This document shows, in pieces, positions 1-64,000 of a stretch of DNA of 64,000 bases. The first letter of the stretch is position 1. Every line of letters starts with the position of its first letter. This DNA comes from Owenia fusiformis (lineage: Eukaryota; Annelida; Polychaeta; Sabellida; Oweniidae). The notes under the pieces were generated by a model, which was not told where the DNA came from, did not search any database, and worked only from the letters and a program-made list of their open reading frames with translations. The position numbers and the translations under genes are program-made. The stretch lies in NCBI GenBank assembly GCA_903813345.2, contig CAIIXF020000001.1:38285366-38349365 (forward strand), read 5' to 3'.

Positions 1-1458
1 GGAAAATGTAGAGAATTTCGTCGATGATGTTTTGATTCACACTGAATTATGGAAAACACATGTGGAAATTCTCAGAGAGATGTTTAGTAGGATACGGGCA
101 GCTAATCTGACAGTAAAGCCATCAAAATGTTTCTTTGGATTCAATGACATGGACTTTATTGGTCATAGAGTTGCAGTAGGAACTTTAGCAACACAACATG
201 AGAAAGTTGAAAAGATGCTCAAAGCAAGGAACCCTACAAACAAAACAGAATTAAGATCACTACTTGGTACTGTTGGATACTACAAGAAGTTCATACCAAG
301 GTATTCTGATATAACAGCACCTCTTACTGATCTTACAAAAAAAAGTTCCCCAAACAAACTAAAGTGGAACAATACACATGATGCAGCCTTCACAGAAGTC
401 AAAGATATTCTAAGTACAGAACCAATACTAAAGCTCCCAGATTTTCACAAACAGTTCATTCTTCGAACGGATGCATCTGATGTAGCAATTAGTGGAATAT
501 TGATGCAAGAACATGAAGAAAAACAACACCCAGTGCTGTATGGTAGCAGAAAACTTTGCCAAAGGGAAAGAAACTATTCCACCGTTGAACGAGAATGTTT
601 GGCTATAGTGTGGGGTATAACAAAGTTTCAAAAGTACCTTTATGGAACTGAATTTGTTATTCAGACTGATCACCAATCATTACTGTATTTAGAATCTGCA
701 AAACACAAGAACTCTCGTGTCATGAGGTGGTCGCTGTTTTTACAGCAATACAAATACACCGTTCAAGTCATCCACGGAAAAGACAATATTGGAGCAGATC
801 TTTTGAGTAGATTAGTCTAAGCACATATAGATAAGACAAAGGATGGTATGCACAAATACATATAGGTGTTACAGTGTAAAGTTGTAAATAAAAAAAAGAA
901 AATAATAAAAAGTAGTTGTAAGAGTATTTTCTTTATTTACTGTTAGTAATAGAAGTGGATTGTGCTAGGTATTTGTAATTTAAGTCATAAAAATGACTAC
1001 ATATTTGTGATAAAGAAGAGGAGTATTTTAAAATGTATCTTCTTCCATTGTGACAATTTTGAGATTATTATTAAGTTTAAGAATAACTTGTGTAGTAGTA
1101 GTTGTAAACATGTAGATTACATTTGATTTGTAAATATGTTAGTAATTTTTGTATTTTTTCATATCAGAAGAAGAACTTGTAATAGCAGTTGTAAACAGGT
1201 AGATGACAGTTTGATTTGTAAATATGTTAGCTTTTTGTAATTTTACATATCATTACTGTGAGTATATTATATATTTTATTTCATAAAGTATATTTTTAAA
1301 AGGGGGATAATGTCATGATATGTATTCTATTATGCTAATTATAACATATTCTTGAGTTTTGTTTATTACTTACTTATTAGGCAATTAACTTTATATTACA
1401 TTTTTTGCATACTGTACTAGTTAATAATAATTAGCAAGGTAAAAGGTAGAGACATGAA
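1..1458 (+). mobile_element. Ty3/gypsy-family LTR retrotransposon fragment (fossil)
   Basis: The frame open from the window edge to about 820 reads as the C-terminal part of a Ty3/gypsy polyprotein. A reverse-transcriptase FVDD motif lies near 17-28. An RNase H domain follows, with the usual acidic signatures (LRTDASD, ERECLAIV, IQTDHQS). After about 490 bp of AT-rich sequence, which holds a roughly 90-bp imperfect tandem duplication near 1086-1262, a polypurine run at about 1300-1310 is followed by TGTCATGATATG, a plausible start of the 3' LTR. The LTR's far end is obscured by the inverted repeats that begin near 1459. The element is cut by the window edge and incomplete here. With one LTR it cannot be dated and its breaks cannot be counted. 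Confidence 0.85.
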
Positions 1459-2645
1459 TACGGCAGCCGCATGACGAGTTTTTGAATTTCTGTTGATTTA
1501 ATGTTAATTCTTCTTTTTATTTTATCTATCAGTACAGTTTATAAATGTTGTTCGTAGTGTTGGGATATAGTATCGAATAAAAAGTGAACACAATGAACAC
1601 AAATATTATAACTCCGAGTTATAATTTCTACGGCTACCCTGCGGCCTGTAAAAAACTGGATACGCCGTAAGGAAGGCGAGCGTAGTTTATCTACGCTCGC
1701 CGCAGAAATTCACTGATTTAATAAATCTGTGGTCGTCGCACAGTCTCCGTACGACAAATGTGATTGGGGTGTTAGTAACAGGAATTCAAAAGCTCGCCGT
1801 ACGGCTGCCGTAGGAAATGTGACTGCAAAAGTATCCGAACGCAGAAATTCCACAGCGAGCGTAGAAATGTTACTGACCGCAGAAATGCTAGACCGCACGG
1901 TCGCCGTAGGAAATGTGACTGGGGAAGTTCATTTTCCTTTCCGATGTTTTTGCATTTTTCTCTTACACCCCAGTCACATTTGTCGTACGGAGGCTCTGCG
2001 TCGACCGCAAATCAATTTCTGCGGCGAGCGTAGAAAATCTACGCTCGCCTTGCGGTCTCCGTACGGCGTATCCGGTTTTTAAAGGCCGCATGGTAGCCGT
2101 AGAAATTATAAGTCGGAGTTATAATATTTTTCATTTCTGCGGTCCCCGTAGAAATCAACAGGCCGTTGCTGTAAACACAACACAATACGTATACTTCTTG
2201 ATGAAAGGTAACTGATACCACAGCAACTTATATTTCACTTGCGCTTTTTTTGATACTATATCCTAATTCACTACAAACAACATTTATAAATTGTACTCAT
2301 GTAGATAAGATAAAAATAAGAATTAACGTTAAATCAACAGAAATTCAAAAACTCGCCGTGCGGCTGCCGTAGGAAATGTGACTGCAAAAGTATCCGACCG
2401 CAGAAATTCCACGGCGAGCGTAGACATGTCACTGACCGCAGAAATGATAGACCGCATGGTCGGCCTTTAAAAACTGGATACGCCGTTCGGAGACCGCATG
2501 GAGAGCGTAGTTTTTCTACGCTCGCCGCAGAAATTCACTTATTTAATTGATCTGCGGTCGACGGTCGATCGGCCGCCGTACGACAAATGTGACTGGGGTG
2601 TAAAAGAAAAATGCAAAAACATCGGAAAGGAAAATGAATTTCTAT
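1459..2645. repeat. GC-rich nest of inverted repeats
   Basis: Sequence at about 1466-1585 recurs as its reverse complement at about 2240-2370. A second block at 1618-1745 recurs inverted at about 2020-2125 and again directly at about 2450-2560. Recurrent words are GCAGAAATT, CTACGCTCGCC, CCGTACG and AAATGTGACTG. The block is much richer in CpG than its surroundings. It probably represents one or more DNA transposons or MITEs with TIRs starting near CCCCAGTCACATTTGTC, inserted into each other. No TSD could be fixed. The short open frames here are translations of the repeats. Confidence 0.6.
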
Positions 2646-3254
2646 TTGCAGTTTAAAATGATTTTATTGCAGGCTATCTAACTGAACGTTAAAACAAAAG
2701 CATGCTTTATCACGCAGTCAAATGGGGATTTAGGGTTGCCAATTATTTGAGTGAATTATTTGGAGGGGAGTGGTTTATAATACGGTTAGGCTACACTTTA
2801 TTTAAAACCATCCACATTTCAAGGTAGAATTGGTTCAAATAACTTTGCTAATAAACAATCCGAAGAAGCTGAAAACATTATACATATAGCAAACATAGAG
2901 CAGAATCTTTTCAAAACAATTTAATTGCATGTAAATGTTTCGTTCTATTCAGGTTAATGTCTGTTCATTATTTATCACGTACAGTAATATTCAAATGGGT
3001 GTATTCATCAACCGCCGTACCTATATCATCATTATTCATCAAGACCGTTGGTGGAGATTTATTTGGACGAAAAATTTGAAAAGGGCGTTTTGGTTTAAAA
3101 CTGTAATAAACTAGGAAAGTAAAACATGAACCCAAGTATCCCTTTCATTCATGGTCAAATAGTAAAACTGGGGAAGTTTTAATTCATTGATATATTTAGT
3201 CGAAAATGAATATTCAGTTAGCTATCAGGCTATGGAACGAAAGATGAGTTTCTC
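2646..3254. other. AT-rich spacer, nothing recognised
   Basis: No open frame with coding character, RNA gene or internal repeat was seen. It separates the GC-rich inverted-repeat nest from the long-TIR element that starts near 3255. Confidence 0.5.
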
Positions 3255-6200
3255 GAAATATAGACTGCGGACTATTCTGTAGAAGTGCTCTAGAAATGGA
3301 TCTCGCTTTTCATGGAAGGTCACACATTCCAACATATTTCAAACAATTTGTATGATTATAATAGACACTTTCTGGGTAGTTGGACTTTATGTAGGGGTGG
3401 CAGAAGGCCCTCAGGCCAATTTATACCCCTACCCCAACAAAACCTTGGGGGTACTTTAATACCACCCAATAAAAATAATACTAATGCATATCAGATATTC
3501 ATCGTTTTATAGTGGGTAGGGCATGCCATGGTTAGTCAGTGCCAGAAATTTCCAATCTCTGACTTATATGGTTACCATGGAAACAGTATTTATATCTCAC
3601 AATCTTCTCAATTTGACCCCGTCCCAAATGTGTCCTTAAGTTCTCAAAGTGAAATATTTGCAAATCTGTTTGGATTTTGTGGCTGCAACTTTGTCAAAAG
3701 TTGAATTAATATGTATGTATTCACACTAAAGCACTAAAAACTTGATATAATGATCTCATAAATTAATAATATTTATCAAATGTAGTCACACACAACTGCT
3801 TTTAGGGAAAAGTGGGCGTGGCACTTTTTGGTACTTGTGTAATTGTTGCAGCATTAAATGAAAAATACTTATTACACTAACAACAATTGACATTTAATTA
3901 GCATCTACTAACATTGTGTAACATTGTAGTATGTTGATTATCATTATTAGATACTTTAAATATTTTATATAAGTGTTATCATGACCCTTCCCTATCATAG
4001 GTCATTAATGGTCAAATTAACTTTTAAGTCCTAGAGGTCCTTAGTCTTTTTAGCTTGTCAAAGTCGTATTCATTGACTTGAAGCTAGAATATAAATAGTT
4101 TCATTGATCAAGAGCTATGAGTTAAAATTGATTAATACATTTGTCAGGGTTAGAGCCATTTTATGCAATTGAAAAGTAATGGACCGACACTGATCAGTAC
4201 CAAGCGAAGGTAACGGCCGTAACCATCGCATCTAAGATGGCGGACAGTAATTGTCGATTTTGATATTTTTAATTTTCATTTTCATTTCATTTCATTGAAT
4301 GAGTTGATGTTATGCTTTGACATTTGCACCAAATCAGGCTTAAATGACATTGGAACCATAGATGTAGTAAACATGAATAAATGATATGTGAAATGTTATG
4401 CCCTGCCTTAATACATAACTAAGATTTTCTCGGATAAATGGTGTCTTACAATTGACTAACTGATTCTATTATCAACATCAGGTAATGCATGATCTATCCA
4501 ATGGATTAATGAAAATACTTGATTCCAATATGGCAAAATAAATTATTCCATGTATGAATTGCATAGTGCATCATTTTGCAGATATTACTTTATGCATTCA
4601 TCGTCTCATGGTCAACAAGGTACGGGTAAAACTCCTTTTAGTATTTCACAAAATAATGAAATATAAACAATTTACACATTTCTGAAATGCTGTACCTTTA
4701 GTGATTCCTTCGACCTGGAAAGTGGTTTGTTATATTAAAACTTAAAATAATATCTAAACAAATCTGTTTAGTGTATAAAAACAATAAAAGTTAATATGTT
4801 TAATATCAAATATTATTAGACATATGAATATAACCTAAAATAAGAAATCTTGTTCTTGTATTCCATTTTAAAATTGGTTGAATGATTTTGGCACAGTAGA
4901 AATGATGGTCATGATTAAATATTATATGTAATATGCCCTGATGCTGTAACATCAATGGTCCTTTATAATCAGGTATGACTGAAATACTGGACAAGATCTT
5001 ATAAGGTTACAGTTTCCATATAACGTATGTTCCATATTACTACCCCAAATCTCCATTGTGTAAGTTTATGAGTCATTATCCCTCATAGTTTATTATGGCA
5101 AATGCCTATCCTTGTCTAGAATATGTCATTTTATCAATTTTATAAACAAGTATACAATTACACGCCCCCTCCCACACCAAAACTCCATTTTCTTTATCAA
5201 ATCTTTCTACCTCTATCTGTTATGATTCTCTGTCAGGCTTCCCCAATTTTCCATACTGTCAAGTGAACATCTAAATAGGATAGTTCTAGCTATTGCTGTT
5301 GTTTTGAAATGTTGACTTTTCTTGGGGAAATATTGTTTCAATTCTGACAGAAGTTTTTAGCCAATATCATTCAATTTATCAATATCCAAACGCAGGGTTT
5401 CAGAAAGTATGCATTTTGTTTGTGCCTGTATTTTCATCATGTGTACTTATTAAGACAGCTATATTTAAACGTAAATACATTAAAACATGATACATATAAT
5501 CTTTTGACAATTTCTTCAGTAAAGTGGCCATTTTGAGAAATGATATAGCTTGTACCTTTGTTTGATGCTCAACAAGATGTTCGACTGGATTTGCCTTTGT
5601 CTAATTCATATATATACCAAATACGAGAATCAGAATCTTATTCTACAAAAGGGGTGATCATGGAAGTAGCACTAATTATTGCATCATTGCTATAAATCAT
5701 GTGATTTGATTGGCTAATTCAGAACCATGTGACTAAAAATACCAGCGTATTTCACAGCTCACTGAATTATTTCCATATTTAAAAGACGTATTGTCCAGCG
5801 TATTGCCCGCCTGGGGATTCTGACAACTGTACTTTCAATGATTTTTGCAACATGTATTACCATCGCCCTACGGGCTGCGGGCAATACATATTGCAAAAAT
5901 CATTGAAAGATGAACAGGTATTGCCCTCCATAGAATGAAATATTTGCTTAACATTTCTTACTGTTTCGGGCTTAATATCAATTTTGTTATAAACTGAACA
6001 AAGCGGCACCTTTAACATGCAGCTAATTCTCCCATCTAACCAAGAGAGCCTCTTTTAATATATCGAAATTTAAAAATTGCCTCTGATTCAATTTGTTCAA
6101 TCAAATCTAAAATGGTAATACCTTTTTACTGCTTCGAACTTCCTTATATTTTATACCATTGGGGTAGGATGTTTGTCTCTTTCAATTAATGCTTTCACCA

Positions 6201-7785
6201 GAAACATGGATATCACTAATTTTGATTCATATTTAAAATGGTGTGCATGAATAGACCTGTGTATTTTATACCAAATAGAGACACTTCCCTGGAGAGTTCT
6301 AAATCTCTATATGTTAATAGCCTAGTTCCCACATCCCTTGTTGACTTTGCTTCCATATTTCCTGTGAAGCCGTGGAACAGTTCTCTTGTTCTTCACAATT
6401 TTCCATTTTAATGTAACTCAATGAATAAGGCCAATTCATATCACTGGCTTCCCCAGGTCATTTGAATTCCTTGCAATTTTTAAATCAGCAATAAAGAATA
6501 ATGGGTTAAATTATCAAATAATGAAAAAGTTGCAAATTATGAGATTTGTTATATTGCTTCGAAATCTTGCTGAAGTGTAGTTTAACTATAGGTTAACAGG
6601 CTAAATTCTCATTGAGATAATTTTAAAGAATCTTAAACATTGACTTATTGTTTCAGTGGTCCTATTAAAGTTCATGTGTACACAATCTGAACAACATCCA
6701 GTTTCAAACACTTCTGATTATCATCAAGTTTCAAACACAATCTGAACATCATCAAATTCAATGCAAATGCAGTTTTACTTTAATCCAACAGAACGAATAT
6801 GGTAAATCAATAGACTAAGTGACACATGTCAAGTCAATGGTAAATACTTGTATCTAGCCCAACTAGCACAAGTGCTGCCATCTACCGACTAGTAACAATC
6901 CATCTATCCATATACATAGCACCTAATGAGGTCACGACTTCAAGTAAAGCTTTTTCCCTTGTCTATGGTAAAAAATAAGTTAAACAGAAAAGTAAGTTTG
7001 ACACCATTGGTGATGCCCACCTTGTATGGTATAGGGATAAAAGGAAAGTTCATGATAACACTTACATAAAATAATTTAAGTATCTAATAATGATAATGAA
7101 CATATTACAATGTTACACAATGTTAGTAAATGATAATTAAATGTCAATTATTGTTAGTGTAATATGTATTTTTTGCTTAATGCTGCAACAATTACACAAG
7201 TTCCAAAAAGTGCCACGCCCACTTTTCCCTAAAAGTAGTTGTGTGTGACTATATTTGATAGATATTATTGATTTATTGGAGCATTATATCAACTTTTTAG
7301 TGCTTTAGTGTGAATATATACATATTTAAACAACTTTTGACAAAGTTGCAGCCACAGAATCTAAACAAATTTGCAAATATTTCACTTTGAGGGCTAAGGG
7401 ACATATTTTGGAGGAGGTCAAATTGAGAAGATTTTGAGATATAAATACTGTTTCCATTGTAACCATATAAGTTAGCGATTGGACATTTCTGGCACTGACT
7501 AACAATGGTATGCTCTGCCTACTATAAAACTATGAATATATGACATGCATTAGTATTCTTTTTATCAGGTGGTATTAAAGTACCCCCAAGGTTTTCTTAG
7601 GGTGGGGGTATGAATTGGCCTGAGGGCCGTCTGCCACCCCTACATGAAGTCCAACTACCCAGAAAGTGCCTAGCATAATCATACAGACTGTTTGAAATAT
7701 GTTTGAATGTGTGACCTTCCATGAAAAATGGAAGTTGCAATTATCAGAGTAGTCCACAGTCTAATATTCTAATTGCCCCCTGGCC
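3255..7785. mobile_element. Non-autonomous DNA element with about 740-bp TIRs
   Basis: The segment 3255-3995 recurs as its reverse complement at about 7045-7785. Matching landmarks include the GGTGGCAG.AGGCCCTCAGGCC stretch near 3395-3420 with its partner at 7618-7645, the GTTGCAGCC stretch near 7345, and AAAAGTGGGCGTGGCACTTTTT near 3810-3830 with its partner near 7205-7225. The arms differ by scattered substitutions and small indels, so the insertion is old. The 3-kb interior has no transposase frame. It holds a YY1-like word (AAGATGGCGGAC, about 4235) and a palindrome at 5798-5935. The TSD and superfamily were not determined. Confidence 0.7.
5798..5935. repeat. Palindrome with CCTACGG core
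   Basis: The arms run from TATTGCCCGCC, through a stretch with TTTCAATGATTTTTGCAA, to an inverted partner that ends at CAGGTATTGCCCTCC. The turn between them reads ATCGCCCTACGGGCTGCGGG. The same arm-and-loop plan recurs in palindromes at 18253-18405 and 21493-21631. Confidence 0.65.
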
Positions 7786-9060
7786 TTGAGTGTAGCCATG
7801 GAAAATGTACTCTTACATTGCTAGAGTCACTTATGGATCATATCACATACACTCCCCTCCATAAGTTTGGCAACCTCAGCTCCCCCATTGAACTACGTGT
7901 TAAAACCTCTTTACGTTTGAATTTTTATTTACTTAACCGGCGGTGAAATAACTTATAATATCGATGGAAACGTAACTTGACTTTATTTCCAATCGCTCCA
8001 AATTTTCTAATTTTTTTCCTCAATTACAATAGGTCGAAAACTGATGATAAATTTGATGATTTTTTGAAAATCGTCATTCCCATGTAATCCAATGGGAAAT
8101 GGAGGGTTCGGGGCAAATCAGAAATCAGGATATGTTTTCAGTAAAAGATTCAGCAAAAAATATTTTTATATAGAAAATTAGATTGTCTAACCTTTTTGTA
8201 CACTAACTGTTTAGTTTATTTGATGAATACTAAAGTTAATTTTCCGCCTCCTACATGTTATTTCAATGGGAGAGGTTTTTTGAAAAACAATTTTGACTTT
8301 AAAGCCCTATAACTTTGTTGAACCTGAAGAAGCATATCAATTTTTGTAAAATAAAGTTAGCGAATTCAATTGCCTGCCTAATGCCTTGGTCACATAGGCT
8401 CCGATTTTTACTACGGCGCCCGGCCGATGAGTATTTTGTTCAAAATCGGCCGGCGAGCCCGGGCATCGTACGGGCGCCGGGCGATGATCGCCACTCATCG
8501 GCCGATTTTTAGACATCGTACGGGCGCCGGCAGAGTTTTATCGCGGAGATAAAAGTTGCCGATGTCTTGGCGATTTTTTCTCAACTAAACTCATCGGTAC
8601 CTACCCGGCCGTGTCCCGTCCGGTCATCGTACGATTATCTTACGGCGCCCGGTGGCATCGCACGGTCATCTTGGGATTTTGCGTGCTGATTTGTTTGATA
8701 AATCTAATAATGATTACTTATAAAGTGATATAAAGGTTTTAAAAATAATGAGGTAAGGAATTATAATTACTACAGTACACTGTCAGATATTTTTTATAAA
8801 CATAAATGGAACGATTAGGCTTACTGTAAAACAATGACACACATTTGAATGGCTGGGCGGGTGGGTTGATCCTTATATTGACATTTATCGGTGTATGTCT
8901 GTCATACACATTGAATAGAGTGATACATTTTTATGCGTATATTCACTCATGCATATACCATTACAAATCATTTATCTAAAAAATCTTCTGAATGTTTTTG
9001 TGAGTACAGTTTTTTCAAGGGTCACAATTTTAATACGAAAGTTCACTGTCTCAATTACAG

Positions 9061-9369
9061 TTAATATACCAAAGGCTAAGGATAGAGGGGATAAGGCCAA
9101 TGGGCCATATATCAGGAAGGCCAAAGACAATAACAATGCTAGTGAGCTGATGAATGATGAAGATTTAGATGTGTCTAGGGAAGAGGGTATTCCACTTGAA
9201 ATAGAAGAAAAAATTCTTTGAAGATAGGCCATATTTTTATGACCAAACAAATTCTCTTTACGAGAACAGACAAAAGAAAGATGCAGAAATATGGAATTTT
9301 GCTAATAGCATCGGATGGACAGTTTTAGACATAGTATTTGTTTATATGAAAGATCTAAAAATGAATTAA
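9061..9369 (+). pseudogene. Broken MADF-domain gene fragment
   Basis: After a possible splice acceptor at 9058-9060, a charged linker reads on (KAKDRGDKANGPYIRKAKD, then an acidic run). Near 9210 the frame shifts by one. The new frame, 9214-9369, begins FFEDRPYFYDQTNSLYENR and continues KKDAEIWNFANSIGW to a stop. This matches the MADF pattern (R-P-x-L/F-Y-D, spaced Y, aligned W, A..IG). MADF domains bind DNA and occur in host regulators and as accessory proteins of PIF/Harbinger transposons. Its position inside the TIR element favours transposon cargo. The frameshift and short length indicate a pseudogene, although an unseen intron could explain the frame change. Confidence 0.5.
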
Positions 9370-9589
9370 GGTCAGGGTGCACTTTGATGAAAAGACCACG
9401 TGCAGTATGGCAAGTGATTTTAGACGGTCATATCTTTCACCATGAGTACTTTCTGGGCATAAATACAGTGTTTTTAATAAACACTTGGTGAAATCGATAA
9501 AATAATATATAAAAAGATGTTTTATTTTCGAATATTTGTGTAAAAAGATGGGTAATAATACAGTATTTCCATTCAGTATTGTAATTATT

Positions 9590-12500
9590 ATATTATATTA
9601 TGGAGGAAAAAAATATAACCAGTATAATATACTCTATTATATAGAGATTAATATAATATAATTAGAAATAAGTGAGATCCAAATAAGAATTTTTCTATTC
9701 TAAAAAATATTATTTTTTAGTATTTTCCAATCTAAACAGAATATATCAAATTATATTGTATTATTTGGGTTCTGAAAAATATTATACGCGATTATTCTCG
9801 TCCAACTTGATGTACATCCCATCTGGTTAATTACTTAACCAAACAAAACAAAGAATGCACAGAATGGATCAACTGTTGTACTGGCCTTCTCATCTCCATT
9901 ACTTACAAATGTCACACATATTTTATTTTGATTGTTCTATTTCTATTTGAAAAATATTTACAAAATAAATATTTAGAAGAAATAAATAAATGGTTTAAAT
10001 TAACGTTAACTATGGAGTGAAAATGTGAAAAGAAGTCATCAATTAAAAATCAAAAAATTAAATATCCAATAAGTTAATCGATTCAAACCAAATTTTAACA
10101 CAATGTTAATCATAGAAAGAGGGACACTATACAATCAAATAAATATGAAAAACTTAATTTGCAAATTATTATTTTTTGTGGAAATTAGAACAATCGGCTC
10201 TAGATATTAATCCATTAACTCTAACAAGCGGATAAGTTATCAGTGAACAACACTCATTTCACAGACGTGAAAAGACAAAGGGATTAAAGTATTACTTATA
10301 TTGCTCTAACATCAATACATGTATGTGAATGGTGAAAATCTGCACGATTTTGAAAGAATTGTTGACCAAGGGGAGAGGATTGTTACTCGTTAGGTATGGG
10401 CCTGTATAAAATGCGTAATGTATTTAGCTGAAATTTTAGGAGTTGTGTGTCAAGACTATTTTTGTGGATGGCAAAGTGAATACAGGTGGTTGTTTGTGCC
10501 TGTGTAAGAGGTGGCCTCAATGCTGTTTGTTGTAAACTTAATGTGTCAGAGAAACAATGGAGTAAAAATGTGAAGAATTGATTAGAAATTAACTTTCCAT
10601 TGAGTCAATCAATTAAATCCAAATTTTAACACAATGTTAATCATAACATAAGGGACATTATACAATCAAATAAATATGAAAAACTTAGTTTTTAAATTAT
10701 GTTTTTGTGGAACTTAGAACTGTTGGCTATAGGAAATTAATCCCTTGCCTATAACAAACGGATTATTTATCAGTGTTAATGAAACTCATATTAAAGAAAT
10801 TGAATAATTGGGGATTAAAGTTTTACTTGTCATATTGCTATGACATACTGTATGTCAATATGTTATCTACATCAGTTTGTTCTACCATGCACCAATTTCC
10901 TAAAGGCGTCAGATGAAACATAAGGAATAAAAGTAAAATGTCCCCCTCCCCTCTTTATTTTCATTATCAAACAAATAAACATACCGAATCTCGCACCTTT
11001 TGAATATATATATTTGGAAATGGAAAACAAAGAGAGGTTAATAAAACCAGCTGTAATAAAAAGAAATAGTCCAGTTGTAGAAGAAACAAAAGTATTACAT
11101 CATGGATTAATCTGTTGTTTATATCCCTGGTTTATATCTCAGATATAATAAGTATAACAGAAAACACATGAATTGTGAAATGTGAGAGAATACAAGTTTT
11201 AATTTTGTTTTAGCATGGCTGTATCAGTTAACCTAATGCACGTTTCCTAATTTATTATCAGCGATTTGTCAGAAGAAATCGGAGCAATACATCCAATTTA
11301 TTACAGGCTCGTAATAAGTTTTAGCCCAGGGGATCAATTTTCAAAACATACCAAAGGGTCACAATTGATAATTTTAGCCAAAAATCACTTAACAGTGCTC
11401 AGATTGGTAAAACTATGTAGGATTTTGAAAGAATTTTGGCAAGGGAGGGGGATTTACTTGAACATAGCAGTTTCGTGTCATGAATGTTTTGTGTTGTTTG
11501 TGAAGTGAATAAAGGTGTTTGTGTCTGTGTAATTATAAGAGGGTGCTTTAAGTGTTGTTTGTTGTAAACTTAATTTGACAGAGAAACATTGAGTTAAATT
11601 GTGAGGAAACCCAATGGAGTAAAAATTTGAGGAAACCCATTGAATAAAAATTAACTTTTCGTTGAGTCAATCAATTAAATCCAAATTTTAACACAATGTT
11701 AGTCATAACATAAGGGACATCATACAATCAAATAATGAAAAACTTAATTTGCAAATTATTTTTTCGGTTGAAATTAGAACCATCGGCTGTAGAAATTAAT
11801 CCATCAACTCTAACAAACAGATTATTTATCAGTGTGAATATAACTCAAATCATAGAAATTGAATAATTAGGGATTAAAGTTTGTCTTATTATATTGCTCT
11901 GGAATGTCAACACATGTATGTGAATGGTGAAAAACTACATGATTTTGAAAGAATTGTTGTCCACGGGGAGGGGGGTCCTTAGGTACGGGTCTGTATAAAA
12001 TGTGTAATGTTTTTATTGAATATTAAGCAGTTCCGTGTCATGACTGTTTTTTTGGGTTGGCAAAGTGAATACAGGTGGTTGTTTGTGCCTGTGTAAGAGG
12101 AGGATTTAAATGTTGTTTGCTGTAACAGAGAAACAATGGAATTAAAATGTGAGGAAAACCAACTAATAAAAAATTCAAAAAATTAACTTTACAATGAATT
12201 AATTGATTGAACCAAAAATTTAACACAATGTTAATCATAACACGAGGGACATTATACAATCAAATATATATGTAAAAACTTATTTTGCAAATTATTTTTG
12301 TTGAATTAAGAGCCATCAGTTGTAGAGATTAATCCATTAACCCTAACAAACGGATTACTTATCAGTATGAATGAAACTCATTTCATAGGATTGAATAATT
12401 AGGGATTAACGGCTCGAAAATAAACGCGTATAATCGGTTTTTGATTGCAATACCAACATATTATTTGCTCCTGACAAAAATATTATTCTATATTATATGG

Positions 12501-12700
12501 CATTATATGTTGTTCCTTTTAAATAATACACGAATAATATTATTAAATCAAAAATAAAACTTCAAAATACGTATTATATTTTTTCCGCTATAATACAACA
12601 AATAACTGCCTACTATACAGGAAAAAATATTCTCTACGATTCTCTCTTAATGCAACTTATTTAGCAGTATATTAAACATTTTATTCTATATTATTTTTAC
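9590..12700. repeat. Third, innermost inverted pair, very AT-rich
   Basis: The AT-rich block 9590-9805 ends TTATACGCGATTATTCTCG. A degenerate inverted counterpart starts near 12412 (CTCGAAAATAAACGCGTATAA) and runs to about 12700. Both blocks are dominated by AATATTATT-like words. They bracket the tandem array, giving a third shell inside the two outer TIR pairs. Confidence 0.45.
10005..12400. repeat. Degenerate tandem array, unit about 540 bp
   Basis: The landmark TTTTAACACAATGTTAATCA recurs at about 10093, 10624, 11687 and 12219 (the last two slightly changed). Spacings are about 531, 1063 and 532 bp. Each copy shares the following sequence (GGGACA..ATACAATCAAATA, TTTGCAAATTATT, AATCCATTAAC). 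The double-length step holds an extra insertion at about 10880-11480. Copies are well diverged and show no coding frame. Confidence 0.65.
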
Positions 12701-13532
12701 GTTTTTACCAAGTGAAAACAATATGTTTTCTTTCAATTGAAGTACAAATGATAGAAAAATATCAATCAAACAATTTGAAAAATTATGAATAGGGACCCCA
12801 TGTCAGCATTTTTTCTAAATATTGAACCTATTTACTCAAAAGAGGATCTTCTTTTTCTCATTTTTATTGCATGAAAACATTATTATCCTGGAAGTCCTGT
12901 CTATCGAAGTATTTCGTTTTCAAATCTTGCATTCACGCCATGTGGAACAGTCATACTGGGTCATACAAAAATTTAGTATAAATCTAGAGGCCTGTAGATC
13001 GACCGATGTCCTGGCGGGTGCCGTACGGCCATCGGCAGATAGTCTTGCGATACCCGTGCGATGTCTTTCAGATTCAATTGATTGCGGGCGCCGTACGATG
13101 CCTGTACTAATGTGACCATACTCACGATTAGATCAAGACATCGGTGAAAAGTCACCGGCGCCCGGTCGATTTTGAAATCGGCCGATGACTACTCATCGGC
13201 CGGCGCCCGGCGGCTATGTGACCTAGGCATTACTCGTATTTTTGCAAGGACTCGGATGGATGGATATTCTGTCATACGACTTGCGGTAAACCTACCATTT
13301 CCCACTGGTTAACATGGGAATGTCGATTTTCAAAAAGTCATCAAATTTATCATCAATTTTCGACTTATTGTAAATGAGGAAAAAATTGAGAAAATTTGGA
13401 GTTATTGGAAATAAAGTCAAATTACGTTTCCATCAATAGTATATAAGTATTTGCATCGCAGGTTAAGTAAATAAAAATTCGAACACGTAGTTCAATGGGG
13501 GAGCTAAGATTGCCAAACCTATGGAGGGGAGT

Positions 13533-14365
13533 AGGTACACGTTAATTCATTTCTAGGGGATGGGTTCTTGATAAAAAAGGTCTGTTGCATTGTTATATTT
13601 TGGTATAGCCTTAATACCAAGTCCCTTATTATATACTGTATATATCAGAAGTGAATTTTGCTGTGAAGGTTTGACGACATAATAGTCTGCCTATCGAGTC
13701 AAAAATATTTAAAAGAATTATCTTGAGTATCAACCACCGGCATCATGTCACAGGGATACACACATATTTTTTACAACTTGACCAGTCTTGAACAGGCAAT
13801 GCGCCTATTTTTGAAGGAAAAGATAGTATTCGAGACATGTCACTCACACAGTCAATCAAATATGATAAAAACTTTAATTTGGGATAATACTGAAGTGAAA
13901 AAAAATTATGCAAGTCATCATTCGAGCATTAATTATGGCACAAGGAGAGCTAAATTAAATCAGATAATTATCATTTCGAGCTTAAAGTGATATTTGCAAG
14001 TCCATTTTTCTTTGATATGGTAGTTATGTACGTTTATAATACTTTCTACATTTAACAAAACATGGAGAAATGTTTCTCTAAATATGGATAGAAAAAGAAT
14101 GATTATGCTACCATATCAATAGAGAAACTGGCTCACAAGGATTATCCATTAAGATCATTAAACCAGCCTTAATCATCAGTATGTTCTTATGAGTGAAATA
14201 ACCGGGGAAACATATTAGCCCAAATAATCCATGAAATGTTGTTTATGCAACTGTTGTCACCAGAATCAAGAATGAATGCAGACTTTGTCCTGGTTGAAGA
14301 CATTATTGCTAGATTTTGAATAACAGCTTCAACTTAAATTACAAGTTCCAATGTAGGTATAGACT
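13533..14365. other. Spacer, nothing recognised
   Basis: The 81-codon frame at 13745-13990 has no family resemblance, splice context or upstream signal and is treated as chance. No repeat or RNA gene was seen. Confidence 0.45.
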
Positions 14366-14512
14366 CAGGCCCGTAGCCAGGGGGTCCACATTTGACAATT
14401 TTGGCCCAAATATGACTAAAATCACTTGAGAAGTGCTCAAAATGGTGAAACACTGCATGATTTGGAAAGAATTTTTGGCCAGCCCCCCCCCCCCTGGCTA
14501 CGTACGGGCCTG
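14366..14512. mobile_element. Short MITE with CAGGCCCGTAGCCAGG ends
   Basis: CAGGCCCGTAGCCAGGGGG at the left is mirrored by CCCCCTGGCTACGTACGGGCCTG at the right, next to a poly-C run. A diverged relative of its interior (LOW-copy words TTTTGAAAGAATTTTGGC and neighbouring sequence) lies at about 11276-11460 inside the tandem array. No coding capacity. Confidence 0.6.
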
Positions 14513-14521
14513 AGACTAGTT

Positions 14522-15410
14522 GGTAACAGGACAACTCATCCCTAAGACAACTCATCCCAAGACAACTCATCCCTAAGACATCTCATCCCAAGACAACTCT
14601 TCCCCAGACATCTCATCCAAAGACAACTCATCCCAAGACATCTCATCCCAAGACAGCTCATCCCCAAGACAACTCTTCCCGACTTGAAATATAATTTAAT
14701 TTATACAATTAATTTCAACTTTTGAAAGAATATTTGAAACATCTTTAGAGATTTTAACAGTTAGCACACTGTGTTTGGCCATGGAATATCTTTTGAGATC
14801 ATCAAGGGTGTCAGATTAGGATTAATGCAATAAGAATGTATTATCCGGGGTATTATCAGAATAATTCTCCCAGATTAATTCAGTCTTTGTTTTAAAATAT
14901 TTTGTTTAATTCCAGTATGTCATATTTGGCTTATTCTTAATTAAGATTTCCAATTTTAAACTTTCAGAATCATGATGATTGAATTTTGAAATTATGTCTT
15001 TGACTTTTATCTTCAATTCTATATTCTCAAATATATTGAGAATTTGAGAATAACCCAGAAATAATAAAAACACTGATAGTTAAAAGAAGAAAACTTTCAA
15101 GTGCTTTTTCAAGATGCTAAAAATTATCAATATTAAGATTGTGTGAATAATCAAATATCACTTTGTAATTGTAAAAATTAAAAAGGGATATATATGATAT
15201 AGAGGACAGATTAAATAATTTATCAATTATACTAGTGGGATGAGTTGTCTTGGGATGAGATGTCTTTGGGATGAGTTGTCTTGGGATGAGATGTCTTGGG
15301 ATGAGATGTCTTGGGATGAGTTGTCTTAGGGATGACTTGTCTTGGGATGAGTTGTCTTAGGGGTGACTTGTCTTGGGATGAGTTGTCTTGGGATGAGTTG
15401 TCTAGAAACC
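14522..15410. mobile_element. Foldback element with tandem-repeat arms, 8-bp TSD (copy A)
   Basis: GACTAGTT flanks the element exactly on both sides (14514-14521 and 15411-15418). The ends are GGTAACAGGACAACTC at the left and GAGTTGTCTAGAAACC at the right. Each arm is an array of about 15-16-bp units (AAGACAACTCATCCC and variants) in opposite orientation, around an AT-rich core. The 8-bp TSD is typical of hAT elements. A sister element with the same plan and nearly the same length lies at 58224-59109. No transposase is present. Confidence 0.8.
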
Positions 15411-15418
15411 GACTAGTT

Positions 15419-15789
15419 ACGTGTTACGTGTTATTAATGATGACCGTGTAATTTATGTTTCTTTTATTCCTGATACTGCATCTAATCGTCAATATAGTCT
15501 ATTTAAGGGCAACAAGATGTAAAATGCCTGTGTGTAAGACATGAACCAGTCGTTTGTGTGTACTTTTACAATACAATGTATATGTAAATATGTTTATTGG
15601 ATTTAGATTGAAATAAGTTGAATCAACAAAACCAATCCAATTCGTTTACCAATAGCGTAGGGTCACATGTTGCTAAGCGAAGGACGTCTATGTACGGAGT
15701 GAATTGGACGATTGTGATCGATGTTTTGGATTTGATTTTCAAGGACTGTGACTGTCATTCTGTAATATTAGAGACACACTTAACAAGAT
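15419..15789 (+). promoter_or_regulatory. Upstream region and likely 5' UTR of the 302-residue gene
   Basis: This short interval lies between the foldback element's right TSD and the start codon of the next gene. No TATA box is convincing. An in-frame TAA at 15781-15783 closes the coding frame upstream of the chosen ATG. A 92-codon open frame starting at 15618 runs through here, but it is out of phase with the next exon and is not supported. Confidence 0.3.
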
Positions 15790-18700
15790 ATGTCTTTAGA
15801 TTATCAGAGGGCCACATATATTCCTGTCAGACCAGATTCAAAGCTCAACAAGTAAGTATAGAAGCAGTTATAGCAAATAAAACAAAGATAAAGTGATCCC
15901 ATGGCGTAATAATGTCATGTGGAATAGTAATGTCGGTAGACCCTACGGTTGGTTCGGTTTATTCTGTAATCTACATTGTTTTAAGTCAAAGTACGTTTCT
16001 TCTAATTTGTATACCACAACAATGTTTTGATTGATCCATACAATTGTGTTATCTGGTACGGTGAATTTTATGTTATGGACAACCATAGGATATACTATCT
16101 GTGTTATATAAGATATAGCTTTAGAAATATGGATATGATATATTATTGCAGGACTACTTATGATTTGATGAACAGGTGGAGACGCGATATATCGGGAGAG
16201 AGCTCGGCAAATAATAATATAGACTCGGAGGATCGGAAACAGGCTTTGGGACAAATTGTATCGAAACTCAGATCCCAAAGGCGACCCATTCCACCTGTGT
16301 TGGTTGACAGACAAGAAACAAATAAATCCTCAACATCCAGGAATCACCACCTTGAAGCCATGGAATTATTCGATGAGATGGGACGACCTAAGCCAAATGT
16401 AGTAATGACTCAAACAGGACCAATTGATCTACTCTCACATTACAAAGATTCAAAATGGCCACCATATGCATCAATGGTGGATAGGAGACCATCCGTAAGT
16501 ATCTGATTTTTATGCGAACTGTTCAAGTAAATGTCGTTTGATTAATGACAAATACTTATAAAATATTCGGCCATTGGTTTCCACGATTTGAAATATTCGG
16601 TTACTGCCTTGCTATGATCAACAGTGGAATTGGAAATTATGCATTATTCATAGAAACGGCATGGGTGTAGCCAGGACCCAAAATTAGGCATGACTTTGAA
16701 TCCAAGAGGCAATTTGAATAAAATACTTTATTCTTAATAGTTTCAAATGAAAAATGCTTAAATTAATATTTCTCTTTGGTGAGGCAACTGATCCGCCTGC
16801 TTCATGCTTTGCTACGCCTTCATACCATACCCAAAGTCGGTATGCAGTTGATTTGGGGCTAACCCAAATCATGATCTATACTAGATGTAAACTAATGATT
16901 TGGGCTTGCCCCAAAGTCATAACTGCATACTAACTGTGACCATACCAGATATTGAATTGTACACGAACCATACACGTCTCTTCCCTCGATCAGCAACCTT
17001 GGACAGATGTTGTGATTAATTGATTTATTATAAAATAATCAATTAACAAGTAATTAATTACATTTTAGATTGACACTGACCAACCCCATCTTCAGTACCA
17101 CAAATCAGGAGGTTACGATGACTTCCACAAAGCATATATGTCCCTGGAAAAAGCAGGATTTAAGAAAGGCATGCCTTTACCTCCAAAGTAGGTTTTTTCT
17201 TTCACACCTCAATATAAATATTTTTACATGAAATAAATGTATACCATCTTAAAATTAACACTCTTGCTGCTTGTGAATTAAATGTTTCTCCATTTAAGAA
17301 AAACTGGTTAAGCCCGAGAAATTATGCGTAGTGATGATGATCACAGTCGTGTTTAACCGCGCATACCAATATGACACTCATCACATTTTTCTGTCTTCAA
17401 CTAGAAATCCAGTGTGTGCTAATAGAAGGCCATGCTTTCTCATGATGGTGCGTACAATTAACCCCAAATGCTTTATTCTACGTATCCTCCGAACGCAGGG
17501 CATCAGACGTCATACATCCTGTCCCAGAAGAATGAAGGAATCTGAAAAATTATGAATGTTTTATGGTGGTAACTTATACAACATCGCTTTCAAAAAAAGT
17601 GTTTTCAATATTCTTCAGGCTACGACATGGACGGGGTGGAAGTACATGGAGAAATGTGAAAGAAGTGCTACAGGCAGAGGGAAAACGTATAGTGTTTGTT
17701 GATGGTAAGTGTGTATATGGACGCAATTTTACTGTGTAGACGAACGTTAAACGAGTTTCTATCTAAAAAGACCAATGGGCGTTGATTGGATGTGATAGAG
17801 TGGTAGATATAAAAAGGAAGTTTTCTTCTCTAAAGCCCCGTTGGCGTGAGCGCCCATTGGGCGAAGCATTTGAGAAAGTAATTATTTTGCACGGATATTG
17901 CCTAAACAACAACCGAGCACGTTAAATAGGGACGTCTCATTACGATGTATTATCCTATGCCAAGTAGAGTTTTAGGGAGATAAGTTGGTAAGATATATCC
18001 CGTATTGAGGTTTCCATATCCTGAACCTCCATATCTCCCGCCATATCTCCCGCTCCAGCGCATATCTTCCCAATTCGAAAAAAAATTTAACTTTTTTTAA
18101 ATTGAAAAAAAAGAAAAAATGTGAAAAAAATTTTTAAAAATTTAAATTTGAAAAAAATTGAAAAAATTGAAAAAAATTAGAAAAATGTGAAAAAAAATTG
18201 AAAAAATCGAAAGGAAATTAGAAAACTCTACTTGGTATAGGATAAAGCAGTTATGTACGGTCGGTTTGGATATGGGGTTCATCCCTCGTGAGATATGCAC
18301 ATCTACCTTCGGTCCCTACGGTCCCTCAGGTAGATATGCATATCTCCCTCTGGATAAACCCCATATCCAAAACCTCCCAGTACATAACCCTTATTTATCC
18401 TCGGGTGCAAATATTTCGATATTCTCTCTTCTCAATTAACACCTACCGCCTTGGAAAGCAATAATTCCCTCTTAACAAAGTCCCATTGGCGTCCTTTTCG
18501 AGGGCTTTCAGCTGAACACCCTTGCGAAATAAACGCCAAGTGGGCATATTTTCGAGAAACTCTGGCAGTGATACAATGTATTCTAGTCTGTAAAATAGCA
18601 TTGAACAGTAATGAGAGCTGGTTTGACTTTGTAATACATGATCATACATTTTGCATTTCTGTATTTAAGGCCAAATCAGTATAGACGATACTTGGAATAA

Positions 18701-19245
18701 AGAAAAACTACAGGATATCCCTAAAGCCCCCTTCCAGATGAGAGAACCAAGTAAACCCACCTATAGTCATAATAAGCAAACATTCCCACAAATAAACCAA
18801 AAGTTTACCACATACACTAGTAACAAACAACATCAAAAGTACCCACCAGAGCATCAATTTATGTACATTGGCAAAAAGGCAAAAGTAGGACACAAATCAC
18901 CTGGTAAGATATCTTACAATGTGAACCATATATCTCTATACGTATTACACATATAAATGTAAATGAATCCAAGAATCTTTTAAGTGCAACAGATACTATA
19001 ATCGAAAATAAAATAGAATTGAAGTAAGAAACCATAGTGCTCTTAAAGGCATTCTGTTAATTAAGATAAAAGAGATTATCATCCCATTGGTATCAAACGA
19101 CTAGGGAAAAGAGAATATGTTATTGGTTATCTTGTAGATGTAGTTGTTCTATTGCTTGAGTTACATATTTTCTTTTTCAGTGTCATCATACAAATTGGCT
19201 GCCTTCAAAGGGACAGAAAATGCTAACTGGTGGTTAATGAGATGA
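15790..19245 (+). CDS. Uncharacterised basic 302-residue protein, six exons
   Basis: I do not recognise this protein. Exons 15790-15851, 16152-16494, 17069-17187, 17619-17704, 18670-18903 and 19181-19245 join in phase through GT-AG introns. The total is 303 codons including the stop. The start (MSLDYQRATYIPVRPDSK) was chosen because it is the only frame that enters exon 2 correctly and has an upstream in-frame stop. The product has no signal peptide or membrane segment. It is rich in Lys, Arg, Gln, Asn and Pro, with a conserved-looking middle (SGGYDDFHKAYMSLEKAGF, residues about 148-166, then LRHGRGGSTWRN) and a C-terminus ending ENANWWLMR. Short basic, Pro/Tyr-rich proteins of this style are often ciliary or sperm microtubule proteins, but that is only a guess. 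An AATAAA at 19533-19538 could end the transcript. The gene converges on the cyclic-nucleotide-binding gene. Intron 4 (17705-18669) holds low-complexity A/T sequence and a palindrome. Confidence 0.75.
18074..18405. repeat. Poly-A/GAAAAAATT low-complexity tract and CCTACGG palindrome
   Basis: Within intron 4 of the 302-residue gene, about 18074-18230 is a run of (G)AAAAAATT variants. From 18253 to 18405 an imperfect palindrome runs from AGTTATGTACGG, through GGATATGGGGTT and its inverted partner AACCCCATATCC, to ACATAACCC. The turn is TTCGGTCCCTACGGTCCCTC. A short outer pair, CCTATGCCAAGTAGAGTTTT near 17953 and its inverse near 18222-18243, surrounds it. Confidence 0.6.
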
Positions 19246-19823
19246 ATGGACATTGAATTGTATATATCAACAACTTACATAAGTGCAGCTGTGCAGCTTT
19301 GCGAACTTCATAAAATGGCTGTTACAAAAAACCACTTCCTGCCTACTTAACCAAAAGTATTGTACGGATTTGCATGACCTATTTATACAGAGTTGTGTTT
19401 GAGGTGTTAGCAATGTAAAGTAAACATTAAGTAAGAAATCTTGCCATTAGTCTCTGTCTTGAAAGAAAGTACCTCTCCACGTGAGTCATATTTCCATATA
19501 TTTGATTTGGATTTGGATTATTAATACTTTATAATAAATATCATTTATTTGTAAAAAATCTAATTTGTAATCTAATGTGATGTTCCAGACAAATTCAATT
19601 TTACTTTCAGACTTGTTACGTATTCTGTTGATAAAGACCCTCTCATATAGAACTGAGGAACACTTAAAAACACAAAATAATTAATTCATATCGCATATAA
19701 ACATAATTAATGTATGAGGTAAATATATTTTATAAAAATATTACTTTGTTTAAATATAGGTCAATAAATAAATTACGTCACTTGGGCACTAAGTTGTTAT
19801 TAACAATTATGATTTTGGCGAAT
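19246..19823. other. 3' UTRs and spacer between two convergent genes
   Basis: The two stop codons face each other across 578 bp. AATAAA occurs at 19533-19538 for the plus-strand gene. TTTATT at 19544-19549, and another overlapping the stop at 19823-19828, could serve the minus-strand gene. If the distal signal is used, the two 3' UTRs would overlap. Confidence 0.45.
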
Positions 19824-22800
19824 TTATTCTGAGACATTTTCTTCATTTTGATTCGAAACAATTTGAGTTTGTAATATGCTTGTATCGTTGGCATCATTAT
19901 TATGGGTGCTAGAAGGATGTTCTGATAATGTCATAGTCAATCTGCTATTTCTTTTTCTAATCCTCGCTTGTCTTGCCGATGCAATACTCAATGGACTAGA
20001 TGGTGTCTTTCTATCCGGAGTTCTTGGAGTTGTCGAGACGCTTCTCTCAGTAGATGAATTACTCCGCACTGATAGTCTGTCATTGCTAACCATTAGTCTG
20101 TTACGCGAATGATAACCTGTAACTTAAAAAAGACAAAACTGTTTTTCTAGGAATCTAACGTTCGACATTGATTTACAGGTGAAATTTGGGAAATTCGTTT
20201 ACAAGCATAGACTGTGAAGAAAGGAGAATACGTTACCATTTGTATCTTCCTCATCGAAGGTGAAGTGTTTGGTCAGTCGTAGGGATCGCGGTGTGCTTCT
20301 CACAGAACTATTGGGCGACTAAATAAAAATATTAAGACTATAGGTTTATGCTGTATAACATATTATTTGTATCATTTATGAATAAATTGCATGTCGCGAA
20401 GTTTCCGAAGGTTTCTCTTTTAATGAGACGATCAAGTCCTGTGTCTTGAGTGTTGGATTCTCCTGTTCAACAATAAACCTACCGAACTTCCACTTCTGAA
20501 GTTAAGTGGCATTGGCCTATGTATTTTCTCTATGAGATCACCTTCAGCCTGGCTTTTCTTCATCAACAACTTTCCTCGCAACCACATCTGTCTTGGTTTT
20601 GGGAGACCATCCTTATAGATAAAATATCAAACATATCATTTTGAAAGTACATGTAACAAAAATTCCTTGAGCGATTTCACACATATATAATCATTTACAT
20701 CCAACACGAATTCGAAGGTGTATTCTTCAATTCACGAAATTCGAAGTAATATTCTTCAATTCACGAATTTTGGGCCCAAACATTTTGTAGGGCCTCAATT
20801 AGTGGGCCTTTTTGGGCACCGCTAGCCATCTGTTTGGGGGAGTGTCACAAGTAAATGATACTCAGTTACCTGAAGAATAAAAGTGAAACCGGTAGTGACT
20901 GAATTACTTCTTCTGTTATTTTCTGTTTTTATAATCAGTTTTTATATATTATATATGTATAGTTATTTATCCCATACTTAGACGTGTTACGGGTACATAA
21001 AGCCGGTTTGTAGATATAGTATATCTAACCGCTACGTCATAATCGCTGTTCCCGTATCCAAGGAGGATTGGCTCCCAGAATGCAACACCGATATTCTGCA
21101 AAACAATCACCTAGCGATAGCTTTGTTGGAGAGTATCGGGTCATTCTCCATGCAGTCGTACAAATTATACAGACACGAATAGCAAATGACGCATGCGTGG
21201 AGATTAAAGAATATCGAGTTGGAACCCTGGCTTCCAATCCTCCTTGTCCCGTATCAATGGTTATTTTTTGTAACGTTCGCATACTGTAAACGACAATGGA
21301 GAAAAACGCAAACAATCGCGATCTGTTTGATGCTTTAAGGAAGGGAAGGAGCAGTATGCCCCGTTAATAATCAAATATTTGAACAGGAAAATCCGGCTAC
21401 GGACAAGAATAAAAAACTGGACATGAACAGTTTAAAATAATTCCACGATTGGTTGCAACAATTGAACAATGTGATTGGTATGGGATAAACATCATCCTAT
21501 AGTCGGTTCAGGATATTGGGATTATCCCTTGGCCAATATAATATATCTTCCCTCGGGACCTACGGCCCTCGGGCAGATATATTATATTGGCCTCGGGATA
21601 ATCCCAATATCCTGAACCTCATATAGGATAATCTCTATATATGTTTTTTGTGAATTATTCTCCCATTTTTCTCCAATTTCCAGGTCAGTTTCAGTACTTT
21701 ACCAAGTAGTTGCTAATCACGCTCATCGCTTCATATCGTACCCTATTATTGGTTGAATTAGCCATTCTTTCTTGTTCCGCTTTAAGTTTGGACATGAAGT
21801 TTTCCTGACCCTTCCTAAGATGTCTCAATGCTTTAACATCCTGTTTTTCCTTTTGCAGCTTCAGTTGCCTACGCAGGAATTCGCTCCTAAACTTGTTGTA
21901 AGACATACTTATAAAAGCAGTTTCTTTGGCATCGTGAATGCTGGTATGGTACCTAAAGTAAAAAGGGAGAACAATTAAAAAGCGATGCCAATAAATATAG
22001 AAATACAGATCAACTTTTTCAAAAAATGTCTGAAACGTCAAAGACAATTTGTTAAAAGTGCTTTGTATAATGGAAAACTACCCTGCGTTCAGAGTCTAGT
22101 TAAACTACAAGACGAAGCTCTCTTTTAAGAAGTGAATTCAAACGAATGCGAATGCAAAGGGTAATTGAAAACACGATCAAACTTTACAATGGTCAATATG
22201 ATATTTAGAATGTAAAAAAACTGAGGTAGCATTTGTGAATTCAACTGCCGGCTGACGGTTCAACCTACATTTTATGGCCACCACATTTTAATATAAATTG
22301 AATAGTGACAGGTTTTATTCATACTCAAGTTGCCCTCAGAATAGTATCAATCCGGGAGCCGACAGCCGAAAGCTGCATTTGCGAACACAAGCTTAGCTTA
22401 GAATACATGGCATGTACTATTCATATTTAAATGAACGGATATCCATGCATACGATAGCAGAGATATTTGGGAGTGACAAGAGGGGAACATATAACTGAAA
22501 GCTAAGCTGACGTTATGTAAAAATAGCATTGTTCTTACGTTTCATCTTCTTGAATGGTATTCCGCCTGCTTTGGACTTGCTTAGCGTATGACCGTGCCTC
22601 CATATCTGCCCGCTTCACCAGCTCATTTGACTCAAGGGATAGTTCTATTTTACCACCTGGTTGTGACTGGATTGATAAGATCATTCATATGATACATGGT
22701 TATTAACTATGAAATTAACTTAATATTTTGACTGAGTTAAAGGATTTCAAGAAGGGATACAGCCTTTTTGATATTTTGAAAGCAATCTTTTCTAAAGGTA

Positions 22801-25800
22801 TGCCTTTTTTCCTTACAACAAGCATAGTTTTATTTTTTGAACAAAAGAAGGAAGACATTAAACCAAATCTTGACGTTTTTAGCTGCAAAATACTTGTTAA
22901 AATTTATCTCCTCTTTCAAAACTATTGTCGGACAACGATGTAGGAAGGATAACCTATCGAAGTTCAAGGTTGTCCGACAATAGTTTTGAAAGAGGAGAAT
23001 TTGAACCTTTATGCATTTTAATAATACAAGTGATTTGGAAGTTAGTATCCAAGACATCTTTGATTGGCATGAACTTTATAATGTCAATGCTAGTCCAGGA
23101 AATGCAATAGTATGCCTCACCACTTCGTCAGGTCCATCTGTGGATGCTTCTGAAGCGTAAAACCAGCCTGCCTTGGACTTATTTGCAAGCACCTTGTTCC
23201 GTTGGTTAGTGAAAGTTAGATCTCTAGATTCTACTTTCTTTTTTATAGGGAACTCATTCCTTACAACAATGTGCTCCTTAAATGTAAAATGACAAAATAA
23301 AATTGTAAATTTTAGACATATTTTACATGTACTCATAATCAGTACCCCTCTTATAGTACTGAAATAAGTGTTATTGTTTTAACCGTTATATGTCTCTGTT
23401 TTAACTACAGGGTGTTCAAAAAAATGCAACCCAAAGAAATCGCTATATCTTAGAAAATACTACTCCAATTATGTTCATATTTTCAGGAAAGAAAGATGAG
23501 ACTGTGTATGTATAGCCCCTGTTGTTATTTAGTTGTAAAACATGATATCTTGGACACTTGCTCAAAACACAGTTGTACTAGCAAAATACGAAAAACGTGA
23601 ATGGAAAATCACTATATCTTGGAAAATACTAATTCAATTATGTTCATTTTTTCAGAAAAAGAAAGAAGAGACTGTGTATGTAAAGCTCCTGTGGTCAGTA
23701 AGTTGTAAAACATGATGCCTTGGACACCTGCTCAAATGACAGTTGTACTAGGAAAATATGAAAACGCAGTCAGAGGTGACTGCCACAGCAATAAAACCAA
23801 ATTAACTTTCTAACCATGGTGTTTTTGCACTTCAGATTTGGCAAAAATTATCCTCATTCAATGTGTGGTGCATTTGTGGAGTTTCATCAAAATCACTCCA
23901 GGGACTTTACAGTCATGGTCAAAATGGCTTCTTAGGTCTCCCCGAATCAGGACGTTTGACTGCGATTTGAAAGCATTTCAACCATAACTGTAAAGTCCCT
24001 GAAGTGATTTTGATTTCACTCTACAGATTATCCATACAGTGAACGAAGATGATTTGTGCCAAATTTTAAGAGCCAAAACACTATGGTTAGGAAGTTATTT
24101 AATTTTTTTGCGGTTGCAGTCACCCCTGACTGCGTTTTTCGTATTTTCCTAGTACAACTGTTTTTTGAGCAGGTGTCCAAGGCATCATGTTTTACAGCTA
24201 ACCATTTACAGGAGCTGTTCTTACACAGTTTCTTCTTTATTTCCTGAAAATATGAACATAATTGAACTAGTATTTTTCAAGATATAGCGATTTCTTCGGG
24301 TTGCGTTTTTTTGAACACCCTGTATGTTTCTCATTTATAGCATGACTATTTGTATGTTGCCAGCTTAACAAACGAAAATGTCATATTTCAAAGGGGTTAT
24401 ATAACTTGTATTGGTGTGTTTGTGTACCTACAGTGTTTACCTTCATTAATGAATTCATCATCTTAACCAAGTTTGGGTTGGACCTGATAGCTCTAGCAAC
24501 CTTTTGTGCTTCATCAAGTTCGTGGCTATTGTTCTCATCTGTATTGCACAACTCTAGGTAGGATGTAAATACAAGTTTAGACTCGACGAATTTTCAACTA
24601 GGAAAATAATGGCCGATATTTTTGGTAACTATTGAACGTGGCCATAGATTTAGATGTTTTACATAGATTCCTGTTCCACCGAAGTAGTTAGCAAAGAACT
24701 GCTATCAACAAGGCAAATACATTATGTAACAATTCTCTATGTTAATTAGGGTCAAAAGTGTAGTCTTCCTACATGTTAGCAAAGTGTTACTTCACACACA
24801 TAGTGTTATCATCAATAACGGTCACATACCTTTAAAGCGTACTTGCTTATCTTTTTTCTTCCCGACTGCAGATTTTGCCCTATTGCTCATCCCAAATGGC
24901 TTACTTACTACCCGGCAAGGGCTAGTTCGTGGACGCAATGATTCATTATTGAGGAACTTGAACATGTTTTCTTGATATGCTTCTCTAGAGCAGTATGAGT
25001 AAAATGAAAAAAACACACTTAAATATGTCATTAACTTTGCTAATTTTTTATACGATCGATTTAAAATGTTTGTAAAATTCGTTTGGAAACAACTATATTT
25101 TATTTTCATTCTTGCATTCTTTCATTTAATTTTGTTTATTGACTTTTTATGGCTTATGTAGACCTAAGACCCGAGTCTCAGGTAAGCTTTCCATTTGCTA
25201 AGTTTATGGAGCGTAATGTATTCTATTCTATTGGCTTACTTTTCATCAACTGGGCGCATGTTTATCGAACTGACGGGTTCTGCGGATTTGTTCTTTCCCA
25301 AAAGTATTTTCCGGATGCGTATTTTCTTTTGCATATCCCATACGGCATGGCCATAGCCATAATTAGCTAAAGTTTCCATTGTTGGATATATATTCCGGTT
25401 TTTGTGAATCAATTCCAAGGCGTGTTCCCTGCCAAGTTTTTGAAACTCTGTCCTAATGATGAAGAATAAAATACAAAGGTAAATATTAAACTTATTCGAC
25501 TTATCAAAACATTCATTATAAACATTCATCGTTTTTGAGTGGTGCTATCATTGCTATTTTTGATATGGTATGTATGGTATGTATGATATGGTATTTTTCT
25601 AAGGATTTCAGGGCAATGAGGAATGACCATTCCTTGAAGGTATTGCTTTCCGAAATTCGCACGAGGTGCGGAGCATTTAGGAAACAATGCCTGGAAAGAA
25701 TGGTCATTACACAATACATGGAGTCTTGGGCTTAAATTCTATTCACACATTGCAAAATAGTTTCTACAAAATCATCTTAAAGATACAAAAATCGTTGTTG

Positions 25801-28800
25801 AGTGGTATTATCATCACTATTTTGATATATTAGGCCTAGTTTTTTACTTATAACACAAGCACACCTGTGAAGTTTGAAGCAAGTAAGTGGCGTCTGGCTG
25901 AGGTGACTGCAAATGCTTTTGCAATCCTTTTCCAACAAACATTCTTCGCCAAAGAAATCACCTAAAATCGATGCGATGTAATTCAATAGTAAATGATTTG
26001 CTTTCTGACTAAAATGGTGGAATTGTTGCAAATAAATATCTTGTAACCTAGAGAACGGAGTCTTCGGGCGTTCGTTGGCTCATTTTGTTATTAAATTATT
26101 TTTGCAATTACCTTCTTTCAATTGCTGAAGATTCAATATGCAGTCTTTGCCTATCTCTGGTACTTCTACAGTACTATAACACTGAGTTGTTCCTACAAAC
26201 AAAGAGACTTAATCACATACACTCTTAAAAAATATTACTTGGATTTCCTTATATTGAGAACTTGTACTACTCATTTTAAGTAAAAAATTACTTAAATAAT
26301 CTTGAACTACTGAATAATTTTTAAGTAATTCAAAGTAATTACAAGTAATTATAAGTAATTTAAAACAATGATATATATATTAATTAAAAAAATCAAAATG
26401 ACTTCACAGGCACTCTGAATTTATGGTGAATTTACTAATGCAAGGAGAGAAATTGAAATACTTACTGTAGTAATTGTAATACTCATTTACATAATTAAGC
26501 AATTAAAAAACTCAAAATGACAATATAAGTAAAACCTAAGTAAAATGAAGTAAAACTAAGTATTTAACTTTAAGTAATTTTTATACTTGGGAAATACTTA
26601 AGTAATTCATTTTTTAGAGTGTATTCTTTCTCTTTACCAATTTTTCACCAATACCATCAGAGAAACCTGAGACTAACATGAGATTACATGCACATTTATT
26701 TTGATTCACAAATGACGATTATAAAACTATGATACTTACACAGCATGTTCATTAATTTTTACATTATATCAATTGAGGTGACCATAGGCCTAGAAACATG
26801 GCAATTTGGCGTATTTGGCAGGATTTTAAGAATCTGATGTAAGAAAAGTCAAAGGACCTAAAGATGAATACATATGTTAATGGCAATGAATTCAACCAAT
26901 TTCTGGATAGGGTTCGATGTGTAGAAAATAGAGGTGCATGGAAAAATGGTGAAAACCTTTTTGTTTCAAGTTGAATGCGAAAAAGATTAACTTCTTGACG
27001 TATTTCTGAGGTCATATCCTTCTCATTTTGACGTAATGAAAGCTGCTAAAGGAGGGTACAGTAACTAAAAAGGACATCACGAAAATATAGGTGAATTTCA
27101 TCCAAAATACTTGACAGTTGATGAGTTAACATAACGTTGGGTGATCTTTCCAATGGTATATCACACTAGTTACCATCTACTAAGGTTTTAGCTGTAGCAG
27201 GGGGGACGGGACTTACTTGACACCCTGTATAATCAGCATGTCTTTCATTTTGAATGTTGTAGAATTTATGATAATTATAGCTTGTGATGTCATGATTTCG
27301 ATGTCAAATATGTCAAACTTTATCAGGAATAATAGCCCTCAATCTATAAAACGTCCATACTTTACATAATTATTCATGCTATCCTTAGACTTTAGCTACC
27401 ATCCATAAGTTATTTTATTCTCAATTTGATGTTAAACAAGTTTATCTGGCACTGAAACCCTGATTTTCGGATTTTTCCAGAATTTTTAATAATATGATGG
27501 TGAGATATGATTAAAATGATGATTGTTTCGTGAAAGAAAATAAATTTTATATAAAATGGTAGACATTCAAAATTATTTACAATTTCAATAGGCATGCGCC
27601 ACATTTCTTGCGTCAAGAGAAAAGTAACGAAATACGAATCATTTTAATCTGATACATCCACATATATTAAAACTTTATATTGATTTATTGTCATGACATT
27701 TGGTTCATAAATTCTCCTTCAAATAGAAGATATGCGAGTGCCCCATTTTTATTTGCCCACCCTGTAGTATAGAAATAAAGTGCCAATCTTCTGTTTGGGC
27801 AAAGTAAACAAGATCCAGCATGGGTATATATCTTTAATGAAATGACTAAAAGTGGTACCTGATACCAAGAAGAAGACGTACTCACACAGGTCACCCTGCT
27901 CCAACACCAGCTTATTGGGAGGAAATACCTGAATGTAAAAGGTTTAGAGGTTATTTCAGATATTAGTATATACATTTACATGACAAACGCCATGAGAAAT
28001 ACATGAAGACAATTTGATACTATTAATTTTCAAATTGCAATTACCTTCCGTTGCATCCCTGGAATGAGTTTTTCCTTTTCTTCTTTGGACAATGTGTTCA
28101 AAATGGTATTGTGACGATTTAGAAAAAATATCTTGTCTTTGCATAGTTCTTCATTAATTTTCTCAATGGCGTCGTGGAATCTCTTCCTACAATCAATTTA
28201 TTTTTAAGATTAAGCAAAGGACACTGAATTGAACGCATGTTTCTCTTAAACCAGTCATCAAAAAATTCTGAAAATTTTACACTTATAAATCCTCTTTTGA
28301 ATGAAAAAATATATATACTAGTATATCATAAAAGAATCAAAAATGAAGGCAGAGAAAGTATTCCACATCTTCAGGGAATGAAGTATCTAGTACATATATG
28401 AATACGAGGGTATATCATAAAGTTCTCATAATATCTCTCTAACTTTTTTATTTTTCAATATATTCTAATGAAATTTTCATGAAATCTGCAGTATAGAACA
28501 CTCTATTAATCTATCAAAAAATATTTGGTATTACAGAAATATTAGATAAGTAATGGTTACCATAGTAACCGGAAATCAAGGCACCCGGGGCAAATAAAAA
28601 TAATTGAGAAAATGAGCTTAATTAACCATGTTTACATACATAATAAACTCTTATAAATTATCAAACACATTAAAATGTTATCTTGAATATGTTGTTAAAT
28701 GCTTTTACTATAAAATAAATTGATCATGTGAATTGTGTGATGTCATAGGGGATGCTTACATGCTTCATTAGATGTGATACCAGACTCTGAGAATCAAAGC

Positions 28801-31800
28801 TAATGATCAGAGATGACTGAATAAGATCATGCATAGATGCAAAGATCATCAGAAAAATAAAATTCATACCTACAAAAAGTCTAGATAAGCTCAAAAAGTC
28901 CTTTTGCTTATACTAAAGATTATCTAAAACAAATATGTTGCAAAGATATCAAAACAGTCAAGAACACATGATATTTAACAATTTAATGTGTTTCATGGCT
29001 TATTTGATAACTTATTATGCATTTAAACATGGTTAGTTGGGGCTATTCTTGCACAATTTTTATTTGCCCCGGGTGCCTTGATTTCCGGTTACTATGGCAA
29101 CCATTTCTTAAATGATATTTCCGTTATACCAAATATTTATTGATATATTAATACAGCATTCTATACTACACATTCTGTGAAAAATTCATCAGAATATATT
29201 GAAAAATAAAAAATAAGAGAGATATTGTGAGAACTTTATGATATACTCTCGTATCTTATATTGTTTTAGAAAACACATCAAGACACTTCTTATGTTCTCG
29301 GTATCATATGTTCGGAATGAAATGAACATCTATCCGAACCTCATTGGAACAAAATGACATATGCACAACGTGTTAAGGTCTCTCAATATTGTAACTGTAC
29401 AAAGGAAAGTTTGGTTCATTTAAAAAAAAGTATCTTGGTAATGAAAATAAAAGGTTGACTTTAATTTTCATCTATTTTTGGGGTTTTTGTTTGAATTTCT
29501 TGTAACATGAACCAAACTCCTTTGTCTTACTATAATATTGAGAGGTCTAAGAAAATGTTGTATGTGCTATTTTGTTCGAACAAAGTTCGGAAAGATCTTT
29601 AATTCATTTTCAAGAATTGGTAGAAACAATTGCACTAAAAAACAAAAATTGTTCACAAAAACAATAATATAAATCATTTTTGCATCAAATTGTCAATCAG
29701 TGACTATTATATAAAGGACCAATAGATCGATACCGATCCTTTGTTGAAAAATTATTAACAAAATACTAGTACAGTTTGAAATGCTTAGAATGCACAGTAT
29801 ATAATGTAATTTTTTTTGAGACTCGCTTCGCTCGCAGTGATGCAAACCTCAAATATCGCACCCCTTGACAATTGCTGGATACGCCCCTGATATTAATACT
29901 ATATGGTTCGTGTATCTATCTTGCTATACGGACCTATCTATCCTGAGGAATTCGCAATCCTCTTTTGTATAGATCGTAGCTGGCGGGGAGTGATCGTGTC
30001 GTCCCAACAAATCTGGTTGCACCAAGCCCAAATATTCACCTAAAAGACGTAGCAATGTACAAAGTACAATGGAAATAATAACACTTATCTCTAAATATAG
30101 CCTTGCACAAGTCGGTTCTTTTTACTTAATAAGATAATATCTGATCTTGAATTATTACTAGAAATCAAGATAAGTAAAAGAGACCGACTTGCGCAAGGCT
30201 GACTCTAAATATGAAATGTGTACTTTATGAAAAGAAATCATGTGTAACAAGTATTATATGGTTAAAAATCGTATCATTTGAGTCTTTTGTATTGTTGGAA
30301 TTCGTTGCGAATATTACAATTTGAAAGCTTTGAAACTACTTGAAGGGAATAACCAAAAACAAAATTGAAGAATGCAACTGTTAAAAAAGGAACAAACACT
30401 TAATATCAAAAACATGGATATGGCATACAGAAAAATAGTGTCTGTCCCCTTAAGAATCATAATAGCAATCAAACGAATGTAAAGTGTACCATGACAGGGA
30501 GATGATGACATTTCTTTCCAAATCAATACAATTACTTTCATTAATTAGCAATGGTACATTTCTCGATCCAATATATATTACATTAAATAAACAATGCAAA
30601 AAACCATTTAACAAATGCGTAGGAAATGCTGATAGACACGGTTTACAATAGTTCATATAAAATAACGAGGATCAACTGTATTGATTAATGACAACTTAAT
30701 AGTGAGATGTTGTTGGTTTGTTTCGCAAGAATTGCACGTAATAATCAGTTTAACATTAACGTAATCTTATATTGCTGGGTTTTCTGATGGATGTGCCTTG
30801 TCTTGTTCGCAATAAGCACAATCGCAGCTTGAATAACAAAAGGCAGGAAGCCGAGAACAACTATTGTGAGATAGAGTATCGATATTATTTAAGGATGCTG
30901 GTTGTTGCTTTCAAGATTGTATCAGTTTTCTGCAAGCACCAGGGCTTTTTGGGACAATCAGTTATCAACAAAACATTAAAAATATTGGTCGTGAGAAAAA
31001 GTCATCCTTGAGTTTACAGGTCATTAACAAAATATACATGAGTCAGAGCACAGGAAAAGATTTTCAATAATCTGATTTTTTGTTTGTAATTAGGACAAAG
31101 ACACCTTTTAAAGAGCCATGGCTTGTGTCTTACAATTTTTTCCTTGCAGATGTAGACCAAAAAGGCGGATTTGCATTTAGCACAATTTTCTTCTTAATCT
31201 AAGGCACATTTTTGGCTCTGTAGCACAATTTCAATATATGTGATAAGACTGGTTTTCCTGTGGCGAGGCTCATTGAATGTTGGCTGGTGCAGCTAATGTT
31301 AATGAAATCTTTCTACACATTTCTCTTAATATCAAATGCAAACTAATAATATCAAAACATATTAAAACATGTTAACACGGGGTACCATCGAATAATTTTG
31401 GCAACGTACCGGAGAACGACATTTTACTAAGAAATGGCAATAATTTAGCACAATATATTTTTTAACTAGAGTTCTATTTTGATTTTGACAAAAGTAAGTA
31501 TTCCATGCAATAACTATTTCATTCATGAGTTTGTAGGAATTCTGTTGGAACCCAGTTCTGATCAAATACGAAGTTATTGAAATCGGGGCAGACGGACTTT
31601 ACTCCGAAAGATGGTTTTTCGATTATAACTTTTCACAACATTTAAGTATAGACTTTTGAAAAAAGTACAGAATAGTCCTTATACTTTTGAATAATTCTGT
31701 TATTTCTGATTCACACGACTCTGATTTGTTTAATTAAAAAAAAAGTTTTAAAAATATTACTTAGGAACGTAACCGGAGCAGATCAGTTGAATTATTTAAT

Positions 31801-33370
31801 CAAAAAAATTAAAATATATGATTTAAAGCACATATACTAATTTAAAAACATACGGGATTGTTTGAATGCGTATTTATTAATATATATGCTTTAAATCATA
31901 TATTTTATTTTTTTAAATTATATAATTCAACTGATCTGCTCCGGTTACGTTCCCAGCTCCGGTTACGTTCCTAAGTAATATTTTTAAAACTTTTTTTTTA
32001 ATTAAACAAATCAGAGTCGTGTGAATCAGAAATAACAGAATTATTCAATAGTATAAGGACTATTCTGTACTTCTTTCAAAAGTCTATACTTAAATGTTGT
32101 AAAAAGTTATAATCGAAAAACCATCTTTCGGAGTAAAGTCCGACTGCGCCGATTTTAATAACTTCGTACTTGATCAGAACTGGGTTCCAACAGAATTCCT
32201 ACAAACTCATGAATGAAATACCCATTGCATGGAATACTTACTTTTGTCAAAATCAAAGTAGAACTCTAGTTAAAAAATATATTGTGCTAAATTATTGCCA
32301 TTTCTTAGTAAAATGTCGTTCTCCGGTACGTTGCCAAAATTATTCGATGGTACCCCGTGGTTAAGTGGTAGAGTAGGTCACTACTGGTGCACCATTTGGG
32401 TTGATATTACCGATTTTACATTTTAGAAATGTATGGTTTGATTTATTGTAAAATGCAGAGTTGTGTTGTCATCATTTCTACCCCTTTTTATTATAAAGAG
32501 GTATTACCATTTCTGGTCTTAGTTTACATTGCCCCCCATCCTTTTTTCACATCCCTTGTTTTCATTAACACCTCTCTCAAATACGATCTTGAACATCAAC
32601 GCCATCGACAACCTTTTGGAGGCGTTTATGTATTGTATAATATGGACATTATTAATAATGATGCGCATTCCGATGCGCCAATATATCTTTAATATATGTT
32701 TTTGTACCATATATCAAACCCACAAAGATTTACCTGACGTATGTGTATATATTATATTTGGTTCATAAAAATGCACTGCATTTGAAGTTGTAGATGATAC
32801 ATCGTATGTTGCCTCAACTGATCCGTGGACTATGTAGTAACAAGACAACATATCTTCATGCGTCCTTTTTGTTATGTATTGGAATGCCTTGATCTTTTCA
32901 TAAGTGATAACGTAACTAAGTATTTCTTTGACGTGGTCAAGATCTTTATGAATAAGTTTTAAACCATCAACAACGCCTCTCATTGTCCCTACAATATGTT
33001 TACTTATTGGACGGTCATCCGACTCATTGAGCAAAATCTCCGCGTTTTGTTCCATAATTTTTCTTGCGGCTCCAGTGATGATTACCGCTCCCCTCGACGA
33101 AAATAGCCTCTTGTTAAAGACAGGAGGTAACTCTCCATGTTGATTGGTTTTCTCCTCATGTTTGGCTAAAGACTGCTCTCTCTCCCTTGTTTTTTGAGTT
33201 TCTTCATTGAACTTTTTGCGATCTTGTAATTTTCTGATTAAATTGAACATGTTTTCTGATTTGATGTTTCCTGTTGTTTCCGAATTTAGGATATTTGTAA
33301 CGTTGTTGGAAAATTCTCCATTCTTAGTTGATTTGGGTTTGCCTTGATTGGTCGATTTAAACGATATCAT
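19824..33370 (-). CDS. Protein with two tandem cyclic-nucleotide-binding folds, 883 residues, 15 exons
   Basis: Minus-strand exons in order: 33370-32734, 30039-29934, 28186-28045, 27928-27859, 26192-26112, 25961-25865, 25452-25240, 24984-24830, 24553-24441, 23276-23121, 22666-22539, 21952-21703, 20611-20483, 20318-20237, 20116-19824. All join in phase through GT-AG introns (884 codons with stop). Residues 41-80 are a charged helix. Fold A (about 150-250) shows SCYYIVHGSVEATYDV, then SGEYLGLV and CEFLRIDR. Fold B (about 296-390) shows FPPNKLVLEQGDLCEYVFFL, then GDFFGEECLLEKDCKSIC. These are the beta-roll and phosphate-binding cassette of CAP/PKA-type domains. Both lack the usual Arg-Ala pair of the cassette, so nucleotide binding is doubtful or altered. 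Residues about 655-700 look coiled-coil. The last 100 residues are Ser/Thr/Arg-rich. It resembles CNBD2-type sperm proteins in layout, but I cannot name the orthologue with certainty. The first ATG follows an in-frame TGA at 33413-33415. Confidence 0.85.
21058..21130 (+). repeat. Dispersed short repeat, copy 1
   Basis: AAGGAGGATTGGCTCCCAGA and the following 50 bp resemble, in inverse orientation, the sequence at about 46190-46260 (TCTGGGAGCAAATCCTCCTT). Both continue with a related CGATATT.T..AAAACAA stretch. The copy lies in an intron of the minus-strand gene. Its nature is unknown. Confidence 0.4.
21493..21631. repeat. Palindrome with CCTACGG core (intronic)
   Basis: The left arm ATCCTATAGTCGGTTCAGG then ATATTGGGATTATCC pairs with GGATAATCCCAATAT then CCTGAACCTCATATAGGAT. 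Inner words GGCCAATATAATATAT and CAGATATATTATATTGGCC also pair. The turn reads CCTCGGGACCTACGGCCCTC. Confidence 0.75.
22079..22163. mobile_element. Mini-MITE, 85 bp, 9-bp TSD (copy 1)
   Basis: It starts TACCCTGCGTTCAGAGTC and ends GCAAAGGGTA, with 6-bp TIRs. The flanks are ATGGAAAAC (22070-22078) and ATTGAAAAC (22164-22172), a 9-bp duplication with one mismatch. An internal GCGAATGCGAATGC doubling makes it slightly longer than its relatives at 45901-45976 and 53818-53894. It is intronic in the cyclic-nucleotide-binding gene. Confidence 0.8.
22907..22998. repeat. Perfect 30-bp hairpin (intronic)
   Basis: The arms 22907-22936 and 22969-22998 are exact reverse complements (TCTCCTCTTTC...GGACAAC), with a 32-nt loop. 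Exact arms imply recent origin or active homogenisation. No TSD was seen. Confidence 0.85.
23408..24322. mobile_element. Tc1/mariner-type MITE, TA TSD, CAGGGTGTTCAAAA ends
   Basis: The left TA|CAGGGTGTTCAAAAAAAT and the right TTTTTTTGAACACCCTG|TA are mirror ends with TA on both sides (23406-23407 and 24323-24324). The arms extend for roughly 400 bp and include GTTGTACTA and AGGGACTTTACAG with their inverses. No transposase is present. It lies between exons 9 and 10 of the cyclic-nucleotide-binding gene. Confidence 0.8.
26220..26621. mobile_element. Foldback MITE of AAGTAATT words, TA flanks
   Basis: The ends CACTCTTAAAAAATA and TTTTTTAGAGTG are mirrored, each beside TA (26218-26219 and 26622-26623). 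The body is dominated by TTAAGTAATT-like words and their complements, so it is largely self-complementary. It is intronic, just upstream of exon 5 of the minus-strand gene. Confidence 0.7.
28216..29743. mobile_element. Dispersed long-hairpin repeat X, copy interrupted by another element
   Basis: The ends are related to those of the copies at 37509-38955 and 44176-44900: AAAGG, then TTTCTCTTAAACCAGTC at the left, and GATCGATACCGATCCTTT at the right. The interior landmarks GGTCTCTCAATATTGTAA and ATAATATTGAGAGGTCTAAG form the inner hairpin. A TA-flanked element (28405-29251) has inserted into the left half. Confidence 0.65.
28405..29251. mobile_element. Foldback TA-type element with CGAGGGTATATCATAAAG ends
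   Basis: The ends CGAGGGTATATCATAAAG and CTTTATGATATACTCTCG are mirrored and directly flanked by TA (28403-28404 and 29252-29253). The arms are about 400 bp and cover most of the element (for example GGCACCCGGGGCAAATAAAA against its inverse near 29058). CGAGGG ends plus a TA target fit a Tc1/mariner MITE. It is nested in repeat X within intron 2 of the minus-strand gene. Confidence 0.75.
30099..30200. repeat. Imperfect hairpin, about 28-bp arms (intronic)
   Basis: AGCCTTGCACAAGTCGGT at the left pairs with ACCGACTTGCGCAAGGCT at the right. A second stretch, TTTTTACTTA against TAAGTAAAAG, extends the stem. It lies 60 bp upstream of the second coding exon on the minus strand. Confidence 0.7.
31376..32359. 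mobile_element. Long foldback element, CACGGGGTACC ends, 5-bp GTTAA TSD
   Basis: GTTAA lies outside both ends (31371-31375 and 32360-32364). The ends are CACGGGGTACCATCGAATAA and its inverse. The arms are about 480 bp and nearly identical; they carry mirrored 64-67-codon frames that are by-products of the palindrome. The loop near 31850-31880 is short. If the target is only TTAA, a piggyBac-type origin is possible. If it is 5 bp, CAC termini recall Transib. It sits in intron 1 of the cyclic-nucleotide-binding gene. Confidence 0.8.
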
Positions 33371-33902
33371 TTTCCTGAATTGCTTTTTAAAAACCGACGC
33401 TTGTTGGATCGATCATCCGTTGGAGCTAGGATGTGCTACTTAGTTGCTTAGTAGCAGAGCCCCCAGACTCATTAATTAATGAGATTATTGTTATTTATAC
33501 CCATGAGCGCCCCAAGATATCATATGTGTCTCCGTCGTACTATTCTTTAAGTGAAGTGTGGAAACAACAGCCCATCGATAAAAATATACAATATATCCCA
33601 GGTTGCCAACGCTGGCAATGATTTTTGATGCACAATGTCTCGAAGCATGCAAAGATTCGATACATTCATCAATATTCTATGATGTTATCCCGCTTTCTTT
33701 ATATGTTTCTTACCTCTGGGATTACATGACGTCCCTGTAAACAAACCAACTCTGATATCGATCAGGAAGATGAGTGGTATAAGAACTTGAGTTAAAACTT
33801 GGAATGTCATGTTGAGTCATCAACAATGAAGTGTCGCCATTTATCCAATGTCTACCATCATTAGGGAAATAGATACCATTGATTATATTGACCTTCGATG
33901 TA
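33371..33902. promoter_or_regulatory. Upstream region of the cyclic-nucleotide-binding gene
   Basis: About 530 bp lie between the start codon (minus strand) and the MITE at 33903. No TATA box, CCAAT box or CpG cluster is convincing. The promoter and 5' UTR must lie here or beyond the MITE. Confidence 0.3.
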
Positions 33903-34533
33903 TGTTACGCGGTAAACACGATACAAAAATATGTCATATTCCGCAACGAATATGGCATATTCACTTGCGGTGTATGACAGATTCACCTGCGGTATATGGC
34001 ATACACACTAACCAATGAGAACGTGATACGGAAGTACGCAATTGTCAATTGCATCGATCGAATGAACAAGTAAAACGTTATAAATTATTAGAATGATAAC
34101 TGAATCAACAGTACTGTGTATCGAATATATTAATTTAGCAGAAGTATCAGTCACCAATCTCGCGTAATAAACTTACTCAATCAATCCAGGATTCATATAT
34201 TAGTACTCGACGCACTAACTATATTGGTAATCCAGCGTAGTTTTACATTAAGAGTCGATTCTCGCAACCAATCAAATCAAGGCTTTCTGTATCACGTTTT
34301 CACCTGCGATATATGTCATATTCACCTGCGGTATATGGCATATTCCGCAAGTGAGTATGACATATTCCGCAAGTGAGTATCGGGTATTCACTGAAATCAA
34401 TGTATCGCATATTCACTGCGGAATATGGCATACTCGCCTGCGGAATATGCCATATACCGCAGGTGAGTATGGCATATTCACCCGTATCACAAATACCGCG
34501 CAACCATGGATGTATGCCATATACCGCGTAACA
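33903..34533. mobile_element. MITE, TGTTACGCGGTA ends, 5-bp TSD (copy 1)
   Basis: ATGTA flanks both ends (33898-33902 and 34534-34538). The TIR TGTTACGCGGTA is mirrored by TACCGCGTAACA. Near each end, about 20-bp units of the type GCGGTATATGGCATATTC alternate in direct and inverted orientation. The core (ACTGTGTATCGAATATATTA and onward) is shared with the 590-bp copy at 57614-58203. No coding capacity. Confidence 0.85.
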
Positions 34534-34538
34534 ATGTA

Positions 34539-36561
34539 TACCATTGAAGAAATCTTTCCTTTTTTGTGGACGGCCACAGGAAAATATATCCATTATGCGA
34601 ATGATGCGATTTCAGACAACTTTTTGAAATTAAAAAGGGTCTGACTTATTTGATCTTGATAACTGAACATTGATTCACAGATAGCTAGGTCCCGGGTATC
34701 TCGCATCCTTTGGCCTTGACCAAGATTCATTGATATGTAATAGCTTCATCAATTTCATAATTCAATAATTGGCCTTTCCGATCAATACAATTTACTCGTT
34801 TCTTCTTAAAATATGTGTCAGTAAAATATAATAATAAAATACTATTTTGGTACTTGAACATAAAATATAGAATTATCCGTTTACAAAATTGTTTCGTCGT
34901 GTGTCATCAATCAAATATCTTGGCAATTCTGCAAGAAAAGCGGGACGTGGCATTTTTAACATTGCCTAGTACCACTAGTTTTAACCTAAAATAGAATGTA
35001 TAGTAAGTGCTTTATATTATTTCCAAAAGATCGTCCAAGTTGTTCGTTGTAAATCGACCGACTTTCCAATTGCTTGTTGAAATCTATTTTTGCAAATATA
35101 AGCTAGGTAGTATTAATTATTCCCACTTTTCGGATGTCAAGAAATGATTTAACGAAAGGTAACTAATCCCATTGGCGTCTATGAAAAATAGAGAAAAACA
35201 GAACTTACCAAAAAGGCAATTTATACACTGAAAACATCGATCGACAATAAATTTGAAAAACATCTGCCAGGTGGACTATTCGTGTTGTTGATTATATTAT
35301 ACTCCTTTTCAATTATATTCTTTTCAGATTGTCGTGTTTCTTCAGCAAGCCATACAGTGGTTTCAGCTTTTTCTAATTCAGATATTTTATAGTATAATAT
35401 TTTATAGTGTAACTTCATTTTTGTTTATTTTATATTGTTTTCAGATAGATGTCACTGTATGTATTCCCCGGATGTATTCTATTATCCTTTTCGTTGTTTT
35501 CTGTAATAGTCCAGGCTTCAGCATGGGTTTTGGGAAGTATAAGGGCCACTTGATAGACATAATGTTTCTGAAAGATGGCTTCATTTAGCATCAATTCATA
35601 TATGTCTGGGTCTTTTTAGTTTGTGGACGAAGGATTCTGAGCAGTTTTACCCCCCTAGAATAATATTTCAGGGGGGTACTATATTATCATTCTATAAAAT
35701 CAGTTATACATTAACTATAGCACTGATTTATACATATTATGTTGCTAGCACTGTAGTCAAGTGTTTCCCAAAGTTATAGGGAGATATGTTGATCGGTTTG
35801 GAAGAAAATATAATTTATCGAAATAAAAAGCATAGTTTCGTTATCTTTTTATTTTCACCAATCTTATTTTTGCAGCTTCAGAGAAATAATAGTCAGTAAT
35901 AGTGCTCCAAGTAGTAATCAAAAATCATTTCCAGGCTATTTGTGACATTGTAATATAAGGAATGTAATGATTGAGTACTATTTTGTATTTGTAATATGGA
36001 TTTGTTGACCCCTACCCCTTACCCCTTTTTAGTCTTACCGATTTTATTGTTGCAGCTTCAGAGAAATAATAGGCAGTTATAGTGCTCCAAGTAGTATTCA
36101 AAAATCATTTCCAAGCTATTTGTGACATTGTAATGTAAGTAATGTAATGATAAAGTACTATTTTGTATTTTTAATATGGCTTTGTTGACCCCTACCCCTT
36201 AGAAATACAAGAATGCGGAGATGGCACAATTGGATCAGAAATTCTATGATGACTACTTATGTCCTGCCTTGTATAATATTTCTTCAAGAATATGTTTCAC
36301 AAATGTCATAAAACACAAATTTCTTGGGTCAAAAGCCTGTTTCAATGTTTATATATAGACCTAGAGGATGGGAATTTATGGGCTGAAAGATATGAGCCGA
36401 AAGAAAATAATGTACATGCTAAGAATGCCTATTAATATAGAGTGCATGATGTAAAGTTTGACATAATTAGAATTTTCCTAGTGAACATGAAAATTATACA
36501 TTCTCAAATATTATGCAGCATTCAAAGAGTCCTGAGAGTAGAGACTTTCAAAAGTATATTG
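34539..36561. other. Intergenic, mostly unrecognised, with one tandem duplication
   Basis: It contains a small hairpin of CCCCCC and GGGGGG near 35646-35682 and the 180-bp duplication listed separately. The open frames near 35221-35588 are AT-rich, lack splice context and resemble no family. Confidence 0.4.
35841..36200. repeat. Tandem duplication, 180-bp period
   Basis: GCAGCTTCAGAGAAATAATA begins at 35873 and again at 36053, exactly 180 bp apart. The following sequence (GTGCTCCAAGTAGTA, AAATCATTTCCA, GTTGACCCCTACCCCTTA) is shared. Few differences suggest a fairly recent event. Confidence 0.85.
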
Positions 36562-36565
36562 TTAA

Positions 36566-37065
36566 AGATGCATTATGCCATAGGTGTCTCCCCCAGACAA
36601 TCAATGATGTCCTATGGTTATTGCTCATATAATATCTCACATACCATGGATATATCTTGAGAATAACTTTTGGGTATATTATTGCCGAAATATCGGAAAT
36701 AATCGACAGAATAACCAGACTCCAGAATTAAACACAATCGACTCCTCGACTAGCGAGGGGAATCCCCATTGAGTCACACAAGCGCCCACAAGCGACTTGA
36801 AACAGGCAGCCAATCAGGTTTATGATAAGCAAATTCAACGACCAATCAGATAACTGGAGGACTTTCCCGGTATCTTGAAACTTCAGACTGAATTAATTTC
36901 TTCGAAAATAATTAGATCGGCCAGCACAATCGCAAAATTAACACTGAAAGAGGGGGATTTGGGACTTCTTCTTTTGTAAGTAGATGGGTATATATGTGGT
37001 GAAACTTAACATGCAAAAAAGTCCAGAGGGGTCTTGATTGTGCTTTCCTATGGCATAGTGCCTCT
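36566..37065. mobile_element. 500-bp MITE with TTAA target
   Basis: TTAA directly flanks the ends (36562-36565 and 37066-37069). The left TIR AGATGCATTATGCCATAGG and the right TIR, read inverted, AGAGGCACTATGCCATAGG differ at two positions. A TTAA target is used by piggyBac and Kolobok. No transposase frame. Confidence 0.7.
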
Positions 37066-37508
37066 TTAATAACAGGAATTTTCACTATATTTGACTCTCT
37101 ATTAATGCTTCCAGGGTGGGGAAGTTGACTCAATAGGTTACTCCCATGATTTGAGTTTGACAGCTCAATCTTTGTTTTGTCAAAACCTCAACCACTTCCC
37201 ATGTGGGGGTCTCACGCAAACCTTTGAATTATGCTCAATTGCACATGGGTAAAGGGGATATTTGAACAAATAATTTTGGAATAAGTGAGAAAAGTCCAGT
37301 CCTTCTCCCTTATTGATTGAATGAAATGGGGGGAGGGGGAGTCATTCGGAGTTTCTTCAGAGTCAGAGGTACATGCAAACTTTATCTATTGTAGAATCAT
37401 TTTTAGATATAAAAGGAATATTATAAGAAATACTTCTGGACAATCATTTCTGTCTTTCTCCTTTTGCTCATGGATAAAGTGGAGTAGATGGGGGTTAAGT
37501 CATCTTCA

Positions 37509-38955
37509 TAGGAGTGGTATCGATATGGTGAACTTTTTGAATACACATTTCTCTTAAACCAGTCAACAAACATTCTGAAAATTTTACACATCGTCAATTT
37601 AATGGTTATCTTTTGTATGGTAACATTATAATTTGAAATTTACTTTTCTCTATAAATAACCAACAACTTTGTTCTGGGCTAAGAACCCAATTCATGTCAT
37701 GCTAGGATGAGAACTATCCAATCGATCAAAATAAACTTCAATTTATGAATATAAATACACATATATTTATATACTTTTCTCTATATTGTTTTAGATAACA
37801 TATGAGACACTTCTTTTGTTCTTGGTATCATATGTTCGGAATGAAATGAAACGTCTATCCGAACCTCATTGGAACAAAACGACATAAACACAACGTGTGT
37901 AGGTCTCTCAATATTGTAATCGTACAAAGGAAGGTTTGGTTGATATTAAAAAAGGGGTTGCACTAAATACCACCTAGGTGTCCCCATTGAAATGCCTTAC
38001 TGGCATATTTTACATTTATTTCAAGCTAACATTTTTCCAAGTGTTAATATATTACATGATAAAGTATTTTCATGAAACTTGTGTAAATGTTTCTGTTTGT
38101 TTATGATATTTTTTAATTGTCTTGAAAATTTGATCGATGTCGAAAAGTCATTTGTTAAATTGTTAGGATAATATTTCATTATTTGCTCACTACAAAATGC
38201 TACTATTTTAGCAACTAAAGCAAGAAAAAATTTATGTTTCAAATATAAATGCACAATTTAGCATAAACGGTGTTTTATTACTACAAATAAGCAGGTCCGT
38301 GAAATAAGTGACAATACATTTGAGCAAAATTCCAGGTGCCCATTTTTCTAACAATAAAGCTTTCTATATTTTATTTTCGAATCTTCTTTAGAATATTCTC
38401 GACTACAAATGATTATTTCAAGTCTATCATATGTCAAGTTAATATGACAAAGGAAATAATACTAAATTTGAAATATTTACGTGGTTTAATATGGAATTAT
38501 AAATCCAGGTGCTCAAGGGGACACCTAGGTGTTATTTAGTAACACCCTTAAAAAAGTATCTTGTTAATGAAATTAAAGGTTGAACTTAATTTTTATCTAT
38601 TTTGGGGGGTTTTGTAAAAGTTTTTGCATACTTATTGTAAAATCAACCAAATGTATAACTATAATATTGAGAGGTCTAAGAAAATGTTGTATATGCTATT
38701 TTGTTCCAACAAGGTTCGGAGAGACATTTCATTCTCAAGAATTGGTAGAAAGGAACAAAAAAACAATTACACTAAAAAAACAAAAAATGTTAACAAAAAC
38801 AGTTATATAAAATATATATAAATAATTTTTTCATTAAATTGTTGCAAATCGGTCAAAATTATATAAAGGACCGTGTTTTTTACAGAATGTTTTCAATAAT
38901 TGGTTTAAAAGAAAAACATTGTTGAATTCAGTTCACCATATCGATACCTATCCTT
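37509..38955. mobile_element. Repeat X, copy interrupted by a nested element
   Basis: GGAGTGGTATCGATATGG at the left and CCATATCGATACCTATCC at the right mirror each other. The landmark AACATTGTTGAATTCAGTTC and the AATATTGAGAGGTCTAAG inner hairpin are shared with the 44176-44900 copy. About 600 bp of unrelated sequence interrupts it between 37952 and 38549. Confidence 0.75.
37952..38549. mobile_element. Nested TIR element, CACCTAGGTGTCCCC ends
   Basis: The left end GGGGTTGCACTAAATACC, then ACCTAGGTGTCCCC, mirrors the right end GGGGACACCTAGGTG, then TTATTTAGTAACACCC. It interrupts repeat X at its A-rich GATTTAAAAAAAGTATC site, where the exact TSD cannot be resolved in the A-run. The interior is AT-rich with no transposase. 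Confidence 0.65.
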
Positions 38956-40359
38956 TTTCTTGGGAGCAAAAACTGTTTACAGTTCCAAACATGACCCTCT
39001 GAGGTAGTATATATAAGCTTTATAAGTCATATTACGATTTCCCTTGAAGCACAAACTGTAAACAGTTCCACACACCACCCTCAGAGGTACATATATATGT
39101 GCACTTTATCTACTGTTGAATCTCTTTATGGCTATGTTATTAGAAATACCTTTGGAATAAGTGACTGCTGTCTATCTCCTTTTGTTATAGTATTTTGTGG
39201 ATGGTGTTAGAGGGTTGGCAGTTGGCAGTCAATGGTCAACATCTGTAGCAAATGGCAGGTGGAGACATTTAACATCTCCTTTTGTTAATGAATGAGGTGA
39301 GGGAGGTTAAGGTAGATTAAAATTCTCCTTGGGAGCACCATCATCCATCATGTCCATCAGCCATCCTCTATCGATGAATTGGGAGGGATAAGTCATATAA
39401 GAATTTTCCTCCTTTGTTAATGGATGGGGTGAGGGGAGGTTAAGGTACAACTGTCGATTAAAGTTCTCCTTGGGAGCACAAACCACAAAGAAAACATTAT
39501 ACAGTTTCTTAACCCTCAGAGAAACGGGTGAAATGTATCAACTGTAGAATCTTGCCATGGCTTTAAAAGGTTTGCTTTATGAGCTACTTTTGGAGTAAGT
39601 GAGTATATACTCATGAACGGAGTGGGACAGGGGGGGGGGTAAACAAATAAAATATATAATCCCTTCATGAATAAATCATATACGAATTTTCCTCGAAAGC
39701 ACAAACAGCTTACAGCTCTACAACGCATCCTCAAAGATGCAACTGAACGAGTGAGAATTCTTTCATGGGTAAAGGTGTATTTTAGAGTCACATGTGAATT
39801 TAATCAACTGTAGGATTCCTTCAGTGGTAAACAGTGCATTTAGGAGTGCTTTGTGAATAAGTATGTAACATCAATTGTCCCTATTGAATTATTATAGAGG
39901 GGGAGGGGGTATAGAAGATGCTGATATGGCTACTCCCCATTAAACTATATTTAGTTTTAAGATTGACAGCATAAACTCAATAGCAATTACCTGTTCCCCC
40001 TGGAAGGAATCCCTTAGCTGATAAAATGCACACGTGCCTGCCTGGGTAAGCTATGCTGGACTAGAAAGAGCTCATGCTTCAAGGCATCATTGGGATGTAA
40101 ACTATTGTACTTTTAAGGATATATTAAATGAAATAATGAGCATACAAATGCAGACTGATGCATCTGAATAAGAATAGTAAGACCTTGACTTATAAAGAGA
40201 AATTCTTGATAAAATTTTAGAAAAAGAAAAATATAAAAACAAGAATTTAACATGAAGAAATGACCCTTTAGACTAACAAAGGCATCCAGAATTTTTTTAA
40301 TAAAAAAAACAGTTGATCATTACAAAATTATAACATTATTCCATACAGTCGAAATGTTG
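38956..40359. repeat. Degenerate tandem units around AGCACAAAC...CCCTCAGAGGTAC
   Basis: A motif set (GGGAGCA or GAAGCACAAAC, CAGTTCCACA, ACCCTCAGAG, ACTTTATCTACTGT.GAATC) recurs at about 38965, 39045, 39465 and 39700. A related block also lies left of repeat X, near 37363-37510. Words such as GGGTGAGGG.AGGTTAAGG and GATTAAA.TTCTCCTTGGGA repeat at 39295 and 39428. These look like old, diverged tandem units broken by later insertions. Confidence 0.5.
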
Positions 40360-40930
40360 AGGCATGCGCAGACCTCTATTTAGTGATATTTTCATTTCAA
40401 ATATGGCGGCCAATCCGATGTCTGACGACCCTTACAAAGAATCTAGGCAGTTTTCATTTTTACCTCCTGTGAAATAACAAGTGGAATTTAGTAGTTGTTT
40501 TGTGTTTTATTATCATTCTGCATCGTAATTCTATGTGATGTGGTGTTGAAATGTCAACAGAAATACATATCCATACGATAATCGAGTGAATCAGATAACA
40601 GATTTTTCGAAAACCCGTCTCGTGCTAAGAGTGTAAAAACTTGTATTAACATGCTCAAAAGTGCCAATGTGCACATCAATGTCAAGCTAAATCAATGTTG
40701 TGTCTAAAACAGGTACCCGATCTACTCAAAACAGCTTGTCATTCACGTATACACGCTTAGCAAACACGGCGAAATGACCTGAATCTTGGAATTTCGTTCG
40801 AGAGCTAGTAATGTTTGCTCCGGTCTTCGTCATAAGTGTTCATCAGACTTCACGCATGCGCAGGAGAAAAACCATCAACCAATAAGGTTTATAAATCAAT
40901 TTTGCGCATGCGCCTTACAACGGTAAAGAA
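40360..40930 (+). promoter_or_regulatory. NRF1/YY1-motif patch with a possible first coding exon
   Basis: GCATGCGCAG (about 40370), CGCATGCGCAG (about 40854) and the palindromic TGCGCATGCGC (about 40906) resemble NRF1 sites. AAATATGGCGGCC near 40400 resembles a YY1 site placed over a start codon. From that ATG (40404) a short frame reads MAANPMSDDPYKESRQFSF and ends about 8 codons later. No following exon could be linked. It may be a lone promoter and first exon, or chance. Confidence 0.25.
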
Positions 40931-41422
40931 ATTCGTATTTATAAACGAACCAGTTTGAGATAACCCGATATCAGTCGGAGAAATCTGACGATCTACGAAA
41001 CTCACTTCAAAAAATCAAATGCGGACTGACGGCGTATTCTACTATGTTTGGATCTAAGATTTTCAGTATAGATAAAGTCTTTTATGATCTTTCGAATGAG
41101 GTAAGTCTCTAGTTCGAAAGACAATCGTATCAACTTGAACAAAGGTTGAGTTTTGACGAAAAATTTTAACATGCGCAGAAGTCCCATTTTCCTTGTACCA
41201 TATTGACTGCATAATAGCATGTTTAGGGAAATCAACAGGGAATAGAATTTATATTCAAAAGATCCCATATTATAGCTAGATTCCTATATCAGATCCCGTA
41301 TTGGATCCTGTATCAGCCTAAATCACATATCAGATCCTATATCAGAACCATTCCCGGGGATTTCTCTTGATTTTTATGTTTCAGAAAAAAAATTTAATAA
41401 ATAGGTTATTGATGGTGTCGCA

Positions 41423-41551
41423 GGAATATGAATTTTATTTATTTATTCGCCTCGAGAACTATCATATTAACACTCGGGCTATTGCCCTCAGTCAATATGA
41501 TGTTTTCCTTGGCCAATATCATATTTTCCCTCAGAATAAAATTCATATTCC
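41423..41551. repeat. Palindrome with CTCGGGCTATTGCCCTCAG turn
   Basis: GGAATATGAATTTTATT at the left pairs with AATAAAATTCATATTCC at the right. Inner words TATCATATT and AATATGATG also pair. It belongs to the same structural class as the CCTACGG palindromes, but its turn differs. Confidence 0.65.
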
Positions 41552-42439
41552 ATCCCTCCCATTAAATTACCTCTATATATCACACATACATTTTTAAAAT
41601 GCTACTTGGAGAAGTATTATTACTCATTATAGAATTTCTGATCTAATTGTGCCACCTTTGAGCACAAATGAAGTCCTTTGAAGAAGGATGAAACTCAGAA
41701 CTTATGACACCTTTAAGGATCATTTGCTCCTGAAAAGTACTTCACTGAAAATGTTTCACTTCAACTTAGACAAGTTTTTACTAAATTTAGACTAAGCAAT
41801 CACTGCCTTGAAATTGAAAATGGTAGATTGAAAAATAAAACAGTCACAGAACGGAAATGTATTATATTGTAATGATAAAAGTGTGAAAGATGAAATGCAC
41901 TTTGTGACACAAAATTATATGCCAATGAAAGGAAAAACCTTTACTCATCAATCCAAAAATCGTGTCCATCTTTCACCACGTCAGGCGATGCTAAAAAATT
42001 ATCATGCAATATAAAACTAATATGTCTAACATACTCGACTTCATCAACACATGCTATCAGCAAAGAATCAATGCAGCCATTTAAGTACCTAATTTTCCAA
42101 ACTAGTGTCAAACAAACTTCTCAAAGTTTATGTATTTTATTGTATTATTTACAGTGTAGTATTGTATTTGTAGTAGTTTGTTTTATCATCTTATATTGTC
42201 GATTTTAGCTATACCCATGTACATTGTATTTGTGGTAATGCAATAAATAAATAAATATTTACACGGCAAGTGTGACTGCTCCATTACACCTTTTCATAAT
42301 CCTAATCACACACATCCGTGGAACACTGTTTGAATCCAATTTGAATCCCGATATATGAGTCCCAATATGCATATTTATATAACATAGCAAAAATATGTCT
42401 TCAATGTGTGAAGCCACAAATGTCATATCTCTACATCCT

Positions 42440-42990
42440 ATTGAATAGATATTATTGCACTGCTTAGAAGTCCGATAGCCACCAACTACCGAGTGAGTGG
42501 GTCAACTTTTGACTAATCTTTCATATGAGGGTTAGCATTCATAATATCAATAGGCTATCCCGGACCATGTTGGTTTATTGCATGATAACTATGATTATTA
42601 TAAAAATAGTGACTGTCATTGAGAGAAATAGTGCAAAATAAACACTTTAGTGTGCATTCGTTTCATATCCAAACTGACGGCCCAGTCAGCTAAAGTAATG
42701 ATTACCCAATTAACATTTGAATAGATTTTATTGCCCACTGCTGAGAAATCCAATAAGGCACCAACTACCAACTACCGTGTGGGGGACGACTTTTGACTCA
42801 TCTATCGATCTTATCTGTTTACCTAATCTTCAAATGACCATTATCATTCATAATCCTGGACCTTTTTGCTTTAATAGCTTTATTGCATGATAACCATTCT
42901 GATACTCATAGCATCTCTCTCTGTTGCATAGCAGATCTCTCCAGAAGGATAGAGAATCAGATGGAGAGGGCGTGGCTTACCACGATACAT
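42440..42990. repeat. Imperfect tandem duplication, about 280 bp
   Basis: GAATAGAT.TTATTGC, CACTGCT.AGAA.TCC, CACCAACTACC, ACTTTTGACT and TTTATTGCATGATAAC occur in order at about 42443-42595 and again at about 42720-42895. The terminal part of the second copy (CCATTCTGATACTCAT, GGAGAGGGCGTGGCTTACCA) is repeated once more at 45085-45150. Confidence 0.7.
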
Positions 42991-43235
42991 GATAACCTGA
43001 GGCCCAGGAATATGTTAAAAATGTTTAAAAAGTCCCCTAGTGTACTGAGTTGGTAATGTGTGGTGTATACATGTATATTACTATATTACTTACATTGAAT
43101 AAGAATAAGATTGATTTTTTATTAATAGGAATAATTTTTTATTAATGACTGTATACCCGGGCCTCAGATGATAAAAACCATCTCAAACTAACACCAAATG
43201 ACAACATGTTCGTTGGAAACCTCATGAAACAGATT

Positions 43236-44066
43236 CACCCTATGCAGACAGAGCCTGTGGGAAATATTGGGTGCGGAGCAAATGAGCGGAGGGTGCGGAG
43301 CTAACGGTCATTTTTGAATTTAAATTTGGGATATTTCTGAAACTAAGCCGTTTTGGGACTTCAAATATACCAAGATGTGTGTATTTGACACCAAATATCA
43401 ATACAATTGTGAAAATAGTAGCGCAATGTGCCTTAAACCTTTCCCAGACCTATATATTTTGAAATTATCCTTTTAATACTGAGTCCGCAGCATTCATAAA
43501 AAATGGTGTTCAAGGTACACTATCTATACAAATTACTTTTGCATCTTGGAAGCCAGGCAGTATCTGTGTGATTTTATAAAAATTCGGAAATGTTTTTCAG
43601 ATATGAGCCCCCTCTAAATATTGGGTGCGGAGGAGCTCCATAAACGTACCTCCGCACCCACTATTTAGAGGGGGCTCATATCTGAAGAACATTTCCGAAT
43701 TTTTATAAAATCACACAGATACTGCCTGGCTTCCAAGATGCAAAAATAATTTGCATGGGTAGTGTATCTTGAACACCATTTTTTATGAATGCTGGGGGCG
43801 CAGTATTAAAAGGATAGTCTCAAAATATATAGGTCTGGGAAATGTTAAAGGCATACTGCGTCGCTATAAAATGAATTGCACTACTATTTTCACAATTTTA
43901 TTGATATTTGGTGTCAAATACACATATCTTGGTATATTTGAAGTCCCAAAACGGCTTAGTTTCAGAAATATCCCAAATTTAAATTAAAAAATGACCGTTA
44001 GCTCCGCACCCTCCGCTAATTTGCGCCGCACCCAATATTTCCCACAGGCTCTGTCTGCATAGGGTG
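43236..44066. mobile_element. Long foldback element, CACCCTATGCAGACAGAGCC ends, 5-bp TSD
   Basis: AGATT is duplicated exactly (43231-43235 and 44067-44071). The arms are about 400 bp, nearly perfect, and meet at a small loop near 43640 (GGAGCTCC). They carry GGTGCGGAGC-type words at the outer and inner ends. CAC...GTG termini with a 5-bp duplication match Transib-type conventions, but no transposase is present. The 72-codon frame at 43769-43987 is part of the arm. Confidence 0.85.
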
Positions 44067-44175
44067 AGATTGTATGATATTTATTAATCACCGATAGTTG
44101 GAATATTTTCTAGCGAATACACACTTAACTTCAATGATTATATTTCATTGTATAATGTATAAAATATGACTGATA

Positions 44176-44900
44176 AAAGGAGTGGTATCGATATGGAGAA
44201 CGTTTTGAACACACGTTTCTCTTAAACCAGTCATAAAAAATCTAAAAATTTAATACATCGTCAATAATGGTCATCTTTTGAATGGTAACAATATAATTTG
44301 AAAAATATATATGTACTTTCATCTATATTTCATCTATAAACACATCAAAAACTTGTTTTGTTCTTGATATCATGTTTCAAGAGTGATATGAAACATCTTT
44401 CCGAACCTCATTGGAACAAAACGACATAAACACAACATGCTTAGGTCTCTCAATATTGTAATTGTACAAAGGAAATTTTGGTTGATTTAAAAAAAGTATC
44501 TTGTTAATGAAATAAAAGGTTTATGTTGATTTTTATCTATTCTGGGGGTGGGGTTGTTTTAATTTTTTGAATACTTTTTTTAAATCAACCAAAAGTTTCT
44601 TTGTATAGCTATAATATTGAGAGGTCTAAAAACATGTTGTATATGCTATTTTGCTCCAAAAAGGTTTGGAAATACATTTTATTTCATTCTCAAGAATTGG
44701 TAGAAATGAGCAAAAACAATTGCACTAATAAAACAATTTTTTAACAAAAACAGTTATATAAAATATTTCTAAATAACTTTCGCGTGAAATTCTTGTGAAT
44801 CAGTCAACATTACATAAAATACTTTACAGAATGTTTTCAATGATTGGTTTAAGAGAAGAACATTGTTGAATTCAGTTCTCCATATCGATACCAATCCTTT
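44176..44900. mobile_element. Repeat X, the most intact copy
   Basis: AAAGGAGTGGTATCGATATG at the left mirrors CATATCGATACCAATCCTTT at the right. The arms include TTTCTCTTAAACCAGTCA and its inverse, and the AATATTG hairpin lies in the middle. It is shorter than the two interrupted copies and serves as their reference. Confidence 0.75.
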
Positions 44901-45900
44901 GAATCCAACATTTCATAAACCCTTCATGTTCAGAACAGCTATAGACAGGGCATTGCATCAATCTGATATGTTTAATGCTTGAATATAACTGTATGAATAT
45001 AACACCAAATTGTGTTTAACTTTATACTCATATATAAAAATGGTTGCTGAAATTGTGTGCACACTATCAATCATGATAGCCTCCATTATACCATTCTGAT
45101 ACTCATTGCATCTCTCCAGAAGGATAGAGATGGAGAGGGCGTGGCTTACCAAGTAATTTCAAATCAATTGACCAATAGCGTTTCTAGTTTCTACGTTACG
45201 AAATAGGCAAATCCAATATGTAAGTACTTATATCGATGGATAGGTGAAATACACAGCTGGTGAACGTTGGGCAGACCAGGGTGAGTTGACAAAACTTTTA
45301 ACTTTTTCTTTTGAACGCTTTTAGGCATCGACGATTTACATTATTGTATCGAGGATGCATCGTAGTTCCATATCGTGTATGTCGATTATTTTCCGAAAAA
45401 TAAATATTACCGGAAAAAAGACACGACAAAAAATCTTAAGCTCATCATAGTGGAAAACGCTTTACGAAATCGGGTATCCTGATTGCACTAAAATTTCTAG
45501 CGTTTAATATTTTGTTTTGGAATTCCAAAACAAGATATTTATTTTGTAATTCCAAAATAAAATATTAAATGCTAGAAAACCAAGTGAACAGAACAGAGAA
45601 CCAAGTGACTTGGTTTTCCAAAACGCCTTTTATGTACTTTACGTCATTAATATACTCGCACATCAGGGGTCTATTTCCGAACTGTAAGTTCTGTAAGGGG
45701 CGTAGCCAGCTGTTGACTGGGTGTGCTATTTTGGTGCTATATAGTGCACGTATAACGTGTAGCGCAGTGTCAATATGCCTGGCAAAAGCATACCCGTGAG
45801 ATATAGTATTGTTGATGATATTGAAAACATTGGCCTACACATTTAAACATTTTAAGGGTATTGACTGTTAGTCACCGAGCGAAGGGGAAACCTTAATAGA
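44901..45900. other. Intergenic, one dispersed fragment
   Basis: It carries the third partial copy of the GGAGAGGGCGTGGCTTACC repeat (about 45085-45150) and, at 45507-45580, a small inverted pair of TTTTGGAATTCCAAAA type. No coding exon was seen. Confidence 0.4.
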
Positions 45901-45976
45901 TACCCTGCGTGCAGAGTCTAGTTAAACTACACGAAGCTCTCTTTTAAGAAGTGAAGTCAAACGAATGCAAAGGGTA
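45901..45976. mobile_element. Mini-MITE, 76 bp, exact 9-bp TSD (copy 2)
   Basis: CTTAATAGA is duplicated exactly (45892-45900 and 45977-45985). The sequence runs from TACCCTGCGTGCAGAGTC to GCAAAGGGTA. The body ACGAAGCTCTCTTTTAAGAA is shared with the other two copies. It is too short to be a usual MITE and lacks Pol III boxes. Confidence 0.85.
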
Positions 45977-46189
45977 CTTAATAGAGCATTTCAGTCGATC
46001 TTATCGCAAGGGAACGACTTGTGCTCCCGCTTTTGCTTACCAGCTTGTTAATGTTTTAGAGTATACTTTATACTATTTTATAGCTTCAGCCTACATATTA
46101 ACTTTAGTTTCTAACTGTAATCCTAATCTTCAACATTAGTTTTCAAAATGTTACCATTGTTTCCTTTGGTCAAAAGTTAAAAAAAGTAC

Positions 46190-46260
46190 GAATATGAACA
46201 ATAGCGACATTTCGCTTGTTGGAAAATATCGAGATTGCATTCTGGGAGCAAATCCTCCTT
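46190..46260 (-). repeat. Dispersed short repeat, copy 2
   Basis: This is the inverse-orientation relative of the block at 21058-21130, centred on GCATTCTGGGAGCAAATCCT. Confidence 0.4.
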
Positions 46261-46403
46261 TATATCAAAGTTGTTTATCAAAGTTGTTTATCAAAGTGAT
46301 CGAGGTTCAGTCTAGGATATTACATAAGATCATTATAGTTATACAATAATATATAGTGCAAACCCCTTGTCATGAAACCGTCACTGGGGTACAATGGCAT
46401 ATA

Positions 46404-47149
46404 CAGGGTGGTCCAAAAAAGTGAACCCTTGCAACCGGCTATATTTCCCTTATTACCTGCATGAATCATTTCATAGTTTCACATGTTGTAGAGGAAGATC
46501 TAAATTTTTTGTTGGTACTATACATTTTTCTAAGTATTGAAATTTGCAGAAATTATAAGCCCTAACGAAACATCTCTGAAAATGGGTAAAATGCGAACTT
46601 CAATATTTGCAATTCTTCAACCCTTCGATCAACAATCTTCCCATGGAAATCTTTTAAGCCAGAGTATGGGAAACCTAATGTTTTCTGACTTTCTTTGGTT
46701 TTGAATCTCACACAATATGATGTAGAATTAGCATCCTACCTCTGTTAGTTGCAAAGTTATTGTGAACAAAAGAAATGTTCTATGGTTCCAAACGGACGAG
46801 AACATCCAGTGAATGGTTAAAACAGCTTCAAAATGGTCAATAAAAGTGTGAAATGTGTTTTCTGCTCAAATAGTGTCCCATTTGTCATATGGTAGGGTTT
46901 AAACTTATAATCCCTCACTGACACATTTTTAAGATCATCTAACAATTCCGCCAATCACATTGGTAAAATTTTGCAAAAATCTAATTTGAGGCATGTCTTG
47001 TAATTTTTTCGATATTCAAGACTGAGAATAAATTATGGTGCCAACAAAAATTTTAGACCTTTCTCTACAAGATGTGATAATGAGCAAATTCATGCATGTA
47101 TTAAGGAAAATATAGCCTGTTGCAGGGGTTCACTTTTTGGACCACCCTG
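46404..47149. mobile_element. Tc1/mariner-type MITE, CAGGGTGGTCCAAAA ends, TA TSD
   Basis: CAGGGTGGTCCAAAAAAGTG at the left mirrors CACTTTTTGGACCACCCTG at the right, with TA on each side (46402-46403 and 47150-47151). The arms extend inward (GCTATATTTCCCTTA..ACCTGCATGAAT against its inverse). It is a relative of, but not identical to, the 23408-24322 element. Confidence 0.8.
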
Positions 47150-47151
47150 TA

Positions 47152-47814
47152 TATATATGTGACTATAATGTAACATACAGACGAACGTCTAAAAGTATTA
47201 CATAATCATTATGATAAACAGATAAGTAGGTCAGTATATTACATAATCATGTATGAATAACAGAATGTACTAAAACCTGCTTGAAACTGAAAAACATTGC
47301 ATGCTCTATTCCATACAATTTGGAAGGTTTTGAAATTCGCAGTAACAATGAATAAATGCCTGTATATAATCATTGCATTTAAATCCCACTTGGGTAGCAA
47401 CACAATAGAATTTGCTGTGGTTTATTTTTAAGAATGTATGGTTTTATCAAAAGGAAAGTGCATTATTTTTCTATTGTTTTTAAAGAATGTACACTTGGCG
47501 AGCTATCAAAAACAAGTGAGACATATATGACCATTGACATTTTTTGATAGTTTTCATTCCCTAAAAACAATATACAAAAATACATGTACCCTTCTCTTGT
47601 TACTGTGCATTCTTTAGAATAAAACAATTTATCAATTTTTGTTGCTATCTACATCATTGATCTTATCTTATTTACAAATATTCTGCTGTATTCAAATTCA
47701 ATGTTCTGGACTGGACAGTCACCTGTTGTGCACTGAAGCTAGACTAATCATAGCCCACTCAGTCACTTACATCAACTCACACTCATGAGGTCAATGCTAT
47801 GGCATTATATTTGC
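47152..47814. other. AT-rich spacer, nothing firm
   Basis: A weak inverted relation exists between AAGAATGTATGG near 47430 and GCATTCTTTAG near 47610. No gene or clear element was recognised. Confidence 0.35.
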
Positions 47815-48556
47815 TTCTTTATTCATTAAATTCAAATATATTCGATATATGAAATATTTATATTCGCTAAATCATTTTTCCATTCGGTAAAAACGTTTAT
47901 ATGTTTGTTACAGCAAATGAAGTTTTCAAAATAGCCAATCACTTAATACTATGCATTAAATTACATATTTCATTCGCTAAATGATATGTTTTTTGAGTAA
48001 ATAGTTATGGTATTCCCTATAACACATTATATGCACAATACTGAATTTCTATTTGAACCCTACCGAAATAATTTTGCCTATATTTACCGAATGGTTTATT
48101 TTTCTATGACATAGTTAATGCATTTTACCGAAACCTAATTTGCTATTTACCGAATGCAATAAAGTAATATTCGATAACTTTCGTTGTTAACATCGTTCAA
48201 ATATATCACGTGACTGAAAGTCTCGTAAAGTATCGAACAATAACGACATTTATCGAATGTGGCATTCGGTATTTACCGAATATAAATAATTTAAACACCG
48301 AATGTACAAATAATTAATTGAACTATACGTGAGTTAAGGAAAACAAATTGATTCGCTGCATCACACAAATACATGTATAAATATCAAATGTGAATGCCAA
48401 CACAAAGAACAAGTGAAACTCTTTAGCGAATATAATTTTTATAGATTATTACATTCGATAAAATAAAAAAAACATTCGATAGATTGGGTAAAGATTTGGT
48501 AAATTGTTTGTTTTATTTGGTATTTATGGAATATTTAATGTACCGAATTAAGAAGC
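47815..48556. repeat. Block saturated with ATTCGRTAAA / TTTAYCGAAT words
   Basis: About 15-20 copies of a degenerate 9-10-bp word (ATTCGATAAA, ATTCGGTAAA, ATTCGCTAAA) and its complement occur in about 740 bp. The ends are mirrored (GCTTCTTTATTCATTAAATT at the left; AATTAAGAAGC at the right). The words are irregularly spaced in both orientations. It may be an old foldback element or a binding-site cluster. Confidence 0.5.
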
Positions 48557-48687
48557 AGTTTAAACACCATACAATGCAACCAACTCTTTTTGTTGTTACA
48601 ATTAATTGGCTATATAACAACAAATTTTAACCAATAAGAGCCAGGGTCATTGTGAGCCTGGTTGAAGTTTGCAAAATTCACAGTTTG

Positions 48688-48900
48688 AATAGTCAATACA
48701 AAAGAAATCACATTTTTCCGGATTAAAGACCTTTTAACTGTAATATAATAGACCCTTTTCCTGTGATAAGAGTCTGTGTGATTTAAGTAAGATAAAGCAT
48801 TCGAATTCGATTTAATAAGAAATAATAACCTCAGGCCTTCGGCCTTCGGTGTATTATTTCTTATAAAACTTCATTCTTATGCTTTATCTAGTACAGAAAA
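48688..48900 (+). repeat. Dispersed palindromic repeat, copy 1
   Basis: GAATAGTCAATAC.AAAGAAATCA, then ATAAGAGTCT and AGATAAAGCATTCG, precede a palindrome whose turn is CCTTCGGCCTTCGG. The same order occurs inverted at 63770-63935. Confidence 0.65.
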
Positions 48901-51112
48901 CACTTCGTGTAGTGTTTATCAGATGTATTGAGTTGACCAAAATACTCATTTGTTACTACATACTGGACTACATACTGGCACCCTTACATGTTACTGTACA
49001 TATTTTAGACTTGAATTAGCCCATAAGAGCTTTGCAAAATCAACATCTAATACTGGAGAGGTTAAGCTAACGATGTTTTTCACAACGTAACCGTGAACGC
49101 AAAGTACAACAATTAACAAAGGAATGTATCGAGCGCTCATAGTTTTATGCGCGCTTAGTCTACTTCAGATACTCTTTCAGCTTCATAGTTTCGGGTTTAG
49201 AACGGGAGATTTTGAAATTTGACGTTGGGTCAACGGGAACCATTTTACTCGTGTCTATTGAACACTATGCTGTCAATTTTGATTTCGATGCACAGTTGAA
49301 TTCTTGCTGAACACGATGATGTATGTCATGCATGATTTAGCGCCAAAAATCTTACGAAACGAGCTCGTTTAAAATATGTATTAGAAAACCAGCTATAAAA
49401 CCGCATCAATGGCATACTATAGAATCATTACACGCTATGGTGTAGTCTAAACAAACACTGGATTTGAACGGCTATTTATATGAGAAGGCTACATGAATTT
49501 GTATATGGTCGAGTGATACGTACAGGTTCAGTTTCGATTATATATGCAAAGCTTAACCTCTCAACTATCAACGTAATAGACGGATTGCCCAACCTTACAG
49601 GCAAACTATTATAGACAAATTTGAAGATAAGACTGATATTGTCACATTGAATTATGATAATAAGTAAATAACATTTTGTAATATTTTACACAGGGTTAAC
49701 ATTACCATGCCCAGTAGAATAATACACAGGGTTACCCTAAATTGTAGAAACATTATTGAATATGTTTCTAACTTATAATTAATTAATTCATATATCCCAA
49801 GGATTTCACCCGTTCCCTTCCTGACCAATAGTCTACAAACCTTGTTTTATTTTTGATTTTTTACAATAAAATAAACTACTCTATCATTTTTATTGACGTG
49901 AGAACTCATATGATCAATGAGAAAACAATGCTAAACTTGCACTCTGAAATAGGTATTCAGCAGGCCTAGGAAAATATGGCTAGAAAAAGAAGCTACACCT
50001 AAGGGCTACAGGTGGACAAATTATTCCCCCTGAAAAGTATTTTAAGGGTCAGATCACTAAATTCATGATTACATTGAAAAGCTTTGAATGCTAATTTTCA
50101 AGAATTGATGTATTACTGGTGATTCAGATAATATACAAACGATAATTTTCGACTACAGAGCACGCTGCTGTAATATTCTATTGTATTATATTTTGATAAA
50201 CAAATAACTTAGAGTCGAACACATTTTATAAAAAATCATCTTAGGTTCCATGAATTTCTATCTTAAACTATGTCAAGTGAGACATTTAGAGCTGAATATC
50301 GCTCTATAACAACTCATTGCGGGCGCAAGGCAGCTTGGAGATAAAATAACTAGATCAAGCATCACAGTGACACTTAGACTCGATGATGGTTAAGTTCAAA
50401 CTAGAAAGGGGCATTTGAACAGTCACCTTGTGTGCTGTTTTATCGACAACATAGCTTCACACTAGTATGCATATTGCTGGTTGAAGACAGAAAGATGTGA
50501 TGAGTATCAGAATGCATGCTATATCGACGAGAGAATCAATTGCATAGATCGTACTTTTAATGATGGTCATTTTGCAACTGACAAGCGATCATCTGATTGA
50601 TGCTGGGACAATCCGTCTTGCCAAAAGCATGAAGCTTATGACCAACAGCTCGGACATCAAAATTCTAATGAAAAATTGCAAGCCTCCCCGGAATCAGCTG
50701 AAGGATAGGACCTGTTTTTCCGTTTTAAAGCTGAAAGTGACTTTCAGAGACTTCAGAGGCTGAAATTGGGGATTTCGAGAAATACTTTTCAAGGAAATAG
50801 TCTTACCTTTCTATTAGGATGGATCCAGGTGCCAAAAATAGCTGATCCATGAATATATATCATTTTGAAAATTGGAAGCAAGAATTTTGTTTTGGAGGCT
50901 ATGTTTTGTGTCAGTCATGACAGGAAATAGATTCTCAAAATGAAAACTGAATTAACAGTATTAATTCTGAATTTGACTTGGAATATTTACTCAGATATGT
51001 ATTCTGATATTATTAGCATGATTATTGACTACTATTTAATAATTCAGTGTGGTGTAGAGGATTTTTTTTTCTAAAATTAACAATGAATCCTAAAAAATGC
51101 ATCCTGAAAGTC
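48901..51112. other. Intergenic, nothing recognised
   Basis: No coding exon, RNA gene or structured repeat could be supported. The 67-codon frame at 50560-50763 has no recognisable family or splice links. Confidence 0.4.
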
Positions 51113-51206
51113 TTAGGCTTATGGCAGATTGGTTAGGGCATCAGACTTGCCACCATGATTTTGCAGGTTCAAATCCCGGCCATGGCAAGTCATGTTTTCT
51201 TTTTTT
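51113..51206 (+). ncRNA. tRNA-like Pol III unit (tRNA pseudogene or SINE head)
   Basis: An A-box-like TGGCAGATTGG (51122-51132) and a good B box GGTTCAAATCC (51166-51176) are spaced as in tRNA genes. A T7 run at 51200-51206 could terminate Pol III. A stem of GACTTGCCACCATG against CATGGCAAGTC is also visible. A clean cloverleaf could not be drawn, so a tRNA-derived SINE or pseudogene is more likely than a working tRNA. Confidence 0.4.
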
Positions 51207-51357
51207 CTTTATTTCTGACCCACAATATTTTTTTTATCTCATTTTTATAGCACAGTGTCATATTTATTACTTTATTACACATCGAGCCTACAATTTCATC
51301 TTCATGAAAAGAAGAAATGGTACCTAATATGATGCGAGTTAATCGATATTTCAAATA

Positions 51358-52555
51358 GGGTGTCTACAAAACTAAGACCTAAGACCTACAAAACTAAGAC
51401 CCCCCACGTAATAAAACTAAGACCCTGTTATAAAACTAAGACCCCCGACGTAATAAAACTAAGACCCTGTTATAAAACTAAGACCCCCCACGTAATAAAA
51501 CTAAGACCCTGTTATAAAACTAAGACCCCCCACGTAATAAAACTAAGACTCTGTTATAAAACTAAGACCCCCCACGTAATAAAACTAAGACCCTGTTATA
51601 AAACTAAGACCCCCCACGTAACAGGGTCTTAGTTTTATTACGTGGGGTCTTAGTTTTATAACAGGGTCTTAGTTTTATTACGCGGGGGTTCTTAGTTTTA
51701 TAACAGGGTCTTAGTTTTATAACGTGGGGGGTCTTAGTTTTATAACGTGGGGGGTCTTAGTTTTATAACGTGGGGGGTCTTAGTTTTATAACATGGTCTT
51801 AGTTTTATTACGTGGGGGGTCTTAGTTGTATAACAGGGTCTTAGTTTTATTACGTGGGGGGTCTTAGTTTTATAACAGGGTCTTAGTTTTATTACGTGGG
51901 GGGTCTTAGTTGTATAACAGGGTCTTAGTTTTATTACGTGGGGGGTCTTAGTTTTATAACATGGTCTTAGTTTTATTACGTGGGGGGTCTTAGTTTTATA
52001 ACATGGTCTTAGTTTTATTACGTGGGGGGTCTTAGTTTTATTACGTGGGGGGTCTTAGTTGTATAACAGGGTCTTAGTTTTATTACGTGGGGGGTCTTAG
52101 TTTTATAACATGGTCTTAGTTTTATTACGTGGGGGGTCTTAGTTGTATAACAGGGTCTTAGTTTTATTACGTGGGGGGTCTTAGTTTTATAACAGGGTCT
52201 TAGTTTTATTACGTGGGGGGTCTTAGTTTTATAACAGGGTCTTAGTTTTATTACGTGGGGGGTCTTAGTTTTATAACAGGGTCTTAGTTTTATAACGTGG
52301 GGGTCTTAGTTTTATAACAGGGTCTTAGTTTTATTACGTGGGGGGTCTTAGTTTTATAACATGGTCTTAGTTTTATTACGTGGGGGGTCTTAGTTGTATA
52401 ACAGGGTCTTAGTTTTATTACGTGGGGGGTCTTAGTTTTATAACAGGGTCTTAGTTTTATTACGTGGGGGGTCTTAGTTTTATAACAGGGTCTTAGTTTT
52501 ATTACGTGGGGGGTCTTAGTTTTGTAGGTCTTAGGTCTTAGTTTTGTAGACACCC
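51358..52555. mobile_element. Foldback element made of short tandem repeats, 10-bp TSD
   Basis: ATTTCAAATA is duplicated exactly (51348-51357 and 52556-52565). The ends are GGGTGTCTACAAAACTAAG and its inverse. Both arms are arrays of AAAACTAAGACC units that alternate between CCCCACGTAAT and CTGTTAT tails. The left arm is about 260 bp and the right about 930 bp, and they meet near 51620. A 9-10-bp TSD suggests a MULE-type mover. The 90- and 95-codon frames are repeat translations. It ends about 58 bp before a possible 5' UTR exon of the HypX-like gene. Confidence 0.85.
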
Positions 52556-52613
52556 ATTTCAAATACCTGTTGTTCATGGCGATACATATATTGTAAATAT
52601 TTTTTATTTGCAG

Positions 52614-52740
52614 GGCTCAGAACTCAAATCCCGAAGCAAATCAGACTGCATCCAGTTTATGACTTGAAGAAACATAACATATCTGCCGGATATTGACGAG
52701 ACTGATATAAGCAGACAAAATTCAATTTCAGAAAATCAAG
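52614..52740 (+). other. Possible 5' UTR exon of the HypX-like gene
   Basis: An acceptor (TTTATTTGCAG) precedes and a donor (GTATGG) follows this segment. A second acceptor (CTTTTTAG at 52831-52838) lies 35 bp before the start codon. The segment has stops in the coding frame, so it would be untranslated. There is no transcript evidence. Confidence 0.35.
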
Positions 52741-52873
52741 GTATGGGGTGGACATTAATAGCTTAAATTTAGCTGTATTTGTAATAAAGATAAAATGCCA
52801 TTGCCAATATAATTCTGAGAAGTCTTTTGTCTTTTTAGATTACATTGCAACCAAGATCTAGCCAAAGCTAAAC

Positions 52874-55800
52874 ATGTTTGGAATTATGCAGAGAAGTGCG
52901 AACTGGGCCCTCAGGAGACACCAGGCTGTTGGTCGAGTGATACAATGTCAGATAAAAAGAAAATACCTGGTTGACAAACTGAAATATCAGACAAAAAAGA
53001 GCCAAGTTGCTCTGGTGGATTCTCTTCAAAAACAAAAAGGTACAGTTTGTAGATTCATTACCTGTCCAATGGAATATGGGGAAGCTATGTTAAGATTGTA
53101 TGTTTTCTGTTACTCTGTAGTGTTTTTATTTATTACAAGACGTCCATCCTTTCATCTGTCCTATTTTCAGAAGCTTCTTATGAAAAAGCTAATCCGCGAA
53201 TCTACCATTTTTATTACATTTTTCGAAACGCTACATTTATGTTCATAATGAAAACCTTGTCTCGTTGAGATTGAAAATGGTCGATTTTTTCGGAGGTAGG
53301 CAAACAGACCACTGCTCAAGAAGGCATTCTGTATATGGTCGCTCGTTTCAAAATGGCCACTTCTTGTTAAATATTGCAATGTTTAATACAAATCTAAACT
53401 CAAATACAAGTGGGCAGATTTGGTTCGAACGTGACGGTGATGCAATAGGGACACAGAGCAGAACAGAACCCTGCTATAAGAATTTGTGAGATACTGTTAG
53501 TTCTCAAAATGACTGCTGAATTCAAAATTGCCTTTTTACTTTATGAAAAATATATTTTTGATTAACATAATTGTCAGATTTGGTTGAGATTTTATGTGCG
53601 AATGCCTTATTGGCATCAGACTGTGGCGAAGCAGAAATGCTGAATTCAAATTGGTCTTCATTTCTCAGGGAAATTGTGATATTACTCATAACACAAATGT
53701 CAGTTAGCAGATCTGGCCCTATATGCTAATTTCTTGTAGTCATAAGGCCTCTGTTCAAGAAAGAATTTAATATATGGCGTTACATCACATCATGGGTGTA
53801 GAATTTGCCAAATGGAGTACCCTGCTCGCAGAGTCTAGTTATAACGACGAAGCTCTCTTTAAAGAAGCAAAGTCGAACAAATGCATTTAGGGTTCAAAAG
53901 GAGACATAATTCCTCTACTATTTCCTTATAATTTCTATCATGTACCTTGATGTCGAAAATGACTAGGGATTTAATAAAATATATTTTCTTTGGTGGGATT
54001 TGCACATACATGTGCATGCTGTCCACATGATTGTACTCGTCTCATTATAAATATTTACGTAACGCTATTGTTGTGTTGTATTATATGTTATAGCAATATA
54101 AAATATGGACATTCAAAAGTCATATTTCTCAAACGTACGTTCGATGGTAAAACGGTGAATGACATGATAAATAAATGGTTACACTCTTGGAAAAACTCAA
54201 ATGTTCGTTATTGCCCAGCCTCCCTTATACACATTTATACACATCAGTCATATGATAAAATTTTGGAATGGGTCATTTAGTCCAGTAAGTAAAGCAATTG
54301 TTGCCTTTCACTTCTTTCAGATGAGCCGTTTTTGAGTGCTCCACAGATGCAACAGATTGGAAAATGGAACGCCGATTCCGAGATGGTTAGCCTTATACGT
54401 TCTACAAAGTGTCTGCTCCTTTGCAATTCATACAACACACTTTCTTTGGCAGTTGCTACTGAACTGAGGAGTTTCGGAGCTGAAGTTGATGTCAAAGTCA
54501 TTCATAATGAGCATGACTTTACTATTGCTGATGAAGGAGATTTTGACATTATAATATGCCCATTTCTGACAAAAAGAGTTCCAGAGAGGATTTGGAGTAA
54601 TAAAGAGCGACCATGTTTGATTGTGCACCCAGGAATCCCAGGAGATCGGGGTCCCGCATCAATAGAGTTTGCAATTAAGAATAAGGCACTTAATTGGGGA
54701 GTTACAGTAAGTGATCCGCACCATTTTATCGCACCTTTTCAAAATGTCGTATTTTCATCGACTTGTGCTGAAGGGCGAGCGTCTATTTGGGCGGGTGAAA
54801 TCTTGTCAACAAGCAGATAAGTGCCAAGATCTAATACTGGGTAAATTACTTGGCAGCCGTTTTGAATTTTTTTGTTACAAAGTGTGATTTTTATCACTGA
54901 AGTTTTGAACAATGGTTTACTCATAACATGTTAGCGGCTTCAAGTTGGTATAGTATGAATGGCTTCATGTCAAATCTTGTCCGTTAGTGAACAACCCCCC
55001 CCCCCAACATTCTGATTTTTCTCCCACTAGGTTTTACAAGCAGACGAGGACTTTGACAGAGGTTCTATTTGGGCATACGGTATGTTCCCTATATCTGCAA
55101 AGAACACCACAAAGACCGAAATGTATGTGTCTGAAGTCACAGAGTGCGCTGTGGATACAGTACTGAGAGCGGTAGCAAGATTTAAACTAGGAGATTCACC
55201 AAAACCTTGGCAGTATGGTGATGATAATATTAAAGGAAATCTCCAGACGAAGATAAAAAAGGCAGATAGAAGGATTGACTGGAACCAACATGCTAGCGAT
55301 GTTGCTCGCCATATACGAATGTTTGACACACAACCTGGGGCACATGGGTTTTTGAAGGTAAGACCTCCGCTTTAATCCAGTGTTAATCAGAGTTTTTATT
55401 GGAAAACATAATCAAGTGAGGAACAGGGATTTCTATTGAAATTCATCTAAAAAAAACATTGCAATTCACGACACAATACAATTAAATATTTACAATACAA
55501 TACAACACTAACAATATAATATATAACACACTACTACACTACACTAAACTACACTACATTAAAGCATAATCTAATAACAATCCATTAATAATTTCAGGGG
55601 ATTGATGGAGAGATTAGATTTTTTGGGGCCCAAGAAACGCAACCACTTTTGTACTGTGGCGATAAAATGCGTGATCTGCTAACATCTGCTGAACCAGGCG
55701 AGCCAATAGGCCGAAAACATAACTCCATTCTCATAAAGTGTGGAGAGGATTCATCATTGTGGGTTTCTCATTTGAAGGTAAGGTATAAGTTATCATTGCT

Positions 55801-58800
55801 GTTTAACGACTTGCAGTATATTGGTCTGTAATTCTCGCCATTGTATCTTGTTTCTTTCAACTGTAATTGTACCTGTACAATATAAATTGCTTCATTACGA
55901 AGATTTTCCGTCAAAATGCTTGGAAATGCTTGTGTAAGTCTATAAACAATGTAAAACCTTTTAAAACAAAAACAAGTGCGTTTAATAGGTATCTGATTAG
56001 ACCTTTGTAAAGCAATACAATACCATATAGTGGGTGTCATATGGCACTATATGTTGGGGTGAAATAACCAAAAGTGACCCATGTAGGTATTGTTTTGTAG
56101 ATTACTTCATTGTCTATTCATTTTTACTTGTATACACTCGTCAAGAAGACACGAAGGGAAAAGTGAAATTGAAAAAAATGCAAAATAGGAGGTGAAATTG
56201 ATATTGATTTGTAATGATAATCCATTAGGATGTAACGATACTACTAAAAACACACGAATCAACTTTATTTACAACTGTTTTCATATTTAGTAATTTTAAG
56301 TGATTTTTTAAGTCAGCACAATTTTATTAGTTCTAGATTTTTGTTTTGTCCTTCAAAATAAAACTTTGCAATAAATAGCACTTGCTCTTAGACAATGAGG
56401 ATTTCAGCAAGGGTGCATTGAGATATGCTCTAGGCTATAGACTTAACGTGTCGATACCATATCCCTAGACTATAATAGATTCTGATGATATCCTCATGTA
56501 AAGTTAATAGTACATATCTCCATGTCCTTGCCGAGATTCACATTTTCACAGAACAATGAGTTATTGCAATTTTTTATTTGGAACGACGAACATGTGAACA
56601 ATAAAATTGTGTATAACGCTAATATGTTTTCAAAGTATCACTAAACGTGAAAAGAGCTGTAAGTAAAGATCCTTCGGTGAGCAATTGTATAATAAGTTAC
56701 TCTGCCAAAAACTATTGTAATTCAATACTATCGATGACAACAGTGATTTTTGAATAAAAAAAGCATTTTAAGCTCAGCATTACCACTTTTTTACCACAAT
56801 TATTTTCAATATAATCACCACACCTAAATGAACTATCATTACCAATTATTATAAAATTTACTTCGTATTTTGTATTTTTCCTGCAATTATTTGTATTTTT
56901 TTTGAAATTGAATTTAACACGCTTTCTGTCAATTTCTGGCTCGTTACACTAAGCTCGTTAGTTAGTCATTCCCCTGGGACGCCCTTCCCTAAGGTCATTT
57001 CCTGTTCATTGTTTCAGTCAAACAAAATCCCAGGAGTAAAGAATATAAAGTTACCAGCAACGATGGTGTACACAAAACCACTGGCTGAAATGAACACACT
57101 TGACTACGAGGATGTTTGGGTAGAGATGCGAGATAACGTCGCATACGTCCATTTTGATTTCTATAACGGCGCCATGGACGTGTCACAGTGTCAACGCCTC
57201 CAACACATGCTCAAAAACATCAAACTGCAGGACAACATAGATGTTGTGGTCCTTATGGGCGGAAAACGGTTCTTCTCAACTGGTAACTTTTTACATCAAA
57301 TATCTATTTATACAATGCATAAAATAAACTTGTCCATGTATCAAAACCGATTTAAACCTGCCTCCAGCTCGCTAAGTTTCCAGCCTATTGTCTCTCCTAC
57401 CAGATGACTTCAGACCAATATCATGGTAATATAAGATATACTTAAGTACTTCTAGCAGTCTGAGGGTGAGATAACTCGCCAATTTAAACTTTCCCCGGTT
57501 TAATGTAAAATTACATTGAAAATGGAAGCCCACGTGATAGAAATGCAAATCCAGTGAAATGTTCCAGACTGGGAAGAATTAATTTATTTTTTTCTGGGTA
57601 GATTCATCACTATTGTTACGCGGTAAACACGATCCGCAACGAATATGGCATATTCACTTGCGGTGTATGACAGATTCACCTGCGGTATATGGCATACACT
57701 CTAAACAATGAGAACGTGATACGGAAGTACGCAATTGTCAATTGCATCGATTGAACGAACAAGTAAAACGTTATACATTATTATAATGATTACTGAATCA
57801 TCGGTACTGTGTATCGAATATATTAACTTAGCAGAAGTATCAGCCACCAATCTCGCGTAATAAACTTACTCAATCAATCTAGGATTCATATATTAGTACT
57901 CAAAGCACTAACTATATTGGTAATCCAGCGTAGTTTTACATTTAGAGTCGATTCTCGCAACCAATTAAATCAAGGCTTTATATATGTCATATTCACCTGC
58001 GGTATATGGCATATTCCGCAAGTGAGTATGACATATTCCGCAGGTGAGTATCGGGTATTCACTGAAATCAATGTATCGCATATTCACTGCGGAATATCGC
58101 ATACTCACCTGCGGAATATGTCATATACCGCAGGTGAGTATGGCATATTCACCCGTATCACAAATACCGCGCACCATGAATGTATGCCATATACCGCGTA
58201 ACAACTATGGTAATATATTAAATGGTAACTGGTCAAGTCGTACCCAAGACAACTCGTACCCAAGTCAAGTCGTACCCAAGACAACTCGTACCCAAGTTTA
58301 TGTTTTGTTTTCAATCAAGTGTTGGAATGAGAATGGGTATACATGTAGATATACATATTTTAATTGTTACATACAGTTCAGAATAGTTTGAAGTATGTAG
58401 AAGAGTTTTTGGAAGAAATGTATTTAATTCTGTGACATTTTGAGCTTTGAAAAATTAAATGTCAATCTATTTTGACTATTATTTTATATTGGTCACAGAT
58501 TCAGGATGTTTGAAAGAAAAGACCTATGTTTATTCAATATATTCATAATCATTGTTCAAAATATTAGAGGTATTAAAATTTAGCAATAAAATATTCTAAA
58601 TAATATTATATTATTCATACATGATATAATACACTTCGTATACATGTGTTCAAATATAATCCAATTAAGTTCAAAATGGAATAGAATTTAACAGATTAAA
58701 CTTCCGTTATCAACTTCATCTAAATGCACTTAGCTAAATTAATTGTTTGATTCATTTGTAGATAAGTTACTGTCGTAATTATATTCATTTATATATATGT

Positions 58801-60332
58801 ATGACAAAAAAAAGAGAGAACAAGCCCTTCAAAGCACTTCTTTTATTTAAAAAAGGTGATCCAAGTTAAAACAAAATGCTTTGCTTAATCCATTCAGAAA
58901 AAATGTCTTCTTAATTCAGAAAAAATATTGAGGCTTATTTGATTCACATAACAACAATAAAACATTATTATACAGACTCAATTTGTTTTCCTAATATACA
59001 CCCATAATACTGAAAATAAACTTGGGTACGAGTTGTCTTGGGTACGAGTTGTCTTAGGTACGAGTTGTCTTGGGTACGAGTTGTCTTGGGTACGAGTTGA
59101 CTAGGAAGCTATTAAATAACTCAACTTCATTTACTTCAGAGTATAATGGACTATTTTCGATGTTTTAGTTGGATGACTAACGAAGAGTCGAAACTAAACC
59201 ATTATACTCTGAAGTAAATGAAGTTGAGTTATTTAAATAAATCATATTTTACTTTCATCATATTGTCGAATCTCATCTTAATAAGTATACAATCCCCATT
59301 TGATAGGAATTCACCTGAATGTGATCGAGCAGGCAGATGAGCCACACATCGAGTCATATGCCAACATAGAAGCAATAGATGATGTCATCAAAGAATATGT
59401 TCAAATGGAAGATAAACTAGTTATAGCTTGTCTTCAAGGAAACGCTGGTGCCGGAGGTTGTATGATGAGCGCAGCAGCAGATTATACTATAGCCCATAAG
59501 GTAGTATCGGAGTATTGTCACTATACTTTTTAAAATTCACTCAATGGTACACAATGACATTGCTTATGTCAATTGATTTCTTTAGATGAGCACGCGAGAT
59601 TTTTATCTCTTCCTTAAATTTAGTTCCGTACCCCAAATATTCGAATAAGTAGTCCTTTAGCCTATTTAGAGCGATGTAAATTCATCTCGTTAAACCATGG
59701 ACGTATACGACCATGGTTAAACATATCGTTTTGCTCCTATGTTTTAGTTAAGCCTGTGTATTTGTCATTTTAGTGCGTATCTTTGACGCCAACATACAAA
59801 AGCATGCACTTATATGGTTCTGAATATTGGACATACTTCCTACCCAGGAAAATCGGGAACGAAATGGCGCTTGATCTCACGTCTCGCACAGACTCAATAA
59901 TGGCCAGCGAGGCATACTCCATTGGCCTAGTTGACGTTCTACTCGGAAGGTAATTGTATTGTGAATATGAATTAAGAAGCAAATTGTATTCTATTCCAAA
60001 GGCCTCGTTTTTGTAGCGATTGTTCTATTTAAGAGATATCCAAAGACAAATTATGTATTCTTTATCACGACATGATTTATGTTCGTTGAAATACTGCATT
60101 TCTGCCAATATATTTCAGAAATGGTTATGAATTAAATGACAACATTCATGAAGCAGTCACTGGTATTTGGAACAGCTTTGACAGTAGACTTGTTCTAAAT
60201 TCGAAATCAAGGCGATCGGAAAAATGGTACGAAAATCTGGAGGAGCACAGGGCAGCTGAATTACGTCTAATGAAGCAATGCTTTTCGGATCCAGCTTACC
60301 ATTCTGCCCGCAGGGATTTTGTTTTTCATTAA
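52874..60332 (+). CDS. hypX: HypX/HoxX-like CO-forming enzyme (formyltransferase-crotonase fusion), 635 residues
   Basis: Exons 52874-53039, 54321-54706, 55031-55357, 55598-55777, 57018-57282, 59307-59500, 59774-59949 and 60119-60332 join in phase through seven GT-AG introns. A TAG at 52859-52861 precedes the ATG in frame. Residues 1-55 are a basic presequence (no Asp/Glu before residue 34), suggesting mitochondria. Residues 84-300 match the 10-formyl-THF transferase domain of HypX: ICPFLTKRVPERIW, VHPGIPGDRGPAS (157-169), NWGVTVLQADEDFDRGSIWA. Residues about 375-600 are the crotonase domain: GIHLNVIE, GNAGAGG (486-492), LYGSEYWTYFLPRKIG (519-534), GLVDVLLG. The C-terminus HSARRDFVFH also fits. 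Bacterial HypX moves formyl from 10-formyl-THF to CoA and releases CO from formyl-CoA for [NiFe]-hydrogenase assembly. Animals have no such hydrogenase, so the role here is inferred only as CO or formyl-CoA metabolism. Confidence 0.92.
53818..53894. mobile_element. Mini-MITE, 77 bp, 9-bp TSD (copy 3)
   Basis: CAAATGGAG (53809-53817) and CAAAAGGAG (53895-53903) form a 9-bp duplication with one mismatch. The body GCAGAGTCTAGTTA..ACGACGAAGCTCTCTT matches the other two copies. It lies in intron 1 of the HypX-like gene. Confidence 0.8.
57614..58203. mobile_element. MITE, TGTTACGCGGTA ends, 5-bp TSD (copy 2)
   Basis: ACTAT is duplicated exactly (57609-57613 and 58204-58208). It is the sister of the 33903-34533 element, with few differences in the core and 40 bp less near the ends. 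It lies in intron 5 of the HypX-like gene. The 94- to 115-codon frames here come from the repeat. Confidence 0.85.
58224..59109. mobile_element. Foldback element with tandem-repeat arms, 8-bp TSD (copy B)
   Basis: TATTAAAT flanks both ends (58216-58223 and 59110-59117). The arms are arrays of AAGACAACTCGTACCC-type units in opposite orientation. The ends are GGTAACTGGTCAAGTC and GAGTTGACTAGGAAGC. Total length (886 bp) is almost that of copy A (889 bp), yet the repeat unit differs (GTACCC for ATCCC). It lies in intron 5 of the HypX-like gene, directly after the MITE. Confidence 0.8.
59112..59236. repeat. Perfect 38-bp hairpin (intronic)
   Basis: The arms 59112-59149 and 59199-59236 are exact reverse complements (TTAAATAACTC...TATAATGG), around a 49-nt loop. 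The left arm overlaps the right TSD of the foldback element, so that element inserted at the edge of this hairpin or the two moved together. Confidence 0.85.
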
Positions 60333-60422
60333 AATATAGCAACATGTTAAAATGAAGTGAACTCTTTTGAAAGAATTTAGGATTTGAATATTTTTTTGTA
60401 TCAATGTAGAATCTAGAAATAT

Positions 60423-60428
60423 AATAAA
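60423..60428 (+). terminator. Candidate polyadenylation signal of the HypX-like gene
   Basis: The first AATAAA after the stop codon lies 91 bp downstream of it and would give a short 3' UTR. This is a motif match only. Confidence 0.4.
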
Positions 60429-60439
60429 ATGTGTATTTT

Positions 60440-60745
60440 AAGTTAATTTATTTTTTGGGGTATTTATTTTTAGCGATATTCTTTTGAACCAATCTAATTT
60501 TCCTTGTATAAGTATGATATTGAGAGTGCGTATATGTCATTTTGTTCCAACGAGGGTAAGGTAGATGCTTCATTCCATGTCAAGAAATTGGCAGAAAAGG
60601 ACAAGACAACAGTTTTGGGTTTACAAAAACAATTACATATAAAAATATATAAATATTGCTAAAGTCAAAGTGGTACCATTCGATGACCATTTTCATAGAG
60701 CGTTATTTTTCGTTTGAATTTAGTTCACCAAATCGAAGGTCCTTT
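60440..60745. repeat. Repeat X, diverged right half
   Basis: Landmarks in order (TTTTTGGGG, CCTTGTATAAG.ATGATATTGAGAG, CATTTTGTTCCAACGAGG, AAGAAATTGGCAGAAA, TTAGTTCACCAAATCGA, CCTTT) match the right half of the 44176-44900 element. The left half is not seen. Confidence 0.55.
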
Positions 60746-62288
60746 GAATTGAAATGGACCATCTGGAGTTTTCCTAATTTCTTCACGCAAATGCTGCCAC
60801 ATATAGCAGCTCCTTGCTAAATCAAAGTACACCATCAAGTGGACCTTGTTCTCGGAGAGTTCGACCAATTACTTTGAAGTTACTTGGAGCAATCGCATTT
60901 GCAAACTGCTGGTTTTTAAAAAGCCGGCTTTCTATAGCCAGTGCACGCTTGTAATACAAGAAACCGGCTTTCTGAAAGCTTGTTTGAAAGCAAGTTTCTG
61001 GTGCTAGTTAAGCATACTATTCTTTGGCGTTTTTCATAAAAATACCTATAAATACCCATAACTTAAAAAAGTGAGCAATGTCATAAGTATTGTGATAATA
61101 ACGTCCCTTATTTCTTTTTATTACAGGTCGTGTAGACCATTGTTGCACGATTTATAGCAAAAACATTGACTTTTGCACGTTGGTGATGATGCGCCTTTTT
61201 TAATAGATCTCATATCTTAGAAGGGTATCAGTTCAAAGAAAATACTAGATGACCTAACATATTTTGCCATGCACTGCGCCTATTCATTTGGCAATTCAGT
61301 TGTAAATTTTCTCTTGAAAAAATAAATCTTCCGAATTTGTTGAGCTTTCTTGCAGAAATCGCCTAATCCCCCTCCATCATTTTTGTACGATCAACGGGCG
61401 TGATACTGTGTTATCTGCTTTTCTATTCTAATTCGGATATAACTCCACTGTAGTTTATCTTATGTTACTCTCATTAATAGATGTCACTGTATGTATTCTT
61501 ATAATATGAAATAGATATAAACTAGTAACCTCATCTTGACTGAAGTTCCAATACACCGCTGGAAAGCTGAGAGTATCCGCCTTTACCCTTAAACAGTTAG
61601 ACTTACACCACGGTAAGGGGAAGGGGGAGATCTGTCTGTCCCCTATGATCTCAGAAACGAACAATCATAGGAGGCTGTATTAGGTATTATTGGAAAGGTT
61701 ATTCAATTTCCAGTATTTCGAGCTTACTTATATTTAACTATGTTGAACCATTATTCATGAAGAAATTTATTTTCTTTGACAATTTGAGTATTTCAGTAAC
61801 TTTAACAGCTCTAACTTTTCTCGAAGGGGGGTTAGAGTCACAATGTTTTCTTTTCACTGAAACAAGAAAAGCCCTTTCATCCCCAATGTACAGAGTGTTT
61901 CATATGTATGCACCCCTTCTAAAATCATATGTGGCATTGCCGGCCATCCTATCATGTTATACATCATTTTGTTCCTCGTAGAAAGCTACATAAGATTTCA
62001 CAATTTTTGAAAATTAGAAAAATAGTCAGAAACAAAATTTGTGGTCATAAAAAGGAAAAAAGATATCTTTTCAAATCATTTTTTTCATTTTTTTCTATTT
62101 CTAGAAATGAATTCAATTTTCAAAGCTCCTATCATTCGAAGCAATATGTTGGGCACATTTTCTAAAAAATCAAAATATTCTGTTCAGTGATCTTTCGGAA
62201 ACGCTAACTTTTAACTTTTTTATTCTGGAAGTGATCATCATGGAAATTTGACACCTTTTTAGAAATGAGGTGAGTTTTGACATCCTGA
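60746..62288. other. Intergenic, nothing coding
   Basis: A small inverted repeat of AAGCCGGCTTTCT and AAACCGGCTTTCTGAAAGC lies at about 60920-60990. Short open frames lack family resemblance. T-rich and A-rich tracts are common from 61740 to 62250. Confidence 0.4.
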
Positions 62289-62494
62289 GACCTTGAGAAA
62301 GACCTGAATAATGGATGTGAGATGATGCAAGATACGTTTACTCATATATGGTCAAGAAATAGGAATCCTCTTCAACATTATTTTCTTTATTGACCTTGAG
62401 AAAGACCTGAATAATGGATGTGAGATGATGCAAGATACGTTTACTCATATATGGTCAAGAAAAAGGAATCCTCTTCAACATTATTTTCTTTATT
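62289..62494. repeat. Recent tandem duplication, 103-bp period
   Basis: GACCTTGAGAAAGACCTGAA begins at 62289 and at 62392. The two 103-bp copies differ at about one base (AAATAGG against AAAAAGG), so this is the youngest duplication in the window. Confidence 0.9.
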
Positions 62495-63769
62495 GACCCA
62501 TCTTCACTATATCGCTCAGATTTTGTTCAACTTTGAATAGGTTTTATCACATCATCGATGGGATAGAGTCGTCATGATGACGGCGTGACTGTGATCGTGA
62601 TCGTTTTTAACATCGCGATTTCAGGAAAACCGCTCATCAGATTTTCTCCAAATTCGCATACATGGATGGCTTCACCATGGCCTAACTGTTCAAATTCTTC
62701 AGTAATTTTCACCATCATACAAACAGATGTCTTGTTGAGGGCATGATGACACTGAAACTGTGCACGAAGGCCTAATCGTGATTTCAGAAAACATGACTAT
62801 TCTTCAACAGTTCGATGTGTACCTGATATTTCAAAACGCTTATCCTGAGGCTGAATTAACCTATCAGACCAATGTTTACAAAATATTCTGCAGAAGGTGA
62901 ACTTTGCATTTTTATTGAAATATGACACAAATCTTTGGCACTTACACTTGCCAAATGTAACTCTCTCTTGAAAGCAGAACATTGGAAAAATGGACACATG
63001 GGATGTTACGCAGAGCGGAAATTAATGCTCTATAGCTTGTTGTTTTTATAACAATCGATTTGATGTCAGTTTTGATAGAAATGGCACAGTTGTATTGACT
63101 GTTATTGAAGTGTTTAAATTAAATGCCAAACAATATACTATATCTAGTATATTAACAATACTATTTTTGTTATAAATCGCCGAATCGAGTCCACGTTAAT
63201 GTAAGTAAATGTAACAGCGCCACTGTTGGAAATGTTGTGATAACTGAAGCAAGACAAATGATCAGATGCCGTGATAGCTAAGAGAAGGAATGTAAATGTG
63301 TTTCTAAGGCAGGCTGAGGATCAGTTTGTAATTTTGAACTTCGGTGATTTATTTTCTCTTTGATTATTTTCCTTGATATTAGATGCCAAATGTAAAGCAC
63401 TATTCTATTCAGATTTTATGCAGTCTAAATTGAAACGGAAAGACCAATGCAGGCCACGTAATAAGAGTCAAATATCAAGACATGTATTGAGACTATAAAA
63501 TGGCCGAAAGCAAACAGAAAGAGTATACGAGTAATGTTGGTTATGAAGAAATCTTTTCAAAGAACAAACCAATATTTCCCAAACTTTTTATCCTATTAAC
63601 CTGTGATATCCGATCAAATGTAAAAATTAATTGAAGATAAGATGCAGATGTGTCAAAATTATTATATTATAATTATTATATCAAAAGTATTGAATTCAAA
63701 TAGTGATAGTCATGGTTCACCAGAGAATCTGACACTTCTCGTTTCTGCTATGGATTAAGTATGAGTACT
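62495..63769. other. Intergenic, nothing recognised
   Basis: No exon, RNA gene or element end could be supported. Confidence 0.4.
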
Positions 63770-63935
63770 GGGTTTTATGATAAATAATAACCGAGGGCCG
63801 TTAACCCAAGGATGTTATTTATCCTAAAGCCCAGTGCGAATGCTTTATCTAACTTAAGCCCCAAAGACTCTTATGAAAGATAAATGGTCCATAATCTAAG
63901 CTGGAAAATTTGATTTCTTTAGTATTGACTATTCA
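63770..63935 (-). repeat. Dispersed palindromic repeat, copy 2
   Basis: This is the inverse of the 48688-48900 block: GAATAGTCAATACTAAAGAA, CATAAGAGTCT and AGATAAAGCATTCG when read on the minus strand. Next comes a palindrome with turn GAGGGCCGTTAACCC. Confidence 0.6.
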
Positions 63936-64000
63936 GTTGGGGGTAGGTGGTTTGATACATGTAAGTGAGTGGGTGGATATAATTAGTTAAGCTTTAGTGC

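Follow-up and report, generated by a model that had tools for sequence, protein, structure and literature searches.

A gene of the annelid Owenia fusiformis encodes a homologue of bacterial HypX, and it is best read as a stand-alone, hydrogenase-independent enzyme that makes CO from a folate-borne formyl group, probably in mitochondria. This reading, drawn from sequence, is given a probability of roughly 0.57. The gene occupies positions 52874-60332 on the forward strand of the window, meaning the whole 64,000-nucleotide (64-kb) stretch of genomic DNA that was analyzed. HypX is described in a review as making formyl-CoA first and then CO under oxic conditions (PMC12134894), a setting that would suit an animal.

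The gene comprises eight exons, and all seven introns have GT..AG borders. The spliced coding length is 1908 nt, a single open frame of 635 amino acids plus a stop, which bears out the eight in-phase exons claimed by the first-pass annotation. Exon 1 (52874..53039) carries the ATG and a basic N-terminal leader that is a candidate mitochondrial presequence; it is without a bacterial counterpart, and its boundaries are defined only by the start codon ATG, the uninterrupted frame, and the splice donor. The formyltransferase N domain lies in exon 2 (54321..54706), with catalytic H158 and D164 in the motif VHPGIPGDRGP. Exon 3 (55031..55357) contains D193, the CoA-site positions T284 and Q285, and the start of the formyltransferase C domain, the remainder of which is in exon 4 (55598..55777). 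Exon 5 (57018..57282) holds the linker and the beginning of the crotonase domain (NGAM, N403), exon 6 (59307..59500) the crotonase core (IHLNVIE, GNAGAGG), exon 7 (59774..59949) the decarbonylase site with Y514 and E523 (TYKSMHLYGSEYWTYFLPR), and exon 8 (60119..60332) the C-terminal tail and stop. All of these features are on the forward strand, as is a polyadenylation signal, AATAAA (60423..60428), which begins at the 91st base past the stop. The five HypX motifs quoted in the first-pass annotation are all present in the spliced product; WGVT|VLQA and STG|IHLN are interrupted by introns in the genomic DNA and rejoined on splicing. When three bacterial HypX proteins were used as queries against the raw window, each of them matched exons 2, 3, 5, 6, and 7 with E values no higher than 1e-9. 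Exon 8 was weaker (E 3e-5 and 0.17, missed by one query), exon 4 was weak (E 0.04-0.07, also missed by one query), and exon 1 had no match to any of the three.

The assignment to HypX rests on the whole chain. A domain search finds Formyl_trans_N, Formyl_trans_C, and ECH_1 in one protein, and a PDB search returns five HypX sequences at E 3e-95 to 7e-93 over query residues 85-633, the top match (E 3e-95) being the solved Aquifex HypX. The full HypX order, formyltransferase then crotonase, is thereby upheld, and the nearest relatives in the PDB are HypX and not ordinary methionyl-tRNA formyltransferase or crotonases. Methionyl-tRNA formyltransferase, 10-formyl-THF dehydrogenase, and enoyl-CoA hydratase have single domains in common with the protein, but each covers one part at E 3e-10 or weaker, with the best non-HypX matches being methionyl-tRNA formyltransferase (3.2e-10) and enoyl-CoA hydratase (6.6e-9). 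Because the HypX matches so far outrank these, a lone formyltransferase or a lone crotonase is ruled out. Formyltransferases are also reported to have Ser at the position of HypX D80 (PMC6802093). HypX (HoxX) of Aquifex aeolicus (PDB 6J0P) shares the domain order and the five catalytic residues, and the equivalents of its L56, N306, and A392 are kept, as mapped through the HypX of an Aquifex genome bin. The annelid protein differs in having a Tyr-Glu catalytic spacing one residue shorter, an N terminus about 80 residues longer, seven introns in its gene, and no hyp genes nearby. Among open-licence papers, no report of HypX in eukaryotes or animals was found, though automatic database annotations may exist; the matches in that literature search were the crystal paper and work on the bacterium Chromobacterium violaceum.

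The catalytic residues proposed for HypX, in Aquifex numbering, are H74, D80, and D109 in the N-terminal part and Y416 and E426 in the C-terminal part (PMC6802093), and all five are kept, as H158, D164, D193, Y514, and E523. Conservation was gauged over 140 bacterial rows (166 loci less 23 re-fetched duplicates and three fragments, L104, L109, and L145), among which close pairs remain, for example L032/L111 at 95% and L017/L019 at 97% identity. At the five positions these rows have H in 140, D in 139, D in 140, Y in 135, and E in 140. The CoA 3'-phosphate positions S194, Q195, and N306 are T, Q, and N here, a match that tests little at T284 and Q285 since these two positions vary among bacterial HypX. 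The CoA 5'-diphosphate residues of Aquifex HypX (R9, Q15, R131, and R542) are not kept; a quadruple mutant of the 5'-diphosphate residues is reported to retain CoA binding (PMC6802093).

Other departures could indicate altered chemistry, as they fall on invariant or nearly invariant sites. The protein has T441 where 140/140 bacterial rows have N and L98 where 140/140 have Q, T513 at a site that is H or Y in all 140, T511 at one that is N in 135, and V217 where 115 have R. The residues TPTY next to the decarbonylase tyrosine are unlike all 88 bacterial rows of the first alignment. These features lend something to a different proposal, in which the protein ends at or acts on formyl-CoA, as a 10-formyl-THF:CoA formyltransferase or a formyl-CoA hydrolase, and passes one-carbon overflow to formate and not to CO. 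T441 and L98, replacing residues invariant in 140 rows, make the CO reading slightly weaker and this alternative slightly stronger. Y514 and E523 are nonetheless kept and GSEYWTY is intact, and PMC6802093 relates that mutation showed the equivalents of Y514 and E523 to be necessary in Ralstonia HypX. On balance an enzyme confined to formyl-CoA is judged unlikely, at something like one chance in five, and a CO-making enzyme remains the preferred reading.

The relationship to bacterial HypX is distant. The best identity is about 39-40% among the sequences compared, which comprise the best 80 of 484 relatives kept from a genome scan plus later loci. With identity at this level and seven introns in the gene, it is unlikely to have come recently from a sampled bacterium, and such a transfer was rejected as an explanation. 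No relative of the protein was found in viral contigs. Its branch is long, at 1.5 substitutions per site, a point in favor of a nonfunctional gene that is decaying or was misassembled; with 635 open codons, 7/7 canonical introns, and every catalytic residue in place, that explanation is very improbable. In the tree, the main hydrogenase-linked HypX clade (bootstrap 100) excludes the window protein, which also lacks motifs like that clade's MGNLYGSE and YGFDPSYH. A wider tree joins it weakly to unlinked HypX (support 0.22), and by identity the nearest of the 140 bacterial rows include both HypX encoded beside MHYT proteins and HypX encoded beside hydrogenase genes.

HypX occurs in bacteria without hydrogenase. 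In 79 of the 140 bacterial loci, hyp or hydrogenase genes lie within the fetched stretch, where a hyp neighbor is any match at E 1e-5 and the flanks vary in length from next to nothing up to about 8 kb. HypD is lacking in 27/55 genomes whose HypX has no hyp neighbor. In the first set, 18/40 such genomes have neither HypD nor a [NiFe] large subunit above the cut-off; in the second set, where the test was of HypD only and took in 19 of the HypX-bearing genomes from later searches, HypD is absent in 9/15. Like the annelid gene, the hydrogenase-free bacterial HypX genes (of Peribacillus, Marinimicrobium, Lysobacter, Pseudomonas, and others) have no hydrogenase genes nearby, and many encode a similarly short Tyr-Glu loop; they differ in being intronless, in some cases in adjoining an MHYT gene, and in reaching the identity given above at best. 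The short loop was rejected as a mark of hydrogenase-free HypX: it is found in 35/51 unlinked rows and 8/10 MHYT-side rows, but it is only a leaning since 22/79 hydrogenase-side rows have it too.

These data also bear on whether the annelid protein matures a host [NiFe]-hydrogenase or similar enzyme, as classical HypX does. It is a HypX homologue, more than half of the bacterial loci are hydrogenase-linked, and some of these are among the nearest by identity. Yet no hyp or hydrogenase gene is significantly matched in the window (17 queries, best E 0.95), the protein falls outside the main hydrogenase clade, and animals are not known to have [NiFe]-hydrogenase. A maturation role is thus highly improbable.

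Bacterial neighbors of HypX offer a clue to what hydrogenase-independent CO might do. Across 38 HypX loci without hyp genes, besides HypX itself, only one neighbor cluster, a mixed one, reached three lineages, and the members checked are MHYT proteins. An MHYT protein adjoins HypX at 10/61 loci without hyp genes versus 0/79 with them (Fisher p 1.6e-4, over related rows), although 10/61 is not a random share because HypX proteins of MHYT-side genomes served as queries to collect the loci numbered L089 and upward. For the first set by itself, assembled when MHYT had not yet come up, the counts are 6/44 versus 0/44 (p 0.026). One of the searches with MHYT-side queries, over 299 genomes, added no new genome. 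The ten MHYT-side loci fall on about five branches of the tree, and proximity of HypX and MHYT recurs in bacteria. An MHYT domain is reported to sense CO (PMC11347149). The pairing suggests that bacterial HypX-made CO serves as a signal. The parallel with the annelid gene is indirect, as the 64-kb window contains no MHYT match and animals are not known to have MHYT sensors. A link to folate is also seen: HypX is fused to FolD, which serves 10-formyl-THF synthesis, at one bacterial locus (L014) and lies just behind FolD at another (L046).

The N terminus points to mitochondria. In its first 33 residues the leader has 7 basic and no acidic ones; in a simple test of charge and helicity, its charge is equaled in 6/201 control ATG frames, and its charge and helical moment together in 0/201. 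Import of the protein into mitochondria, where serine and formate give rise to 10-formyl-THF, is probable. Peroxisomal alpha-oxidation also yields formyl-CoA, and the first-pass annotation had raised use of that pool as an alternative to a folate-linked CO source. The C terminus, ...RDFVFH, does not match the SKL type of peroxisomal signal, the basic leader resembles a mitochondrial one, and the N-terminal site for forming formyl-CoA from 10-formyl-THF is intact, all of which weakens the peroxisomal idea to the point of being most improbable. The folate-linked CO source itself fits the HypX match, the active sites, the hydrogenase-free bacterial HypX, and the MHYT proximity.

For this preferred reading a catalytic sequence can be proposed from the conserved residues. 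Mitochondrial 10-formyl-THF would feed the imported enzyme, and the N-terminal domain (H158, D164, and D193) would pass the formyl group onto bound CoA. The CoA arm would then swing over to the crotonase domain, and there formyl-CoA would be decarbonylated by Y514 and E523 to give CO and free CoA again. The CO may act as a gas or signal and not as a hydrogenase ligand. Catalysis by the Owenia fusiformis HypX, its localization, and the use of its CO are all inferred.

Heme oxygenase is the recognized enzymatic source of CO in animals. A CO-making HypX would be a second one, fed by one-carbon metabolism and perhaps linked to mitochondria. Siphonophore floats are described as containing CO produced by a gas gland (PMC6820529). 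An animal HypX would be a named candidate for the old puzzle of where this CO comes from. Wittenberg reportedly treated its source in 1960, Wittenberg and others are said to have reported on folates in the gas gland in 1962, and no enzyme is known to have been identified for it. A broader and more tentative proposal, to which we would give clearly less than even odds, is that animals possess a mitochondrial CO synthase that is fed by folate, dedicated to this product, and not related to heme oxygenase. Siphonophore gas glands would owe their serine- and folate-derived CO to this enzyme, and in other animals it might supply CO as a regulated messenger, like the bacterial system in which HypX would make and MHYT sense CO. 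A term search of the main text of a siphonophore genome paper (PMC13327316) found neither HypX nor carbon monoxide. Over the window, Rfam gave 0 matches at the gathering threshold, and searches with its other reading frames yielded only a retroelement RNase H fragment and one weak hit (E 0.0044).

The HypX gene of the window (52874-60332, plus strand) is split into eight exons, which on joining give 635 codons and a stop in one open frame, with GT..AG borders at all seven introns. On the raw window, exons 2, 3, 5, 6 and 7 are detected at E ≤1e-9 by each of three bacterial HypX queries, exons 4 and 8 match these queries more weakly, and exon 1 is matched by none of the three. Splicing rebuilds motifs conserved in bacteria at junctions 2/3 (WGVT/VLQA) and 5/6 (STG/IHLN), and a polyadenylation signal lies downstream at 60423 on the plus strand. 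The eight-exon HypX gene proposed in the first-pass annotation is borne out by the open frame, the intron borders and the bacterial matches.

The encoded protein has the Pfam domain order formyltransferase N, formyltransferase C, crotonase. In a PDB search, five HypX sequences cover residues 85-633 at 3e-95 to 7e-93, and the next matches are methionyl-tRNA formyltransferase at 3e-10 and enoyl-CoA hydratase at 7e-9. Judged by sequence, the protein is HypX and not a single-domain cousin; a lone formyltransferase or crotonase is ruled out by the gap in PDB E values together with the three-domain order. NCBIfam matched 61 families, and the 25 listed, all far under their own cut-offs, do not include a HypX model.

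At least 484 relatives were found in a genome scan, and the best 80 of 484 were retained. Among the matches listed, the highest identity to bacterial HypX is 39% by tblastn and 40.5% over trimmed columns. An 89-sequence tree puts the window protein on a branch 1.5 substitutions per site long, outside the main hydrogenase-linked clade (bootstrap 100), which is marked by motifs like MGNLYGSE and YGFDPSYH; part of the hydrogenase-side HypX also falls outside that clade. FastTree with 141 rows places the protein among gammaproteobacterial HypX lacking hyp neighbours, with support of just 0.22. Recent transfer of the gene from a sampled bacterium is unlikely.

The residues proposed for formyl transfer (H74, D80 and D109) and decarbonylation (Y416 and E426) in HypX (PMC6802093) correspond to H158, D164, D193, Y514 and E523 of the window protein, Aquifex numbering being transferred through locus L050 of an Aquifex genome bin. 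Across 140 bacterial rows these columns hold H in 140, D in 139, D in 140, Y in 135 and E in 140. The catalytic Tyr was termed perfectly conserved in the crystal paper (PMC6802093); Thr replaces it in five of the 140 rows, all Bacteroidota with hyp genes nearby (L027, L045, L047, L058 and L080). In Aquifex numbering, the folate-loop residue L56, the CoA-site residue N306 and the channel residue A392 are retained, as is Q195, and S194 is replaced by T, K59 by R and Y108 by F, several of these positions being variable in bacteria and little informative. R9, Q15, R131 and R542 are not retained; a HypX mutant in all four still bound CoA (PMC6802093).

A review describes HypX as yielding formyl-CoA and then CO, under oxic conditions (PMC12134894). 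Our preferred reading, with a probability of about 0.57, is that the window gene encodes a folate-dependent CO synthase that stands alone and is probably located in mitochondria. Three features speak against full equivalence with bacterial HypX: T441 (N in 140/140 bacterial rows), L98 (Q in 140/140) and TPTY in place of bacterial NPHY. Because of these unusual residues, the main rival is that the protein forms formyl-CoA without releasing CO, which we consider rather improbable. As to location, residues 1-33 include seven basic residues and lack acidic ones, and positions 7-24 form an amphipathic stretch. Among 201 control ATG frames from the same window, six attain the leader charge and none attains charge and helical moment together. 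The C terminus is RDFVFH, and the composition of both ends points to mitochondria over peroxisomes.

Siphonophores, whose float CO takes its carbon from serine, offer the clearest physiological test of the CO-synthase reading. This CO is produced by gas-gland cells (PMC6820529, PMC3916360), and work from 1960 on its source and from 1962 on gland folates is cited in PMC6820529.

Bacteria have hydrogenase-free HypX. Among 40 whole genomes whose HypX has no nearby hyp gene, 18 have neither HypD (PF01924) nor a [NiFe] large subunit (PF00374) scoring above the cut-off, and HypD is present elsewhere in the remaining 22. The 18 include Peribacillus huizhouensis, Marinomonas transparens, Marinimicrobium agarilyticum, four Lysobacter and seven Pseudomonas; one genome (G008) has a PF00374 match under the cut-off, at 19.7 bits. 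HypD was found in 6/6 control genomes whose HypX has hyp neighbours. In 19 additional genomes checked for HypD alone, it was found in all four with hyp neighbours and missing in nine of 15 without. Over both sets, HypD is missing in 27/55 genomes without hyp neighbours, some of them metagenome bins, where absence is weaker evidence.

An MHYT gene lies beside HypX at ten of 61 loci without hyp neighbours versus 0/79 with them (Fisher p 1.6e-4), and at 6/44 versus 0/44 in the first set alone (p 0.026), counts in which rows share kinship and the second set was drawn using MHYT-side queries. The remaining 51 unlinked loci have no MHYT match inside the fetched stretch. The ten (L009, L023, L032, L033, L055, L084, L111, L127, L128 and L143), with no hyp genes there, spread over about five branches of the tree. 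Their arrangements include a lone MHYT protein 21 bases upstream of HypX (L033, Marinimicrobium), an MHYT-PAS-GGDEF-EAL protein 55 bases downstream (L009, Peribacillus), an MHYT histidine kinase one gene away (L023, a Methylococcaceae bin) and a convergent MHYT gene facing HypX (L084). In four genomes (G006, G009, G826 and G1357), all MHYT matches are confined to the HypX-side place. HypD is missing in seven of the ten MHYT-side genomes and present in G006, G036 and G1357; G036, a Streptomyces, has two HypX genes, of which L146 lies on the hydrogenase contig and L126 next to MHYT. CO is sensed via copper by the MHYT domain of CoxC (PMC11347149); HypX is not mentioned in the text of that paper. 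HypX and MHYT at unlinked loci are possibly a CO-maker/CO-sensor pair, and we infer that stand-alone HypX in MHYT-side bacteria would produce CO as a signal. A HypX-FolD fusion in a Chloroflexi bin (L014:580-3246) and FolD directly upstream of HypX in Methylotetracoccus (L046:7005-7967) fit the supply of 10-formyl-THF to HypX. Separately, HypX is fused to a hemerythrin domain in Methylomonas (L037:7932-10160).

The length of the introns, the scarcity of other recognisable genes in the window and a retroelement fragment (RNase H, 146-574; Pfam RT_RNaseH_2, E 1.2e-21) fit animal DNA, short of proof. A 232-aa open frame (32714-33412, minus strand) weakly matches PDB 3c5p (E 0.0044); by eye it resembles a cyclic-nucleotide-binding domain and is perhaps a portion of another gene. 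A 42-base minisatellite (51390-52523) flips orientation near 51620 and ends about 350 bases ahead of the HypX start codon. The 22-base unit ATATGACAGATTCACCTGCGGT and its variants are abundant at 33950-34481 and 57643-58126, the latter inside intron 5 of the HypX gene. Opposed pairs of 15-16-base minisatellites occur in the same intron (58232-58297 and 59021-59099) and at 14530-14680 and 15236-15403, the members of both pairs lying about 0.6-0.7 kb apart, as if they were the ends of one kind of mobile element.
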